Shown: positions 1 through 64,000 of the stretch, one piece after another | Position numbering within the stretch: position 1 is the stretch's first letter | Layout: the number at the start of each line of letters is the position of its first letter | Source of the DNA: Hoylesella saccharolytica JCM 17484 | Lineage (GTDB): Bacteria > Bacteroidota > Bacteroidia > Bacteroidales > Bacteroidaceae | Reading direction: 5' to 3' | NCBI RefSeq assembly: GCF_000614205.1 | Contig: NZ_BAKN01000004.1 | Location: 62,001-126,000, forward strand | DNA length: 64,000 nucleotides | The notes under the pieces: generated by a model | Told to the model about the DNA's origin: nothing | Seen by the model: only the letters and a program-made list of their open reading frames with translations | Databases searched by the model: none | Program-made: the position numbers and the translations under genes

Positions 1-1176
1 AGCCGGGGGGAATTGTGCTTCGGATGTAAAGCCGGTCATATCTGTTTTCCATCCCGGCAGTGTTTCGTAAACAGGTTCGATATCGTGCTCAATGTCGTAA
101 GGGAAGTGGTTTATAACCTCTCCCCGTTGCTTATACGCCACGCAAGCCTTGATGGTATCAAAGGTATCCAGCACATCGCTTTTCATCATAATCAGTTGCG
201 TTACACCGTTAATCATAATTGAGTAACGCAGTGCCACCAAGTCTATCCATCCGCAACGACGTTCTCTGCCCGTTACGGCACCATACTCGTGCCCCAAATC
301 TCTTATCTTTTTACCCATTTCATCGAATAGTTCTGTGGGAAAAGGACCTGCTCCAACCCTTGTACAATAGGCCTTCATGATGCCGTACACATGACCTATT
401 TTGTTCGGACCGATACCTAAACCGGTACAGGCACCTGCCGTAATGGTGTTTGACGATGTAACGAACGGATAGCTGCCGAAGTCTATATCGAGCATGGTGC
501 CTTGTGCCCCTTCGCACAATATCGACTTTCCTGTCTGCAACAGATGGTTGATTTCGTGCTCGCTGTCTACAATTTCAAACTGTCGCATATAATCGATGCC
601 TTCCATCCAGCGTTGTTCTGCTTCAGTGATGTCGTAGTCGGTATAGTGCATACTTTGTAGAATAGCTTCGTGGCGAGCCTTGTGTGCGGCATACTTTTCA
701 GCAAAACCATCAAAGATGTCGCCTACTCTCAGTCCGTTTCTTGAAATCTTATCGGTGTAAGCCGGGCCTATTCCTTTGCCTGTTGTACCCACTTTTCCGC
801 TTCCTTTGGCAGCTTCGTAGGCTGCATCCAGCACGCGATGGGTGGGCATAATGAGGTGCGCCTTTTTTGAAATATGCAACTTACGCTTCAGGTCGTGCCC
901 ACTTTTTTCAAGCTCTTGAGCCTCGGCCATAAACAAGTCGGGTGCCAAAACTACGCCGTTACCGATGATATTGATTTTTCCGCCTTGAAAGATGCCGGAG
1001 GGAATACTGCGTAAAACATACTTCTCACCATTGAATTCGAGTGTATGACCGGCATTGGGCCCACCCTGAAAGCGAGCTATAACGTCGTAATGGGGCGTAA
1101 GAACGTCTACCACTTTGCCCTTACCTTCGTCGCCCCACTGCAGTCCCAGCAAGACGTCTACTTTTCCTGTGCTCAT
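1..1176 (-). CDS. purA: Adenylosuccinate synthase, 3' end outside window
   Basis: Joins IMP and aspartate with GTP, the first committed step from IMP to AMP in the cytosol. The reverse strand is open from the ATG at 1176 to the window edge, giving 392 codons of a family about 420-430 residues long, so only the C-terminal end is missing. It begins MSTGKVDVLLGLQWGDEGKG; the QWGDEGKG loop carries the catalytic Asp and binds IMP and GTP. NAGHT, GTTGKGIGPAY and EGAQGTMLDIDFGSYPF follow in the usual order. It lies 7 bp downstream of the Fur-family gene on the same strand, so the two are probably co-transcribed. No frameshift is visible. Confidence 0.97.
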   Translation of the reverse strand, partial: MSTGKVDVLLGLQWGDEGKGKVVDVLTPHYDVIARFQGGPNAGHTLEFNGEKYVLRSIPSGIFQGGKINIIGNGVVLAPDLFMAEAQELEKSGHDLKRKLHISKKAHLIMPTHRVLDAAYEAAKGSGKVGTTGKGIGPAYTDKISRNGLRVGDIFDGFAEKYAAHKARHEAILQSMHYTDYDITEAEQRWMEGIDYMRQFEIVDSEHEINHLLQTGKSILCEGAQGTMLDIDFGSYPFVTSSNTITAGACTGLGIGPNKIGHVYGIMKAYCTRVGAGPFPTELFDEMGKKIRDLGHEYGAVTGRERRCGWIDLVALRYSIMINGVTQLIMMKSDVLDTFDTIKACVAYKQRGEVINHFPYDIEHDIEPVYETLPGWKTDMTGFTSEAQFPPA

Positions 1177-1183
1177 ATCAATT

Positions 1184-1669
1184 CTATTTTTCTTGTTTCT
1201 TTCTTTTTTTATCGTTCTTCAAACGGCTCTGCTTAATGCGACACGTCGTGCAGATACCGTGTATATAAAAGATGTATCCGTTTTTGTGAAAGCGTTTTAG
1301 TTTGATTTCTTCAAACATCTGCGCCACCTCAGGCAGGTGCACTTCGGTAATTTTTCCGCATATTGTGCACACCTGATGACAATGGTTGTCGTTATCTTTT
1401 CGAGCCTCGTACAGTGTGCCGCTACTAAACCGATGACGCACCACCAGTCCCAGTTTCATAAAAAGCCGGATGGTGTTATAAAGCGTGGCACGGCTTACGC
1501 GGAAGTATTCTTTCTCAACACATACTTCCAAATCGTCGAGCGACAGATGCCCTTTTGCGTTGTAAATAGCATTTAGCACGGCATAGCGTTCGGGCGTTTT
1601 CCTGAGGTTGTTCGCCTCAAGATACGTGTCAAGTGCTTTCTTTACTCTATCTTTAATTCCCTTCTCCAT
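1184..1669 (-). CDS. Fur-family transcriptional regulator
   Basis: A metal- or peroxide-sensing repressor of the Fur/PerR/Zur family, about 161 residues. The N-terminal winged helix includes RKTPERYAVLNAIY and RVSRATLYNTI, the recognition helix. The C-terminal half carries a structural zinc site with two Cys pairs, CTIC and CTTC, and the DNHCHQV stretch that supplies metal ligands in the family. A longer reading starts at 1696, but the only good promoter -7 box lies at 1696-1703, so the ATG at 1669 (MEKGIKDR) is chosen. It is immediately upstream of purA. Whether it senses iron, zinc, manganese or peroxide cannot be told from the sequence. Confidence 0.9.
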   Translation of the reverse strand: MEKGIKDRVKKALDTYLEANNLRKTPERYAVLNAIYNAKGHLSLDDLEVCVEKEYFRVSRATLYNTIRLFMKLGLVVRHRFSSGTLYEARKDNDNHCHQVCTICGKITEVHLPEVAQMFEEIKLKRFHKNGYIFYIHGICTTCRIKQSRLKNDKKRKKQEK

Positions 1670-1695
1670 GCCTGCATTCTTTGCTGTTAACCGCA

Positions 1696-1703
1696 CAAAG
1701 TTA
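1696..1703 (-). promoter_or_regulatory. Bacteroidota-type -7 box upstream of the fur-like gene
   Basis: The reverse strand reads TAACTTTG, matching TAnnTTTG. Transcription from here would begin near 1690, which supports the start at 1669 for the downstream gene. No exact -33 TTTG is seen. Confidence 0.5.
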
Positions 1704-1854
1704 CTAATTTTTTATGGAAAATATTCTTGGGCCTTCTACTTTCGGGCGATGACCGCATTTTGTGGTTCTGCGAACAATCTGCAAAACTCTACCTGTACTT
1801 TGCTGGGGATAGATGGTTGGCTTTGCACCGGGATGGGAAAATATTAAACTTGAT

Positions 1855-2280
1855 TGGTCAATTTTATGGATTTTTGGTGCAAAAGGGTATAGTGCAGGGT
1901 ATTGCTTGTTTTCGTTTTTCTAGACAATTAACATTTCAATTCTGGAAGAAAACTATACGTTTATTTTGACAAGAATAAAGGCTCGGAAGTTAAAAGCATA
2001 GCTTTTGGAGGGTAATATCTATGCTTTTATTAAGCAAAAACATAGCTTTTGTGTGCTAAAACCTATGCTTTTACACCTTGGAAAACACGGTTTTAGGGTA
2101 TTGTGGAGGGTAGAAGGAAAGTAAAATCAGTATGCTAAATGTGTAAGTATTTGTTTGTTAATGTAATACGAGAGTGCTAAATACGTGCGAATTTGCGAAC
2201 AAATGGCTACTTGTTTACTTCTATCGCAGGCATTTCGGGTTAGTCTTCTTTGTTTTAACATTTGTAAATTGGTCAATTTT
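1855..2280. repeat. Dispersed ~425-bp element, copy A, with five 22-bp-phased cores
   Basis: First of three copies (others at 28291 and 53441), all in the same orientation. It is bounded by TGGTCAATTTT at 1855 and again at 2270-2280. The middle holds five 15-bp cores of the form AAAA-N7-TTTT, centred at 1999, 2021, 2043, 2065 and 2087, exactly 22 bp apart; the first is AAAAGCATAGCTTTT. Conserved blocks lie on both sides, including GACAATTAACATTTC on the left. A purine-rich GTGAAA tract follows the right end. No transposase is present, and reading frames crossing the element are not convincing genes. The function is unknown. Confidence 0.85.
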
Positions 2281-2340
2281 TCGAAAAGTGAAGGGGTGAA
2301 AAGATGAAGGATAAAAAATACTGACGACACAAAAGAGGTA

Positions 2341-2467
2341 AATAAGAATAAGGTATCGTGTTAAAACATGAGGATCATAAAGACCACCTGTTCCACCTGG
2401 TTTAGGTAATAAACCTTTAACAACAGGGGTATAGTCACTTCTTCCTATAAAACCTCCACCAACTCAA
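2341..2467 (-). pseudogene. Remnant of a secreted or RHS-type toxin C-terminus
   Basis: After an in-frame stop, the reverse strand encodes GGFIGRSDYTPVV and LLPKPGGTGGLYDPHVLTRY with no start codon, then runs on into the dispersed repeat. The Gly/Pro-rich text ending in YDPHVLTRY resembles the tail of an RHS or polymorphic-toxin tip. It lies downstream of a lipoprotein gene in a block of similar debris. The link to a toxin is an inference; that it is a broken protein fragment is fairly clear. Confidence 0.4.
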
Positions 2468-2552
2468 ACTTTGCTCGTACGGTTGGAGAGTTTTGTCGAT
2501 ATACAACTTCGTTTAGCAGCCCGTAGTCGTAGATAACTTACCGTACATCTTT

Positions 2553-2969
2553 TTATTTCAAAATAAAAGGGACAGCTCTTTTGAATTCTTCAAATATGTC
2601 TGCGTATTGACTCAGTTTCTTCCCCACAACACGTCCTCTATAATCAATCTTATACCTAATAACATTTAATGTATCAACTTTGTTAAGGGATGTGTCTTGG
2701 TAGAGATAAGTTTGTTCTCGCACATCGATAAAGTTACGATTAAAAATATACTTAATCTCCATTTTTCCACCTGCACCATATACGTATACAGTACTCTCTT
2801 TTATCTTTCCCCCTTTGTATAACACATGTGTTTCTGCACCTTCCGAGGAAAGGTTGTCTATGTCATAAGTAATTATTGTATCATGTCTATTGCTTATTGG
2901 CGTCATTTTTTTATTATAATTACAAGAACAAATTGTTAAGAGAACGATGAAGAATACATAATATTTCAT
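2553..2969 (-). CDS. Small hypothetical lipoprotein
   Basis: 138 residues. It begins MKYYVFFIVLLTICSCNYNK, a lipoprotein signal with the modified Cys near residue 16. The mature part is rich in beta-forming residues and includes ETHVLYKGGKIKESTVYVYG. No family is recognised. It lies in the decayed RHS region with two other small lipoproteins and one cytoplasmic protein. In such loci small lipoproteins often act as immunity proteins for periplasmic toxins; that role is inferred from position only. Confidence 0.6.
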   Translation of the reverse strand: MKYYVFFIVLLTICSCNYNKKMTPISNRHDTIITYDIDNLSSEGAETHVLYKGGKIKESTVYVYGAGGKMEIKYIFNRNFIDVREQTYLYQDTSLNKVDTLNVIRYKIDYRGRVVGKKLSQYADIFEEFKRAVPFILK

Positions 2970-3198
2970 TACTATTTTGAATTTAAGATAGGTAAACTTT
3001 TATTGTCTTTCAGGAGAATACGCTATTTAAGTATTTGTGCATAAGTAAAAATTGCCTCCTATATTTATTCCCCAATATAGACCTATTGTTCTTTCCTGCC
3101 TTTTCATTAGTCTTTATATGCTTTTCCATTCATATCTTAGGAGATTTTGCCATACTAAATGAAGGAGACTGGCAAACAACAATAGATGTTGCATGCTG

Positions 3199-3699
3199 CT
3201 ATTCTCTACATTTCACCCATTGCTCACCAAACAGCTGTAAATCATAAAAACACGTACAGCCCTCTTCATAGAAGTCGATAACTAATTTATTGCTTGCACT
3301 TTTATCATAAAGCACAATTAACCCACTATGTTCATCGTTAAATTCAAAATCAGAATTGAAGAGACTTATTCGTTCTATCATGACAAGCCCACAACACATA
3401 TCGGAATACCCTATTGACATATAAACAGGAGCAGAATATGCTAATTGAATTTTTGTGATAATACCTTTAAGTTTTTCTTTTTGAGTAAATAATGTATTTC
3501 TACATTCCCAATAATCCATTTTAAACAGGAGCATTTCATGATTATCCATGATACTTTTTGATATAATGTCAGATTCTTCAAGATTTAATATTCTGAACTT
3601 ATTATTAGTGATAAGTCTTGATAATTCCGTTAAATACTCCGCCATATACCTTTTTCCTGCGTTTTTACGCAAAAGAAATTGTAGTCTACTATTATTCAT
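3199..3699 (-). CDS. Hypothetical protein, likely orphan immunity protein
   Basis: 166 residues with no signal peptide or membrane segment, starting MNNSRLQFLLRKNAGKRYMA. The C-terminal part (LIVLYDKSASNKLVIDFYEE) has the alternating beta pattern and acidic character often seen in immunity proteins of polymorphic toxins. No named family is recognised. The ATG follows the stop of a short coding remnant on the same strand by a few bases, the spacing expected of an immunity gene behind its toxin tip. Function is inferred from context only. Confidence 0.55.
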   Translation of the reverse strand: MNNSRLQFLLRKNAGKRYMAEYLTELSRLITNNKFRILNLEESDIISKSIMDNHEMLLFKMDYWECRNTLFTQKEKLKGIITKIQLAYSAPVYMSIGYSDMCCGLVMIERISLFNSDFEFNDEHSGLIVLYDKSASNKLVIDFYEEGCTCFYDLQLFGEQWVKCRE

Positions 3700-3707
3700 G
3701 ATAATTT

Positions 3708-3840
3708 ACTTTATACTTATTGTTCTCAAACTTTGCACGACTGTAGCGGTTATGCTGCACTTGCCTACACCGGGTTTACTTACCACGCGTTTGTTGCCGA
3801 TAAATAAAAGAAGATGAAACCTTCTATTCATTTTTACCAG
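3708..3840 (-). pseudogene. Short coding remnant directly upstream of the likely immunity gene
   Basis: The reverse strand reads from an ATG near 3830 through FHLLLFIGNKRVVSKPGVGK to a stop a few bases before the 166-residue gene. About 40 residues survive. It may be the last part of a toxin tip whose upstream coding sequence is gone. The opposite strand also has a short open reading ending in GFTYHAFVADK, so the coding strand is not certain. Confidence 0.3.
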
Positions 3841-3885
3841 ACACGAATGTTTTGAAAACGTCTATTACTAACAACCATGCTGTTC

Positions 3886-4224
3886 TCATTTTAGTGATAA
3901 TAGTTTCACTCTGTATTTTTTTATTTTATCTCGATGGTATAATATCTCACCATCCATATCTATCATTAGGGTATCACCCTCCATTCTTATCATTTTTATT
4001 CCATACCCTTTGCATACTAAGACGGAATCATTATTCATAATATAATAAACGCTATATGGATATTCTTGATCAATAACACCAATCTGTGTAATCAATGCAA
4101 ACTTTCCACTATCAACATCTACGCACTCGCTTCCTTTGTTCCGAGGAGCAAAATTAGGAAAGCAACAGTTCAGCAAGAATAACATCATAAAAGATGTTGC
4201 TGTTCTATTTATAAATTTTCCCAT
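3886..4224 (-). CDS. Small hypothetical secreted or lipoprotein
   Basis: 112 residues from the ATG at 4224 (MGKFINRTATSFMMLFLLNC), with a hydrophobic signal ending in a Cys pair typical of a lipoprotein. The body (GKFALITQIGVIDQEYPYSV) looks all-beta. The open frame continues upstream to 4302 and beyond, but that part is RHS-repeat sequence (next entry), so the long start is rejected. Family unknown. The junction between RHS text and a signal peptide suggests recombination or a deletion inside an RHS gene. Confidence 0.55.
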   Translation of the reverse strand: MGKFINRTATSFMMLFLLNCCFPNFAPRNKGSECVDVDSGKFALITQIGVIDQEYPYSVYYIMNNDSVLVCKGYGIKMIRMEGDTLMIDMDGEILYHRDKIKKYRVKLLSLK

Positions 4225-4465
4225 AATATCCATAGTAAATATCAGTCGGTTATCCTCGTCCCAATACATTCTTTGTTCGGTGTTGAGGCTGTCGTTCTCC
4301 ACTAACGTAGGATTACCATTGGCATCATAGCTGTAATGCTCATGCCCTATCTGTGTGGGAGCCGTGGGGTGGTTGCTGTCCCTCTGCCCCAGAGGCCCTT
4401 TGGTTTTTCGGACGCCTTCGGTGTTATAACGTTCGCAATATCCAAAATATATAAATTCATATGAA
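4225..4465 (-). pseudogene. RHS/YD-repeat protein fragment
   Basis: In frame with the gene at 3886 but without its own start, the reverse strand encodes YNTEGVRKTKGPLGQRDSN, then IGHEHYSYDANGNPTL, then RMYWDEDNRLIF. YSYDANGNPT and MYWDEDNRL are YD-repeat text as found in RHS shell proteins of Bacteroidota. About 75 residues remain of proteins usually well over 1,000 long. It marks this block as a former RHS toxin locus whose shell has been lost. Confidence 0.7.
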
Positions 4466-4846
4466 TTTCCTCACTAAGGAACTATCAAACTGTTCGCCAG
4501 GTGTTTCGTCTCTTATGAAATATTGCTTATACTCCGAATCTTTCAAACTTTCTATAACCAATTCTTTAGAGTTAAGTGTTTGAATGCGATCCTTTGTACA
4601 TACTTTATTCCCATCTATTATAATTAAAGTGTCTTTGACGAGTTTATAACGCAAAAACATGACGGTATCTGAGATACAATCAAAAATAGCTGTAGAATCT
4701 CGGTAAAAGAATAAGTTTGCATATGTAGCAGTTCTGTAATCATTGTCCACAGCCCGCCAATGTCCTATAATATCTCCACCTACAATACGTTTGTCCTTTT
4801 TGGGGGTACAACCTAAAAGAGATATAATGCAACTAAATATTACCAT
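4457..4846 (-). CDS. Small hypothetical lipoprotein
   Basis: The ATG at 4846 gives MVIFSCIISLLGCTPKKDKR, with lipobox LLGC, so this start is preferred to the one at 4915. The mature part reads IGHWRAVDNDYRTATYANLF and later DTLIIIDGNKVCTKDRI, a small beta-rich outer-membrane or periplasmic lipoprotein of about 129 residues in all. No family recognised. The stop overlaps the start of the RHS remnant, consistent with an immunity-type gene left from toxin-tip exchange; that is inference. Confidence 0.6.
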   Translation of the reverse strand: MVIFSCIISLLGCTPKKDKRIVGGDIIGHWRAVDNDYRTATYANLFFYRDSTAIFDCISDTVMFLRYKLVKDTLIIIDGNKVCTKDRIQTLNSKELVIESLKDSEYKQYFIRDETPGEQFDSSLVRKFI

Positions 4847-4915
4847 TGGGATTTTACTCTGAAACCCCTCCCAATAAGCCTTTCCATTCTTAAATTTTAA
4901 TTTGTTGATTTTCAA

Positions 4916-5450
4916 CTATAAAGTTACAAAATAATAGCGAGATTACTAACTTTTGGGGAACTTTCTTATCCCGGACTGGCGTATTTGTATATAGCTCACA
5001 GGCTATTTATAGGGTATTGAAAATATCACAAAGAACGTTATTTGGGTAAAACACAAGGCAAAATGTTTACTGTTTGTTTGATGGAAAATTGATATGGATA
5101 TAAGTTAAACAATGATTATACTTTCAAGAAACCTCTGTTGTGTTGTGTTTCAAGGTGGGTAGTATGTATTTAGTTCTTAAAACTGCTTTATTCAAACAAA
5201 AACTATAATCGATCGCGATGTATTAGAGCCGATGCTATAAAATGGAGCAATAGAAGGAGTTGTTTTATTTACATCGGTAAGAAATGAGTATATAGAGAAG
5301 TTTAAAGATCTGTTTGGAGAAGAGGCTGGCGTAAATTCGGGTAAATGTATTTTATGGATTTTGAATTTGGTGATCAGCTTATCCATATCCATTTTATTGA
5401 CTTTTATAGATTTCGGGAAGGTTGCAACGATAACCAGTTCGCTATAATGC
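4916..5450. other. Intergenic region with a possible plus-strand coding remnant
   Basis: No convincing gene. From 5241 to the stop at 5445-5447 the plus strand is open for 68 codons without a usual start: VRNEYIEKFKDLFGEEAG, then a hydrophobic segment ILNLVISLSISILLTFIDFG. This could be the C-terminal end of a lost membrane protein. The reverse-strand frame across the same stretch is probably a shadow. The rest is AT-rich and featureless. Confidence 0.3.
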
Positions 5451-5484
5451 AAAACATCCCGACATTCAGAAAAATGTCGGGATG
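5451..5484 (-). terminator. Strong hairpin terminator after the OmpA-like gene
   Basis: A perfect 12-bp stem, CATCCCGACATT pairing with AATGTCGGGATG, with loop CAGAAA, followed on the reverse strand by GTTTTG. It lies 25 bp past the porin stop codon and could also end transcription coming from the left. Confidence 0.85.
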
Positions 5485-5509
5485 CCTTTATATGTATATT
5501 TGTGGAGAA

Positions 5510-6667
5510 TTATTCGCCCTTCGAGCTATCGTTGAATGTAGCAACACGGTTGAAAGCAACTTCCTCAAACAGTGCGTCAGTTACACCCATACCCTTTGTG
5601 GTAAGGCGGCTAGCAGCAATCTTATATCTCTTAACAAGTGCTTCCTTAACAGCTTCAGCACGTGCATTAGACAATTGTTGATTGAGCTCGGGGTTACCTT
5701 CGGGAGATGCATAACCGCGAATTTCAACCTTAGCCTCGGGATGCTTCTTCATATAACCGGCAATGAGTTCCAGCGGAGCATACTGTGCAGGGTCTACAAC
5801 AGATTTGCCTTGACGGAACAATACAGTAGGCTGGAGGTTGGTGACAGTTTCAGACTTGATGTTCTTAACAACAGTCTTGGGCTTGCTATTGCAATCATCG
5901 AGTGCTTTCTTCAGGTCGGAAATCTGACGATCTTTTGCAGAAAGCTGTGCATCTTTGTCGTTGAGGTTACCGCGGAGATTGTTGATTTGAGCGTTCAAAC
6001 CATCGATTTCTGCTTGGTCACGACCTGCGGGAGCCAATGTGAAATTGTGAGCACCATTAGAGTTCTTGAACTTATAGATCAAACCGGCGTTAAGCTGAAC
6101 GTTCGACTTGTTGATGTTATACTCAAGTGCGCTGTAACCAAGACCATTCAAATTATAAGTGAGAGACGGTTCGATGTAGAATTGCCACTGCTTGCTTGAA
6201 CCAAAGTTGAAAGCAAAGTCAATAGCAACCTTAGAGGTTAGGCTGTTGAAATTCTCCTGTTCGTAAGCATTAAAAGTGCGTCCCCAGCCGAAACCGTACA
6301 AACCGATGATTTCAAAGCAACGAGGCTCGCCATTGTATCCGCCGAACCAATTGCTTAAATTCGTAGTTCCCAATACAGAGGTGTTGATGTTTCTTACAAA
6401 CGTTCCACTAGACTTACCCGGTTTGTTTGAGAAGTAAGCATTGCTCTCTACTGCGAAACCAAACACCGGAGTGAAGTAACGACCGATGCGCAATCCTGCA
6501 TTGGGGTTGAGGTTGTTCAACCAGTTGTGATCACCTGTTGTCTTTGTTGCAACACCACCGTTAATACCGATGTAGAAATTGTCGAAAGTTTTGCTTCCTG
6601 TAACTGTCTGTGCAGAAACAGTAGCTGCAAAGGCTGCAGCAGCAAACAAAGTAAATAACTTTTTCAT
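5510..6667 (-). CDS. OmpA/OprF-family outer-membrane protein
   Basis: 385 residues. Signal peptide MKKLFTLFAAAAFAATVSA is followed by an N-terminal beta-barrel of about 200 residues. A linker with coiled-coil character comes next (INNLRGNLNDKDAQLSAKDR, near residues 230-270). The C-terminal OmpA domain, from VLFRQGKSVVDP onward, has the peptidoglycan-binding motif NARAEAVKEALV. It anchors the outer membrane to the cell wall and may act as a porin. Transcribed alone, with a strong terminator behind it and a 270-bp region shared with the divergent cob genes. Confidence 0.93.
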   Translation of the reverse strand: MKKLFTLFAAAAFAATVSAQTVTGSKTFDNFYIGINGGVATKTTGDHNWLNNLNPNAGLRIGRYFTPVFGFAVESNAYFSNKPGKSSGTFVRNINTSVLGTTNLSNWFGGYNGEPRCFEIIGLYGFGWGRTFNAYEQENFNSLTSKVAIDFAFNFGSSKQWQFYIEPSLTYNLNGLGYSALEYNINKSNVQLNAGLIYKFKNSNGAHNFTLAPAGRDQAEIDGLNAQINNLRGNLNDKDAQLSAKDRQISDLKKALDDCNSKPKTVVKNIKSETVTNLQPTVLFRQGKSVVDPAQYAPLELIAGYMKKHPEAKVEIRGYASPEGNPELNQQLSNARAEAVKEALVKRYKIAASRLTTKGMGVTDALFEEVAFNRVATFNDSSKGE

Positions 6668-6936
6668 TGTTTTCTAAATTAAATAAATTGAATAATAAAT
6701 GTTATCACTAAAATGTTATCACTAAATAGTTATGTGGCAGATGTGTTATCTGCTGATAAAACTGCTGCAAAGAAAAAGAAAAAGATTGTAAGTGCCAAAT
6801 AAAACGAAAAAAAAGACGCATTTTGCAACATAAATAAGTAAAATAGGGTGTCTAAAATATACTTTTTAACTAAAAAATCGTTCAATTTCTCTGTAATTAT
6901 CCACTTGCATCTAAGCTTTTTCGTAAATTCGCGGTT

Positions 6937-7464
6937 ATGAAGAGAATCATTATGATTACCGGTGGGCAACGTTCGGGTAAAAGTATGTATGCCGAACAGC
7001 TCGCTCTCAGTATGTCTGAAACTCCAGTCTACATTGCTACGGCGCACGTGTGGGATGAAGAGTTCAAGCAGCGTATTCTACGGCATCAAGAGAGACGGGG
7101 AATGGCTTGGAGCAATATTGAGGAAGAAAAATATCTCAGCAAACACAACATATATAATAAGGTGGCAGTAATCGATTGTATTACTTTATGGTGCACAAAC
7201 TTCTTCTACAATCAGCATGCAACTACCGAGCAGCAACCTAATGTTGATGAGGCGTTGGAGGCATTGAAAGCAGAGTTTGATAAGTTTATTGCACAAGAAG
7301 CAGTCTTTATCTTTGTTACGAACGAAATTGGTAGTGGCGGTGTCAGTAGAAATATTGTTCAGCGTCGTTTTACCGACCTGGAGGGCTGGATGAACCAGTA
7401 TGTCGCATCGAAAGCCGATGAGGTAATATTGATGGTCAGTGGGATACCTGTAAAGATAAAATGA
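6937..7464 (+). CDS. cobU: Adenosylcobinamide kinase / phosphate guanylyltransferase
   Basis: Phosphorylates adenosylcobinamide, then transfers GMP from GTP to give adenosylcobinamide-GDP, the activated form for lower-ligand attachment. 175 residues. The Walker A loop GGQRSGKS is at residues 9-16; VAVIDCITLWCTNFF and VTNEIGSGGVS are the conserved central motifs, and the end (ADEVILMVSGIPVKIK) matches the family. First gene of a four-gene salvage operon, 28 bp ahead of cobT. No cobalamin riboswitch was recognised upstream. Confidence 0.95.
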   Translation: MKRIIMITGGQRSGKSMYAEQLALSMSETPVYIATAHVWDEEFKQRILRHQERRGMAWSNIEEEKYLSKHNIYNKVAVIDCITLWCTNFFYNQHATTEQQPNVDEALEALKAEFDKFIAQEAVFIFVTNEIGSGGVSRNIVQRRFTDLEGWMNQYVASKADEVILMVSGIPVKIK

Positions 7465-7492
7465 TAAGTTTCATGATAAGAGCTTCCCGTAA

Positions 7493-8572
7493 ATGAGAAC
7501 TTTCCATATTACTCCGCTTACAGATGTGCAGGGTGAGAATATTCATCATCAAGATGAATGGTCTGGGCGCATTCTCCATAAAATTGATAATCTCAACAAA
7601 CCCAAGGGTTCGCTGGGAATGCTTGAAACGTTGGCATTTCAAATTTGCAAGATACAGCATACTTTTTCACCCAAACTGATTCATCCGTGCCACCTATTGC
7701 TGGGAGGCGATCACGGCATAGAGCGCGAAGGCGTAAGTGTTTCTCCGAGAGCCGTTACTTGGCAGCAGATGATTAACTTTACTCGTGGCGGAGGTGGAGT
7801 AAATCTGTTCTGTCGGCAGCACGGCTTTGAATTAACCCTCGTGGATGTTGGAGTAGACCATGATCTTACGGCATATTCTGACATTGTTAACAGAAAGATT
7901 GCCCGCGGTACCAATAACTTTCTTTGGGAGTCAGCCATGAGTACTGATGCTTTTAATCGAGCTATTGAGATTGGGGTTGAATTGGTGGATGAATGTAAAC
8001 AAAAGGGATGCAATATCGTATGTATTGGCGAAATGGGTATTGGTAATACGTCGGCATCGAGTATTTGGATGAGTCTTTTCGGACAGCTTCCTCTCAATCG
8101 ATGTGTCGGCAGTGGCTCGGGACTTAATCAAGTGGGTAAAAATCATAAACTCAACGTTTTATCAAGAGCTGTAGACCGTTTTTGTACAATAGAGCCAGAG
8201 AGTAACAAAGCTGAAACCATCATTCGCTATTTCGGTGGATTTGAGATGGTGGTGGCTGTTGGGGCTATGCTACGGGCGGCCGAGCTGCGCCAAATTATTC
8301 TTGTCGACGGTTTTATTATGTCAGCCTGTCTCTTTGCCGCTTCTCGTTTGAACCGCTCGGTGATAGATTATGCTGTCTTTGGTCATTGTAGTGGCGAAAA
8401 TGGGCATGGCGAGATGCTTCGCTTGATGCACGCCCGTCCGATTTTGAATCTTGACATGCGATTGGGTGAAGGTACAGGAGCTCTTTGCGCCTATCCTATC
8501 GTTGAAAGTGCGGTCAGAATGATGAATGAAATGAATAACTTCAAAGATGCGAATATCGATAAATACTTCTAA
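7493..8572 (+). CDS. cobT: Nicotinate-nucleotide:dimethylbenzimidazole phosphoribosyltransferase
   Basis: Makes alpha-ribazole 5'-phosphate from nicotinate mononucleotide and dimethylbenzimidazole or a related base, activating the lower ligand of cobalamin. 359 residues, the usual length. Conserved text includes KPKGSLGMLE, LLGGDHGIEREGVS, GEMGIGNTSAS and the C-terminal RLGEGTGA, where the Glu is the catalytic base of the family. It overlaps the cobS start by 26 bp, which suggests translational coupling. Confidence 0.96.
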   Translation: MRTFHITPLTDVQGENIHHQDEWSGRILHKIDNLNKPKGSLGMLETLAFQICKIQHTFSPKLIHPCHLLLGGDHGIEREGVSVSPRAVTWQQMINFTRGGGGVNLFCRQHGFELTLVDVGVDHDLTAYSDIVNRKIARGTNNFLWESAMSTDAFNRAIEIGVELVDECKQKGCNIVCIGEMGIGNTSASSIWMSLFGQLPLNRCVGSGSGLNQVGKNHKLNVLSRAVDRFCTIEPESNKAETIIRYFGGFEMVVAVGAMLRAAELRQIILVDGFIMSACLFAASRLNRSVIDYAVFGHCSGENGHGEMLRLMHARPILNLDMRLGEGTGALCAYPIVESAVRMMNEMNNFKDANIDKYF

Positions 8573-9359
8573 ATGGTACAGTGGTTTTTGGGCTGCACTA
8601 CTATTCTTTACCCGATTGCCTTTTTGGCGAATTTATCAACCGCCCAAAGAAGCCTATCAGTCAGTGGTAGAATATTGGCCGCTTACAGGTTGGCTCACAG
8701 CAGGTGTTATGGCGAGTATCATCTACTTTGGATCGATGGTCTTTCCGTTTTCGATTGCGCTGATTTTAGCCTGGCTTGCCCGACTGCTGCTCACGGGTGC
8801 TTTGCACGAAGATGGACTGGTTGACTTTTTCGATGGAGTGGGTGGTGGTGGAAATAATCGGCAACGTATCCTTGATATTATGAAAGATTCGCATATGGGC
8901 ACGTTTGGGCTGCTGGCTCTCATTGTTTATACCGGTCTTCTTTTCTCTACACTCTATATGTTGGGTCCGTTTTATGCTGCATTAGCGGTATTGGCTGCCG
9001 ATCCGTTCAGCAAGATGATTGCTGCACAGATTACCCAACTATTACCTTACGCCCGTACTGAAGAACAGTCGAAAGCGCATAATCTTTACCGTCGCTTTAC
9101 GGTGGGGGCAGGCATTAGTCTTTTTGCTCAGGGAACGCTACCGATGTTGCCGCTTGTGCTAACTTACCTAAGTATACCGCAACTTTCTTTGCGTTGGGAT
9201 TTACTCATCTTTATACCGTGCCTCGTGATGTTTGCTCTTTATATGCTGATGGCACAAAGGTTGAGAGGCTATACTGGAGATTGCTGTGGCGCGGTTTTTC
9301 TGCTTGTCGAACTTAGTTTTTACCTCACGATGTCGGCTCTTGTTTATACACCCGTTTAA
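8547..9359 (+). CDS. cobS: Adenosylcobinamide-GDP ribazoletransferase (cobalamin synthase)
   Basis: Membrane enzyme joining adenosylcobinamide-GDP and alpha-ribazole phosphate, the last assembly step before dephosphorylation. 270 residues with several hydrophobic segments. The acidic active-site text GALHEDGLVDFFDGVGGG and the following ILDIMKDSHMGTFG are typical. The ATG at 8547 lies inside cobT; no later start keeps the conserved N-terminal FFTRLP motif with as good a lead, so the overlap is accepted. Confidence 0.94.
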   Translation: MRISINTSKWYSGFWAALLFFTRLPFWRIYQPPKEAYQSVVEYWPLTGWLTAGVMASIIYFGSMVFPFSIALILAWLARLLLTGALHEDGLVDFFDGVGGGGNNRQRILDIMKDSHMGTFGLLALIVYTGLLFSTLYMLGPFYAALAVLAADPFSKMIAAQITQLLPYARTEEQSKAHNLYRRFTVGAGISLFAQGTLPMLPLVLTYLSIPQLSLRWDLLIFIPCLVMFALYMLMAQRLRGYTGDCCGAVFLLVELSFYLTMSALVYTPV

Positions 9360-9379
9360 TCTCACTTTACCCGCCACAG

Positions 9380-9952
9380 ATGGAACTCATTTTTGTAAGA
9401 CATACTCGTGTTGACGTTCCGCCGGGTACCTGCTACGGACAAACAGATGTACCATTAGCTGATAGTTTTGAGCAAGAAGCTGCTGAAACCTGTAGCAAGC
9501 TTCTTGCCCTTGGTCCTTTCGACGCCGTGTTTTCTTCACCTCTTACTCGAGCCCGTCGCCTTGCAGCCTATTGCGGTTTTACTCATCCCGTTTTAGATCA
9601 TCGATTGCAAGAAATGAACATGGGGTGCTGGGAAATGCAACGATATGACGACATCGATGATCCCAATCTGCAACGTTGGTACGACGATTATTTGCACGTT
9701 GTACCCACTGGTGGTGAGAGTTTTATGCAGCTTGCCGTCCGAGTGTCGGCCTTTCTCGACGAAATCTGTCAGCGTTCCTATCAGCGTGTTGCTGTCTTCG
9801 CTCATGGCGGCGTATTGCTGTCTGCAGGCATTCATGCCCATCTTTATACAGCCGAAAATGCCCTGCAACATCTTCCGCCCTTTGGTGGTATTGTACAGAT
9901 GCAGATTGCATCCGGTTTCCAGGGTTCGGCTTTCTCCGAAAGTGATGAATAG
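9380..9952 (+). CDS. cobC: Alpha-ribazole phosphatase, histidine phosphatase family
   Basis: 190 residues. Removes phosphate from alpha-ribazole 5'-phosphate or cobalamin 5'-phosphate in the nucleotide-loop pathway. Begins MELIFVRHTRVDVPPG; the His in VRHT is the phospho-acceptor, FSSPLTRARR supplies the phosphate-binding Arg, and VAVFAHGGV holds the second catalytic His. GTCYGQTDVPL is typical of CobC rather than phosphoglycerate mutase. Last gene of the cobUTSC set, which handles salvage and late assembly; no corrin-ring genes are in the window. Confidence 0.9.
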   Translation: MELIFVRHTRVDVPPGTCYGQTDVPLADSFEQEAAETCSKLLALGPFDAVFSSPLTRARRLAAYCGFTHPVLDHRLQEMNMGCWEMQRYDDIDDPNLQRWYDDYLHVVPTGGESFMQLAVRVSAFLDEICQRSYQRVAVFAHGGVLLSAGIHAHLYTAENALQHLPPFGGIVQMQIASGFQGSAFSESDE

Positions 9953-10189
9953 CACTATGGAAGCAACCGATTTTAAGTTTTTCCTATTTCTTTTGGAACT
10001 ACTTGTAATAAAGTTTACCCCAGTTCGGTCTATGGAACCAAATCGAATTTGCTCCGCTTCTTATGGCAATAAAGCTAAGATGTTTTATCTTATATGTGCA
10101 TAAGATTACACTTTTGTATCTTTCAATCTGTAGTATTTATAGTCGGAAAAGTTTTATTTTTAAAGCTGATTACGTTATTATTCTTATAA

Positions 10190-10224
10190 TTTGTTGCATA
10201 ATCGTTAAGAACTATATATCTTTG
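10190..10224 (+). promoter_or_regulatory. Promoter of ilvD
   Basis: TTTG at 10190-10193 and TATCTTTG at 10217-10224 match the Bacteroidota -33 and -7 boxes, with a 23-bp gap. The initiation point would fall only a few bases before the ATG at 10233, so the transcript would have almost no leader. A second, weaker -7-like TATCTTTC is near 10117. Confidence 0.55.
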
Positions 10225-10232
10225 CGTTCAAT

Positions 10233-12067
10233 ATGAATACTTCCGAACATTTGCATGCAAAAACAAAAGTGGGGCATCCCTTGCGAAGCCCAGTGTGCAC
10301 TCAGGGGCGTAGAATGGCTGGTGCAAGAGCTTTGTGGGTAGCAGGAGGAATGAAATACGAGCAGTTGGGCAAACCTATCATTGCTGTGGTTAATTCTTTT
10401 ACCCAGTTTGTGCCTGGACATACTCACCTACACGACGTTGGACAAATGGTGAAGCGAGAAATCGAAAATATGGGATGTTATGCTGCTGAATTCAACACGA
10501 TTGCCATTGACGACGGTATTGCTATGGGGCATGATGGGATGTTGTACTCGTTGCCCTCACGCGAGATGATTGCTGACTCAGTAGAATACATGGTCAATGC
10601 GCACAAGGCTGATGCCATGATTTGTATTTCCAACTGCGACAAGGTCACGCCGGGAATGCTGATGGCGGCTATGCGGCTCAACATCCCTACTGTGTTTTGT
10701 TCGGGTGGACCGATGGAGGCGGGTAAGTGGAAAGGGCAGAATGCTGATTTGGTTACGGCTATGATTAGCGGAGCCGACGATTCTGTTTCGGACGAGGAAA
10801 TGCAGCAGATCGAACAAAGTGTGTGTCCCGGTTGTGGTAGCTGTTCGGGAATGTTTACCGCTAACTCAATGAATTCGCTTACCGAGGCAATGGGATTGTC
10901 GCTGCCCGGTAATGGAACAATTTTGGCCACGCATGAAAATCGTATCACGCTGTTCAAAGAAGCGGCACGTACTATCGTTAACAATGCGCTGCGCTATTAC
11001 GAAGAGGGCGATGATAGTGTGTTGCCTCGCAGTATTGCTACGCGCACGGCGTTCCTTAATGCCATGACACTGGATATTGCGATGGGTGGCAGTACCAATA
11101 CCGTTTTGCATCTGTTGGCAGTGGCGCAAGAGGCAGAGGTGGATTTTGACATCACCGACATCGACCGGCTGAGCCGCCAAACGCCCTGCCTGTGTATGCT
11201 GGCACCCAACACACAGAAGTACAGTGTGCAGGAATGCAATCGCGCCGGTGGTATTCTCGGTATTATGAACGAATTATATAAAGTTGGTCTTGTCGATGGT
11301 TCTGTGCACCGGATAGACGGATTTACGCTGGCCGAAGCGCTAAAAAAGTATGACATCACCGCCGATGTAATAGACAAGGAGGCAGACCGCATCTATCACA
11401 GTGCGCCGGGCTATCGTTTTTCGACACAAATGGGTTCGCAAGCCAATCGATGGCCCAGTCTTGATGCTGACCGTTCTACGGGATGTATTCGTGATGTGAG
11501 GCATGCCTATACTTCAGACGGTGGTTTGGCAGTGCTCTTCGGTAACATTGCACAAGACGGATGTGTTGTAAAAACCGCCGGGGTAGACGCCTCGCTGTGG
11601 CAGTTTTGCGGACCTGCAGTGGTGTTTGATTCGCAAGAATCAGCCTGTGAAGGCATTCTTAACGGCAGCGTAAAGCCCGGCGATTGTGTGGTGATTACCC
11701 ACGAAGGTCCGAAGGGCGGCCCCGGAATGCAAGAGATGCTTTACCCCACCTCTTACATCAAAAGCAAGCACATGGGCCAAGCCTGCGCCCTGATTACCGA
11801 CGGGCGATTTTCGGGCGGAACATCGGGCTGAGCATCGGGCACATCTCGCCCGAAGCGGCGGCCGGAGGAAACATTGGCAAGGTAAAAACGGGCGACATCA
11901 TCGAGATTGACATTCCCCGTCGCACCATCAACGTGCAACTGAGCGATGAAGAGTTGGCATTGCGTAAGCAGCAACCGCTGATGCGCCATCGGCCCGTAAG
12001 CAAGGCTTTGCAGGCCTATGCCCAACACGTCAGCTCGGCCGACAAAGGTGGCGTCAGAGTGCTATAA
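10233..12067 (+). CDS. ilvD: Dihydroxy-acid dehydratase, interrupted by one frameshift
   Basis: Converts 2,3-dihydroxy acids to 2-keto acids in valine and isoleucine synthesis; an iron-sulphur enzyme. [18 protein letters not shown] near the start, [19 protein letters not shown] and [19 protein letters not shown] carry the cluster-binding Cys residues. After GRFSGGTSG the frame hits TGA at 11829, but the next frame continues at once with [19 protein letters not shown] to the stop at 12065-12067. Restoring one C after GGGC would give 611 residues, the normal length. Either a sequencing error or a recent one-base loss. First gene of the cluster; about 480 bp and a repeat array separate it from ilvB. 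Confidence 0.93.
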
Positions 12068-12149
12068 TCGCTTTTGTGGCGGCCCCCGCAGGTGATAAAT
12101 CGCCCATATCCGGGAGTGGAAGTAAAGTAAAAAGAAAAAAGAGGGTCAT

Positions 12150-12409
12150 TGTCCGCGGGCGAAGTTAATAGGGGGTAATAAAACAATCGTCGCCCGTGGG
12201 CGACGTGAAAAATTTTAACAGAAAGTACTTTCGCCCGTGGGCGATGTGAAAAATTTTAACAGAAAATGTTTTCGCCCGTGGGCGACGTGAAAAAATTTAA
12301 CAGAAAGTATTTTCGTCCGCGGGCGATGTGAAAAAAAATTAACAGAAAGTGTTTTCGCCCAGGGGCGACGAGAGAAAAATTAACAATAAAGTACTTTCGC
12401 CCGCGGGCG
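12150..12409. repeat. Tandem array, 41-42 bp period, palindromic GC-rich core
   Basis: Seven units begin at 12150, 12191, 12232, 12273, 12314, 12356 and 12398, so the period is 41, 41, 41, 41, 42 and 42 bp. The core is CGCCCGTGGGCG or a near variant (one is CGCCCAGGGGCG), flanked by T-rich sequence before and A-rich after, often AACAGAAAG between cores. Core and spacer are both conserved but drifting, unlike a CRISPR array. It fills the space between ilvD and ilvB. A short reverse-strand frame across it gives a repetitive peptide and is not a gene. Confidence 0.9.
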
Positions 12410-12548
12410 ACGGTAGCAAAATCGAAAGAAAACGGGCATCCGAGTAGTGGGATGAGAGAAAACGGATAAAAATCGTATCTCAAATTTGCCTCAATAGTAT
12501 AGCAGCTTGCGGTTCTCCGCAAATATTTCGGAAAAAGAAAATAATTCG

Positions 12549-14271
12549 ATGGCAATGAAAAAAGAAATCGTTACAGGCGCTGAAGCGTTGATGCGCTCGC
12601 TGAAAGCCGAAAATGTAGAAGTAATTTTCGGTTATCCCGGTGGCGCCATTATGCCCGTGTTCGATGCCCTTTTCGATTACACTCGGGGCGCGCAAAAAGC
12701 GTTTCATCACGTTCTGGTGCGCCACGAGCAGGCCGCTGCGCACGCCGCCGAGGGTTATGCGCGGGTAAGCGGACGGGTGGGCGTTTGCCTTGTAACCAGC
12801 GGGCCCGGCGCCACGAACACACTTACGGGCATTGCCGATGCCATGATGGATTCTACACCCATCGTTGTTATCGCCGGTCAGGTGGGCATCGGCGCATTGG
12901 GCACCGACGCCTTTCAAGAGGTAGATTGGGTGGGACTGACACAGCCCGTTACGAAATGGGCGTATCAAATTCGCCGACCCGAAGATGTGGCGTGGGCGGT
13001 GAGCAGAGCTTTCTATATCGCGCGCAGCGGACGACCCGGTCCGGTGGTGCTCGATTTTCCTAAAAACGCACAAATCCACACCTGTGCCTGGCAGCCCGCT
13101 CGGTGCGGCACATCCGTTCTTACGATCCCTATCCCCTGCTAAATGCAGAGGCCGTTTCTGAAGCTGCTCGTCTGATTAATTCTGCTCAACGCCCGCTTGC
13201 ATTGGTGGGGCAGGGAGTGGAGCTGGGTGAAGCGCATCACGAGTTACTTGCTTTCTTGGAAAAAGCCCACATTCCGGCCGCGTGCACAATGATGGGACTG
13301 TCGGCGTTGCCCTCTGCTCATCCTCTTAACATGGGTATGCTCGGTATGCATGGCAATTATGCCCCAAACCTCAAAGAGCAAGAATGTGATGTGCTGATTG
13401 CTATCGGAATGCGCTTTAGCGAACGCGTTACCGGGCGCGTGGATAAGTATGCCTGTAAGGCCAAGGTTATTCACCTCGACATCGACCGTAGTGAAATAGA
13501 CAAGAATGTAAAAACTGATGTTGCGGTGGTGGCCGATTGCAAGGTGTCGTTGCCCGCCATCACGAAACAGCTCGAAGAAAAACGACATGACGAGTGGATA
13601 GAATCTTTTACCCCTTTGTTCGACGAAGAAAACAAGAAAGTTATCCAGCCTGCTATTCACCCCGTATCGGGCGCGTTGCTGATGGGCGAGGTGGTTCACG
13701 CCGTGTCGCAAGCCGTTCAGGGCGATGCTGTGATGGTGAATGATGTGGGGCAGAATCAGATGTTTTCATGCCGGTATTTTAAATATAATCGTCAACGTTC
13801 TATCGTTACCAGCGGTGGACTGGGTACAATGGGTTTCGGACTGCCTGCCGCCATTGGCTCTGTTTTTGGTGCTCCCCACAGAACTGTTTGTCTTTTTACC
13901 GGCGATGGCGGTATTCAGATGAGTATTCAGGAACTGGGCACGATAATGGAGCAGCGTATTCCTATTAAAGTAATTCTTCTCAACAACAATTATTTAGGCA
14001 ATGTGCGCCAGTGGCAAGAGCTGTTTTGGAATAAAAGATATTCGTTTACTCGAATGCTTAATCCAGATTATTCGGCCATTTGCAAAGGTTACGGCATTCA
14101 TTACGACGTGCTGACCGATAGAAAGGATTTAGATGCAAGATACGCGAGATGCTGAATACCGAAGGGCCGTTTTTGTTGGAATGTGTCGTGCGCGAAGAAG
14201 ATAATATCATGCCGATGGTTGAACCAGGAAAAAGTATCGACGAGATGATACTGGAGCCGCATCTAAAATAA
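12549..14271 (+). CDS. ilvB: Acetolactate synthase large subunit, two frameshifts
   Basis: Thiamine-diphosphate enzyme that condenses pyruvate with pyruvate or 2-oxobutyrate. Starts MAMKKEIVTGAEALMRSLKA. The PP/FAD-binding text FGYPGGAIMPVFDALF (containing the FGYPGG loop), the catalytic-Glu motif VRHEQAAAHAAEGYARVSG and the C-terminal ThDP motif GDGGIQMSIQELGT with NNNYLGNVRQWQ are all present. The frame shifts near 13095-13103 (between the FPKNAQ region and VRHIRSYDPYPLL) and near 14133 (DLDA to IREMLNTEGPFLLE), each by one missing base. Full length would be about 574 residues. Two bases separate its stop from ilvN. Confidence 0.92.
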
Positions 14272-14273
14272 CA

Positions 14274-14837
14274 ATGGGAAATATGATAGAGAAAAAACTG
14301 TACACGCTTTTAGTTTATTCTGAAAATATTGCTGGGATACTTAATCAGATAACAGCCGTTTTTACGCGGAGGCAGCTCAATATTGAGAGCCTTAACGTTT
14401 CGGCATCAAGCATAAAAGATGTTCACAAATATACCATCACAGCTTGGAGCAATGAAGACCAAATTGAAAAAATAACCCGTCAGCTTGAAAAGAAAATCGA
14501 TGTTATTAAGGCCAATTACTATACCGACGACCAGCTATTTATACACGAGGTGGCGCTCTTTAAAATTTCGACGTCTGTTCTGATGGAAAATCCTGAGATT
14601 TCTCGTAGTATACGTCGACACAATGCCCGGATGATGGAGGTAAATTCCATTTACAGCACGGTTCATCTGACAGGAATGACAGAAGATATCACCAGTCTTT
14701 TTGGCATTCTCAGTGGTTTTAACTGTTTGCTTCAGTACACCCGTAGCGGGCGTATCGCCGTAACGCGAAGTGTTGAAGAACCGATCAGTGATTATTTAGA
14801 CGAGCAAAATAGAAAAGAAAATGGAACAGCAGACTAA
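14274..14837 (+). CDS. ilvN: Acetolactate synthase regulatory subunit
   Basis: 187 residues. Binds the large subunit, raises its activity and usually gives valine feedback control. The N-terminal ACT domain (TLLVYSENIAGILNQITAVF, then RRQLNIESLNVS) is followed by the longer C-terminal ACT-like domain (HEVALFKISTS). It sits 2 bp behind ilvB and overlaps the thioesterase gene by 17 bp, so the genes form one transcription unit. Confidence 0.95.
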   Translation: MGNMIEKKLYTLLVYSENIAGILNQITAVFTRRQLNIESLNVSASSIKDVHKYTITAWSNEDQIEKITRQLEKKIDVIKANYYTDDQLFIHEVALFKISTSVLMENPEISRSIRRHNARMMEVNSIYSTVHLTGMTEDITSLFGILSGFNCLLQYTRSGRIAVTRSVEEPISDYLDEQNRKENGTAD

Positions 14838-15594
14838 GGTCGGAAAGTATTTATTTTTGGCAGAACCCTTTCATTGTGATTTTTCCGACCATCTTTTTAT
14901 GGGACATCTGGGAAATCATTTACTGAATGCGGCGGATTTCCATGCCAACGACCGAGATTTCGGTATGCACTATCTTAACACCATTTATAAAACGTGGGTA
15001 TTGTCGCGGCTCAGTATCGAGATGCACGAAATGCCGTCTGCCTACGCCCACTTTTACGTTGAGACGTGGGTTGAAAATGTGATGCGCTTCTTTACCCATC
15101 GCAATTTTAAAATGACAGATTCGGAAACCGGACGAGTTTATGGATACGGGCGTAGCGTGTGGGCAATGATAGACATCCGTACACGTCAGCCCGCAGACAT
15201 TCTTGCTGTAAAAGATGGGGCTATAGCTGCTTATGTTGATACGCAGATGTCGTGTCCCATTGATACGCCATTGCGGGTAAAAACCGGAAAAGATATGCTG
15301 CTGCAACGAACTATCGATACGCATTACAGCGATGTAGACGTTAACGGACATATCAACAGTGTAAAATACATCGAACATGCCCTGAACCTATGGGATGCGC
15401 ATTGGTATCAAACCCACCGCATTCATCGTATCGATGTAGCTTATGTGGCAGAAAGCCACTGGGGTGATCGGCTTCATCTATATCTCGAACAGGTGAGCGA
15501 TGAAGAATACAACATTTGCATTTTGAAGCAAAGCGTAGATAAAGAGCTCCCCGTTGAGACTTGTAGAATAAAGATTAGATTTGTAAATAATTAA
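14821..15594 (+). CDS. Acyl-ACP thioesterase, hot-dog fold
   Basis: 257 residues related to plant FatA/FatB-type acyl-ACP thioesterases, which free fatty acids from acyl carrier protein. Two hot-dog repeats are visible; the second has HYSDVDVNGHINSVKYIEH, where Asn and His belong to the active site. The first has DANDRDFGMHYLN-like text near residues 35-55. It lies inside the ilv cluster, overlapping ilvN and 12 bp before ilvC. A link between branched-chain keto acids and branched fatty acids is suggested by position but not shown. Confidence 0.85.
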   Translation: MEQQTKVGKYLFLAEPFHCDFSDHLFMGHLGNHLLNAADFHANDRDFGMHYLNTIYKTWVLSRLSIEMHEMPSAYAHFYVETWVENVMRFFTHRNFKMTDSETGRVYGYGRSVWAMIDIRTRQPADILAVKDGAIAAYVDTQMSCPIDTPLRVKTGKDMLLQRTIDTHYSDVDVNGHINSVKYIEHALNLWDAHWYQTHRIHRIDVAYVAESHWGDRLHLYLEQVSDEEYNICILKQSVDKELPVETCRIKIRFVNN

Positions 15595-15606
15595 AGCAAT
15601 AAACTT

Positions 15607-16650
15607 ATGGCAGAAATGAATTTTGGCGGTGTTATTGAAACCGTTGTTACCAGCAAAGAATTTTCGCTCGAGAAGGCTCGCGAAGTATTAAAACACGAAA
15701 CCATCGCCGTTATCGGTTATGGTATTCAGGGACCCGGACAGGCAGGCAACCTGCGTGATAATGGTTTTGATGTAATTGTGGGCCAACGACCTGGAACAAC
15801 CTATGATAAAGCTGTAGCTGACGGATGGGTACCTGGCGAAACACTTTTCTCTATCGAAGAGGCTGCTCATCGCGGAACGATTGTTTGTATGCTGCTTTCA
15901 GATGCAGGGCAGATTGCTGCATGGCCTACCATCAAGCCCCATCTTACAGCAGGTAAAACACTCTATTATTCTCACGGATTTGCCATCAACTGGAGTAACC
16001 GTACGGGTGTTGTTCCTCCAGCCGATATCGATGTTATTCTCGTTGCGCCAAAAGGTTCGGGCACATCTTTGCGCACTATGTTTCTTGAAGGGCGCGGACT
16101 CAACTGTTCTTACGCTGTTTATCAAGATGTTTCGGGTAGGGCAGAAGAGAAAACATTAGCCTTTGGTATTGGTATCGGTGCCGGATACCTCTTTAAAACC
16201 ACTTTCGAGCGCGAGGCTGTTTCTGATCTTACCGGTGAGCGCGGTTCGCTAATGGGCGCTATCGAGGGCTTGTTCGAAGCCCAATACGAAGTGCTCCGGG
16301 CAAATGGCCATTCTCCATCGGAAGCTTTTAATGAAACAGTCGAAGAACTTACCCAGAGTCTAATGCCCCTTGTCGGCGCGAAGGGGATGGATTGGATGTA
16401 TGCCAACTGTTCTACCACAGCTCAGCGCGGTGCGTTGGATTGGGCACCCCGTTTTCGCGATGCAGTAAAGCCTGTTATCGAGCAACTTTATCGCTCGGTG
16501 AAAGATGGGCACGAAGCACAAGTTTCAATCGACAGCAACTCGAAACCTGATTATCGTGAAGGGTTGAATAAAGAACTTGAGGCGATGCGAAATAAAGAGA
16601 TGTGGCGTGCCGGAGCTACTGTTCGGCAACTACGGCCTGAAAACAATTGA
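15607..16650 (+). CDS. ilvC: Ketol-acid reductoisomerase
   Basis: 347 residues. Isomerises and reduces acetolactate or acetohydroxybutyrate with NAD(P)H. The Rossmann motif AVIGYGIQGPGQAGNLRDNG is at about residues 36-55, followed by the cofactor-choice loop. VAPKGSGTSLR and DLTGERGSLMGAIEGLFEAQ hold the metal-binding Asp and Glu, and ETVEELTQSLMPLV the further acidic residues. Last gene of the cluster, intact, with a strong hairpin behind it. Confidence 0.96.
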   Translation: MAEMNFGGVIETVVTSKEFSLEKAREVLKHETIAVIGYGIQGPGQAGNLRDNGFDVIVGQRPGTTYDKAVADGWVPGETLFSIEEAAHRGTIVCMLLSDAGQIAAWPTIKPHLTAGKTLYYSHGFAINWSNRTGVVPPADIDVILVAPKGSGTSLRTMFLEGRGLNCSYAVYQDVSGRAEEKTLAFGIGIGAGYLFKTTFEREAVSDLTGERGSLMGAIEGLFEAQYEVLRANGHSPSEAFNETVEELTQSLMPLVGAKGMDWMYANCSTTAQRGALDWAPRFRDAVKPVIEQLYRSVKDGHEAQVSIDSNSKPDYREGLNKELEAMRNKEMWRAGATVRQLRPENN

Positions 16651-16695
16651 CTTTTTATTGAGTGGTTGATCACCTTTTTTGGTGGACAGATAAAA

Positions 16696-16735
16696 ACAAT
16701 AAGAACTTAACACCTTAGAGTTAAGTTCTTATTGT
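16696..16735 (+). terminator. Hairpin terminator after ilvC
   Basis: A perfect 16-bp stem, ACAATAAGAACTTAAC with its complement, and loop ACCTTAGA. It lies 46 bp past the ilvC stop. The stem is AT-rich and symmetric, so it may also stop transcription from the opposite side. Confidence 0.8.
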
Positions 16736-16771
16736 TTGCAAAAGTTTTACTATCTTTTCGTTTATTTTGTG

Positions 16772-16859
16772 CGGAGAGAATAGGATTCGAACCTACGAAC
16801 CGCTTTAGGCGGTTACACGCTTTCCAGGCGTGCCTCTTCAACCACTCGAGCACCTCTCC
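16772..16859 (-). tRNA. tRNA-Ser (GGA)
   Basis: 88 nt on the reverse strand. The acceptor stem begins GGAGAGG. The anticodon arm is CACGC CTGGAAA GCGTG, giving GGA. The long variable arm (CCGCCTAAAGCGG) is the serine type, and the T-arm reads GGTTCGAATCC. CCA is not encoded. Confidence 0.95.
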
Positions 16860-16990
16860 CTGAATAACGCTTGCAAAAGTAATGTTTTTTCTCGGTATTC
16901 ACAAGCGCAGGTCGTAAAAACGATAACCTTTGTATCGGTAATTGGAGATATTAAACAGCAAACGATACGTGGCAGATATAGTGAAAACTG

Positions 16991-17083
16991 GTTATTGATG
17001 CCTTGAAACGAGGCGACGAGTCTGCTTTTCAGTTTTTATTTCATAAGCATTATTCTGTTTATACACATTACAGTATGAAATAG
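16991..17083 (+). pseudogene. Fragment of an ECF sigma factor
   Basis: The plus strand encodes VIDALKRGDESAFQFLFHKH followed by YSVYTHYSMK and a stop. ALKRGDESAF..LF..HY is the region-2 start of sigma-70-type ECF factors common in Bacteroidota. Nothing recognisable follows, and a stop lies just upstream, so only about 30 residues survive. The remaining 16860-17306 stretch shows no gene. Confidence 0.6.
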
Positions 17084-17306
17084 GTACGATGAATTTTGGC
17101 TGAAACAATTGATTGACAATACGCAATCGAATGTCAAAATGAAATATATGTATAAAAGCTATCCTTTTTATAAAATAAATATTTCCTTGCAATCATTGGA
17201 ATGGTTGGGACCCATTGTGATTTGTATCTATCGCCTAAAGTAAATAATTACCTGCATTTCAAGCATGATTTACCAGTAGGGTAGGGACTGTGGTTATTGG
17301 AAAGAC

Positions 17307-18125
17307 TTAGTCAGCCTCATACATGGAAGGTAAACGTTTTAGTTCCTGATAAGTTTGATTGATATCTTCGCGCGTGATTTCAAAGTGACGATCAATGGTG
17401 CGAGGGGTGTCGAGCAATGAATGTGAGAAGAGCCAGTCGTAAGTTTTTTGTAAATAAAACAAACGAGCAAGCAATCCGTGTGACCCACCAGGCACCCAAT
17501 CATATCGTAAGAGTTTGTCGTTTCCTTGTTCTTTTAGCTTGTTTACGACAATTTCCGACTGTTTTACTGATACCGCCCTATCGGCAGTTCCGTGCATAAT
17601 CCACATCGGAACTTTTCCTATTCCGCTAACATCATTTAGCGAACAGCCACCACACAATGCCATTGCTGCCGCTATTTTTTCTGGATAAGTGCCTACAAAG
17701 TCCATTGTTCCGTATCCGCCCAGACTCATTCCAAGAACGTATACACGTGTGGTATCTACTCGGTAATTATTTTTTGTCCATTCCAATAGGTCGTTTAGCT
17801 TTTTCGGACTCCAAGCACCGCCCGGATTTTGAGGCGCGACAACAAGTGTTGGGATAATCTTTCCCCGGTCTATGGCATCAAGAACGCCATACCGTCTTAC
17901 ACGTTGCAAGTTATTGCCACACAAGCTGGCGCCATGTAAAAAAATGACCAGTGGTAGCGGATGGTCGTCTTCATGATACTCGGCCGGCGTGTAGACCCAG
18001 AAGTTATAACCGCCCACGATAACGTTCTTTCGGGTTTCAAACGTTCCATTTTTTACTATTTGCGCTATGCAAATGGTTGTCATTGTAGTTAAAAATAAAG
18101 ATAAAACAAACCTCTTCATCTGCAT
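17307..18125 (-). CDS. Secreted alpha/beta-hydrolase (esterase or peptidase-like)
   Basis: 272 residues with signal peptide MKRFVLSLFLTTMTTICIAQ just after the start. The alpha/beta-hydrolase core has PLVIFLHGASLCGNN (oxyanion region), the nucleophile elbow LGMSLGGYG, the acid in MHGTADRAV and the base in GGSHGL, so the Ser-Asp-His triad is complete. It resembles predicted carboxylesterases/phospholipases fused to carbohydrate-esterase or PHB-depolymerase-like families. The substrate is unknown; it stands alone between tRNA genes. Confidence 0.85.
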   Translation of the reverse strand: MQMKRFVLSLFLTTMTTICIAQIVKNGTFETRKNVIVGGYNFWVYTPAEYHEDDHPLPLVIFLHGASLCGNNLQRVRRYGVLDAIDRGKIIPTLVVAPQNPGGAWSPKKLNDLLEWTKNNYRVDTTRVYVLGMSLGGYGTMDFVGTYPEKIAAAMALCGGCSLNDVSGIGKVPMWIMHGTADRAVSVKQSEIVVNKLKEQGNDKLLRYDWVPGGSHGLLARLFYLQKTYDWLFSHSLLDTPRTIDRHFEITREDINQTYQELKRLPSMYEAD

Positions 18126-18204
18126 ATATATGTTGTTTGTTTAGTTTTTAAATTCTAAAAATACAAAAAGAGCGGATGTGCTTGTATTGCGCTCCGCTCT
18201 TTTG

Positions 18205-18276
18205 TAGTGGATAGGGGAATCGAACCCCTATGCCAAGATTGAGAATCTTGTATCCTAACCGTTAGATGAATCCACC
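18205..18276 (-). tRNA. tRNA-Glu (CTC)
   Basis: 72 nt on the reverse strand, starting GGTGGATTCATCTAACGG. The anticodon arm CAAGA TTCTCAA TCTTG gives CTC, reading GAG. The T-arm is GGGGTTCGATTCCCC. The first base pair would be G-U. A companion UUC tRNA-Glu is expected elsewhere. Confidence 0.9.
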
Positions 18277-18296
18277 GTTAGATTGCATTTCTTTTG

Positions 18297-18383
18297 CGGA
18301 AGCTGGGGGATTCGAACCCCCGGTACGTTTACACGTACGGCAGTTTAGCAAACTGCTGGTTTCAACCACTCACCCAAACTTCC
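18297..18383 (-). tRNA. tRNA-Ser (GCT)
   Basis: 87 nt on the reverse strand, 20 bp upstream of tRNA-Glu. The acceptor stem is GGAAGTT with AGCTTCC; the anticodon arm GCAGT TTGCTAA ACTGC gives GCT. A long variable arm (CGTACGTGTAAACGTACC) and the T-arm GGGGTTCGAATCCCC are present. Confidence 0.95.
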
Positions 18384-18530
18384 TTACCTAATGTTTTGCT
18401 TGTTGGCACCCTGCGTTGAATGCGGTGCAAAGGTATCACTTTTTTTATTAATACCAAATGTTTTCATCCTATTTTTTCGTGCTCAACAAAATTGCATATG
18501 ATTGGATAAGGACTTTTAATACAAGCCGAT

Positions 18531-18989
18531 TTACTCTTCGGTAGTTAATATCTGAGCAGCGTGTTCTTTTACTTTTATTTCTTTTGGAGTGAGTATACGT
18601 TCGATAACCCCCTCTTCGTTGATAATGAATGTGGTGCGAAAAATACCAAAGTACTTGCGGCCGTACATACTTTTTTCACCCCATACACCAAATTTCTCCA
18701 CCAGTTTTTTATCGGTGTCGGCAATCAAAGGGAATGGTAGCTCGTTTTTCTCGATAAATTTTCTGTGCGATTTTTCGTCATTGATACTTACTCCAACTAC
18801 TGCGTAACCTTGTTTTTTCAGTTCGGCATAGTTGTCACGCAGGTTACAGGCTTGATCAGTGCAACCTGATGTCATATCTTTCGGATAAAAATAAAGTACT
18901 AGTTTCTTTCCTTTAAATTGGCTTAAATGTGTTTCTTTGCCATTTTCGTCTACCCCCAGTATTTCGGGTGCTTTGTCTCCTACTTTCAT
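18531..18989 (-). CDS. bcp: Thioredoxin-dependent thiol peroxidase (BCP/PrxQ)
   Basis: 152 residues. Reduces hydrogen peroxide and organic peroxides with electrons from thioredoxin. The peroxidatic Cys is in YFPKDMTSGCTDQACNLRD, with the resolving Cys five residues later (CTDQAC), the atypical 2-Cys arrangement of PrxQ. VVGVSINDEKSHRKF follows. A clear promoter lies 56 bp upstream. The nearby trxB can supply the reductant pathway. Confidence 0.95.
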   Translation of the reverse strand: MKVGDKAPEILGVDENGKETHLSQFKGKKLVLYFYPKDMTSGCTDQACNLRDNYAELKKQGYAVVGVSINDEKSHRKFIEKNELPFPLIADTDKKLVEKFGVWGEKSMYGRKYFGIFRTTFIINEEGVIERILTPKEIKVKEHAAQILTTEE

Positions 18990-19044
18990 TTTCTTTTGTT
19001 TTTATCAATATTCTTTCTTGTTGAATACGGGTTTTCAACGAATA

Positions 19045-19075
19045 CAAAGATACAATGCTATTTGCAGAATTCAAA
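19045..19075 (-). promoter_or_regulatory. Promoter of bcp
   Basis: The reverse strand reads TTTG (19072-19075), 19 bp, then TATCTTTG (19045-19052): a full match to the Bacteroidota -33/-7 pattern. The leader would be about 50 nt. Confidence 0.8.
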
Positions 19076-19175
19076 ACATATATGAGGGAAACAGCTAAAT
19101 AAGTGATAAGATATGATCTCTTTACCTTTTATCTCTAATCGTGTTCTTAAAGTCCTTTTAAGGGATTTACTAAAA

Positions 19176-19206
19176 AATCCCCCTCGGAGGATTCCGAAGG
19201 GGATAA
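19176..19206 (-). terminator. Hairpin terminator after trxB
   Basis: On the reverse strand ATCCCCTTCGGA pairs with TCCGAGGGGGAT around a GGAT-type loop with one mismatch, followed by a run of six T. It starts 21 bp past the trxB stop. Confidence 0.85.
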
Positions 19207-19226
19207 GGAGGAGTATGACAGAGTAT

Positions 19227-20174
19227 TTACTTGTTGTGCTCTGCTAAATACCGTTCTGCTTCAAGCGCGGCCATACATCCACTACCGGCTGCAACAACAG
19301 CTTGTCGATAAACTGAGTCGGCACAGTCGCCGGCGGCAAAAATCCCTTCGATATTGGTCTTCGGGGTGCCAGCTTGTGTGCGGATATAGCCCACGTTGTC
19401 ACAATCGAGCCATGCTTTGAATACAGAGGTGTTAGGGGTATGTCCGATGGCAAGAAAGAATCCGTCAAGGGGTAGGTCGTAACGTTGCTCGTCAGCTTCG
19501 CCCAGACGTTTAACGAGGTGGGCACCTTCTACACCGTTTTCTCCATAAAGACCAAGCGTATTGTGCTCGTATAGAATTTCTATTTTCTCGTTCTCTTCAA
19601 CGCGTTTCTTCATTACGTCAGAGGCCCGCAGATAGGGCTTGCGAACAATCATATAAACTTTTGAACAGAGGCCTGCCAGGTAGGTAGCTTCTTCGCAAGC
19701 GGTATCACCTCCGCCCACTACGGCAACCACTTTCTTTCGGTAGAAAAATCCGTCGCAGGTGGCGCAGGCACTGACTCCTTGTCCAGCGTATTTTTGCTCG
19801 TCGGATAGTCCGAGATATTTGGCAGATGCACCGGTAGCAACGATAACAGTTTCGGCTTCAATCTCTGTGCCGTTATCAGTAGTGAGCAGATAGGGCTTGC
19901 GACTGAAATTGGCTTTCACGATTTCACCGTCGCGAATGTCTGCTCCAAAACGTTGAGCTTGTTCACGCAGGTCCATCATCATTTTGTTTCCATCAACTCC
20001 TTGCGGGTAACCCGGAAAGTTTTCTACTTCTGTTGTTTGCGTGAGCTGTCCGCCGGTCTGAGGTCCACAATACTGAATGGGCTTGAGATTGGCGCGTCCC
20101 GCATAGATGGCGGCAGTATATCCTGCCGGTCCGCTGCCCACAATAAGGCAACGGGTGTATTCTTTCGTAGTCAT
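19227..20174 (-). CDS. trxB: Thioredoxin reductase
   Basis: 315 residues. FAD/NADPH enzyme that reduces thioredoxin. The N-terminal FAD motif GSGPAGYTAAIYAGRA, the redox pair CATCDG near residue 138, the NADPH motif GGGDTACEEA, and the late FAD motif AAGDCAD occur in the usual order. It belongs with the neighbouring bcp and glutathione peroxidase genes in thiol-based peroxide defence, though each appears to have its own promoter. Confidence 0.97.
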   Translation of the reverse strand: MTTKEYTRCLIVGSGPAGYTAAIYAGRANLKPIQYCGPQTGGQLTQTTEVENFPGYPQGVDGNKMMMDLREQAQRFGADIRDGEIVKANFSRKPYLLTTDNGTEIEAETVIVATGASAKYLGLSDEQKYAGQGVSACATCDGFFYRKKVVAVVGGGDTACEEATYLAGLCSKVYMIVRKPYLRASDVMKKRVEENEKIEILYEHNTLGLYGENGVEGAHLVKRLGEADEQRYDLPLDGFFLAIGHTPNTSVFKAWLDCDNVGYIRTQAGTPKTNIEGIFAAGDCADSVYRQAVVAAGSGCMAALEAERYLAEHNK

Positions 20175-20398
20175 TTTAGTTTTGGATTGGGGATTAGAAA
20201 TGAAAAATTAGAGATGAGAGATTATGGACTAAGGGTGAAAGTTTTAATAGTATTTGAACTGAAAAATAAATGTGGAAGTGCTAAATCCATATATCAATAG
20301 GAATTCTGACTATCACTCCTTCGTTTGTTCGCTTTTGTTTCAAACACTATCAAACCATAATCTATAATCCCTAATCTCTGATCCTAATCTTCCAGTTA

Positions 20399-20947
20399 TT
20401 ACAACAATTCTTCTATCTGTTTTGCCACTTTGCCCAAATCTTCTGTGGGTTCAAAACGGGCAACAACTTGTCCCTGCTTGTTGATAAGGAATTTGGTAAA
20501 GTTCCATTTAATATCCGATTTTTCCTTATAATCAGGGTCTTCTTTCGATAACATCTCTTCCAAGATAGGTGTTAGTTTGTGATTGGGGTCCCATCCAGCA
20601 AATCCTTTCTGTTCTTTCAGATACTGATAAAGAGGTTCGGCATCGTCTCCGTTCACTTTTATCTTTTTAAAGCGGGGAAACTCTGTGCCGAAGTTAAGCT
20701 TGCAAAACTCGTGAATGGCCTCATCGGTGCCCGGTGCCTGCTGTCCAAATTGATTGCAAGGAAAATCGAGGATTTCAAATCCCTTTGCGTGATATTTTTT
20801 ATAGAGGTTTTCCAACTCTTCGTACTGCGGTGTAAATCCACACTTGGTTGCAGTATTAACAATCAGCAGAACCTCATTGGCATACTCTTTTAAAGATACT
20901 TCGTTACCCTTTCTGTCTTTGACAGAGAAATCATATACTGTCTTCAT
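20399..20947 (-). CDS. Glutathione peroxidase-family thiol peroxidase
   Basis: 182 residues. NTATKCGFTPQYEELENLY holds the peroxidatic Cys, in place of selenocysteine; FPCNQFG supplies the Gln and probable resolving Cys region, and KWNFTKFLI the conserved Trp and Asn. Cys-type members usually take electrons from thioredoxin, which fits the adjacent trxB. A -7 box TAACTTTG lies at 20998-21005 on the reverse strand. The 20175-20398 gap shows nothing recognisable. Confidence 0.93.
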   Translation of the reverse strand: MKTVYDFSVKDRKGNEVSLKEYANEVLLIVNTATKCGFTPQYEELENLYKKYHAKGFEILDFPCNQFGQQAPGTDEAIHEFCKLNFGTEFPRFKKIKVNGDDAEPLYQYLKEQKGFAGWDPNHKLTPILEEMLSKEDPDYKEKSDIKWNFTKFLINKQGQVVARFEPTEDLGKVAKQIEELL

Positions 20948-21134
20948 CTTTTAATTTTGTTTTTGTGATTAATTGTATTTATAATAATATCTATGTACAA
21001 AGTTAACAAATAATGTGTAGAAGCGAGCTTTCGATTACTTTAATTTAATATATTTAGGGAAATCTCCCGAAGGTATAGGATTTACCCTATCAACAAATAG
21101 AGAAAATATTTATTGTATACTGTAATATATGGCT

Positions 21135-21142
21135 TATCTTTG
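21135..21142 (+). promoter_or_regulatory. -7 box upstream of the lipoprotein gene
   Basis: TATCTTTG, an exact match to the consensus, 23 bp before the start at 21166. The -33 position has TATTG, a weak match. Confidence 0.6.
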
Positions 21143-21165
21143 CATAAAGCAAGTAATAAAATGAT

Positions 21166-21743
21166 ATGATTATGAAAAGATTACACTTCTTATTACCCAT
21201 GGTATTGCTGGCGATGCTTTCCTTGACATTAAGCAGTTGTGAAATAGAACCCGGCGACCCTTATTTTGCGCGGTACGAGTGGTGGGACGACTCTTATAGA
21301 AATCCTGATAGAATGTTGGTAGATATGGCTCGCGCTTTGCGCGGACGTTGGCAGGGTACGCTGGTTGCTAAAGGACTAGATGGCTACGGACGCCTATACA
21401 GAAGAGTTATCTTACCCAAATTGAGTTTGATCAGTATACTTCTGTGGCTATTTACGGACGCGGTATTCAGTCGGATTATAGAAGTATCAACGACCCGAAC
21501 CCCTATACACGGCGTTTTTCATGGCATATCAACAGCCGAACCGGCGATATATATATCGATTACGATAACAACTACTCGATGATAATTCCGTATAAAACAA
21601 TGGATTTATCGGGGAGCGGCTTTGTCGGAGAAATGATTGCACACGACGAAACCGATGATTTTAATTTCCAACGATATACACTTGCAAAGTCGGGCGCATT
21701 CGATGCATCGGCAGAGAACGATTCTATCGATAACAAGAAATAG
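21166..21743 (+). CDS. Hypothetical lipoprotein, one frameshift
   Basis: Begins MIMKRLHFLLPMVLLAMLSL with the lipobox ending LSSC near residue 25. The first frame gives MARALRGRWQGTLVAKGLDG and then loses sense; the next frame continues from about 21395 with TQIEFDQYTSVAIYGRGIQS through INSRTGDIYIDYDNNY to the stop at 21741-21743. One missing base explains the break. Joined length is about 192 residues. The WQGTL...IEF pattern suggests a small beta-barrel lipocalin-like or lipoprotein fold found in Bacteroidota; no function known. Confidence 0.7.
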
Positions 21744-21863
21744 ACGAACGATTTATAAGGTAACAAGATTGTAAAATGATAATACAAAAGGTGATAAGTC
21801 CGCAATTAAACTTATCACCTTTTATGTTATGCTTTTGTTTCGTGATTTTATTCTTTGATATTG

Positions 21864-22745
21864 TTATTTCAGTCCCCAGAAGTTGGCATTTACCGCTGCC
21901 GACTCGATAACTTGCTCCCGATTATCGGGCAAATTACAAAAGAAGTCTATGCCGGTTTTCTCTTCCAACTCTTTAATCGTCACAGCATATTTGGCCAACT
22001 TCGTATCTTTATTTTTCTCATGGCTCACCCAGAATCCCATTGCATTATACTGGCCATCTTTCACACGCATAATCGCCATAAAAAAATATTTGGGTACTAG
22101 CAAATTCTGGCGTATGGTCGTATAATCTTCCGACCGGTCTATCGTGCCCCCCTTACATATATATAAGGTGTCGCAAAATTTATAGTTATTTCTCCCTGCA
22201 ATGTTTCTCACCGCTTTTTCCATATTTGCCCAGACACCCGCATTAAAATCATTGAGCTGCGGTTGCATATTGGTAACAAAGAAAGTTTGATAATTGGCGT
22301 TGGCAGAATAAAGTCGATCAGCTGACGGACAGATATGTCCATGATCGTATCCGGAACCCCAAAAGGGGTCGGAAGCAAACCAAAGTGACGTTGGAAGCAA
22401 AGGGTCGCGTGGGTATTGGTTAGTTTTAGAGGTATAACGTATGGTGTTTTCCTCCATATTCTTTTTATAAAGTTGGTAACAACTCCATCTTTGCGACTTT
22501 TTGGCCTCATTCCATTCAACGGCATAATTCAACTGGCCATCGTCTGAATAATGTATCAACACCCTGTTCCCGTTACCCTTCAAACGTGGAAATTCCATCC
22601 GTCCATATTCTGTTTTAACGGATACGTTATTGGCATTGGCGTTGTTGGCAGATTGTTTAACGCCTGTTTCATCGTCGCTGCTACAAGCCGTTAGGGTTGC
22701 AGCTATTACTAACAGTCCTATCAGTTTATTTGTCTTGAATATCAT
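21864..22745 (-). CDS. DNA/RNA non-specific endonuclease, lipoprotein
   Basis: 293 residues from the ATG at 22745; a longer frame begins at 22778. The signal MIFKTNKLIGLLVIAATLTA is followed by Cys in a lipobox. The NUC1 (beta-beta-alpha metal) nuclease domain has YDHGHICPSADR with the catalytic His, TNMQPQLNDFNAGVWAN with the metal-binding Asn, and the C-terminal WVSHEKNKDTKLAKYAV. The DRGH motif of the family is DHGH here. It should degrade extracellular or periplasmic nucleic acid, possibly feeding the receptor operon two genes away. Confidence 0.9.
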   Translation of the reverse strand: MIFKTNKLIGLLVIAATLTACSSDDETGVKQSANNANANNVSVKTEYGRMEFPRLKGNGNRVLIHYSDDGQLNYAVEWNEAKKSQRWSCYQLYKKNMEENTIRYTSKTNQYPRDPLLPTSLWFASDPFWGSGYDHGHICPSADRLYSANANYQTFFVTNMQPQLNDFNAGVWANMEKAVRNIAGRNNYKFCDTLYICKGGTIDRSEDYTTIRQNLLVPKYFFMAIMRVKDGQYNAMGFWVSHEKNKDTKLAKYAVTIKELEEKTGIDFFCNLPDNREQVIESAAVNANFWGLK

Positions 22746-22778
22746 TCGGCGTATTTTATCAGCTTTATTTATAAACAA

Positions 22779-22820
22779 GTGCGTCCCTTAACGTATATGC
22801 AACTACGTTGAAGGACGCAC
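22779..22820 (-). terminator. Long hairpin between L31 and the nuclease
   Basis: A 17-bp imperfect stem starting GTGCGTCC and ending GGACGCAC, loop of 8 nt, with one mismatch and one wobble pair. On the reverse strand it is followed by TTGTTT, 38 bp past the L31 stop. Most likely the L31 terminator; it could also shape the nuclease leader. Confidence 0.7.
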
Positions 22821-22857
22821 CCCGACTTTCTAAATATATATTCTTTAAAAAGATATA

Positions 22858-23109
22858 TTATTTTTTGATCTTACCGTAACGGTTCATGAAGCGATCTACA
22901 CGACCGGCTGTATCGACAAGTTTGTTCTTACCGGTATAGAACGGGTGCGAACTGCTTGAGATTTCAATCTTTACCACAGGGTAAGTTTCGCCTTCAAACT
23001 CTACTGTATCGTTTGTTTTGCAAGTAGACTGTGAAAGGAACATATCGCCGTTGGACATATCTTTGAATACGACGGGGCGATAGTTTTCGGGATGAATACC
23101 TTTTTTCAT
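22858..23109 (-). CDS. rpmE2: 50S ribosomal protein L31, type B
   Basis: 83 residues: [20 protein letters not shown] to the end. It lacks the CxxC zinc pair of type A, as in the zinc-independent paralogue. [20 protein letters not shown] is the conserved core. Transcribed alone. Confidence 0.95.
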
Positions 23110-23226
23110 TTTAATTTTTGTATGTTGAATTATTTAATATATCATTAATACGGGCTGCAAAAATACAAAGAAATTTGCAGCCCGCCAAAGAAATGGATGA
23201 GATTTTAATTTGAAAATCTATCTGTT

Positions 23227-24573
23227 TTACTGTGCATAGGTAATCGTTATCGTCTGTACGCGCAACTGAACACCACCACCTTTAGGTTCATTAAAAACAT
23301 TTTTGTAAACAGCAGTATTGCCCGTAAACGCAATTGTCGCTGTCTTATTACCAACCTGATTTGTACCATTATATACGTCACAAGTAAACACCAGCTTGGC
23401 AATGGCTTTTTTACCGGTAATGGTTATACCGTTGTTTTTGTACAGGCGCACCCCTTTTGATTTGGCATAGTATTTCGGTGCGTTCGCTTCGCCATTGGCA
23501 TCAAAAGCAATGGTAGTACCGTCTGACAAGGTTATCGGTGTAGCTGCGGCCTCGTCGGTAAAACTTTGTTCGGTCATTGTTGCGGTAATGGATTCTGTTC
23601 CGGCAGTAACGGCACTATTTACAGCCGTTACAGTGGTACCATTAATGGTTAAACCGCTGGGTGTTACAATAGGGCCACCGCCGCCACCGGCGCCCGGTTT
23701 CAGTGAAACAAGGTAACTTTTATTGCCGGCAGTTTCAGGTGTGTTGCCTTTAAAGTTAACAAATTTACCTGTAATCACAACCTCATCACCTGCTTTTAAT
23801 GCATCGGTCTTGGTAAACTTCTGATTATTTAAATCAAAGCTGCGGAAAATCAAAAGTTGGTTATTGGTTGTTCCGTCATCCGAAATTTGATAAGTAGCAT
23901 TACCATACTTCGTATCGATTGAAGGCGCATTTACAATTTTACCTTTTACATAAAACTCTAACGTGTCTTTATCGGTCTTCAATGCCTTGATTTTAGCCAG
24001 CGCAGCAGCTACGTTGTACGGGTCGGCTTGTGTTCCCGAACCTTTTTCTTCGCCGGGTGTAGGCGTTGTTCCACTATTATCTTCTTTCTTACCGTTCAGC
24101 GAATATAAGTAAGAATTGTTGGCTTCGCTTTCAGGTTTGTTACCTTTAAAGTTTACAAAGATTCCTTTTACCACAACTTCGTTACCCACTTTGATGGCAT
24201 CTTTACTGGTAAACTTCTGATTACCAAGCGCCTTACTGCGATAGATGCAAAGCTGATTTTTATCGGTTCCGTCAACCGAGATATAGTAAGTAGCATTGCC
24301 AAACTTATCTGTATCTATCTCGTTAATCGATACAATCTTACCTTTTACGAAGATTTCTGCAGTTTTCTCGCCATCTTTTAGCGCCTTAATTTTCTCTAAA
24401 GCAGCTGTTACGTTATACGGATCGGCTTCCGTTCCCGTACCTTCTTTAACCCCGGGTACAACGTCCTCTTTCTTATTATTGGGGTTGTCTGACGGTTCGG
24501 GTACGCTGTTACAGCTTGTAAATGTAATGGCTGATATCATCAAGGCCATTATTAAATAAAGGTTCTTTTTCAT
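23227..24573 (-). CDS. Lipoprotein with two DUF6359 OB-like repeats
   Basis: 448 residues. The signal MKKNLYLIMALMISAITFTS ends at a Cys. Two repeats of about 120 residues begin GTGTEADPYNVTAALEKIKA (near 45) and GSGTQADPYNVAAALAKIKA (near 180); each ends in a KxxDAxKxGxEVVxxGxFVNFKGN pattern. This is the DUF6359 type, related to OB-fold domains of secreted nucleases. A glycine-rich linker (GAGGGGG) leads to a C-terminal beta domain of about 140 residues. Third gene of the receptor operon; it lies on the cell surface by inference and may bind the ligand. Confidence 0.8.
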   Translation of the reverse strand: MKKNLYLIMALMISAITFTSCNSVPEPSDNPNNKKEDVVPGVKEGTGTEADPYNVTAALEKIKALKDGEKTAEIFVKGKIVSINEIDTDKFGNATYYISVDGTDKNQLCIYRSKALGNQKFTSKDAIKVGNEVVVKGIFVNFKGNKPESEANNSYLYSLNGKKEDNSGTTPTPGEEKGSGTQADPYNVAAALAKIKALKTDKDTLEFYVKGKIVNAPSIDTKYGNATYQISDDGTTNNQLLIFRSFDLNNQKFTKTDALKAGDEVVITGKFVNFKGNTPETAGNKSYLVSLKPGAGGGGGPIVTPSGLTINGTTVTAVNSAVTAGTESITATMTEQSFTDEAAATPITLSDGTTIAFDANGEANAPKYYAKSKGVRLYKNNGITITGKKAIAKLVFTCDVYNGTNQVGNKTATIAFTGNTAVYKNVFNEPKGGGVQLRVQTITITYAQ

Positions 24574-24592
24574 ACTGTTTTTCTATTAATTG

Positions 24593-25456
24593 TTAATTTA
24601 CTTCTTGAACATCGTTTTCAGTGCGAATAAGTATCTGCCAAGTATTGCGATAGCGGGTAAAAATACCCGTAATATTTACTTTTTTTTGTGGCAGAGGTAC
24701 TGCTGCAAAGTCGGCATAGAGGCTAGTACGCACTATAAGATGGCGAGCATCCAAGTCCTCAAGCTCTCTGTTGACATTATTGGCAGCATCTTTTTCTTTA
24801 TCAGATGCATATACTTTCGTTCCATCAGCGCCTTTAAATTTTACCTCTTTAAGTACCATCAGACGGCCGCTGTGGCTTTCGAGATAGTCGGCATCAGCCA
24901 CTTTGGACAGATCAAACACTTCGGGTGTAACCTGAGAAGCATCGGGCGTGCCGATACTTTTAAAGTGTTCGTTCCACAAAAAGCGGTTCATTCGGCTTAC
25001 AGTGGTTACTCCGCGCGCATTGGTATACAGTGTTCCAATCTGTGCTTGCTTTCCATAGCTACCAATATACAAGTCTTTCAGGCTCACCAAGATTTCTTGT
25101 CCCACAGGCAGATACGAAAACAAACCGCCTTGTGCAATATCAATAAGGATGGCACCCGTACCATCAGAGATGGCAACACAATTATATAGATTGCCCTGAA
25201 TATCATTGCCGGTAACACGACCTTTTATCTGTATGTCGGTTTCAATTTTCTTATAAGAATCTTTAGGAGCATTGAGCGCATCGCGATAGGTCGTGAGCAA
25301 AGTGTTTATCGTAACAACATTCGTTTCTTTCAAATCGTTGTTGCCAAACACATTGGTATTTTCCGGCGTGCTCCAATTATCGTTCATACACCCCATAAGG
25401 GTTGTACAAGCGGCCAGAAGGAATATATAGCTTAACCTTTTCATTGTCTTTTTCAT
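24593..25456 (-). CDS. DUF5689 lipoprotein
   Basis: 287 residues. Signal ending in TTLMGC, then a DUF5689 domain: INTLLTTYRDALNAPKDSYK, IKGRVTGNDIQGNLYN and GAILIDIAQGGLFSYLPVGQ. The text ISDGTGAILI and VTGIF-type strands point to OB-like folds. It sits directly behind the TonB-dependent receptor (no gap) and is its likely surface partner, in the place that SusD takes in glycan systems. The ligand is not known. Confidence 0.82.
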   Translation of the reverse strand: MKKTMKRLSYIFLLAACTTLMGCMNDNWSTPENTNVFGNNDLKETNVVTINTLLTTYRDALNAPKDSYKKIETDIQIKGRVTGNDIQGNLYNCVAISDGTGAILIDIAQGGLFSYLPVGQEILVSLKDLYIGSYGKQAQIGTLYTNARGVTTVSRMNRFLWNEHFKSIGTPDASQVTPEVFDLSKVADADYLESHSGRLMVLKEVKFKGADGTKVYASDKEKDAANNVNRELEDLDARHLIVRTSLYADFAAVPLPQKKVNITGIFTRYRNTWQILIRTENDVQEVN

Positions 25457-27994
25457 TTAAAATTTATAAGTAATATTCAGTAAACCATTGGTCCCGTAAG
25501 CATAATATTTCTTCGGATTGCGCGAGAATTTATAAGCTCTGGCATTGCCCGATGCAGTAAAGTCAGACCGACTTTGCTCATAACCGCCTGTTACCAAATT
25601 CTTATTGTTGAGTATATTGTCAACCATCAGGTTGATAGAGAGCGATCCGTGCTTCAGGTAGATATTTTTTCCGATAGAACCCGAAAGCATAAAGCCTCCA
25701 TTTCCTTGTTCTTGCGGTATGCGTTTTACGTTTCCGTTCTCGTCGATATTACCGCGTTTTTCGCCTATACTCTTATATCGATAGTAGAGCGAGGGCGACA
25801 AATAGATACGGTCGTAATAGTTTCCAGACAGGTCAACAAACCATCCGCCCTTGTGATAGCTCAATATCAAACTTGCAGCTGTAAGCGGAGTACCCGACTC
25901 GTGTATGTTTTTGTTCAGCAGTATATCACTCTCGTACACGCCTTGTGTTGAGTTGAGGTAGTTTACCCGTGCATCGTTGATACTCTTTGCTTCGCTTATC
26001 GTACCTAGTAACTTAATGTCAAACGATGAGTTGATGCGATATTTCGCAGCCGTTTCAACACCATAATAAGCCTTTTTCCCATCTGTAATCGAAACATACG
26101 AGAACGAGTTGATGTCGTCGAAATAAAAACATTGCCAATCGGTAACTTGGTCTGCATGGTTGTAATAAGCATTCAAATTAATGTGGAGTTTTGACGATTG
26201 GTATTGATACCCCAAGTCTGTACTGAATATGCGTTCATTTTTCAAGTTTCGTGCAAAGTCGTTATTCATTTCGGGAGCACTGAAAGCAACGTATGCCGTA
26301 GGTGCATTATATTGATAACCGGCACCCAATGAGAAAGTGTGTCCGTGTCCGGCACTGAATATTGCTGATGCTTTTACCCCGCCTTCGAAGAAATTTGCCG
26401 TACCGCTTTTACCGTAAGAATTGTTTGCAAACAAGCCGTTGCGCATCTTTCCATCGCGTTGCATACTCACACCGCCTACCTTTGCGGCAGCCATGAGGTT
26501 AAAACGTCCCACCAAGCGGTTATAGTTTGTCCACACCGAAGCTTTGTTTACAAGAAGGTGATAATCGTATCCGAAGACATCACCCTTGCCCACAGTGGCA
26601 TTGCGACGGTTTAAATCGTACTGCACCTGATCAGAACTCGGTGCGTAGGTACCCACGGCATAGGTGTTGATGTTATGATAAGAGGTAGCCCCCAAAAGGT
26701 CTTCCATCGTTTGATAATGGCGTGCATTGTTGGTCGAAAGCAAGTAACCGAGGTTCCAATTCGACTTTTTGTCGAGCTGCATATTAAGTGTAGACGCCAA
26801 CGAAAGGGTTAAAGCGTCGTTGCGACGTGCCTGAATAAAATACATGGCATCAGCTCCCTGCGCCGAAACGTTGCGGTTAGCCATATAAAGGCGGTCCCAA
26901 TTAATTTGGCGGTTGGCCTTCGATGCTGTTAAATAATCGTATGCCATACCCCAATCTATCAAGCTCTGACTGGTGTGAGCCGCTGTATTGGTTTCGTCCC
27001 ATACGTCATAATAACTGCTGGGCAACAATTTCCAATAGTCTGGTTGTGGGTTATCGCTGTTGTTATAGTTTAGCTTTGTGCTTTTATACATACTGTATCT
27101 GCCAAACAACGATGTGTTCAGCTTTGTATTCTCATCTATCTTCCAGTCCCATGTCAGCACTGCCGATGGCGCAAAATCGTTCACTATACGCGAGTTGCGT
27201 TTTTTTCCGTTTTGGTATCCCCAATAAGGGTTATAATACCGATCGTTGGCAATCCAATAGCTCTCGTCTGTGGCTGCACCCTGTGTGGCACGCTCGGTGG
27301 GGTTTCCCCACGTGCTGAACGACAACGAGTGTTTACTGTTTTCGCCAAATAATTTTTGCACGCCTAAAAAGTAAGAAAGGGCATTATAAAATGTGCCTTC
27401 TACATATCCCTCGCTGGCCCAACGATAAGTAAGGTTGCCCGAAAAGGCCCAGCCATGCTTATTTAAGCCGCTGCTAAAGGTGTACATGCCACGTAAGGTG
27501 TAGTTGCGGTTGGCTCCTCCCAGTGTAATTCGATGTCCGGCAGGCTGGTTAGCAGGTCTGAAATCGTAGTTGTTCGAGCCTGCCAAGCCCGGCATGGCAA
27601 AGCCGTTGGCTTCGAAAGGCAAAGCAAAGTCGGCATTTTTGGTTTGCTGATTGAGGCCGCCTACTTGCGAAAAACGAAACTGCCCATTCTCAACATCGTT
27701 CATTAAAATGCCGTTTACATATACCTCATTATACTTCTGACCCAAGCCGCGATACCTGAACCGCATCGGGGAAAACTGAAAGCCTACCTGAGAGGCATAA
27801 AGATTGGTTCCCGAATTAATGATGGTGATGTTTTGAACAGTATTCTCGTTCTCGCCCAACTGTGCTTCTGTAAAGGTAAAGGCAGACTCATCGACACCGG
27901 TTGCCTGCTGTGTGATGGTGTCGTTAACATTCTGTGCGAATGACAAAGACGAATAACACAACGCAACAACGGCCATTTTCAGCTTTGTTAGCAT
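25457..27994 (-). CDS. TonB-dependent outer-membrane receptor
   Basis: 845 residues. Signal peptide MLTKLKMAVVALCYSSLSFA, plug domain from about residue 50 (FRYRGLGQKYNEVYVNGILM), then a long barrel ending KYYAYGTNGLLNITYKF with a terminal aromatic. There is no N-terminal carboxypeptidase-regulatory domain, so it differs from SusC. First gene of an operon with DUF5689 and DUF6359 lipoproteins. The set probably imports a ligand bound by OB-like surface proteins; nucleic-acid fragments are a reasonable guess. Confidence 0.88.
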   Translation of the reverse strand: MLTKLKMAVVALCYSSLSFAQNVNDTITQQATGVDESAFTFTEAQLGENENTVQNITIINSGTNLYASQVGFQFSPMRFRYRGLGQKYNEVYVNGILMNDVENGQFRFSQVGGLNQQTKNADFALPFEANGFAMPGLAGSNNYDFRPANQPAGHRITLGGANRNYTLRGMYTFSSGLNKHGWAFSGNLTYRWASEGYVEGTFYNALSYFLGVQKLFGENSKHSLSFSTWGNPTERATQGAATDESYWIANDRYYNPYWGYQNGKKRNSRIVNDFAPSAVLTWDWKIDENTKLNTSLFGRYSMYKSTKLNYNNSDNPQPDYWKLLPSSYYDVWDETNTAAHTSQSLIDWGMAYDYLTASKANRQINWDRLYMANRNVSAQGADAMYFIQARRNDALTLSLASTLNMQLDKKSNWNLGYLLSTNNARHYQTMEDLLGATSYHNINTYAVGTYAPSSDQVQYDLNRRNATVGKGDVFGYDYHLLVNKASVWTNYNRLVGRFNLMAAAKVGGVSMQRDGKMRNGLFANNSYGKSGTANFFEGGVKASAIFSAGHGHTFSLGAGYQYNAPTAYVAFSAPEMNNDFARNLKNERIFSTDLGYQYQSSKLHINLNAYYNHADQVTDWQCFYFDDINSFSYVSITDGKKAYYGVETAAKYRINSSFDIKLLGTISEAKSINDARVNYLNSTQGVYESDILLNKNIHESGTPLTAASLILSYHKGGWFVDLSGNYYDRIYLSPSLYYRYKSIGEKRGNIDENGNVKRIPQEQGNGGFMLSGSIGKNIYLKHGSLSINLMVDNILNNKNLVTGGYEQSRSDFTASGNARAYKFSRNPKKYYAYGTNGLLNITYKF

Positions 27995-28290
27995 ATGCTT
28001 ATGTTTCTGTTTTAGATATTGACTTTACGTGCAAAGTAACGAAAATAAATTGGAAGAAAAAACTTTTTCTCTTAAATTTTGTTCGTTTACAGTGTGTTAG
28101 GATAAAAGGATGAGCACAAGCTGACGAACGAATGAAAGGACGGGTGATAAAGGGCAGAATGCCTATTGGCGTGAAAGGGTGTGATGGTTATGGGTAAATT
28201 CTATTTTTCTTATTGATAAATACCTGATTTTTCCTATCACTTCGATTGAGAGAAAATGAGGATTTAGCATAGATTGGAAGAAGATTAAAA

Positions 28291-28715
28291 TGGTCAATTT
28301 TACGAATTTTCGATGATGAAAGGTATAGTTCGTGGTATCGCGCTCTTTCGTTTTTTCAGACAATTAACATTTCAATTCTGGACGAAAAATATGTGTTTAT
28401 TTGGTTAAAACTAAAGGAGTGGAGGGTAGAAACATAGCTTTTGAGAGGTAATATCTATGCTTTTAGCATGCAAAAGCTTAGCTTTTAGCGATTAAAACCT
28501 ATGCTTTTGTATTCTGAAAAATGCGGTTTTAGGGCATTGTAGAGGGGTAAAAGGATGGTAAAATTAGCCTCCGACTGCGTAAGTGTTTGTATGTTAGCGT
28601 AATACGAGAATGCTAAATACGTGCAAATTTGCGAACAAGTGGCTACTTGTTTACTTCTATCGCAAGCATTTCGGGTTAACCTCATCGTTTTAACAAATGT
28701 AAATTGGTCAATTTT
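28291..28715. repeat. Dispersed ~425-bp element, copy B
   Basis: Same layout as copy A. TGGTCAATTTT stands at 28291 and again ending at 28715. Five 15-bp cores are centred at 28435, 28457, 28479, 28501 and 28523, exactly 22 bp apart; the third is AAAAGCTTAGCTTTT. The distance from the left end to the first core is 144 bp, as in copy A. It lies between divergent genes, the receptor operon and the exonuclease. Short reverse-strand frames in it share peptide text with copies A and C only because the DNA is repeated. Confidence 0.88.
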
Positions 28716-28772
28716 CGAAAAGTAAGAAAGTGAGAAAATAAACAGGTAAAAAGATGCAGACACTATATAAAG

Positions 28773-28886
28773 GGTGAAAAAGTGAAAAGGTGAAAGGGTG
28801 AAAAGATGCAGACGCCACAATATATAATTTAGGTATGCAAGTGCGTTCGCCATTTTTTCACCCTTTCACCTTTTCATTTTTTCACC
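28773..28886. repeat. Long inverted repeat of GTGAAA tracts
   Basis: The left arm at 28773-28804 (GGTGAAAAAGTGAAAAGGTG...) is nearly complementary to the right arm at 28855-28886, with one mismatch in 32 and a loop of about 50 nt. Similar GTGAAA tracts follow the other copies of the dispersed element and occur again at about 40490-40527. The rest of 28000-29024 shows no gene. Confidence 0.7.
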
Positions 28887-28981
28887 TCTTAACGTCCTTA
28901 TTCCTTCATCATTCATCCCTAATACTATTTTGCTTTCTCATCTTTTATTAACTTATGGTATCGTTTTATAAAGGCAATATG

Positions 28982-28989
28982 TACCTTTG
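28982..28989 (+). promoter_or_regulatory. -7 box upstream of the exonuclease
   Basis: TACCTTTG, matching TAnnTTTG, 35 bp before the start at 29025. No exact -33 box. Confidence 0.5.
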
Positions 28990-29024
28990 CAAAAGGTGTC
29001 AAACACTACAATATACCTCGAAAA

Positions 29025-29516
29025 ATGAGAGATTTCGCAGCAATAGATTTTGAAACAGCCAACAACGAGCGTAGCAGCGTGTGCTCGGTGGGGCTTGTTA
29101 TCGTGCGAAATGGTGTTGTTGCAGATACATTTTATTCGCTTATACAACCCGAACCCAACTATTATAACTACTGGTGTATGCAGGTTCACGGACTTACAAA
29201 TGCTGATACCGACACCGCACCTGTATTTAGTGAGGTATGGAAAGAGGTAGAACCGCTTATCGAAGGTCTGCCGCTTGTGGCGCATAACAGTCGTTTTGAC
29301 GAGAGTTGTTTACGTGCTGTGTTCCGTGTTTATCAAATGGATTATCCCGATTACCTTTTCTTCGATACTCTTAAAGCTGCCCGCCGCACCTTCCCTCATC
29401 TGCCTAACCACCAGCTTCACACAGTGGCTTCCGAGTGTGGCTATCAGTTGGCGAACCATCATCATGCCTTAGCCGATGCAGAGGCCTGCGCGTGGATTGC
29501 ATTAGAAATATTATAA
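29025..29516 (+). CDS. DnaQ-like 3'-5' exonuclease (DEDDh)
   Basis: 163 residues, a lone exonuclease domain as in DNA polymerase III epsilon. Exo I is FAAIDFETAN, Exo II is PLVAHNSRFDESCLRAVF, and Exo III is NHHHALADAEACAWI, giving the D-E-D-D and His residues. FSLIQPEPNYY-like text and the HGLTNADTD motif are usual. It starts an accessory block with a DNPH1-like hydrolase and two DUF262 genes. It may serve repair or defence; the sequence cannot decide. Confidence 0.88.
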   Translation: MRDFAAIDFETANNERSSVCSVGLVIVRNGVVADTFYSLIQPEPNYYNYWCMQVHGLTNADTDTAPVFSEVWKEVEPLIEGLPLVAHNSRFDESCLRAVFRVYQMDYPDYLFFDTLKAARRTFPHLPNHQLHTVASECGYQLANHHHALADAEACAWIALEIL

Positions 29517-29563
29517 TTGAATAGCATCATTAAAGGATAAGATAAATTTATAAAATTGGTAGT

Positions 29564-29992
29564 ATGAATAAGAATGTATATTTCGCCGGATCTATTCGTG
29601 GTGGCAGAGTTGATGCAGCTTTATATCACAGAATTATCAGTTATATAAAGAAAACGGATACAGTACTTACAGAACATATTGGCAAATCTAATATAAGTTT
29701 AACAGCACAAACGCGTGCTGTTGATACGCACATATACGAGCAAGATACAACTTGGCTCAGGTCGTCTGATTTATTAATAGCAGAATGCACCTGCCCTTCT
29801 TTAGGCGTTGGTTACGAGCTGGCTTATGCTGAAGCTCATAACATTCCGGTTTTTATTTTCTATGATAAAACAAAATCTAACTTATCGGCTATGTTGAACG
29901 GAAATACTTACTTCACCATCATTCCGTACGAAACAGAAGAAGAAATCTATCCCGTGCTTGATAAAATACTGGGAAATCAAACTAAAGAGTAA
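29564..29992 (+). CDS. DNPH1-like 2'-deoxynucleoside 5'-phosphate N-hydrolase
   Basis: 142 residues. Begins MNKNVYFAGSIRGGRVDAAL and continues SYIKKTDTVLTEHIG, IYEQDTTWLRSSDLLIAECT and CPSLGVGYELAYAEA, closely following the animal Rcl/DNPH1 pattern: the FxGSIRGGR nucleotide loop, an Asp in EQD, and the catalytic Glu in GVGYELA. DNPH1 splits the base from deoxynucleoside monophosphates and clears 5-hydroxymethyl-dUMP. Members of the wider nucleoside 2-deoxyribosyltransferase family are the main alternative. It lies 47 bp after the exonuclease and is probably co-transcribed with it. Confidence 0.85.
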   Translation: MNKNVYFAGSIRGGRVDAALYHRIISYIKKTDTVLTEHIGKSNISLTAQTRAVDTHIYEQDTTWLRSSDLLIAECTCPSLGVGYELAYAEAHNIPVFIFYDKTKSNLSAMLNGNTYFTIIPYETEEEIYPVLDKILGNQTKE

Positions 29993-30043
29993 ATAGAAAT
30001 GATTACTTTCTATGATGTATCTCAAATTCTTTCCCCAACTTTT

Positions 30044-30154
30044 CAGCTCTCAACTTCAGACTGTTGTTGCCAAAGTGGCCATCAGTTGGCTAATCATTAC
30101 CATGACTTTGCAAATACAGAAGTGTGCGTGTGGATGGTGAAGAAATTTGCGTAA
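30044..30154 (+). pseudogene. Fragment of a second DnaQ-like exonuclease
   Basis: The plus strand encodes QLSTSDCCCQSGHQLANHYH followed by DFANTEVCVWMVKKFA and a stop. This matches the last 35 residues of the gene at 29025 (HQLHTVASECGYQLANHHHA...) position by position, but is diverged and has no start. It is the tail of an old duplicate or a related gene replaced by the insertion downstream. Confidence 0.6.
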
Positions 30155-30228
30155 CTTCGCAACACACATCTGATACTTCATTTATTCGATAATAAAACAA
30201 CTGTCAGAACAAGTCTTGACTATTACAA

Positions 30229-32091
30229 ATAAATACAACTACGAATAATAATTCTAAAGAAATCAACCTGAAAGCTTTCAAAGAACTTTCGGGACTTACG
30301 TTCATAATACCAAGCCTACAACGCGGTTACAAGTGGACTCCTAAAAACGTAAAGGAACTTTTGAAAGACCTTTGGGAATTTTCAAAGCAGGAAAACAAGA
30401 ACATGTATTGCCTACAACCCATAGCGGTTGTTAAGCATGAAGAGCGAAAATATGAAGTTCTTGATGGCCAACAACGGCTTACCACCCTATTTCTTCTATA
30501 CAAGTATCTAACCCAAAAGAATGCCTACACCTTCGAATTTGAAAGAGACAACAACGAATCCGACAACAACAGGTGGGATTTTCTAACAGCCATTGACAAA
30601 AAAGAAAAGCTGGACGACAGCCAAATCGACCGTTTCTACATCACGAAAGCATACGAAACGATTAAGGATGCTTTCGAAAAAGAACCGCAGGAGATTTTCC
30701 CTGGTTTAGAGAAAGAAAACCTTAAAGATCTGTTCGAGGAACTATTGAAAGCAAAACGCGAGAAAAAGTCGGTACAAGTGATTTGGTATGAGACCCCAAA
30801 AGAGAAAGCGTACAAAACATTTAGAAACTTAAATAGTGGGAAAATCAGCCTTAGTAATAGCGACCTTATCAAAGGTCTCTTGCTAAATAGGGTTAACGGA
30901 TTGCCTTCTGAACATCATAACATGGTAGCCCGCCAGCTTGAAGAGATGGAGCAAGCGCTAAACCAAAACAAGTTCTGGTTTATGCTTTCACGCGAAGAAC
31001 CCAAGCATCCATACACGCGCATGGACCTCTTATATAATGTAGTTGCTAATGTAAGAGAGGAAGATGTAAGGATTGACTATCGCACTTCGTTCAGATGGTT
31101 TGCCGAGAACGACAATAAAAGTCTAATAGAAAAATGGAAACAAGTACGCCATACGTTCTTACGTTTGTATGATTTGTACACCGATACATATACTTACCAT
31201 TATATTGGCTTTCTTACTTATCACCATAAGGGTGACACCATTAAGCGGATTTACAAATTAATTGAGGAGAACGAGAAATGCTCCAAGCAAGAATTTATAT
31301 CGCAGTTAAGAACTAGCATTCAGAAAATAGTCAACCCCAAAGAAGATAGGGAAATTAAAGATTACTCTTATATCAACAACTCGGCTAACGAATTGCGAGA
31401 TTTACTTCTGCTCCACAACATCGAAACACTTCTCCAACGTTACCAAACACTCAAAGACAGCAAACAATATCAACTGCAATATGAATTCGAGCAATTCCCA
31501 TTTGAAGTGCTATATAAACAAAATTGGGATATAGAGCATATTGCCTCACAAACGGACAACAGCTTGAGAAAAGAGAAAGAATGGACGAGTTGGCTACAAA
31601 GCGTTGAGGCTGACTACCCCTCATACTTTAACTATGACGGAGATATAGACGAAGACAGTCTCAAAGCAAAAATCCAAAGATATAAAATAAACTTTGAAAA
31701 GGAAAAGAACAAAAATAATTTTAATCAGCTATATGAGGTTATCATTCGGTATAACGAAGAAGAAACCCTAGGCAACGAAGCCATTAAAGAAGATGAAAAA
31801 GATAACATATGGAACCTTGTTCTGCTTGACAGGCACACCAATAGAAGTTACAAAAACGACCTCTTCCCACAAAAAAGGAAAGCGATTATAACGGCAGATG
31901 GTTTGGGAGCTAATGTTGAGACACGACAATTCATTCCATTATGCACAATGCAATGTTTCACAAAAGCCTATAACAAAGAAAACAACGTAAAACTGAACGC
32001 ATGGACCAAAGCAGATGCTGAGGCTTACATAGAAGACATAAAAGAGAAACTTAGCAAATATCTCACTAACAAAAAAAGACCAAGACAATGA
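30229..32091 (+). CDS. DUF262-DUF1524 protein, GmrSD-like (first of pair)
   Basis: About 620 residues. The N-terminal DUF262 domain (ParB/Srx fold, nucleotide-dependent) shows IPSLQRGYKW and VLDGQQRLTTLFLLYKYL. The C-terminal DUF1524 domain is HNH-like, with WDIEHIASQ and IWNLVLLDRHTNRSYKNDLF supplying His and Asn. This is the full GmrSD layout, a type IV restriction enzyme family that cuts modified DNA with NTP hydrolysis. The homology begins well before the TTG at 30361, at NLKAFKELSGLTFIIPS, yet no ATG, GTG or TTG lies upstream in frame. ATA at 30229 (then NTTTNNNSKE) looks like a former ATG. The stop overlaps the next start as ATGA. The coding is AT-rich compared with flanking housekeeping genes. 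Confidence 0.85.
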   Translation: MNTTTNNNSKEINLKAFKELSGLTFIIPSLQRGYKWTPKNVKELLKDLWEFSKQENKNMYCLQPIAVVKHEERKYEVLDGQQRLTTLFLLYKYLTQKNAYTFEFERDNNESDNNRWDFLTAIDKKEKLDDSQIDRFYITKAYETIKDAFEKEPQEIFPGLEKENLKDLFEELLKAKREKKSVQVIWYETPKEKAYKTFRNLNSGKISLSNSDLIKGLLLNRVNGLPSEHHNMVARQLEEMEQALNQNKFWFMLSREEPKHPYTRMDLLYNVVANVREEDVRIDYRTSFRWFAENDNKSLIEKWKQVRHTFLRLYDLYTDTYTYHYIGFLTYHHKGDTIKRIYKLIEENEKCSKQEFISQLRTSIQKIVNPKEDREIKDYSYINNSANELRDLLLLHNIETLLQRYQTLKDSKQYQLQYEFEQFPFEVLYKQNWDIEHIASQTDNSLRKEKEWTSWLQSVEADYPSYFNYDGDIDEDSLKAKIQRYKINFEKEKNKNNFNQLYEVIIRYNEEETLGNEAIKEDEKDNIWNLVLLDRHTNRSYKNDLFPQKRKAIITADGLGANVETRQFIPLCTMQCFTKAYNKENNVKLNAWTKADAEAYIEDIKEKLSKYLTNKKRPRQ

Positions 32092-34607
32092 ACTTTATTA
32101 AAGCATTCGAAAACAAAATCATATTAATCCCACTGTTACAGCGAGATTATGTTCAAGGAAGTGTAGAATCTGTTATCACGCCGTTCATTGAACAACTAGT
32201 AGATAAAGACAGACTCTCGGACCTTAACCACATATATGGCTACAACGAAGATGGAAAGTTCGTGCCTATTGATGGACAACAACGCCTTATCACATTGTGG
32301 CTTTTACATTTATATTGTGCCGCAAAGTCTCACAGCGTACTTAACGTCAAACTACAATTCGTGTCTAGAGAATTTGCAAACGATTTCAGCGAATACTTAG
32401 CTAGAAAACTCTCCGTGCTACTTGACAACTTGAAAGAAGAGAAAGGAAAAGACCTAGGACAAGTCATTATCAATCAGAGCTGGTTTGTTTCTTCGTGGGA
32501 GCATAACCAAACAGTACGCGGCATGCTCAATACACTTAAACATATTCATCGTGAATATAAGCGCAAAGATGCAAGTGAAATGTGGGAACAACTCAATTCT
32601 GATAATTGTCACATAACATTCTCGTTCTTAGATATGGGTGGCGAACAAGGACTGGATGACGACATATACATTAAGATGAATGGACGTGGCAGACCTCTTA
32701 GCGTGTTTGAAAACCTAAAATCATGGATGGACGAACAGATTACAACCTGCAAACTATCCACATCTAAAAATATGGATGAAAAGGATGAATGGCGCAACTT
32801 ATGGCCTGACTATATGGACAACAAGTGGACCGATTTCTTTTGGGAGAATAGAAATAAGGGGCAAGAACATCCAGAAGAAATTGACGACGAACAGCTTTAT
32901 TGTTTCTGCAATCTGCTCATCCTATATTGGATGAAGCACAAAGACGAGCTTAAAAACAAACTAGAAGAAACAAAGAAAGATGAAACTCTGTATGAAGACC
33001 TTCTAAGACTTCTCAAAAAAGAAGGGAAAAAGGAAGATGTCGAACAGATTATCAGCTATATCTTTGAAAGCCTTCAAAGAGCAGCACTTCCTCCTTTGGT
33101 GTGGATTGAAAGGTTAGAGCTTATGCCTGCTGAATTTCTCCGTTTTGTTTTCGACTCTCTTAATACGTTACACAATCTATCAGATTCGATAAACAACTCT
33201 GAAACATACATTGGTACCATTAAAGATGGACTAACAAAAAACTATTACCTGTCCATGTGCGAAGGAACGTTTGGAAGAACATTGCCTTTACTCTATGCAA
33301 TATTGCTTTGCAATGATGCTGAAAAACTTCACGATTGGTTAAGGGTTTGCCGCAATCTCATAGAAAATACTCCAATTGGTCAGGAAGAGCTGCCTAACAT
33401 TCTAGAGAGTTTGGATAATTTCTATGCTCACGTCAAGGATAAAGATCTCTTAAATGTGTTAGTCAAAGATGTGAATACAGATACTTTGTTGAATAAATTC
33501 GGAACGTCACAAGTAAAAGAAGAACGCCAAAAAGCTGAACTTCCACCAGAATTTAGAACTACAATTGAGAAACTAGAAAACCACCCTTTCTTCTTTGGCA
33601 AAATTGGAATTGTGTTTAAAGTTTTAGGAAACAGCAATGGTATTGTTACTGGCGGGCTAAACAAGTTTGAGAAATGTACTGCTGTTCTAAGCACAATTTT
33701 CAGTAAGACGAGCTTCAAAGGAGTTAGAGAAATTTTCGACAAAGAGGACGAATACTTACTTAGGCGTGCGTTAATGGCAGTATCCAAGCCAAACTATTAT
33801 GGATACGACAAAGGCAACGATTGGTGTTTCTGCAACAAGAGGGAAGAATGGAAAGGGTTTCTCGACACTCAAGAAGATGGACTAAACACATTCAAGCAAC
33901 TTATTAATAATTGCATCGAGCGGTTGGGTTCTAATAACTACGATGTAGAAAAGTCCTGTAAAAACTATATGGAAAAAATTATTGCTGAAACAGAGTCTGA
34001 CTACGAAAAAAAGCTCAATGAGCCGGATAGAGAGAACAAGTTCTCTTTGCACTTCGTACATCATCCGGGCATATGGAAGTACATGCACTATAAAAAATGT
34101 CGTTGGAATAACGACTTCAACATCATGCTCAAACGGAGAGATAGGGTTAACAAGATGAACCTCCGAACTTACGCGCTATACCTTGACTATTGCGATACGT
34201 CAATTAGGAAAAACCTTGTTGAGGACCGAAAGGATTGGAAATGTTTTTGTTATGAACGCGAAGATTCTTGTCTTTATTTTGAAAAATATTTTAGCAGCAT
34301 TAGGCGGACGATTGCCATTGATGTGCTACACAATGGGAGTAAGGAGGATGACTATTCATTAAAGTTATTTGTGCGCCCCACCAATGAAGAATCTGTAATG
34401 GGCTTCAGTGTTCTTCAAGCCATAAATATGCAATACTTATCTGATATTGATAGTAAAACCAAAGATATTCAATTCAAAATAAGTAAAAAGAGAGGGCGCT
34501 ACGAAACGGTTGAACGATATTCGCGTGATGGCATTATCAAAGCGATAAAAAAACTTATAGCAACCGTTAATGCGACATTAGAAGGCAACCCAAACGAGGA
34601 AAATTAA
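32088..34607 (+). CDS. Large DUF262 protein (second of pair)
   Basis: 839 residues. Starts MNFIKAFENKIILIPLLQRD; the DUF262 domain has IPLLQRDYVQG, VPIDGQQRLITLWLLHLYC and IYIKMNGRGRPLSVFENLK in the first 230 residues. The other 600 residues match no domain known to me, and no HNH motif was found. They are charged and mostly helical in appearance, with Cys/Trp clusters such as NDWCFCNKREEWKGF and RKDWKCFCYEREDS. ATGA overlap with the previous gene means tight coupling, so the two probably form one complex in which only the first carries the nuclease. Low GC and an accessory setting suggest transfer. Defence is the best guess, from the GmrSD family. Confidence 0.85.
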   Translation: MNFIKAFENKIILIPLLQRDYVQGSVESVITPFIEQLVDKDRLSDLNHIYGYNEDGKFVPIDGQQRLITLWLLHLYCAAKSHSVLNVKLQFVSREFANDFSEYLARKLSVLLDNLKEEKGKDLGQVIINQSWFVSSWEHNQTVRGMLNTLKHIHREYKRKDASEMWEQLNSDNCHITFSFLDMGGEQGLDDDIYIKMNGRGRPLSVFENLKSWMDEQITTCKLSTSKNMDEKDEWRNLWPDYMDNKWTDFFWENRNKGQEHPEEIDDEQLYCFCNLLILYWMKHKDELKNKLEETKKDETLYEDLLRLLKKEGKKEDVEQIISYIFESLQRAALPPLVWIERLELMPAEFLRFVFDSLNTLHNLSDSINNSETYIGTIKDGLTKNYYLSMCEGTFGRTLPLLYAILLCNDAEKLHDWLRVCRNLIENTPIGQEELPNILESLDNFYAHVKDKDLLNVLVKDVNTDTLLNKFGTSQVKEERQKAELPPEFRTTIEKLENHPFFFGKIGIVFKVLGNSNGIVTGGLNKFEKCTAVLSTIFSKTSFKGVREIFDKEDEYLLRRALMAVSKPNYYGYDKGNDWCFCNKREEWKGFLDTQEDGLNTFKQLINNCIERLGSNNYDVEKSCKNYMEKIIAETESDYEKKLNEPDRENKFSLHFVHHPGIWKYMHYKKCRWNNDFNIMLKRRDRVNKMNLRTYALYLDYCDTSIRKNLVEDRKDWKCFCYEREDSCLYFEKYFSSIRRTIAIDVLHNGSKEDDYSLKLFVRPTNEESVMGFSVLQAINMQYLSDIDSKTKDIQFKISKKRGRYETVERYSRDGIIKAIKKLIATVNATLEGNPNEEN

Positions 34608-34630
34608 CAAATGTCCTAATATCTTTCAAG

Positions 34631-34670
34631 GCTGTGCCCCAATTCGCACAGCTTTAATTTATTTTTGCAC
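34631..34670 (+). terminator. Hairpin terminator after the DUF262 pair
   Basis: GCTGTGC pairs with GCACAGC around CCCAATTC (34631-34652) and is followed by TTTAATTTATTTTT. It lies 24 bp past the stop. The T-rich tail also contains TATTTTTG at 34660-34667, a possible -7 box for what follows. Confidence 0.75.
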
Positions 34671-34695
34671 CATCAATTAATATTAAAACAAAAAA

Positions 34696-34839
34696 ATGGA
34701 AGCAAAGAAGTTCGGTGCCTTGAACCTGCTGACTGCAATGGAGCAGAACATCTCAATGGCAGAGGGAACAATAGTGATGTTAACCATATCGATCTACGCG
34801 ATCTTACTAAGTTCTTATCTTGCAGTACCATTCAGATGA
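34696..34839 (+). CDS. Possible small membrane protein
   Basis: 47 residues from the first ATG after a -7-like TATTTTTG at 34660. MEAKKFGALNLLTAMEQNIS is followed by a hydrophobic segment IVMLTISIYAILLSSYLAV. It overlaps, in another frame, a truncated phosphoesterase and may be chance. Included because start, promoter-like box and a single transmembrane segment agree. Confidence 0.2.
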   Translation: MEAKKFGALNLLTAMEQNISMAEGTIVMLTISIYAILLSSYLAVPFR

Positions 34840-35096
34840 TTAAATGTATGAATGATACAGACGTACTTGTTACCCACGAACCGCCCATGATGATTCTTGA
34901 TAAATCCAATGGTACACATTGGGGTAATTTACCGCTAAGAAATAAGGTCATGCAGATAAAGCTTCAACTTCATCTCTTCGGTCATGCACATGAAGCATAC
35001 GGAAGAGAACGACATGCAAACACAATATATTCTAATGCTGTTGTGCTTGATGACCAATATCGAATGTGTAACAAACCGCAATTACATATATTGTAA
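34765..35096 (+). pseudogene. Truncated calcineurin-like phosphoesterase
   Basis: The C-terminal half of a metallophosphoesterase: DTDVLVTHEPPMMILDKSNG, LRNKVMQIKLQLHLFGHAHE and ANTIYSNAVVLDDQYRM. The TH and GHxH motifs that bind the second metal are intact, but the N-terminal DxH, GDxxD and GNHD motifs are absent; the sequence before about 34786 is unrelated. It ends the accessory block and looks cut by the insertion of the DUF262 pair or a related event. Confidence 0.7.
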
Positions 35097-35154
35097 AATC
35101 TCCTTTGGGGTAATTGCCTTGCGTGTAGATACATCAAATACCAGTTACCTACTA

Positions 35155-36269
35155 TCAACTATGTAGCTTTTCCAACATCATTTCTATGAGTCGGGGGATA
35201 GCATAGTTGTCTATATCTTGTTCTTTTATCCATATATACTCGGGCGGAAGTGAAGGGCGCACATCCGTTTCTTGTAGATAAAAGTGAGCGTAAATAATGC
35301 GGTGGGTAAGTATGTGCTTTAGAGAAGCGATGTGAGAAGCCTCTCCGGGAAGGTCGGGAAAGATGTCAGTGGGCGGTGTTGCCACATCAGCTTTGGGCAA
35401 ATCGACATCGTCTTTGTAGAGAAAAGGTTCCCAAAGTCCCTGCCATATATCGCCTGAAGCACGCCGCCGGATAGCAATATACCCCTTACACCTTATGTAT
35501 ATGTAAATCATTCGGCGTGTTTTAACCTTTATTTTGGGAAGTTTTACTGGTAATTGGTTTACTTTGGATGTTCGGTAAGCTACACAAGTGTCGGACAACG
35601 GACAAACGGCACAACCCTCAAGCGGTGCAAAGAGCGATTGCAGTGTATTGAGAGAAGTGGCAGAAGAAGCAAGAACGGGTTTGCATTGAATAGCTCCGAA
35701 GTCCATCATTGCCTGATTAAAGTCGGCAGGTGCATGGATGGGGAGTAGCGATTGGGCCAAAGCAGCAAACTCTTTTTTGCCTTGAGTAGAGTTGATGGGA
35801 GTTGAAATGCCGAAGTATCGTGCAAGAACTCGATACACATTGCCATCTACAACGGCAACGGGAAGATTGAAGGCGATGGAGGCAATGGCAGCTGCGGTGT
35901 AGTCGCCAACACCTTTAAGTTGTTTAATTTCGTCAAAAGTAGAAGGAAATCTGCCCAGTTTTACAATCTGTTGGGCTGCCTGATGTAGATTTCGGGCACG
36001 ACTGTAATATCCCAATCCCTGCCAAAGGCGTAGCACTTCGTCTTCGGTTGCTGCCGCCAAATCTTTCACTTGGGGAAACCGCTCCATAAATTTGAGCCAG
36101 TATTCCCATCCTGAACAATACGGGTTTGCTGTAAAATAACCTCGCTGAGCCATATGGCATAAGGATCTTTTGTGGCACGCCAAGGCAGGTCGCGCCCGTT
36201 TTGAGCGAACCATTTTAATAACGTTTGTGCAAAGGGATTGCTTGTTATGTGTGAGTTTTTATTTTTCAA
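35155..36269 (-). CDS. mutY: A/G-specific adenine glycosylase, one frameshift
   Basis: Removes A mispaired with 8-oxoG or G. Begins MKNKNSHITSNPFAQTLLKW, with the catalytic Glu in WLSEVILQQTR, the helix-hairpin-helix LKGVGDYTAAAIAS and the catalytic Asp in VVDGNVYRVLARYFG. The frame breaks near 36117: CAGGATGG should be CAGGGATGG to give IVQGWEYWLKFMERF. One G is missing. Joined length is about 371 residues, ending in a NUDIX-like domain. The iron-sulphur motif is odd: CKP, then 21 residues, then EGCAVCPLSDTC, where C-x6-C-x2-C-x5-C is usual. The start overlaps the TPR gene stop by 11 bp. Confidence 0.9.
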
Positions 36270-37461
36270 CCTTTATCTTTTCTCCGTTTTTGATGCGTTC
36301 AGTCATCTCTGTGGTAACCGTTCCGGGAAAGTTTTTCTTTAAAAGTTCAAACATTTTGTCGGGTTCTTTTTTATAAAGCTTTACATATTTTTCTAAGTAT
36401 GGCACCTCACCGGTTAGATCTTTGTTAGCCACGTAGTAGTTTATGGTTGCTATCATGGCGTGCATAAACATATCCAACGTAAAGTCGGCTTGTTTGTTAT
36501 TAATGGCATATTGGCAGCATCCTGCCAGGTAACTTGCGCCGTAGGGTATTGATTTTTCTTTTTCAAGAAGTTTTGCTTCGTTCTTTCCGAACATGATATG
36601 CACCATATCGGTTGCTTCCGACCAACTCATAATGTATTGCGCTGCGTCGTTAATGTCTTTTGCCGTGAGCCGATGGCTTAAGTAAAACTCACAGCATCGC
36701 AATGCGTCTTTGATATGCTGACGACATTCTTCAACTGTTTTAAACTCCATTGGTTCGGGTAAATCGCCAACACCCTCTTCAGCTTCAGCCTTTAATTTAT
36801 CTATTTGTTTAATCCATTTATCAGCTTTATCCTGTTCTTTAGCAGCCTCATAATACTTGGTAAGATAGGGCGCCTCTTCGAGATAATGCTTCGAATGTTC
36901 GCCGTAGAGGTCTTTTAGGATAGTCAATGCGCGTATTTCATACTTAATAGCATTGGTCTGATCGTCGGTAAGATTGGCGTTTTCGGCGGCATGTATAAGG
37001 ATTATGGCTAAGTCGTGATCGTGCGTGTACAACCCTTCGTATATCTGTAGCGCCTGCTTGCTATTGTTGTATGCCTCTTGATGTTTGCCCGCCGAAGCAA
37101 GGTAAAGTGAAAGATTATCGAGATACCAAGCATATTTTTTATCGTTCTTACTGATGTTTTGACCATACAAATCGACAACTTTCTGGGCTGTTTCTACTGC
37201 TTTGTGTGTCCGTTTAGTACGAAAATAGCATTTGCCAAGCTGTATCAATCCGTCGATGTAGAGCGTATCGCGTTCTCCATGTAGGCTTTTTATCCGATCA
37301 AGATATTTCAAACGTGTTTCTGTCGACTTGTCGAACTCTTCATCAACAAATTGTTTTATAGCCACGCTATCGAGTGTTTTAATTTCATCTTTCTCGGTTT
37401 GCTGCGCTTTCAAGGGGAGAGCACTGATGAGAAGCAGGGTGTAAAAAAGTATTCTTTTCAT
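36259..37461 (-). CDS. Secreted TPR-repeat protein
   Basis: 400 residues. Signal peptide MKRILFYTLLLISALPLKAQ; the mature part is helical with tetratricopeptide-like pairs near residues 60-215 (LIQLGKCYFRTKRTHKAVET, LSLYLASAGKHQEAYNNSKQ, IKYEIRALTILKDLYGEHSK). A C-terminal helical domain of about 170 residues has no known match. Probably a periplasmic scaffold. It lies just upstream of mutY in the same direction, with an 11-bp overlap. Confidence 0.8.
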   Translation of the reverse strand: MKRILFYTLLLISALPLKAQQTEKDEIKTLDSVAIKQFVDEEFDKSTETRLKYLDRIKSLHGERDTLYIDGLIQLGKCYFRTKRTHKAVETAQKVVDLYGQNISKNDKKYAWYLDNLSLYLASAGKHQEAYNNSKQALQIYEGLYTHDHDLAIILIHAAENANLTDDQTNAIKYEIRALTILKDLYGEHSKHYLEEAPYLTKYYEAAKEQDKADKWIKQIDKLKAEAEEGVGDLPEPMEFKTVEECRQHIKDALRCCEFYLSHRLTAKDINDAAQYIMSWSEATDMVHIMFGKNEAKLLEKEKSIPYGASYLAGCCQYAINNKQADFTLDMFMHAMIATINYYVANKDLTGEVPYLEKYVKLYKKEPDKMFELLKKNFPGTVTTEMTERIKNGEKIKVEK

Positions 37462-37496
37462 AGTTTTATAGTTTGAATAAGTAATTCGATTTGTTT

Positions 37497-38663
37497 TTAC
37501 TGTTCGGGATATTGTTGATAGATAGTTAATCCGAAGGCATTGGTGTAAGCGTAGATGTGCTCGATGATATCTGCCAGCGTATGTTCGTAGTTGATTTGCT
37601 TGTCATTTTTAATGAAGAACAAAACTTCGAGCGGCAAACCGCATTGTGTTGCCTCCATCTGTCGAACGATGAGTGTCATCTTTTCGTTCACCTCTTTGCG
37701 AGAAGAAAGGTATTTTTCGATGTAGGTTCGAAACAAAGCCACATTGATAACTTCACCTTTCAGCTCGTCGGTGGTGAAATACCCGTTAACCGCGAGCGCA
37801 TTTTTTTGCTCGCCGGTAAGTATCTTCACACTGCGGAAGTCGACAAACAGAAGCCGTTTTACCCGTCGGCCGGCTCCTCGCTGCATGCTGCGCCAATTCT
37901 GAAAAGAGCCGTTAACCAGCGTTAATGGCGGAACTGTGACGGTGGTATTATCAAAGTTGCGCACCTTTATTGTCGTTAATGATATTTCTTCCACAATGCC
38001 GTCGGCGGGTGTCGAGGGAACCGTTATCCAATCTCCCTTCTTCACCATGTCGTTACTTGTTAATCGGATGCCTGCCACGAGTCCCTCGATGGTATCTTTA
38101 AATACTAACATCAGAATGGCAGAGGTTGCGCCCAGGCCTGCAAGAAGCGACATTGGATTTTTGTCGAAAAGAATGGCAACAACGATGATAACTGCCAAAA
38201 AGATAACCAATATCTTGATAACGCCGCAGAACGTATTAATATACTGACGAACTGACGAACTTCGCGAGAGTTCCAGTTGGGTAACAGAAGTAAGAAAGGT
38301 GATGAAAAGGCGTACCGACATCACTACAATATAGATAGCGGTAAAACGGGTCAATACTTCGCGAACAGCAGGATATTGATAGAAAACTAATGGAAGAAGT
38401 TGCCATATTACAATAGCAGGAATGATGCGGCATGCGGTAACCAGAACATTATCGTTTAACAAGACCTCGTCCCATTGATTGTTGGTGCGACTTGTAAGTT
38501 TGTGAATAAGAGGAACAAAGATGCGTCGGCACAGCACACCGGCTATCCATGCCAGCAGCACGGCAACCAAAACCAGTAGCGCATGGCGCACGATGGGTAC
38601 TCCGCTTCCAGATATGCCGCACAGGCGAATCAGTTCTTCTACATAAATTTTTATTGTATCCAT
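37497..38663 (-). CDS. MscS-family mechanosensitive channel
   Basis: 388 residues. Four or five N-terminal membrane segments, then the MscS pore helix and beta domain: GLGATSAILMLVFKDTIEGL (pore region), VKKGDWITVPSTPADGIVEE and TTIKVRNFDNTTVTVPPLTL. The C-terminal domain is longer than in E. coli MscS. It opens under membrane tension during osmotic down-shock. It lies between the TPR gene and dacB, all on the reverse strand. Confidence 0.9.
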   Translation of the reverse strand: MDTIKIYVEELIRLCGISGSGVPIVRHALLVLVAVLLAWIAGVLCRRIFVPLIHKLTSRTNNQWDEVLLNDNVLVTACRIIPAIVIWQLLPLVFYQYPAVREVLTRFTAIYIVVMSVRLFITFLTSVTQLELSRSSSVRQYINTFCGVIKILVIFLAVIIVVAILFDKNPMSLLAGLGATSAILMLVFKDTIEGLVAGIRLTSNDMVKKGDWITVPSTPADGIVEEISLTTIKVRNFDNTTVTVPPLTLVNGSFQNWRSMQRGAGRRVKRLLFVDFRSVKILTGEQKNALAVNGYFTTDELKGEVINVALFRTYIEKYLSSRKEVNEKMTLIVRQMEATQCGLPLEVLFFIKNDKQINYEHTLADIIEHIYAYTNAFGLTIYQQYPEQ

Positions 38664-38684
38664 TGCTTTAATTATTTAAAAGAT

Positions 38685-38718
38685 AAACCGTAATATGTGC
38701 GGTTGGTGCCTACGGTTT
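38685..38718 (-). terminator. Hairpin overlapping the dacB stop codon
   Basis: On the reverse strand AAACCGTA and TACGGTTT form an 8-bp stem around an 18-nt loop and are followed by ATCTTTTAAAT. The stem includes the end of dacB. A plausible but modest terminator. Confidence 0.5.
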
Positions 38719-39960
38719 ACATAAAATTGTACATACTTTATCTTGGAAATTGCGTGCATTGCGCCCGCGCATAATGCCTTGATTGATGATGGCGAAGCAG
38801 AGCCGGTGCCCGTTTGAGGCAGTGCAATAGCCTGCCAAACTGATAATGCCTGCAAGCGTGCCCGTTTTTGCGCGCACGTTACCAAGCGTAAAAACATTCT
38901 TCATGCGCGATTTTAGCGTGCCGTCGACCCCTGCAACGGGCAGCGAGGGATAAAGATGAAGATAAATATTGGCGTTACGATAGGCGTAGCGCAACATCTG
39001 AATTTCGAGCTCGGCCGAAACGTAGTTGTAGAGTGAAAGTCCCGAACCATCGGCAATGCGATAGTCGGCCGACCGCAATCCCAGTTTATCGATAAGCCTG
39101 TTAACCACGCTTGCTGCGTTTTTGCCCGTTGCTTGCTTGTTGCCCGTTGCGGCTGCCATCTGATAGTACATCGCTTCGGCATACAGGTTATCGCTTTCTT
39201 TCATCATCCGCATCAAAATTTGGTCTATTGTATGAAACCTGCTGCAAATGGTGATGGCCTCTTGCGGAGTGTTTCCGGTGGCGGTGAATGCCTCGATAAC
39301 TATGCCCGCATCATTCAGTTCCTGTACAAACTTGTCCATAAAGACATCGCGCCGACCGTAGATCAATGGTGAAAGCACGGGGTTATTATCATCCCAACAC
39401 CATCCGCTGCCCAACAGTGCGCTGTCTTTCATGCTTTTGTCGGCATAAAGTCCGCCCCGAATGGTGTCGATACCCATTTTGCGCAAGCTTTCGATAAAAG
39501 CATGCATATCATCGGTGTTAAAACGCGGGTCGAAGCCGCCCACACAGTAAAGATTACCCGTGAGTGTAGCGTTTTCAATTTTTCCTGTATAGCAAAGTTC
39601 GGTTTTAAAGCGATGAGAACCGCCCAAACGGTCGATGGCGGCAACAGCGGTGAGTATTTTCATTGTTGAAGCCGGGCGCAGGAGCTGACGCTCGTTGAAA
39701 CGATAGATGGCCGAGTCGGCATCCAAATCGTACACCATCACGGCCACTTGCGAGGTTTTAAACATCTCATCGGCCAGCAATCGGTCAATGCCCACCTGCA
39801 CAGATTGTGGCCATGACAGCATCAATGTGTCTACCGACAGCGTGTCTGCCACAAAAAAGTCGGTTGTCGTGCTGTCGTTATCGTCTGTTGTTTGTGCTGC
39901 GGCAGAAATGCCTGCAAGCCACATCAGCAGTACCCATAAGATATATCTCTTTTTCATCAT
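38710..39960 (-). CDS. dacB: D-alanyl-D-alanine carboxypeptidase / endopeptidase (PBP4 type)
   Basis: 416 residues, exported (MMKKRYILWVLLMWLAGISA). Trims peptidoglycan stem peptides or cross-links in the periplasm. Penicillin-binding motifs: SxxK in RPASTMKILTAVAAI near residue 96, SxN in MKESDNLYAEAMYYQ, and KTG in RAKTGTLAGIISLAGY. The order and the insert between the first two fit peptidase S13. Single gene with an intergenic repeat array upstream. Confidence 0.93.
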   Translation of the reverse strand: MMKKRYILWVLLMWLAGISAAAQTTDDNDSTTTDFFVADTLSVDTLMLSWPQSVQVGIDRLLADEMFKTSQVAVMVYDLDADSAIYRFNERQLLRPASTMKILTAVAAIDRLGGSHRFKTELCYTGKIENATLTGNLYCVGGFDPRFNTDDMHAFIESLRKMGIDTIRGGLYADKSMKDSALLGSGWCWDDNNPVLSPLIYGRRDVFMDKFVQELNDAGIVIEAFTATGNTPQEAITICSRFHTIDQILMRMMKESDNLYAEAMYYQMAAATGNKQATGKNAASVVNRLIDKLGLRSADYRIADGSGLSLYNYVSAELEIQMLRYAYRNANIYLHLYPSLPVAGVDGTLKSRMKNVFTLGNVRAKTGTLAGIISLAGYCTASNGHRLCFAIINQGIMRGRNARNFQDKVCTILCKP

Positions 39961-40680
39961 TTTTTTCGTTTCGCCTTATCTTTTTTCAGTTCTGCGAAAA
40001 ACTTCTTTGCGTCGGCCGGTTCAATGCGGCTTCATCTGCCGGTTGCGCTGCAGCTTCTGTATGCAAAAATACAAAAAACTCTTGGCAGAGGGTAACAGAG
40101 AGGGTAAAAATATTGTAGATTCATGATTATGGATTATAGATGAGGAGGCATGGTTCATGGGTTAATAATTATGGCTTATAAGCAAGGAAGATTTATACTA
40201 AAAACAAGATTTTTTATACAGCAACTTAATTTATACGTCAGTTTCGGTATAAGTAATCCCCTCTCTTTCTCCTCGTTTCCAAGGGGAGAGTTGTGCTGTA
40301 TAACCACTCGAAAGCTTATATCAAGCGATTCTGCCTATAGGAAGTAAACGATAAAGGTATGCTGCGTAGCTACTTAAAAGCTTATATCAAGGGGGAACTC
40401 AATAATTGTAAAGGAGAACCTCAGCACATTCCAATAAAGGGGTAGGTGTACTTCATTATTTGCTTTTTGCTCTTTATATAACCTCTGCATCCTTTCACTT
40501 TTTCACCTTTTCAACCTTTCACCTTTATCCCGGGGGAGGTTAGGGGGATGTACCTCTCAGCAGATAGCGTGAAAAGGGCAAAAAGTGCATTCGGAAATAA
40601 ATCCATATGCGCTATGGGCATTATTTCTTATCCCGAATTTGCGCAATTTATACCAGTAAAATGCGATTTTTACTATTGCC
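39961..40680. other. Intergenic region, no gene seen
   Basis: About 720 bp of low-complexity, AT-rich sequence upstream of dacB. AAGCTTATATCAAG occurs twice (near 40311 and 40379). A GTGAAA-type tract in reverse sense lies at 40490-40527, similar to those beside the dispersed elements. Short frames here have no family features. Confidence 0.5.
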
Positions 40681-40980
40681 AAACAGATGTTTTTAAATAA
40701 GAATTGTTTTTATTGTTCAAACAATCGGGTGTTTAAGTGAGTTTCTAAGAAAAACGATTCAAAAACCAGGGCATTAAGAGAATTTTTAGAAAAAAAGTAT
40801 CCAAACACCCGAGTGTTTTTGATGTTTTCTTTAAAAAACGGCCAAACACCCAGGTGTTTTCTTATAATTATACATTTTTACTCCTGACACTCGAGTGATT
40901 TCTCATAATTATGCATTTTTATAGCTAAACACAGGTGTCAGCCTATAATTTTATTTTATCAAACACTCAGGTATGTGGGG
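40681..40980. repeat. Tandem array, 41-42 bp period, AAACACYCRGGTGTTT cores
   Basis: About eight degenerate units. Palindromic cores start near 40681 (AAACAGATGTTT), 40719 (AAACAATCGGGTGTTT), 40761, 40803 (AAACACCCGAGTGTTT), 40844 (AAACACCCAGGTGTTT), 40885, 40926 and 40961. Spacings are 38, 42, 42, 41, 41, 41 and 35 bp. The spacers are AT-rich and share drifting text such as TATAATTATACATTTTTA. The core is unrelated to that at 12150, but period and symmetry are the same. It lies between the helicase stop and the region upstream of dacB. Confidence 0.8.
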
Positions 40981-41042
40981 GATTTTTCTCCGATAAACGA
41001 AGAAAAACGCCCGTCGCGTTGATACGATGGGCGCTTGTGTGG

Positions 41043-42386
41043 TTAATAGGGTGCGGAAGTGCTGCCGGGGTGCTGCTTATTTTTTTTACGATGCGAGGCG
41101 GGGACGGTAGACGCAGCATCTGGATGTTTGTGGCGTTTTTTGACTTGTGCCGACTTGTGCGCACCGTGCTGAGAATGGTTTTGCTGTTTGGGTCGAACTT
41201 TGCTGCTTGAGCGAGGATTGTGGGGACGTGAGGTTGGGGTGTAGTTGGGTGCGGAGCCGAAGCCCTCTGGCAAAGCTAACTTTTCGATGTTTTTTTCGAG
41301 AAAACGCTCAATTTGCTGAAAGTAATATACGTCTACCTCGTTTATCAGCGTAATGGCCACGCCATCGCGCTCGGCCCGTGCCGTTCTGCCTATGCGGTGT
41401 ACGTAATCTTCAACATCGTGAGGTACGTCGTAGTTTATTACCATCGTGATGTCGTCGATATCTATGCCGCGCGCCAGTATGTCGGTGGCTACGAGCACGT
41501 CGGTTGTGCCGCTTTTGAAACGGAACATTACGTCATTACGTTCTTCCTGCGTCAGGTCCGAGTGCATCTCGTCGCTATTGATATGCATCTGCAAAAGTGC
41601 CCGGTTAATTTCTTTCACCTTTTGTTTTTTACCTGAAAAAATGATGACGCGCTTGTGCTGTTGCCTAAAGATGTGTTGCAGCAGACGCAGTTTTTGGGGT
41701 TCGTGACAAAGATAAGCCTGTTGTGCGATTTTTTCGGCAGGCTTGCTCACGGCAAGTTTAATTTCTACAGGGCTTTTGAGTAGTGTTTTAGCTAACTGTT
41801 CTATTTTCGGAGGCATCGTGGCCGAAAACATGATGGTTTGGCAGGTGGAGGGCAGGTGTTTGGCAATGGCGAGGATGTCTTCCGAAAATCCCATGTCAAG
41901 CATGCGGTCGGCCTCATCAAGCACAAAGAACGACACGCGGCTGAGATCTACATTTCCCAGCGAAAGGTGCGATATGAAGCGTCCGGGTGTGGCAATGATG
42001 ATGTCGGCTCCAAGGCGGAGTGATTTGATTTCTTGATCGTATCGGTTTCCGTCGTTTCCGCCATAGATGGCTAGGCTGCTCACGCTGTCCAGATAATATC
42101 CGAAGCCTTGCATGGCTTGGTCTATCTGTTGCGCCAGTTCGCGGGTGGGCGACATGATGATGCAGTTGATGGCGTCGTGGGGATATCCGCCGTCGTCGAG
42201 CATCGAGAGGATGGGTAGCAGGTATGCAGCGGTTTTACCCGTTCCGGTTTGTGCCACGCCTAAGATGTCGCGACCTTCGAGTATTTTGGGGATGCAGTGT
42301 TCTTGAACCGGTGTGCAGGTGTCAAAACGCATATCATAGAGTGCATCGAGGATGTTGTCGTTTAAATCGAGTTGTTCAAATGTCAT
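41043..42386 (-). CDS. DEAD-box RNA helicase (RhlE type)
   Basis: 447 residues from the ATG at 42386 (MTFEQLDLNDNILDALYDMR); the open frame begins at 42458 but would run into the preceding gene. Motifs: Q motif, AQTGTGKTAAYLLPI (I), PTRELAQQID (Ia), VLDEADRMLDMG (II), FSATMP (III), VIIFSGKKQKVKEIN (IV), TDILARGIDIDDI (V) and HRIGRTAR (VI). A basic C-terminal tail rich in Lys, Arg, His and Ser follows. It unwinds structured RNA in ribosome assembly or decay. It begins 8 bp after the LptF/G-like gene, as one operon. Confidence 0.92.
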   Translation of the reverse strand: MTFEQLDLNDNILDALYDMRFDTCTPVQEHCIPKILEGRDILGVAQTGTGKTAAYLLPILSMLDDGGYPHDAINCIIMSPTRELAQQIDQAMQGFGYYLDSVSSLAIYGGNDGNRYDQEIKSLRLGADIIIATPGRFISHLSLGNVDLSRVSFFVLDEADRMLDMGFSEDILAIAKHLPSTCQTIMFSATMPPKIEQLAKTLLKSPVEIKLAVSKPAEKIAQQAYLCHEPQKLRLLQHIFRQQHKRVIIFSGKKQKVKEINRALLQMHINSDEMHSDLTQEERNDVMFRFKSGTTDVLVATDILARGIDIDDITMVINYDVPHDVEDYVHRIGRTARAERDGVAITLINEVDVYYFQQIERFLEKNIEKLALPEGFGSAPNYTPTSRPHNPRSSSKVRPKQQNHSQHGAHKSAQVKKRHKHPDAASTVPASHRKKNKQHPGSTSAPY

Positions 42387-42394
42387 ATATTTAC

Positions 42395-43645
42395 TTAGTT
42401 GGGGGCGGTTCTGTAACAGAAATACGCCACGATGGCAAAAATAAAATTGGGTATCCACGCCGCCAGCAAAGGAGTCGTTCCGGCGTTGATGGCAAATGTA
42501 GCCGAAACTGTTTGTAACATGATGTAGCCAAAGCTTAGAGCAAGTCCGATACCGAGATACAATCCCATTCCGCCTTTCCGTTTACGCGATGAGAGTGAAA
42601 AGCCGATGGTGGTGAGGATGAACGAGGCAAAAGATGAGGCAATGCGCTTGTGATATTCTACTTCGTATTGTACGACGTTGGTGCTGCCGCGCCCTATTTG
42701 CTTGGATATGTAGTCTCTAAGTTCAGGACTAGTGAAGGTTTCTTGCTGTCCTTTAGAATAAACCATGTCGGCGGGTTCCATCATGATGACGGTGTCTTTT
42801 ACATCACCGTAAGTGATGTTTTCACGCATGCCACGCATTTCGCGGATGCGCCAGTTGGTTACGCGCCAGTGAAATTTTGAGTCGCTGATGGTGTCGTATT
42901 GTATTTCAGATGCAGTCATGTGGCTTACGAGCTTTTTGTTTTCAAATTTATCGAGCGAAAAGCCATAGCCCCGTTTGGCGTTGTTGTCGTAGATTTGAAT
43001 ACAGGCAATAACGCCCTTATCTACTTGCAGCTGCACGTTCTCTGCCGACGAGTTCCTCTTTTTGTTTTTATACATCGTTTCGAAATTCTGCCGCACCACT
43101 GTTCCGTGTGGGATAACGTATCCGCTAAGATAGAACGACAAGGCAGAAATAAAGAGGCATGAAACCATATAAGGGCGCATCAGTCGTTTGAATGACACGC
43201 CGGCGGCTAACATCGCGATAATTTCAGAATTCCCGGCAAGGCGAGAAGTGAAAAAGATAACGGCGATAAAAACGAAGAGCGGACTGAAAAGATTGGCGAA
43301 ATAGGGAATGAAGTTGGCGTAGTAATCAAAAACAATAGCCTTGAACGGTGCGTGGAATTGTGCGAATTTCGCCAGGTTTTCGTTCGCGTCAAAGACGATA
43401 GAGATAGAGATAATTAGCGTAATGGAAAAAAAATAGGTGCCGATAAACTTACGAATGATGTACCAATCGAGAACCTTAAGATACCGACAGGGGTTGATGT
43501 AGGTGAAAAGCCAAAAACCTTTCTTCAACCAGGTAAATAGTGGGGTAAACCATCTTACAATCGGAGCAAGTAAAACCAATTGGTTTTGTATTGTTCTACC
43601 CCATTTCAACAAGCGATGATACCTTCTTATCTGTCTCTGTTTCAT
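42395..43645 (-). CDS. LptF/LptG-family lipopolysaccharide export permease
   Basis: 416 residues. Six membrane segments in two groups of three flank a periplasmic beta-jellyroll domain of about 150 residues. The N-terminal LDWYIIRKFIGTYFFSITLI and GNSEIIAMLAAGVSFKRLMR are typical of YjgP/YjgQ. With LptB it moves LPS from the inner membrane to the Lpt bridge. Which of LptF or LptG it is cannot be settled here. Its start is 12 bp after the tgt stop, as often found in Bacteroidota. Confidence 0.88.
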   Translation of the reverse strand: MKQRQIRRYHRLLKWGRTIQNQLVLLAPIVRWFTPLFTWLKKGFWLFTYINPCRYLKVLDWYIIRKFIGTYFFSITLIISISIVFDANENLAKFAQFHAPFKAIVFDYYANFIPYFANLFSPLFVFIAVIFFTSRLAGNSEIIAMLAAGVSFKRLMRPYMVSCLFISALSFYLSGYVIPHGTVVRQNFETMYKNKKRNSSAENVQLQVDKGVIACIQIYDNNAKRGYGFSLDKFENKKLVSHMTASEIQYDTISDSKFHWRVTNWRIREMRGMRENITYGDVKDTVIMMEPADMVYSKGQQETFTSPELRDYISKQIGRGSTNVVQYEVEYHKRIASSFASFILTTIGFSLSSRKRKGGMGLYLGIGLALSFGYIMLQTVSATFAINAGTTPLLAAWIPNFIFAIVAYFCYRTAPN

Positions 43646-43657
43646 GCTATCCCGGTG

Positions 43658-47254
<3,597 letters not shown>

Positions 47255-47283
47255 TTAATCTTTTCACTCCATTTTAAAGGGTA

Positions 47284-47291
47284 CAAACTTA
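47284..47291 (-). promoter_or_regulatory. -7 box of lon
   Basis: The reverse strand reads TAAGTTTG, fitting TAnnTTTG, 30 bp before the lon start. No exact -33 TTTG. Confidence 0.5.
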
Positions 47292-47447
47292 CGCATTTTT
47301 TTAAAATTATCGGCTGAAAAGACCTATCAAAACATTGTTTGTAGCAGAAAATCAATAAGAAGCATTCTCTTTGTATAATCTTACAAAGAGTCTTGATGAC
47401 ATTACTATATGTACAACGCTTAGCTGAATACCTCAATGATCAATCGA

Positions 47448-48335
47448 TCAAATAATCATCTTTATTTTACGGTATTTCTCTCTGTATTCACCGGGCGAGC
47501 ATCCTTTCTTGCGTTTAAAAATACGATTAAAATTACTAAGATTGAGATAACCGCACTTAAAACTGATTTCAGAAATGCTTTCAGTGGTGTCAACAAGCAT
47601 CCGGGTAATGTATCCCATACGGATATCAATGATATAATCGCTGAGTGTACGACCGGTATGAAGCTTAAAAAAACGACTGAAAGCACTTTCGCTCATATGA
47701 GCAAGCGTAGCCAGTTCTTTTAGTTTAAGCTCATACATATAATTTTCGTTGATATAATTTTTTACTTTAAGAATACGCCGACTATCGTCTTCGATATTCA
47801 CTTTTGCATAACTGGTAGTAGCCAACGTGCGAACGCCTTCGCATTGGGATAGTGTATTGAGAATTTCCAAAAACTGCATAAGTGCTTTGAAACGGTCTCT
47901 TATTCCGCTTAACGTATCAAGCAGACTGTACACTTTCATAATAGCTGCCATCGGAAAAGCTAAACCTTTACGGGCTTCGTTGAGCATTCGGCGAATATTG
48001 GCAAAAGGTGTCTTATCAAAAAAGTCGTCATTGGCACCTAATCCGAAACGAAACTGAATGGTTATTTCGCGGATATTTGCACTCGAACAATCATTTTGTT
48101 CCCATACATGCTCTAAATCTGGGCTGGTAATCAGCACCAAATCATACTCGCCGATAACCTCATTACTATCGCCCACAATACGCCTTACGCCAGCGGCATG
48201 TTCTACAAAATTAAGCTCATACACCTCATGATTGTGTATGGGATAAGTAAATTCCGTCTTATGTCTGTCTGCAATATACAGCGCATCTTTATCCATAAGC
48301 GGCGTAATCTCGTGTACAACGTGGGGTTCAGTCAT
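47448..48335 (-). CDS. AraC-family regulator of the mannan operon
   Basis: 295 residues from the ATG at 48335 (MTEPHVVHEITPLMDKDALY). The open frame extends to 48515 but the extra part lies across the stop region of the epimerase gene and a -7 box at 48375, so it is left out. N-terminal cupin-like sensor domain (YPIHNHEVYELNFVEHAAGV), C-terminal double helix-turn-helix (LKELATLAHMSESAFSRFFK and ISEISFKCGYLNLSNFNRIF). Position next to the epimerase, symporter, GH130 and GH26 genes suggests that it senses a manno-oligosaccharide. Confidence 0.88.
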   Translation of the reverse strand: MTEPHVVHEITPLMDKDALYIADRHKTEFTYPIHNHEVYELNFVEHAAGVRRIVGDSNEVIGEYDLVLITSPDLEHVWEQNDCSSANIREITIQFRFGLGANDDFFDKTPFANIRRMLNEARKGLAFPMAAIMKVYSLLDTLSGIRDRFKALMQFLEILNTLSQCEGVRTLATTSYAKVNIEDDSRRILKVKNYINENYMYELKLKELATLAHMSESAFSRFFKLHTGRTLSDYIIDIRMGYITRMLVDTTESISEISFKCGYLNLSNFNRIFKRKKGCSPGEYREKYRKIKMII

Positions 48336-48374
48336 AACCAACCATTGATTACTTTTTATATCTTTATGTGCATA

Positions 48375-48382
48375 CAAATATA
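48375..48382 (-). promoter_or_regulatory. -7 box upstream of the AraC-family gene
   Basis: TATATTTG on the reverse strand, between the epimerase stop and the regulator start at 48335. It allows the regulator to be made apart from the operon. Confidence 0.45.
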
Positions 48383-48394
48383 ATAACTTTCTGC

Positions 48395-49576
48395 TTAAAG
48401 TTCTCTTTCCAATATTTCGAAACACATTCTGCTGTTGTGATAAGGGCATTTCCAAAAGCCGGCTTTGTCGTCTGTGCGGTTCGGATGCCCCTTTTCGTCT
48501 ACACTCCAATACCATTCGCCGTGCTCACGATCTATCAAGTAAGTCGTTATGTAATCGAGACAGCGTTGTGCAATCTGTGCCGCCGCTTCATTATTAAAAT
48601 GTTGATAAAGATTTAAATGCCCTACAACATTTTCACATTGCACCCACCATTGCCGCTGCAAGTCGACCTTTCCGGTTGTTTCCCAACGCTCGTAAATCAT
48701 CGACCCGTCAGCATTCAACCCCTCAATGGCTGCTTTTGCCAAACGTTGAACAAGGATATTTGTTTCCTCTAACATAGCTTGTTCGTTCAATTGCAGTGCC
48801 GATTCGTGCAGTAACCACGAGGCTTCAATGTCGTGTCCGTAACTTTTGATATTGCGCTGTCCGTTCCATTGGTCGTCAAAAAACAGGTCGAGATGCCCGG
48901 TTTTAGGGTTCACAATGTGGTGTGCGAATATATATAATAGGTTGCGTACACGCTCTTTCAGCTCTTCCGACTTCCAAATACGCAGTAAACCAGTGTATGC
49001 TTCGATGATGTGCAGATGTGTATTCATTGTTCGCGAACCATTTTCGTCTTTCTCACTCAAACGCATATCGCCCATCGGTTGCCACGTTCGGCTCAGTGCT
49101 TCCACATAACCGTTGTGCACCTTATCAAACGCATACATCTCGATATCATGGTAAAGCCGAACGGCCATCTCTTTTGCTGTTGTGTCTCCTGTGGCTCTTG
49201 CGTATTCGCTCATACCGTAAATGACAAATGCAATAGCGTAAATTTGCTTCTTTTCGTCAACTGGTCTGCCTTTAAAATCTAAGCTCCAATATACGCCTCC
49301 ATATTCATGATCAACAAAATGATGTATGATATACTGCTTTGCTCTCGTAGCTGCATCGAGATACTTTTCTTTTTTCAAGATGCGGTAAGCTGCCGAAAAT
49401 GTCCACAAAATGCGGGCATTAAGAATAGCTCCTTTATCAGACTCGGGTATAAGCAGGTCGTTTCCGTCACGTCGTCCGTAAAATCCGCCGTGTTTGTTGT
49501 CCACCATTTGGGTGAGCCAATAGTGTAGAATATTGTCCTCGAGAAGAGTTGTTATCAGCTCTTTCAACTGTTTCAT
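48395..49576 (-). CDS. Cellobiose/mannobiose 2-epimerase (AGE family)
   Basis: 393 residues, alpha6/alpha6 barrel. Converts beta-1,4-mannobiose to mannosyl-glucose, making a substrate for GH130 phosphorolysis. HGGFYGRRDGN, ILNARILWTFSAAYR, EYGGVYWSLDFKG, MNTHLHIIEAYTGLLRIW, SYGHDIEASWLLHE and AGFWKCPYHNSRMCFEIL hold the Arg and His residues of the family; the last His-Asn-Ser segment is typical of cellobiose 2-epimerase. No signal, so it acts in the cytosol. Its start overlaps the end of the symporter gene by 4 bp. Confidence 0.92.
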   Translation of the reverse strand: MKQLKELITTLLEDNILHYWLTQMVDNKHGGFYGRRDGNDLLIPESDKGAILNARILWTFSAAYRILKKEKYLDAATRAKQYIIHHFVDHEYGGVYWSLDFKGRPVDEKKQIYAIAFVIYGMSEYARATGDTTAKEMAVRLYHDIEMYAFDKVHNGYVEALSRTWQPMGDMRLSEKDENGSRTMNTHLHIIEAYTGLLRIWKSEELKERVRNLLYIFAHHIVNPKTGHLDLFFDDQWNGQRNIKSYGHDIEASWLLHESALQLNEQAMLEETNILVQRLAKAAIEGLNADGSMIYERWETTGKVDLQRQWWVQCENVVGHLNLYQHFNNEAAAQIAQRCLDYITTYLIDREHGEWYWSVDEKGHPNRTDDKAGFWKCPYHNSRMCFEILEREL

Positions 49577-50996
49577 GCTTGTTTTCTTTTCTGTTCCAAC
49601 TCCAGGGTTACCTCTTTCATCTTTTTTTCCGTTAACGGATAAAAGAAGATAAACATAAAACTCAGCAAAGCACCTATGGCAGGCAGAATACTCAAAAACA
49701 TTTTAATACCATTAATGGTGGCTGCATTTTGCACGCTGTTGGCTTGAAATCCGAATAAAGCGAGCATCCAACCGGTTAGTGCAGTACCAATGGCCCACCC
49801 CAGTTTTTGGCTCATAGAGCTCGACGAGAATATCAGTCCGGTGGCACGATTGCCTGTTTTTAATTCGCTATAATCGGCACAATCGGCATACATACTCCAT
49901 AACAGAGGGAATATACTGCCTGCACAAATGCTGATGAATACTTGAAAAATAAAGATAAATACCAATTGATTACCATCAAAAAAGTAAAAAATGGCACTCA
50001 ATACGGTTGCAATAGCCATCGCCCCCATAAAGGTTTGGCGTTTCCCTATCTTGTTACTTACGGGTGCAGCAAGTACCACACCGAGTATGTTGGCTGCTTG
50101 TCCCACTGCCAGATACAGTCCGCTGAGCACAAATGGCATACCCAAGAAAGTGATGTTACCCAATGCCGACTCGTTGATAAAATATTTAAAATAGTATACA
50201 GTAGCCCCATCGCGAATGCTGTTAAACAATAGCGAAGCCACACCGGCACCTAGAAGTATCCACCATGGAGCATTATGCAGTAGGCCTTTAAAGTCGGTTA
50301 GCAATGGCGTCTTTGTATTTTTTGTAGACTTTACGCGCTCTTTTGTCAGCACGAAACATCCCCAAAAGAGTAAACAACATAAGGTGGAGATAACAACAAC
50401 AGCCATTAGCCATCCGAATTGTGTATCAGACAAAAAAGTATCAACGGCTTTACTGCCCCAACCTGTTTTAAAAATATTGACCAACGGCATAAATAGCAAC
50501 AGAGCAACAAAGCTCCCTAAATAGGCAAATGTCATTCGATAAGTAGCCAAAATGTTTCGATCGCCGGGGCGGGCACTCATCACGCCCAGCAACGAAGCAT
50601 AGGGAACATTAATAGCACTGTAAACCATCATCATCAGCGTATAGGTTACAAAGGCATAAATTACCTTGCCTGTATTGCCCAACGGAGGCGTAAAGAAGGT
50701 AAGAATACCTATAAATGCAAATGGAAAAGCCCCAAAAAGCAAGTATGGTCTGAATTTTCCCCAACGCGTTCGGTACGGTCTGCCATCACGCCTACAATAG
50801 GATCGAAGAACGAATCCCATACGCGTGTAATGGCAAACATTGTTCCCACGATGGCGGCAGATATACCGAACACATCTGTATAGAACAGCATGAGATAGGC
50901 TCCGAAGAGTTTCCAAAACATCGACGATGCCATATCGCCGAATCCGTAGCCTATCTTTTCACTCAAAGGGATGTTCATAAACTTTATTCTTGGCAA
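49573..50996 (-). CDS. GPH-family sugar:cation symporter, one frameshift
   Basis: Imports manno-oligosaccharide with a cation. Twelve hydrophobic segments across about 474 residues. The first frame reads [20 protein letters not shown] through [13 protein letters not shown], then the next frame continues [20 protein letters not shown] from about 50770. One base is missing in the [13 protein letters not shown] motif, a GPH hallmark. The start at 50996, or the ATG at 50978, overlaps the end of the GH130 gene. Its place between GH130 and the epimerase matches the Bacteroides mannan operon. Confidence 0.9.
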
Positions 50997-52157
50997 TCAG
51001 TTGTTTAATGGTATCTACACTTGCAGTAGTAGAAAAACCGTCTTGGGGCGTGTGCATACAATAGTCTACCAATTTGTCGACGCTCGAAACCGCTACGTGC
51101 ATGCGTGTATCCGACGATGCATAATAAATCAGTACGCGCCCGTCTTCATCGACTATCCATCCGTTAGAAAACACAACATTCATTACATCACCAACATACT
51201 CTTCGCCTTCTGGTGCAAGAAAATAGCCACCGGGTTGTGCAATAACGCGTGTAGGCTCGTCTAATGCTGTCATATAAAGGTATAATACATAGCGCAAACC
51301 ACTTGCACAACCTCGAACGCCGTGTGCCAAATGCAACCATCCGTATGGAGTTTTGATGGGATGTGGCCCTTCTCCGTTCTTCACTTCCATAATGGTGTGG
51401 TAGTGTCGGGCGTTGATAATGGTTTCGTTTAACACTTCGGCACGGGTAATGTCGTCAACCAATGCCCAGCCGATACCACCTCCTGAGCCTGCATTGATAA
51501 ACCCATCTTGCGGACGGGTATAGAAAGCATACTTTCCGTTCACAAATTCGGGATGCAATACAACATTGCGTTGCTGACTACGGGCTTTTAAATCAGGCAA
51601 GCGTTGCCAGTTTTTTAGGTCTTTTGTTCGTGCTATTCCAGCTGTGGCAGTTGCTGCAGAGAGGTCGTCGGGATAGTTCCCGTCATGCCGTTCTGCACAA
51701 AACACACCGTAGATATAGCCGTCTTGGTGTGCCGTAAGGCGCATATCGTAGATGTTGGTTGCCGGAATAATATCATCGGGCATAGTTACGGGTTCTTCCC
51801 AAAAGCGAAAATGGTCTATGCCATTAGGACTTTCGGCTACGGCAAAGAAGCTTTTTCTATCGGCACCCTCTACCCTTACCATCAGCAAATACTTATTATT
51901 TAATTTGATAGCACCACTGTTTAAGGTAGCATTAATCATGATGCGCTGCATCAAATAGGGATTACTGTGTTCGTTGAAGTCGTATCTCCACTCTAAAGGG
52001 GTGTGTTCTGCTGTGATACAAGGTAGGTATACTTGGTGTAAATACCGTTGTCCTGCATCACGGGGATATTTTTCCGGGTTAATAATTCTTCGTGTCTACG
52101 GCGAAGTTCACTTCGTTTTTGTTCAAAATCGCTCATAGTTCGGTGTTCATTTTTCAT
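50959..52157 (-). CDS. 4-O-beta-mannosyl-glucose phosphorylase (GH130), one frameshift
   Basis: Phosphorolyses mannosyl-glucose to mannose 1-phosphate and glucose, the last step of the cytosolic pathway. Starts [20 protein letters not shown] (ATG 52157; a second at 52136). After [17 protein letters not shown] the frame is lost near 52047 and resumes as [20 protein letters not shown], one base missing. Family text follows: [40 protein letters not shown] and [17 protein letters not shown]. About 399 residues when joined. Confidence 0.9.
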
Positions 52158-52169
52158 TTGTATATTTAT

Positions 52170-53252
52170 TTATCTTATCTTTCTGATGTCGTTCAGAAAG
52201 AGCGTCTTCTTTTCGTTGTAGAATGATTTGAAATCTCTTTCGGTAGCGTGTCCGGGTGCAGTCATGTACAGTTCTTTCTCGGCATCCCATGCATTACGCC
52301 AGAAAAGCACGTAACACAGTGTGTAATTTTGAGCTATCTGCCAAAACACTTGCGTAAACCAACGGGCATCGGGCAGCTGTTGTGCCCCTGTTTCGGTAAG
52401 TGCCGCAAGCTTATTTTTATCTGTAGCAATGCGGGTTAGCAGTTCCAGCTCGTTCTGTAAGTTGGTTTGATAGGTATCGTTGCGGTGCTCAAAATCGTAT
52501 ATATCAATACCCATTAAATCTACAAAGGTATCGCCCGGATAATATTTCAGGTATTGTTCTTCATTATCGTTTGCCTGAAAATTGGGTGAATAAGCCCATA
52601 CGATGTTATTGCAAAGATACTTGTTGGTAAGTTGCTCAAAGGTATAACGATACAATTGCTGAAACTCTTCGGGAGTACAACTCTTGCTTCCCCACCAAAA
52701 CCAACTACCGTTCATCTCATGCCAAGGTCTGAAAATAACAGGTACTTTCTTTCCACTCGGGGTTTTTAAAGAATTGATAAAGTCTGCTACATACTGTAAC
52801 CAACTATTTAGTTTTGCGTGTTGAACACCGCCGGAAAGCACTCCTTTCACGGCTTGGGGTGATGCATCCCATGCCGTCTTACCGGTTATGGGATTATCCG
52901 GATGCCAACTTAATGTAACAATGCCACCGCGTTCGTGTTGCGCTACTATCTCTTTGCGCATCCGCTCAAACGGCACTCCATCAAGATTTTTATCCGCATT
53001 ATATTCTATTTTACCCAAATCGAAACCCATAACGGCAGGATAATCACCGCAAACATCTTTGATATCACTGCGTCCTTCATCCCATTTCCATGAGCGTCCG
53101 TACACAGGATCGTCCTGATGACCAATCATCAAGCCTCTTTTTTGCAGTTTCCAAAGACGTTTGAGCAAAGTTTGGGCAGGTGTGTGGGGTGCTGCAAGCG
53201 TTACGCCGGCAACTGTTATAAAGGCTATAAATAATAAGGTAGGTTTGTTCAT
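52170..53252 (-). CDS. Secreted GH26 beta-mannanase
   Basis: 360 residues with signal MNKPTLLFIAFITVAGVTLA. Hydrolyses beta-1,4-mannan to mannobiose outside the cytosol. RGLMIGHQDDPVYGRSWKWD, TLSWHPDNPITGKTAWD, the acid/base Glu in VIFRPWHEMNGSWFWWG and the nucleophile Glu in LAALTETGAQ are the family residues. First gene of the leftward operon; a good -7 box lies 38 bp upstream. Single catalytic domain, no binding module. Confidence 0.93.
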   Translation of the reverse strand: MNKPTLLFIAFITVAGVTLAAPHTPAQTLLKRLWKLQKRGLMIGHQDDPVYGRSWKWDEGRSDIKDVCGDYPAVMGFDLGKIEYNADKNLDGVPFERMRKEIVAQHERGGIVTLSWHPDNPITGKTAWDASPQAVKGVLSGGVQHAKLNSWLQYVADFINSLKTPSGKKVPVIFRPWHEMNGSWFWWGSKSCTPEEFQQLYRYTFEQLTNKYLCNNIVWAYSPNFQANDNEEQYLKYYPGDTFVDLMGIDIYDFEHRNDTYQTNLQNELELLTRIATDKNKLAALTETGAQQLPDARWFTQVFWQIAQNYTLCYVLFWRNAWDAEKELYMTAPGHATERDFKSFYNEKKTLFLNDIRKIR

Positions 53253-53289
53253 ACACTATTGGTCAGTAATTAAACATTTGAAAACGATG

Positions 53290-53297
53290 CAAAGATA
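53290..53297 (-). promoter_or_regulatory. -7 box of the mannan operon
   Basis: TATCTTTG on the reverse strand, an exact match, 38 bp before the GH26 start. A CAAA (TTTG) at 53311 is rather close for the -33 box. Confidence 0.6.
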
Positions 53298-53440
53298 AAG
53301 CTATTCTACGCAAACAACTTATACTATTTTGATAAATAAAAATACTTTTATGCGTTCTGATGATACGTTTTTAAAGAACAGAATGATAAGCTTTAGCGTA
53401 CTCGGATTTGTATTTAGGACAAGATGATTTGAAGCGAAAA

Positions 53441-53866
53441 TGGTCAATTTTACGATTTTTTGGTGGTGAAAGGTATCGTTCGGGGAATAGTGAGTTTTCG
53501 TTTTACCGGACAATTAACATTTCTATTCTACGAGACATTAATGCGTTTATCGGATCAAAAATAAGGAGTCGTTTTGTAAAAGCATAGCTTTCGGGTGACA
53601 ATATCTATGCTTTTGCAACTCAAAAGCTATGTTTTTGCATATTAAAACCTATGCCTTTGCAGTTTAAAAAGCGCAGTTTTAGGGTGTTACGGAGGGGCTA
53701 AAAGCACACTAAATCTACTCTTAAACGCGTACTGATTTGTTTATCAAAGAGATACAAGGTTGCAAAATACGCGCGTATTTGCAAGCGGGTTGTTGATTGT
53801 TTGCTCCTATCGCACGCATTTTGGATTAGTCGTCATCGTTTTAACATATGCAAATTGGTCAATTTT
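53441..53866. repeat. Dispersed ~425-bp element, copy C
   Basis: Third copy, same orientation. TGGTCAATTTT starts at 53441 and again ends at 53866. Five cores are centred at 53586, 53608, 53630, 53652 and 53674, exactly 22 bp apart; the first is AAAAGCATAGCTTTC. The offset from left end to first core is 145 bp and from last core to right end motif 181 bp, as in the other copies. It lies between the two divergent mannan operons. This copy is the most diverged in the segment right of the cores. Confidence 0.88.
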
Positions 53867-53984
53867 TCGAAAGGTGAGAAGCTGAAAAAGTGAGAACGTA
53901 AAAAAGATAATGCTTTATTTTGCAAATAGCAAGAAAGTATTACCTTCTATCAAAATAATACAGTATAATATCCTGTTTAATCTC

Positions 53985-53992
53985 TATCTTTG
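53985..53992 (+). promoter_or_regulatory. -7 box of the GH92 operon
   Basis: TATCTTTG, an exact match, 67 bp before the start at 54060. No clear -33 TTTG at the expected distance. Confidence 0.6.
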
Positions 53993-54059
53993 CGCCAAAA
54001 TTAGGGTTTCTGAATAAGGAAAACACCTAAAAACTAAAGCATATAAAACCTAAAGATAA

Positions 54060-56819
54060 ATGAAGAAATATTTTTTAGTACCATGTTTGCTGCTTGTAGC
54101 AGGCCTTGGCTGCGCGTTAGCCATGACAACGATGCAAAACAACAAGAGCAAACCATTGCAGCAAAAGAAAAAAAAGACGATTGTAACAACCACAAACAAC
54201 TCTGTGCCCGAAGACACGGTTGTGTATAACCTTGCCTTAAGCAAAGACATTGACGTTACAGCATCGGCTTATGTAAACCAAAACGAAGCTCCCGAAAAGG
54301 CGTGCGACGATAACACATCGACCAAATGGTGTGATGACAAGTCGGAAAACAAATGGTTACAGTATGACCTTCAACGGGATTACAATATCCGAAAAATAGG
54401 TTTGATATGGGAACATTGGGACCCTAATAATATATATAAGGTGCAAACCAGTGCCGACGGCATTACATGGGCCGACCGTATCAGCGAAACCGGTAACACC
54501 CAAAACACACGTGTATATGATGTAAACTGGCAGAATGTACGGTTGATACGCTTCCTCGTGTCGAAAGAAGCTAAGGATGATGCCGTCAGATTGATGGAGT
54601 TTCAAGTGTGGGTGCGTGGCAAAGGGCAGCCGTCTAAAATAGAACCGGTATCCAAATGGGGTGCCGTTGTGAAGCCTGCATTTTTATATATGGAAGGAAA
54701 GAAGAAGATTTATTCGTTAGTTCCATATGTAGACACTAAAGTGGGGGTAATCGACGACAAGGGCAGTAACTGTGTAATAGGTCCGCAATTGCCTTTTTCG
54801 TCTATCAATCCGTCACCTCAAACACCCGAAGGAGAACACGATGGTTACGCAGCTAATCAACCCATACGCGGCTTTGGACAATTACACGTAAGCGGAACGG
54901 GATGGGGAAAGTACGGACATTTTTTACTTTCGCCGCAAATAGGTTTGAAAATTGGAGAGACAGAACACGATTCTCCTGCCACGGATGAGGTAACCATGCC
55001 CAACTATTACAAAGCCAAGCTGACCCGATATGGCATTACAGCAGAGGTAACCCCCAGAGAACATGCCGCCATTTACCGCTTTACATTCCCCGAATCAGGC
55101 GAAGCCAACATCGCAATGGATGTTACCCATAGTCTGACACGAGACATTGCGAAGTATATTGGGGGCAGTGTAAAGGCCAATAGCGTAAAGATTGACCCAT
55201 CGTCGCCCGATAAATTCTCCGGGATGATTGAGTATGAAGGAGGTTTTAGCGGAGGTTATTATAAACTGTATTTTACGGCACAGCTCGACAAAAAGCCCTC
55301 GACTTTCGGCGTTTGGAAAAACGGTAACATTCAAAACGGCGTCAGAGAAGCCGTGCTGACGAATGGCGAAGACCGCATCGGTAGTTTTTTTACTTACAAA
55401 ACCCGAAAAGATGAGGTGATAAGGCTTAAAATTGCCATTTCATTTAACAGTGTAGAACAGGCCCAAAAATACCTGTCTGCCGAAATTCCGGCATGGGATT
55501 TTGATGCTGTAAAAACTTATGGAGAAAAGAAATGGAATACCATTTTGAGTAGCATCATCGTAAACGAGGCGCCCACCATACGTATGAAGATGTTTTATTC
55601 GGCACTTTATCACTGCCTTATTATGCCCCGCGACCGCACCAACGAATTTCCGGCATTCGGCAATATGGAACTCTGGGACGATCATTTTGCCGTTTGGGAC
55701 ACATGGCGCACGCTGTTTCCGCTGCTCACTATCATTCAGCCTGATGTTATCGGACGCAACGTTCAGGCTTTCATCAATCGCTGGAAGGTGAACGGAAAGG
55801 TGAAAGATGCTTACATTGCAGGTAACGATATGGCAGAAGAACAAGGCGGAAACGATGTCGATAACATTGTTGCCGATGCCATTATTAAAGATATCAATGG
55901 CTTTAACAAGGCTGAGGCTTACCAATATCTGAAGTTCAGTGCTGACCACGAACGCAAAGCGGCTCCGCTAATGATAGGCGAGAAGGGATTGGAACAAAAC
56001 GATTCACTCTTCTACCGGCAGCATGGGTGGCTTCCGGGAGGCGTAATGGCACAGTCTACAGCACTCGAATATTCGTACAACGACTATTGTACGGCATTGG
56101 CTGCAAAGAAACTGGGATACCAAGACGATTATAAGAAATACTTCACACGTTCACAACAGTGGGTTAATATGTGGAATCCCAACCTCGAAAGTCGAGAATT
56201 TAAAGGCTTTATCTGTCCGAAAACGGCAGCAGGAGAATGGATTCCGATTGATGCCACCTACTTCTGGGGGTCTTGGAAACGCTATTTCTATGAGGCTAAC
56301 GCATGGACTTATTCGTTCTTTGTGCCCCACGATATCGATAAACTGATTGAATTGAACGGGGGTAACGAACGGTTTGTGAAGAAACTGAACTACGGTTTTA
56401 AGAATAGTTTGATGGAACTGGCGAACGAACCTTCATTCCTTACGACCCGCATGTTCACCAATGCGGGCAGACCCGATTTGACCTGCTACTGGGTAAACTA
56501 TGTAATGGACAACCTCTTTACCGAGTATGCCATGCCCGGAAACGACGACAGTGGAGCCATGTCTTCTTGGTGGTTGTTCTCGGCAATGGGATTCTTCCCT
56601 AACGCCGGACAGAACATATATTATCTGAACTCGCCCCTGTTTAAGAGCGTAACCATTCAACGTCCTGCCGGAAATATTGAGATCAATGCCCCCAACCGGA
56701 CAGATAAAACCATCTATATAGATAAGGTAACCGTGAACGGACGCGATTGTTCGAAAGGAATGATAACTTACGACGACATCAAAAATGGGGCAAAAATCAA
56801 CTACATATTGAAGAAATAA
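54060..56819 (+). CDS. GH92 alpha-mannosidase with N-terminal discoidin module
   Basis: 919 residues. Export signal MKKYFLVPCLLLVAGLGCAL, perhaps a lipoprotein. Residues about 55-185 form an F5/8 type C (CBM32-like) module: LALSKDIDVTASAYVNQNEA, KACDDNTSTKWCDD and LIRFLVSKEAKDDAVRLMEF. The GH92 catalytic part runs from LVPYVDTKVGVIDDKGSNCV to the end, with RGFGQLHVSGTGW and the GNDDSGAMSSWWLFSAMG motif carrying the catalytic-base Asp pair of the family. It is a calcium-dependent exo-alpha-mannosidase. First gene of the rightward operon. Confidence 0.93.
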   Translation: MKKYFLVPCLLLVAGLGCALAMTTMQNNKSKPLQQKKKKTIVTTTNNSVPEDTVVYNLALSKDIDVTASAYVNQNEAPEKACDDNTSTKWCDDKSENKWLQYDLQRDYNIRKIGLIWEHWDPNNIYKVQTSADGITWADRISETGNTQNTRVYDVNWQNVRLIRFLVSKEAKDDAVRLMEFQVWVRGKGQPSKIEPVSKWGAVVKPAFLYMEGKKKIYSLVPYVDTKVGVIDDKGSNCVIGPQLPFSSINPSPQTPEGEHDGYAANQPIRGFGQLHVSGTGWGKYGHFLLSPQIGLKIGETEHDSPATDEVTMPNYYKAKLTRYGITAEVTPREHAAIYRFTFPESGEANIAMDVTHSLTRDIAKYIGGSVKANSVKIDPSSPDKFSGMIEYEGGFSGGYYKLYFTAQLDKKPSTFGVWKNGNIQNGVREAVLTNGEDRIGSFFTYKTRKDEVIRLKIAISFNSVEQAQKYLSAEIPAWDFDAVKTYGEKKWNTILSSIIVNEAPTIRMKMFYSALYHCLIMPRDRTNEFPAFGNMELWDDHFAVWDTWRTLFPLLTIIQPDVIGRNVQAFINRWKVNGKVKDAYIAGNDMAEEQGGNDVDNIVADAIIKDINGFNKAEAYQYLKFSADHERKAAPLMIGEKGLEQNDSLFYRQHGWLPGGVMAQSTALEYSYNDYCTALAAKKLGYQDDYKKYFTRSQQWVNMWNPNLESREFKGFICPKTAAGEWIPIDATYFWGSWKRYFYEANAWTYSFFVPHDIDKLIELNGGNERFVKKLNYGFKNSLMELANEPSFLTTRMFTNAGRPDLTCYWVNYVMDNLFTEYAMPGNDDSGAMSSWWLFSAMGFFPNAGQNIYYLNSPLFKSVTIQRPAGNIEINAPNRTDKTIYIDKVTVNGRDCSKGMITYDDIKNGAKINYILKK

Positions 56820-56856
56820 AGAAAATAGATACTAATAACTAAATAATAACAGCTAT

Positions 56857-57624
56857 ATGAAACACTTTTTGATGATGATGAGCATGGTGCTCACATTGGG
56901 ATGGGCAACAGCCTATGGAGAGAACAATACCGTTAAATTGAGCTTGAAGGCATCAAAGTCTCTGCTTCCTGCCAACGGAAAGGTAACATTTGAGGTTGTG
57001 GGGGGTAGTCCTTCTACCACGTATAAATATAAGTGGTCGCTACCGAAACAAATGAAAAAACTATCTGAAAGAGGCAACAAAGTAGTGGTAAAAATTGCCG
57101 ATGAGGGAAGTTATACTGTAAAAGTAGGCGTTGAAAGCAATGATGAGAATGATGATGTAGAGCTTTCGACCAATGTAGAAGTATCGAACACAAAGAAGAT
57201 TGAACTGTTGAGTGTGGGTAAGAAAATCGTTTCTTGCACGGGCAATGTGGGTGATGAAAAGCCCGATTGGTTGCTGGATGGAACGGCAAACCCCGACCAT
57301 TATGGTAAAAAGTGGTGCGCAGAGGGACGTCAGGAGCATGAAGTGGTTATCGATATGGGTGTAAACTGTGAACTTTATCGCATGAAATTTTACGATTGCA
57401 GAACGAAAGAACAAGACTATGAAAATGTACAGAACTTCAAACTTTTTGTCAGTGATAACCTGCAAGAATGGACATTGGCAGTAAGCGATACCGATAACAA
57501 TGACAATATTAAAGATATTAGCTTTGCTCCGGTAAAGGGGCGTTATGTCAAATTCGTTGCTTACGACCCACAAAACAGCTTTACCATTCGTATTTGGGAG
57601 CTGGAACTCTACGGTGTGAAATAA
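56857..57624 (+). CDS. Secreted protein with PKD/Ig-like and discoidin domains
   Basis: 255 residues, signal MKHFLMMMSMVLTLGWATAY. Residues about 25-110 look like an Ig/PKD fold (SLLPANGKVTFEVVGGSPST, KIADEGSYTVKVGVESND). Residues about 115-255 match the F5/8 type C fold: DWLLDGTANPDHYGKKWCAE, VVIDMGVNCELYRMKFYDC and APVKGRYVKFVAYDPQN. No catalytic domain. It probably binds mannan at the cell surface for the flanking GH92 enzymes. Spacing of 37 bp on each side supports one operon. Confidence 0.82.
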   Translation: MKHFLMMMSMVLTLGWATAYGENNTVKLSLKASKSLLPANGKVTFEVVGGSPSTTYKYKWSLPKQMKKLSERGNKVVVKIADEGSYTVKVGVESNDENDDVELSTNVEVSNTKKIELLSVGKKIVSCTGNVGDEKPDWLLDGTANPDHYGKKWCAEGRQEHEVVIDMGVNCELYRMKFYDCRTKEQDYENVQNFKLFVSDNLQEWTLAVSDTDNNDNIKDISFAPVKGRYVKFVAYDPQNSFTIRIWELELYGVK

Positions 57625-57661
57625 GTTTACCACCCCTTTCGTCTATCTTAAATATACCCCA

Positions 57662-59922
57662 ATGCCCACCTTTAAATTCCTTATAGCGGCTTTGCTGCTA
57701 CTCGTGGTACCTGCAAACAATGTATGGGCACAAAGCCTAACGGCCTACGAACTTGTGAATACATTTATCGGAACAGGCAACGAGGGAAATTGTTTTCCCG
57801 GCGCACAAGCACCCTTCGGAATGATTTCGATTAGTCCGAACAATACTTTCAACAATTACGAAGATGCAGCTTCGCGTCCCGGTTACAAGTATTGGCGAAC
57901 AGAAATCAACGGTTTTGGGATGACTCATTTCAGCGGTGTGGGTTGCCATGCGATGCAGGACTTACAGTTTTTACCCGTAACAGGTAGTCTGAACAAAACT
58001 CCCGTTAACGATAAATACGCTTATTACTCCAAGTTCTCGCACCAGCGAGAAAAGGCGATGCCGGGTTATTATGCCGTAACGCTCGACGATTACGGGGTAG
58101 ATACAAAGTTTACCACCACTGTGCATGCGGGTATTACCGAACTGCTGTTCAAAGAGGGAAAGGCGGCCCACCTTGTTTTTGCCCCTACGAACAGTGCTAA
58201 CGGTATTGGGGATGGCAGCTTGCACATCGACCCCAATGGTATGACGATAAGCGGGTGGGTATCTACCGGAGGATTTTGTTGGCGCGACCCGAAAGACCGA
58301 CCTTACAAGTTATACTTCGTGGTACGTTTTAATACAAGCTTTTCGAACTATGGCGTGTGGAAAGGAAGCAGACAACAGGCCGGACAAACCGATGTGGGGG
58401 GCGATGATATGGCAGCGTTTGTTTCTTTCGGCGAACTGAAAGACAAAACCATAAAAATGAAGATGGGCATTTCGTATGTCAGCATCAACAATGCCAAAGA
58501 AAATCTTGAACGAGAAATCAACCATTGGGATTTCGACCGAATTTACGAATCTACTAAAGCCCAATGGGCAGATTATCTTTCGCGCATCAGGGTAACGGGT
58601 GGAACGGAAGCTGAGCGTCAAACGTTTTACACAGCGGTATATCACAACTTATTACATCCCAATATCTACAACGATGCCAACGGAGAGTATATGGGATTTG
58701 ACGATAAGGTGCATCGGTAGAAGCCGGAAGAAATCAATATGCGAACTTTTCGCTATGGGATACTTATCGAACCAGTGCAGCTCTGCAAGCAATGATTGCC
58801 CCGAAAGAGGCTTCAGACATGATACAATCGCTGTTGCACGATGCCGAGCAGGGCGGAGCTACCCCAACTGGAGTATGAATAATGTAGAATATGGTGTAAT
58901 GAACGGCTATTCTACCTTTCCTTTCATCGCTACAATGTATGCCATGGGGGCACAAAACTTTGATTTGCAGGCGGTGAAAGAGATGATGAAGCGGGTGTCG
59001 GTAAAGCATATCAAGTGCAAGGGCCATCACGGATGGGCAAATGTAGACGATTATATGTCGCTGGGTTATGTACCCGTGGATAAACACGGACACGGCGCAT
59101 CGATGACGCTTGAATATTGTATCGACGACTTTTCCATAGCGCAGATATGTAAAGCGGCAGGCGACTCGGCAGCATATAGCTACTATACCGATCGCGCACA
59201 GAATTTTGAGAATCTCTTTGACGAAGAAACTCAAATGCTCAGACCCAGAAATACAGATGGAAGTTTCTTATCGCCTTTTGCACCCAACAGCCAAAAAGGC
59301 TTTAACGAAGGCAATGCAGAACAATACTTTTGGAGCGTTCCACATAACATCGACTGCCTGACAGACCTTGCCGGAGGTAAGCAAAGGGTTGAAGAGCGTT
59401 TAGACCGCTTTACCTCGCAAATTAAAAATGGATGGGCGCGACGAGCCCTATTACTGGTTGGGTAATGAACCTTGCTTCGGTAGTGCCTACGTTTACAACT
59501 ATTTAGGCAAGGCATGGAAGAGCCAACGGCTGGTTAGGCAGATCGTAAACCGCTTTAACAATACCCCGAACGGGCTTCCCGGCGACGATGATGCCGGTGC
59601 CATGTCGGCGCTTTACGTCTTTTCGGCTATCGGGCTCTATCCCTACATCCCCGGCATAGGTGGATTTATTATTACCGGTCCACTGTTCGAAAAAGTAGAA
59701 ATTAAGTTTGCCAACCGCAAGAATATCACACTCACCGCCCAAAATGCCTGTACCGCCAATCCGTATATCAGGCAAATAACGGTAAATGGAAAGCCTTATC
59801 GGTCTACATGGATAGAACTGAAGCAACTAAAAAACGGCATTCCGCTACACTTTGTGATGGACAACGAACCGCAGGCGCACTGGGGAAGTCGACCCGCAGA
59901 CGCACCACCCTCTTTCTATTAG
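57662..59922 (+). CDS. Second GH92 alpha-mannosidase, three frame breaks
   Basis: Signal [20 protein letters not shown], then GH92 text from the first residues: [40 protein letters not shown] and [20 protein letters not shown]. The frame breaks near 58716 (KVHR to [19 protein letters not shown]), near 58860 (DAEQGG to [13 protein letters not shown]) and near 59437 (KNGWAR to [20 protein letters not shown]). The first two are one-base losses; the third is a net +1 or -2. [20 protein letters not shown] holds the catalytic-base Asp pair. About 755 residues when joined. No discoidin module. Confidence 0.88.
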
Positions 59923-60005
59923 GGGCAAAATTGGTTGTAGGAATCGATTCCGAAATCGGGACGGTATAAAACCATAAGAATCAAAATGAAATTAAATCTT
60001 GAAGA

Positions 60006-63000
60006 ATGAAAAAATACATTTTTATCCTTTTCATGCTTTGTTGCCTGCCTATAACAGCATGGGCGCAGAGCCGACAAATATCGGGGAAAATATCCGATAC
60101 CAAAGCCGAACCGATAGTAGGGGCGGTTGTGAGAATTAAAAACAAAACGGCTGTAGTAACTGATGTAAACGGGCATTACACCATTAACGCCGCCCCCGGA
60201 GACGTACTCGATATTACCTGTCTGGGTATGCAGGGACAAAAGATAAAGGTAGGACAGCAATCGGTGCTTAACGTCATTCTGCAAGACGACGCTGTGAAAC
60301 TTGATGACATCGTTGTGGTAGGTTATGGCACGATGAAAAAGCGCGACCTTTCGGGGGCTGTAACCAAAATCAGCGGTGACGATTTGATTGTAGGAACGGG
60401 TGCTTCGAGTTTCAATCAGGCCTTGCAAGGCAAAATTGCGGGTGTGGTGGTTAACCAAACCGATGGTGCACCGGGCGGCTCAATCAGCATCAACGTACGC
60501 GGTGCCAACTCGTTTACCACCAGTACCGAGCCGCTCTATATCGTCGACGGCATACCGTTCGAAACGGCTTCAACCCCTTCGAGCAAGCCCAACGATGGCA
60601 GTCAGATGAAGATGAATGCGCTCGCCTCAATCAATCCGCACGACATTGAGTCGATAGAAATCCTTAAAGATGCCTCTGCCACTGCCATCTACGGTTCGCG
60701 TGGAGCCAACGGCGTGGTGCTGATCACCACCAAAAAAGGAAAGGCGGGACGCGGAAAAATTGAGTTTACATCCAATTTCAGCATGTCTAATGTGTTGAAA
60801 AAGATTGATGTGCTTGACCCTGTAACCTATGCCCGATATATCAACGAGCAAACCGCCAATCGAGCCGTTTATAACGGTGAAACGGTGGGTAGTCTGCCTT
60901 ATGAAGGCAAGTGGACTTATCGCGATTTGGGCGGACATATTGTGGAGAACTCGGGAAAGTACAATCCTTCGCCCGAAGACTTTTTGAATCCGGGCGTACG
61001 CACCGACTTATATGGTAACCGAACAATGGTGCGCGGCACCAACTGGCAAGACGAAATTTACCACACTGCCATGTCGCAAGAGTATAATCTCAACGTTTCG
61101 GGCAGTGACAACAACGGCTGGTGGGCGTTCTCGGGCAACTATCTTAATCAAACGGGTGTTATCCGTCAGTCGGGTTTTGAACGTTATATTTTACACATGA
61201 ACATGGGGCGCCGCTTAAAAGACTGGCTGGAGATGGGTATGAATATAAATTACACCAACTCGATTACCGACTTTGCCAAATCGAGCAACGAGGTAGGCGT
61301 TATTCGGTCGGCAATTATCTTTCCCGCTACCTATGCTCCGGATGTTAGCGTGTATGAGTCGGACAAGCTAAACTGGCTGGCTTCAAATCCTGTGGTGTAT
61401 CTTAACAACTCGAAAGACCAGCAGAAGGCCAGCAACTTTTATAGCTCTGCTTATCTCGAAGCTAAGCTGACAGGTTATCTGAAGTTTCGTCAAAACATGG
61501 GTTTAGGTTATTCTGCTAACAGTCGCGGTTCGTATTACGACCGCCATACTTCTGAGGGTAAATATCCAAAGAATGGTTTTGGAGGACAAAGCGATAGTTG
61601 GTGGAAGAGCCTTACTGCCGAGTCGCTGCTTACTTTCAACAAATCGTTTGGCAATTTACATTCGCTCAATGGCGTACTTGGTTTTACTTACGAGGTAGCC
61701 AATTTCGGTTCAAAGTCGATGTCGGCTTATAATTTCCCCTCGGATGTTACCAAAGAGTATAATATGGGGTTTGGATTGAACTATAATCCGCCCGAAAGCG
61801 AACGCGGACAGCAAAAACTGATGTCCTTACTGGGACGTGTTAACTACTCGTACAGTGGCGGTAAATATGTGGTTACAGCATCTCTGCGGCGAGATGGTTC
61901 GAGCAAGTTTTCGCAAGCCAACAACAAAATAGGTCATTTTGCTTCAGGTGCCGTGGCATGGCGATTGTCGGAAGAGCCGTTTATCAGAAAGCTCGACTTT
62001 TTTGATAATTTAAAATTACGCCTTAGTTACGGTCAAACCGGTAACCAAGGTATCGGCGCTTATCAGGCACGACTCTACATGATTGCTTCCAACTATCCCT
62101 ATAACGGAACGATGTCTAGTGGTTTTTCAGAAGTATTGTGGCGAGGTGCGCTGAACAAAAACCTGAAATGGGAAACCACTGACCAGTATAATTTAGGATT
62201 GGATATGTCTGTGTTCTCGGGAAGAGTAAATATTACTGCCGACCTTTATTGGAAGAAAACACGCGACTTGTTGCAAAGTTCTGCTATACCTTCGAGTAAC
62301 GGATTTGTCAGCATGTGGTCTAACGAGGGGCACGTTATTAATAAAGGTATAGAATTGAGTGGCAGATTTAACACTGTCAGCAAGAAAGATTTCAGCTGGA
62401 CTATCGATGCCAATATCTCCTTTAACCACAACGCTATCGGCGGACTTCAATCAGATCGATTTGCCGAACGGTTATCAGCAGGAATGGAGAAGGTGTTTAT
62501 TCAGCGCAATGGATACCCCATCGGAACCATCTACGGATTTCTTGAAGACGGCTTCTACGATAATGAAGCCGAAGCCAGAATGAATAAAGCGTATGCCGGA
62601 ATGTCGTCAGAAAATATAAAGCGTTTTGTTATTGGAGAGGTAAAATATAAGGATTTAGATGGCAACGGAATTATCAACGACGACGACCGAACCATCATTG
62701 GGAAAACAAGTCCTGATTACACATTCGGTATTACAAATAGTTTTCGCTGGAAAGCGTTTAGCCTAAGCTTCTTCTTCCAAGGTTCGATGGGTAACCAACT
62801 TTTTAATGCCAATCTTCGCGACGTGCGATTAGATGACATCGGAAACATTCCGCGTAGCGCCTACGAATCGCGCTGGACTCCTGAAACCGCAGCCACTGCA
62901 CGTTGGCCGAAGAATGTTTCGAGCCGCAACCGCGATATGAAAATATCCGATCGTTATGTTGAAGATGCATCTTACTTGCGTTTAAAAAGTCTAAACTTCG

Positions 63001-63203
63001 GTTACAACATCAAACCGCGTTGGAAAGGTGTGTCTAATATATATGTATATGCCAGTGCCACCAATTTGTTTACCATCACCAAGTACAGCGGTGCTGACCC
63101 TGATGTAAATGCATTCGGATGAGACGCTTCGCGGCGCGGAGTAGATTACTATTGTTATCCCGGAAGCAGAACCTTTGCCGTCGGGTTCAAGTTGGATTAT
63201 TAA
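60006..63203 (+). CDS. SusC-family TonB-dependent receptor, in-frame TGA near the end
   Basis: Full length about 1,065 codons. Signal MKKYIFILFMLCCLPITAWA, carboxypeptidase-regulatory-like domain (ISGKISDTKAEPIVGAVVRI), TonB-box region LDDIVVVGYGTMKKRDLSGA, plug and barrel. The text VDGIPFETASTPSSKP and SATAIYGSRGANGVVLITTK is typical of SusC. A TGA at 63120-63122 interrupts FG*DASRRGVDYYCYPGSRT, and the same frame goes on to FAVGFKLDY and TAA at 63201. A Ser codon is expected there. Error or recent nonsense change. Imports the oligosaccharides made by the GH92 enzymes. Confidence 0.92.
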
Positions 63204-63219
63204 TAGAAAGAAATTAGTT

Positions 63220-64000
63220 ATGAAAAGAAAAAATATTAAACCTGTTCTTGTAGCTGTATTTTGTTGCACACTGTTGCTGTGTGCTTGCGCCGATGCGTTG
63301 GAAGAAAAAGGCTTCTCATTTATCAACGAAAAGATGATAGCCGATAGTGACGAAGGTGCAGAACAATGGGCAACGGGTGCTTACAGCACATTAACTTACG
63401 AGGTGTTTCGCTGGAATGCGTTCCCACATGTACTCGATTTCGACTGCGACTACATGACTGGTCCTGATTGGGCATTTGGAAAATTTGGTTCCGGCAATTT
63501 CCAAGACGATGATCATGCACAGCAAATGTGGGAAAAAATGTATAATATCATTCACCGTTGCAATCTTGGGATAGAGAATATTGCACTAATGTCTAACGCA
63601 TCTGAGGCTGCCAAAAACAATGCAATGGGCGAACTTCATTTTCTTAAAGCTACGCATACTTTCTTTTAGTGCGTGCTTTCGGACCGATACCAGTACGTGA
63701 CCATACCATCAATTCCGGACAAAGTGATATTCATCAGCCTCGCCAACCCATTGATTCCGTATATAATTACATCATTGCAAACCTGAGAAAAGGCGAACAG
63801 ATGATGTATAAGAATACTGATAAAGATTTTTCGTTGGGACACGCTTCTGCAGGAGCTGCCGCGTCGTTGTTGGCAAAAGTATATCTCACCATGGCATCGG
63901 CTGCAGTTCCTACTGGCGAAAAGGTGATTGTACGTGGTGGAAAGGCTTTCGAGAAAGTTGGTGGAGAGAAAGTTTATACCCATCCGGTGGCTATAGAACA
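63220..64000 (+). CDS. SusD-family surface glycan-binding lipoprotein, partial, one frameshift
   Basis: Starts MKRKNIKPVLVAVFCCTLLL with the lipobox at CAC. N-terminal SusD/RagB text follows: EGAEQWATGAYSTLTYEVFR and MWEKMYNIIHRCNLGIEN. The frame ends at TAG after ATHTFF (63667-63669) but continues in another frame as AYFLLVRAFGPIPVRDHTI, then IHQPRQPIDSVYNYIIANL and SAGAAASLLAKVYLTMASAA to the window edge. One T is missing near 63650 (GCTTAC became GCTAC). Partner of the SusC gene, 16 bp downstream of it. Confidence 0.9.

What the first reader, a model, noticed from the sequence alone, without database searches (positions are those of the whole stretch)
30229..34607. Two overlapping DUF262 genes: candidate two-subunit defence system
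The first protein has the full DUF262-DUF1524 layout of GmrSD type IV enzymes, with DGQQR and the HNH-like IEHI and NLxLL...N motifs. The second, joined by ATGA overlap, has an intact DUF262 but a unique ~600-residue C-terminal part with no HNH motif. One nuclease subunit and one non-nuclease DUF262 subunit of unknown specificity would differ from single-chain GmrSD and from separate GmrS/GmrD.
Basis: partly seen in the sequence, partly recalled or inferred. Interest (0 to 1): 0.75.

Follow-up and report, generated by a model that had tools for sequence, protein, structure and literature searches.

The report
Two-gene GrwAB-type phage restriction pair
Two overlapping bacterial genes most likely encode the two partners of an already described kind of anti-phage enzyme that recognises chemically modified phage DNA; this copy is a divergent member whose first gene lacks an ordinary start codon.

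Summary
The two genes are real. Gene 1 (30229-32091) is a DUF262-DUF1524 (GmrSD-type) protein with its catalytic residues in place; gene 2 (32088-34607, ATGA overlap) has a DUF262 and no HNH motif. The pairing is not chance: of 92 relatives of gene 2 (12 plasmid neighbourhoods, 80 genome contigs), 88 have a gene-1 homologue directly upstream, one a gene-1 fragment, one a fused frame, two end at a contig edge; of 296 genomes of the phylum, the same 8 have strong matches to both. [quoted passage not shown] The C-terminal part of gene 2 is shared by the family, not unique. New details: gene 2 resembles SspE/DndI without the nuclease; the tyrosine equivalent to the phosphorothioate-sensing residue of DndI/SspE is kept in 52 of 54 gene-1 proteins but lost in the window and its sister; relatives sit in type I RM operons or beside WYL and exonuclease genes. 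Gene 1 has no ATG, GTG or TTG before its first DUF262 motif, so activity here is uncertain. V. cholerae GrwAB sequences could not be obtained; membership rests on architecture and geometry.

The parts
30229..32091 (+). gene 1, GrwA-type: DUF262 (GmrSD_N), helical linker, DUF1524-like His-Me (HNH) nuclease; start uncertain (no ATG/GTG/TTG before motif I)
30307..30336 (+). motif I, IPSLQRGYKW; Leu30 stands where 52 of 54 aligned family members have Tyr (equivalent of DndI Y25 / SspE Y30)
   Evidence: DndI and SspE residues from PMC11662687, passages
30463..30477 (+). DGQQR NTPase motif of gene 1 (invariant in 54 of 54 aligned)
31534..31539 (+). Glu436-His437 of the His-Me nuclease (invariant in 54 of 54 aligned)
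31813..31842 (+). NLVLLDRHTN, N529 and N538 of the nuclease, 9 residues apart as in 54 of 54 aligned and in GrwA (N521/N530)
32088..32091 (+). ATGA overlap of gene 1 stop and gene 2 start
   Evidence: a 4-base overlap is possible in 21 of 88 relatives, taking the gene 2 start nearest to the gene 1 stop
32088..34607 (+). gene 2, GrwB-type: DUF262, long helical part, C-terminal alpha/beta domain, no HNH found
32271..32285 (+). DGQQR NTPase motif of gene 2 (invariant in 56 of 56 aligned)
33342..33599 (+). family-conserved block of gene 2 (R419, N423, E479, K482, E497, G504) in the helical part
34158..34604 (+). predicted C-terminal alpha/beta domain of gene 2 (residues 691-839), no safe structural match
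29025..29516 (+). DnaQ-like 3'-5' exonuclease (RNase_T); neighbour; a homologue is directly next to gene 1 in 9 of 92 relatives
29564..29992 (+). nucleoside 2-deoxyribosyltransferase-like gene between the exonuclease and the pair; no link to the family shown
34800..35084 (+). C-terminal fragment of a calcineurin-like phosphoesterase; homologues lie near the pair in 8 of 92 relatives

Best explanation
A GrwAB-type two-protein type IV restriction system. GrwA (gene 1) is the nuclease subunit: its DUF262 binds and hydrolyses NTP, reads a DNA modification and controls a C-terminal His-Me (HNH) nuclease. GrwB (gene 2) is an obligate partner with its own DUF262 NTPase, a helical part like that of SspE/DndI, no nuclease, and a C-terminal alpha/beta domain; it most likely binds GrwA and helps to read or license cleavage of hypermodified phage DNA. 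Shown here: motifs, pairing, co-divergence, predicted folds. Shown by others for V. cholerae GrwAB: both proteins, both DUF262 arginines and the nuclease residues are needed, and the phages affected carry modified cytosine or 7-deazaguanine. Inferred: complex formation, modification dependence and target for this copy.
For: Gene order nuclease first, then DUF262-only, as GrwA-GrwB. Spacing: R83-H437 354, H437-N529 92, N529-N538 9, against GrwA 350, 90 and 9 from its published residue numbers; the 54 aligned gene-1 proteins span 321-403, 61-116 and 9. Pairing in the 92 loci L007-L098: 88 with an adjacent gene-1 frame (split in two frames in L010, L040, L075, L086), 1 fused frame, 1 gene-1 fragment, 2 at a contig edge. 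The same 8 genome handles of 296 have strong matches to gene 2 (E<1e-40) and to gene 1 (E<1e-80), side by side in all 8; the own genome is one of the 8. 13 of 15 viral-contig hits are the same pair. Mirror-tree r 0.85 over 54 pairs, maximum 0.29 in 2000 permutations. Gene 1 model (pLDDT 85): SspE Z 15.9, DndI Z 15.0, BrxU Z 8.2. Gene 2 model (pLDDT 81): SspE Z 11.8 (361-364 residues within 1-514), DndI Z 11.3 (266 within 1-475).
Against: V. cholerae GrwA and GrwB could not be obtained, so there is no direct alignment. The long H-N spacing is usual but not universal: of 80 gene-1 frames in which a pattern finds the residues, 75 lie in 61-116, but L013 and L060 have 17 and L017 34, so spacing alone does not prove membership. 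Gene 1 lacks an ordinary start and a neighbouring gene is truncated, so this copy may be inactive. The sensor-like tyrosine is Leu here. Co-divergence does not separate interaction from shared inheritance. Whole-chain structure matches have large rmsd (10-21 A for most) and low Foldseek TM-scores (0.17-0.33; gene 2 E 0.008).
Confidence: 0.78

Rival explanations
1. It is a TgvAB-type pair (non-nuclease DUF262 gene first, DUF262-DUF1524 gene second).
For: TgvAB is also a two-gene DUF262 system, and its homologues were reported in Bacteroides fragilis (PMC11411939, passages). Some members of the window's own family have short H-N spacing.
Against: The order is reversed in the window and in the 88 paired relatives. 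TgvB H571-N602 is 31 residues against 92 here. Five pairs with TgvAB-like order met in passing (L107, L108, L125, L212, L213) have a nuclease gene with S[IV]EHxxPQ in 5 of 5 rows and FGN in the 4 rows that reach it; their first gene aligns with gene 2 only over 72 DUF262 columns.
Confidence: 0.05
2. It is a phosphorothioate-dependent effector like SspE or DndI that works with a DNA sulphur-modification operon.
For: The nearest named solved structures of gene 1 are DndI and SspE.
Against: No DndB and no PAPS-reductase family match in the host assembly (93.75% complete), while the same searches ring in 2 and 14 of 14 control genomes; the PT-sensing tyrosine is absent from gene 1 of the window.
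Confidence: 0.03
3. The pair is a GrwAB copy with no present function: gene 1 has lost its start and the locus is eroding (compatible with the best explanation of what the genes are).
For: No ATG/GTG/TTG before motif I, against 78 of 79 relatives that have one; truncated phosphoesterase downstream.
Against: 623 and 845 codons remain open and the catalytic residues are kept; ATA, ATC or CTG codons lie in the right place, or the base may be an assembly error.
Confidence: 0.3
4. Two independent DUF262 genes that merely adjoin.
For: DUF262 genes cluster in defence islands (recalled).
Against: Constant order in 88 relatives, gene 2 able to start within 30 bases of the gene 1 stop in 84 of 88 (start taken nearest to the stop), seven phyla in the tree, identical genome sets, mirror-tree r 0.85; both genes were needed in V. 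cholerae GrwAB.
Confidence: 0.02

Closest known systems
[quoted passage not shown] cholerae, PMC12137116)
   Same: Two genes, DUF262-DUF1524 nuclease first, DUF262 plus long unknown C-terminal part second; DGQQR in both; matching spacing of R, H, N, N in gene 1
TgvAB (PMC11411939) and E. coli ECOR17 GmrS1/GmrSD2 (PMC12373910)
   Same: Two DUF262 proteins, one with the HNH domain, both needed
   Different: Non-nuclease gene first; TgvA-like proteins seen here share only part of the DUF262 with gene 2
GmrSD / BrxU / HEC-06 single-chain type IV enzymes
   Same: DUF262-DUF1524 layout of gene 1 (BrxU Z 8.2; HEC-06 profile E 2e-18, best stretch in the DUF262)
   Different: A single protein suffices there (PMC11411939, passages); here a near-constant second gene exists
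SspE and DndI
   Same: Closest named solved folds of both proteins (gene 1 Z 15-16, gene 2 Z 11-12)
   Different: They act with phosphorothioate systems; no such modification genes were detected in this assembly

Membership tests
GrwAB | Two adjacent co-directional genes, nuclease gene first | tested here: met
   window order and ATGA overlap; 88 of 92 relatives with the same order, the other 4 fused, fragmentary or at a contig edge
GrwAB | GrwA: QR, DGQQR and FxxxN motifs plus His-Me nuclease residues H431, N521, N530 | tested here: met
   Q31-R32, D79-R83, F198-N202, H437, N529, N538; spacings 354/92/9 against 350/90/9
GrwAB | GrwB: DUF262 with DGQQR followed by domains of unknown function, no HNH | tested here: met
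   Pfam finds only GmrSD_N in window gene 2; among 56 family members the other matches are five single stray ones, none a nuclease; DGQQR in 56 of 56. The FxxxN motif reads YIKMN here (residues 194-198)
GrwAB | Sequence homology to V. cholerae GrwA and GrwB along the whole length | not testable with these tools
   I had no way to fetch the A1552 sequences by name and did not type them
GrwAB | Both proteins required; modified phage DNA targeted | not testable with these tools
   needs experiment
TgvAB | Non-nuclease gene first | tested here: not met
   nuclease gene first; TgvA before TgvB in PMC11411939
TgvAB | TgvB-type H-N spacing (31) | tested here: inconclusive
   92 in the window, but 3 of 80 family members have 17-34, so spacing does not separate the families cleanly
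TgvAB | Gene 2 homologous to TgvA beyond the DUF262 | tested here: inconclusive
   hhalign to five TgvA-like proteins, chosen by architecture, covers 72 columns only; TgvA itself not compared
Separate GmrS / GmrD pair | DUF262 and DUF1524 on different proteins | tested here: not met
   gene 1 holds both, gene 2 a DUF262 only
SspE/DndI phosphorothioate systems | DNA phosphorothioation genes in the same genome | tested here: not met
   no DndB or PAPS-reductase match in G000 (93.75% complete)

The most novel reading that the evidence does not exclude
The window and its sister locus L019 form a branch of GrwAB that has given up the conserved sensor tyrosine of the nuclease subunit (Leu and Gln instead of Tyr) and has shifted modification reading to GrwB, whose DUF262 and C-terminal alpha/beta domain would act as the DNA reader. 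In that case GrwAB would be a split sensor-effector enzyme in which the partner sets the target modification.
Probability: 0.12. Interest if true: 0.55.

Novelty: new member of a known kind. Interest (0 to 1): 0.32.

Why it matters
It adds a divergent member to a two-subunit type IV restriction kind described in 2025, whose division of labour is unknown (PMC12409362, passages). It gives an alignment of 54 co-inherited pairs from seven phyla and a predicted fold for a GrwB-type protein (an HNH-less SspE/DndI-like body plus an extra C-terminal domain). It also gives a natural variant at a sensor-like residue, which makes the question 'which subunit reads the modification' testable by swaps. The PADLOC models of 2023 have their best match to window gene 1 in the DUF262 region and none to window gene 2; across 56 gene-2 proteins the most frequent model (Orf5) matches 20, so such pairs may be under-annotated.

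Tried and rejected
A single-protein scan of genome contigs with gene 2 matched 25 stretches by pattern but no relative; an alignment of 13 relatives did better. NCBIfam gave nothing for either protein. tblastn of gene 2 gave no match in the phage records. The PDB sequence search with the gene 2 profile gave DUF262 entries (20yv, 20yw, whose identity I did not learn, and SspE) and, weaker, ribosomal eL22 chains that I take as chance. The C-terminal domain of gene 2 gave many near-tied structural matches at Z 4.7-6.2: Mediator, Csm1, the T4 MotA double-wing domain, secretion chaperones, a McrBC DNA-binding domain; I did not use them, since Z under 8 may mean only a common arrangement. I looked for an empty site by placing the two flanking genes in 40 relatives each (13 and 18 matched); they lie far apart or on different contigs in most, so I did not pursue it. 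The exonuclease as a fixed third subunit is rejected: it occurs in 36 of 60 genomes, and of the 20 stretches opened around it, several cut short by contig ends, 9 show a WYL gene and 1 the pair. A combined alignment of the L079 fusion with both genes was discarded because gene 2 rows are likely to align to the gene 1 half, as both begin with a DUF262. The L079 fusion is weak evidence: its junction contains GTGA in the place of a start/stop overlap, so one natural or sequencing indel would explain it. A search for papers holding WYL domain, exonuclease, metallophosphoesterase, defense and Bacteroides found 0. H-N spacing as a separator from TgvAB was given up.
Full report
What is there. Gene 1 is open from 30220 to 32091 and gene 2 runs from 32088 to 34607 with an ATGA overlap. 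Gene 1 carries GmrSD_N (E 1.5e-30) and a sub-threshold GmrSD_C (0.003); gene 2 carries GmrSD_N (3e-16) and no nuclease match. DGQQR is present in both, and E436-H437, N529 and N538 in gene 1. These two are the only GmrSD_N matches in the host assembly.

Start of gene 1. Coordinate 30229 is ATA. No ATG, GTG or TTG lies in frame between the stop at 30217-30219 and the IPSLQRGYKW motif, and TTG 30361 would remove that motif. Of 79 relatives with the motif and a complete 5' side, 72 have an ATG, 6 only GTG or TTG, and 1 (L060) none. Downstream, 34800-35084 encodes a C-terminal part of a calcineurin-like phosphoesterase, matched by six longer homologues from loci of the pair. The copy may be decaying, use an unusual start, or contain a sequence error; I cannot tell which.

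Pairing. tblastn of gene 2 against plasmids matched 17 records; I opened 12, leaving out 5 near-identical hits of the same genus, and all 12 had a gene-1 homologue upstream, split in two frames in L010. In L014 gene 2 is cut short. Of these 92 loci (L007-L098), 88 have a gene-1 frame directly upstream (split in L010, L040, L075 and L086); L076 has a gene-1 C-terminal fragment, L079 one fused frame, and L030 and L093 begin inside gene 2 at a contig edge. Taking the gene 2 start nearest to the gene-1 stop, which favours small gaps, it lies within 30 bases in 84 of 88, with a 4-base overlap in 21. Of 100 related genomes 6 match gene 2, the own one included; the other five (L002-L006) also have gene 1. 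In 296 genomes drawn from the phylum, gene 2 has 67 genomes with some match at E 0.001 and gene 1 has 25 at 1e-20, but strong matches occur in 8 (gene 2, E<1e-40) and 8 (gene 1, E<1e-80): the same 8 handles, with both genes side by side. The weaker gene-1 matches (best 1.8e-31) cover mostly the first 200 or so of 572 positions, that is, the DUF262. In viral contigs 13 of 15 hits are the same pair; the other two have the opposite, TgvAB-like order. The two genes diverge together: r 0.85 over 54 pairs, maximum 0.29 in 2000 permutations. The contig scan started from an alignment of paired genes, which could favour paired loci; the genome searches with each gene separately are the control for that.

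Family identity. The GrwAB paper (PMC12137116; sections 11 and 32 read, passages) describes GrwA (DUF262-DUF1524; [quoted passage not shown] In the window R83-H437 is 354, H437-N529 92 and N529-N538 9; GrwA gives 350, 90 and 9. In the 54 aligned gene-1 proteins (the window and 53 of the 80 contig loci, chosen as unbroken frames with an ATG) all four residues are kept, with ranges 321-403, 61-116 (median 85) and 9. The gene 2 arginine lies at 66 in the window, 73-128 in the others. Against this: among 80 gene-1 frames of L007-L098 in which a pattern finds the residues, 75 have H-N in 61-116, but L013 and L060 have 17 and L017 34; six frames gave no value. A first, cruder pattern gave N-N 9 in 68 of 79, 11 in 2, none in 9. 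TgvB has H571 and N602, 31 apart, and of 24 other DUF262 proteins in L107-L128, 13 gave a candidate H-N pair at 16-68 residues (11 of 13 below 50) and 11 none, some of these being chance patterns. Spacing is therefore consistent with GrwA but not proof. Five TgvAB-like pairs seen in passing are separate: their first gene aligns with gene 2 over 72 DUF262 columns only, and their second gene with gene 1 over 198 columns of the DUF262 only. I could not fetch the V. cholerae GrwAB sequences, so full-length homology is untested.

Folds. The gene 1 model (pLDDT 85, pTM 0.76) matches SspE (Z 15.9, 399 residues), DndI (Z 15.0, 452 residues) and BrxU (Z 8.2); Foldseek ranks DndI and SspE first (E 1e-7 to 3e-5) but with TM-scores of 0.19-0.33. 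The gene 2 model (pLDDT 81, pTM 0.72) matches SspE (Z 11.8, 361-364 residues within 1-514) and DndI (Z 11.3, 266 residues within 1-475), with rmsd of 10 A or more; Foldseek gave SspE only weakly (E 0.008). The individual domains agree better than their arrangement. Gene 2 thus looks like an SspE/DndI body without the nuclease, plus an alpha/beta domain (691-839) with no safe match. By sequence profile the two proteins are alike over the DUF262 only (187 columns).

Sensor residue. DndI Y25 and SspE Y30 mediate the phosphorothioate response; P23, Y25 and Q26 of DndI form the P-x-Y-Q motif (PMC11662687, passages). The equivalent residue is Tyr in 52 of 54 aligned gene-1 proteins, Leu in the window and Gln in L019, and these two are sisters in the tree (100/99). 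It is also Tyr in 11 of the 12 plasmid rows; the twelfth, L010, is out of frame there. In gene 2 the position is Ile, Leu or Val in 55 of 56 and Tyr in 1. The host assembly has no DndB or PAPS-reductase family match, so a phosphorothioate partner is unlikely. That the position senses other modifications is inference.

Neighbourhood. A frame of the HsdR cluster follows gene 2 directly in 9 of 92 loci (13 have one in view), so the pair can be embedded in type I RM operons, as TgvAB is; one member, L096, was checked against Pfam. In other loci a WYL gene (21 of 92), DnaQ-like exonuclease (18), AAA ATPase (13), phosphoesterase (8) or PLD protein (6) lies in view; one representative of each was checked against Pfam. 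The window has the exonuclease and the phosphoesterase fragment. The exonuclease is common in related genomes without the pair (36 of 60; 1 of 20 opened stretches has the pair), so I take it as context, not a subunit.

Verdict. I file it as a probable new, divergent member of the GrwAB kind, with function in this strain unproven.

Noticed in passing
L079:2238-5666: Gene 1 and gene 2 in one open frame (1142 aa from the second Met) in an uncultured Victivallis contig; the junction contains GTGA, so it may be an indel rather than a true fusion.
   Followed up: partly
window 34800-35084: C-terminal fragment of a calcineurin-like phosphoesterase downstream of the pair; the rest of that frame has no match to the homologues.
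   Followed up: yes
window 29564-29992: Nucleoside 2-deoxyribosyltransferase-like gene between the exonuclease and the pair; phmmer found no homologue in the other loci held.
   Followed up: partly
L159-L178: In genomes related to the host a WYL gene lies within about 2 kb of the DnaQ-like exonuclease in 9 of 20 stretches, with varying genes after them; looks like a modular cassette head for defence or mobile genes.
   Followed up: partly
L107, L108, L125, L212, L213: TgvAB-like two-gene pairs (DUF262-only gene first) in genomes of the same phylum and in viral contigs.
   Followed up: partly
L013, L017, L060: Gene-1 homologues with a very short stretch (17, 34, 17 residues) between the catalytic His and the first Asn, where most of the family has 61-116; the helical insert of the nuclease is dispensable.
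   Followed up: partly
L060:4427-5944: The one other gene-1 homologue of 79 with no ATG/GTG/TTG before motif I (a Sporolactobacillus genome).
   Followed up: no
L172:6408-12402: A related genome carries WYL, exonuclease, the gene pair, a PLD gene and the start of a second gene-1 homologue in a row.
   Followed up: no
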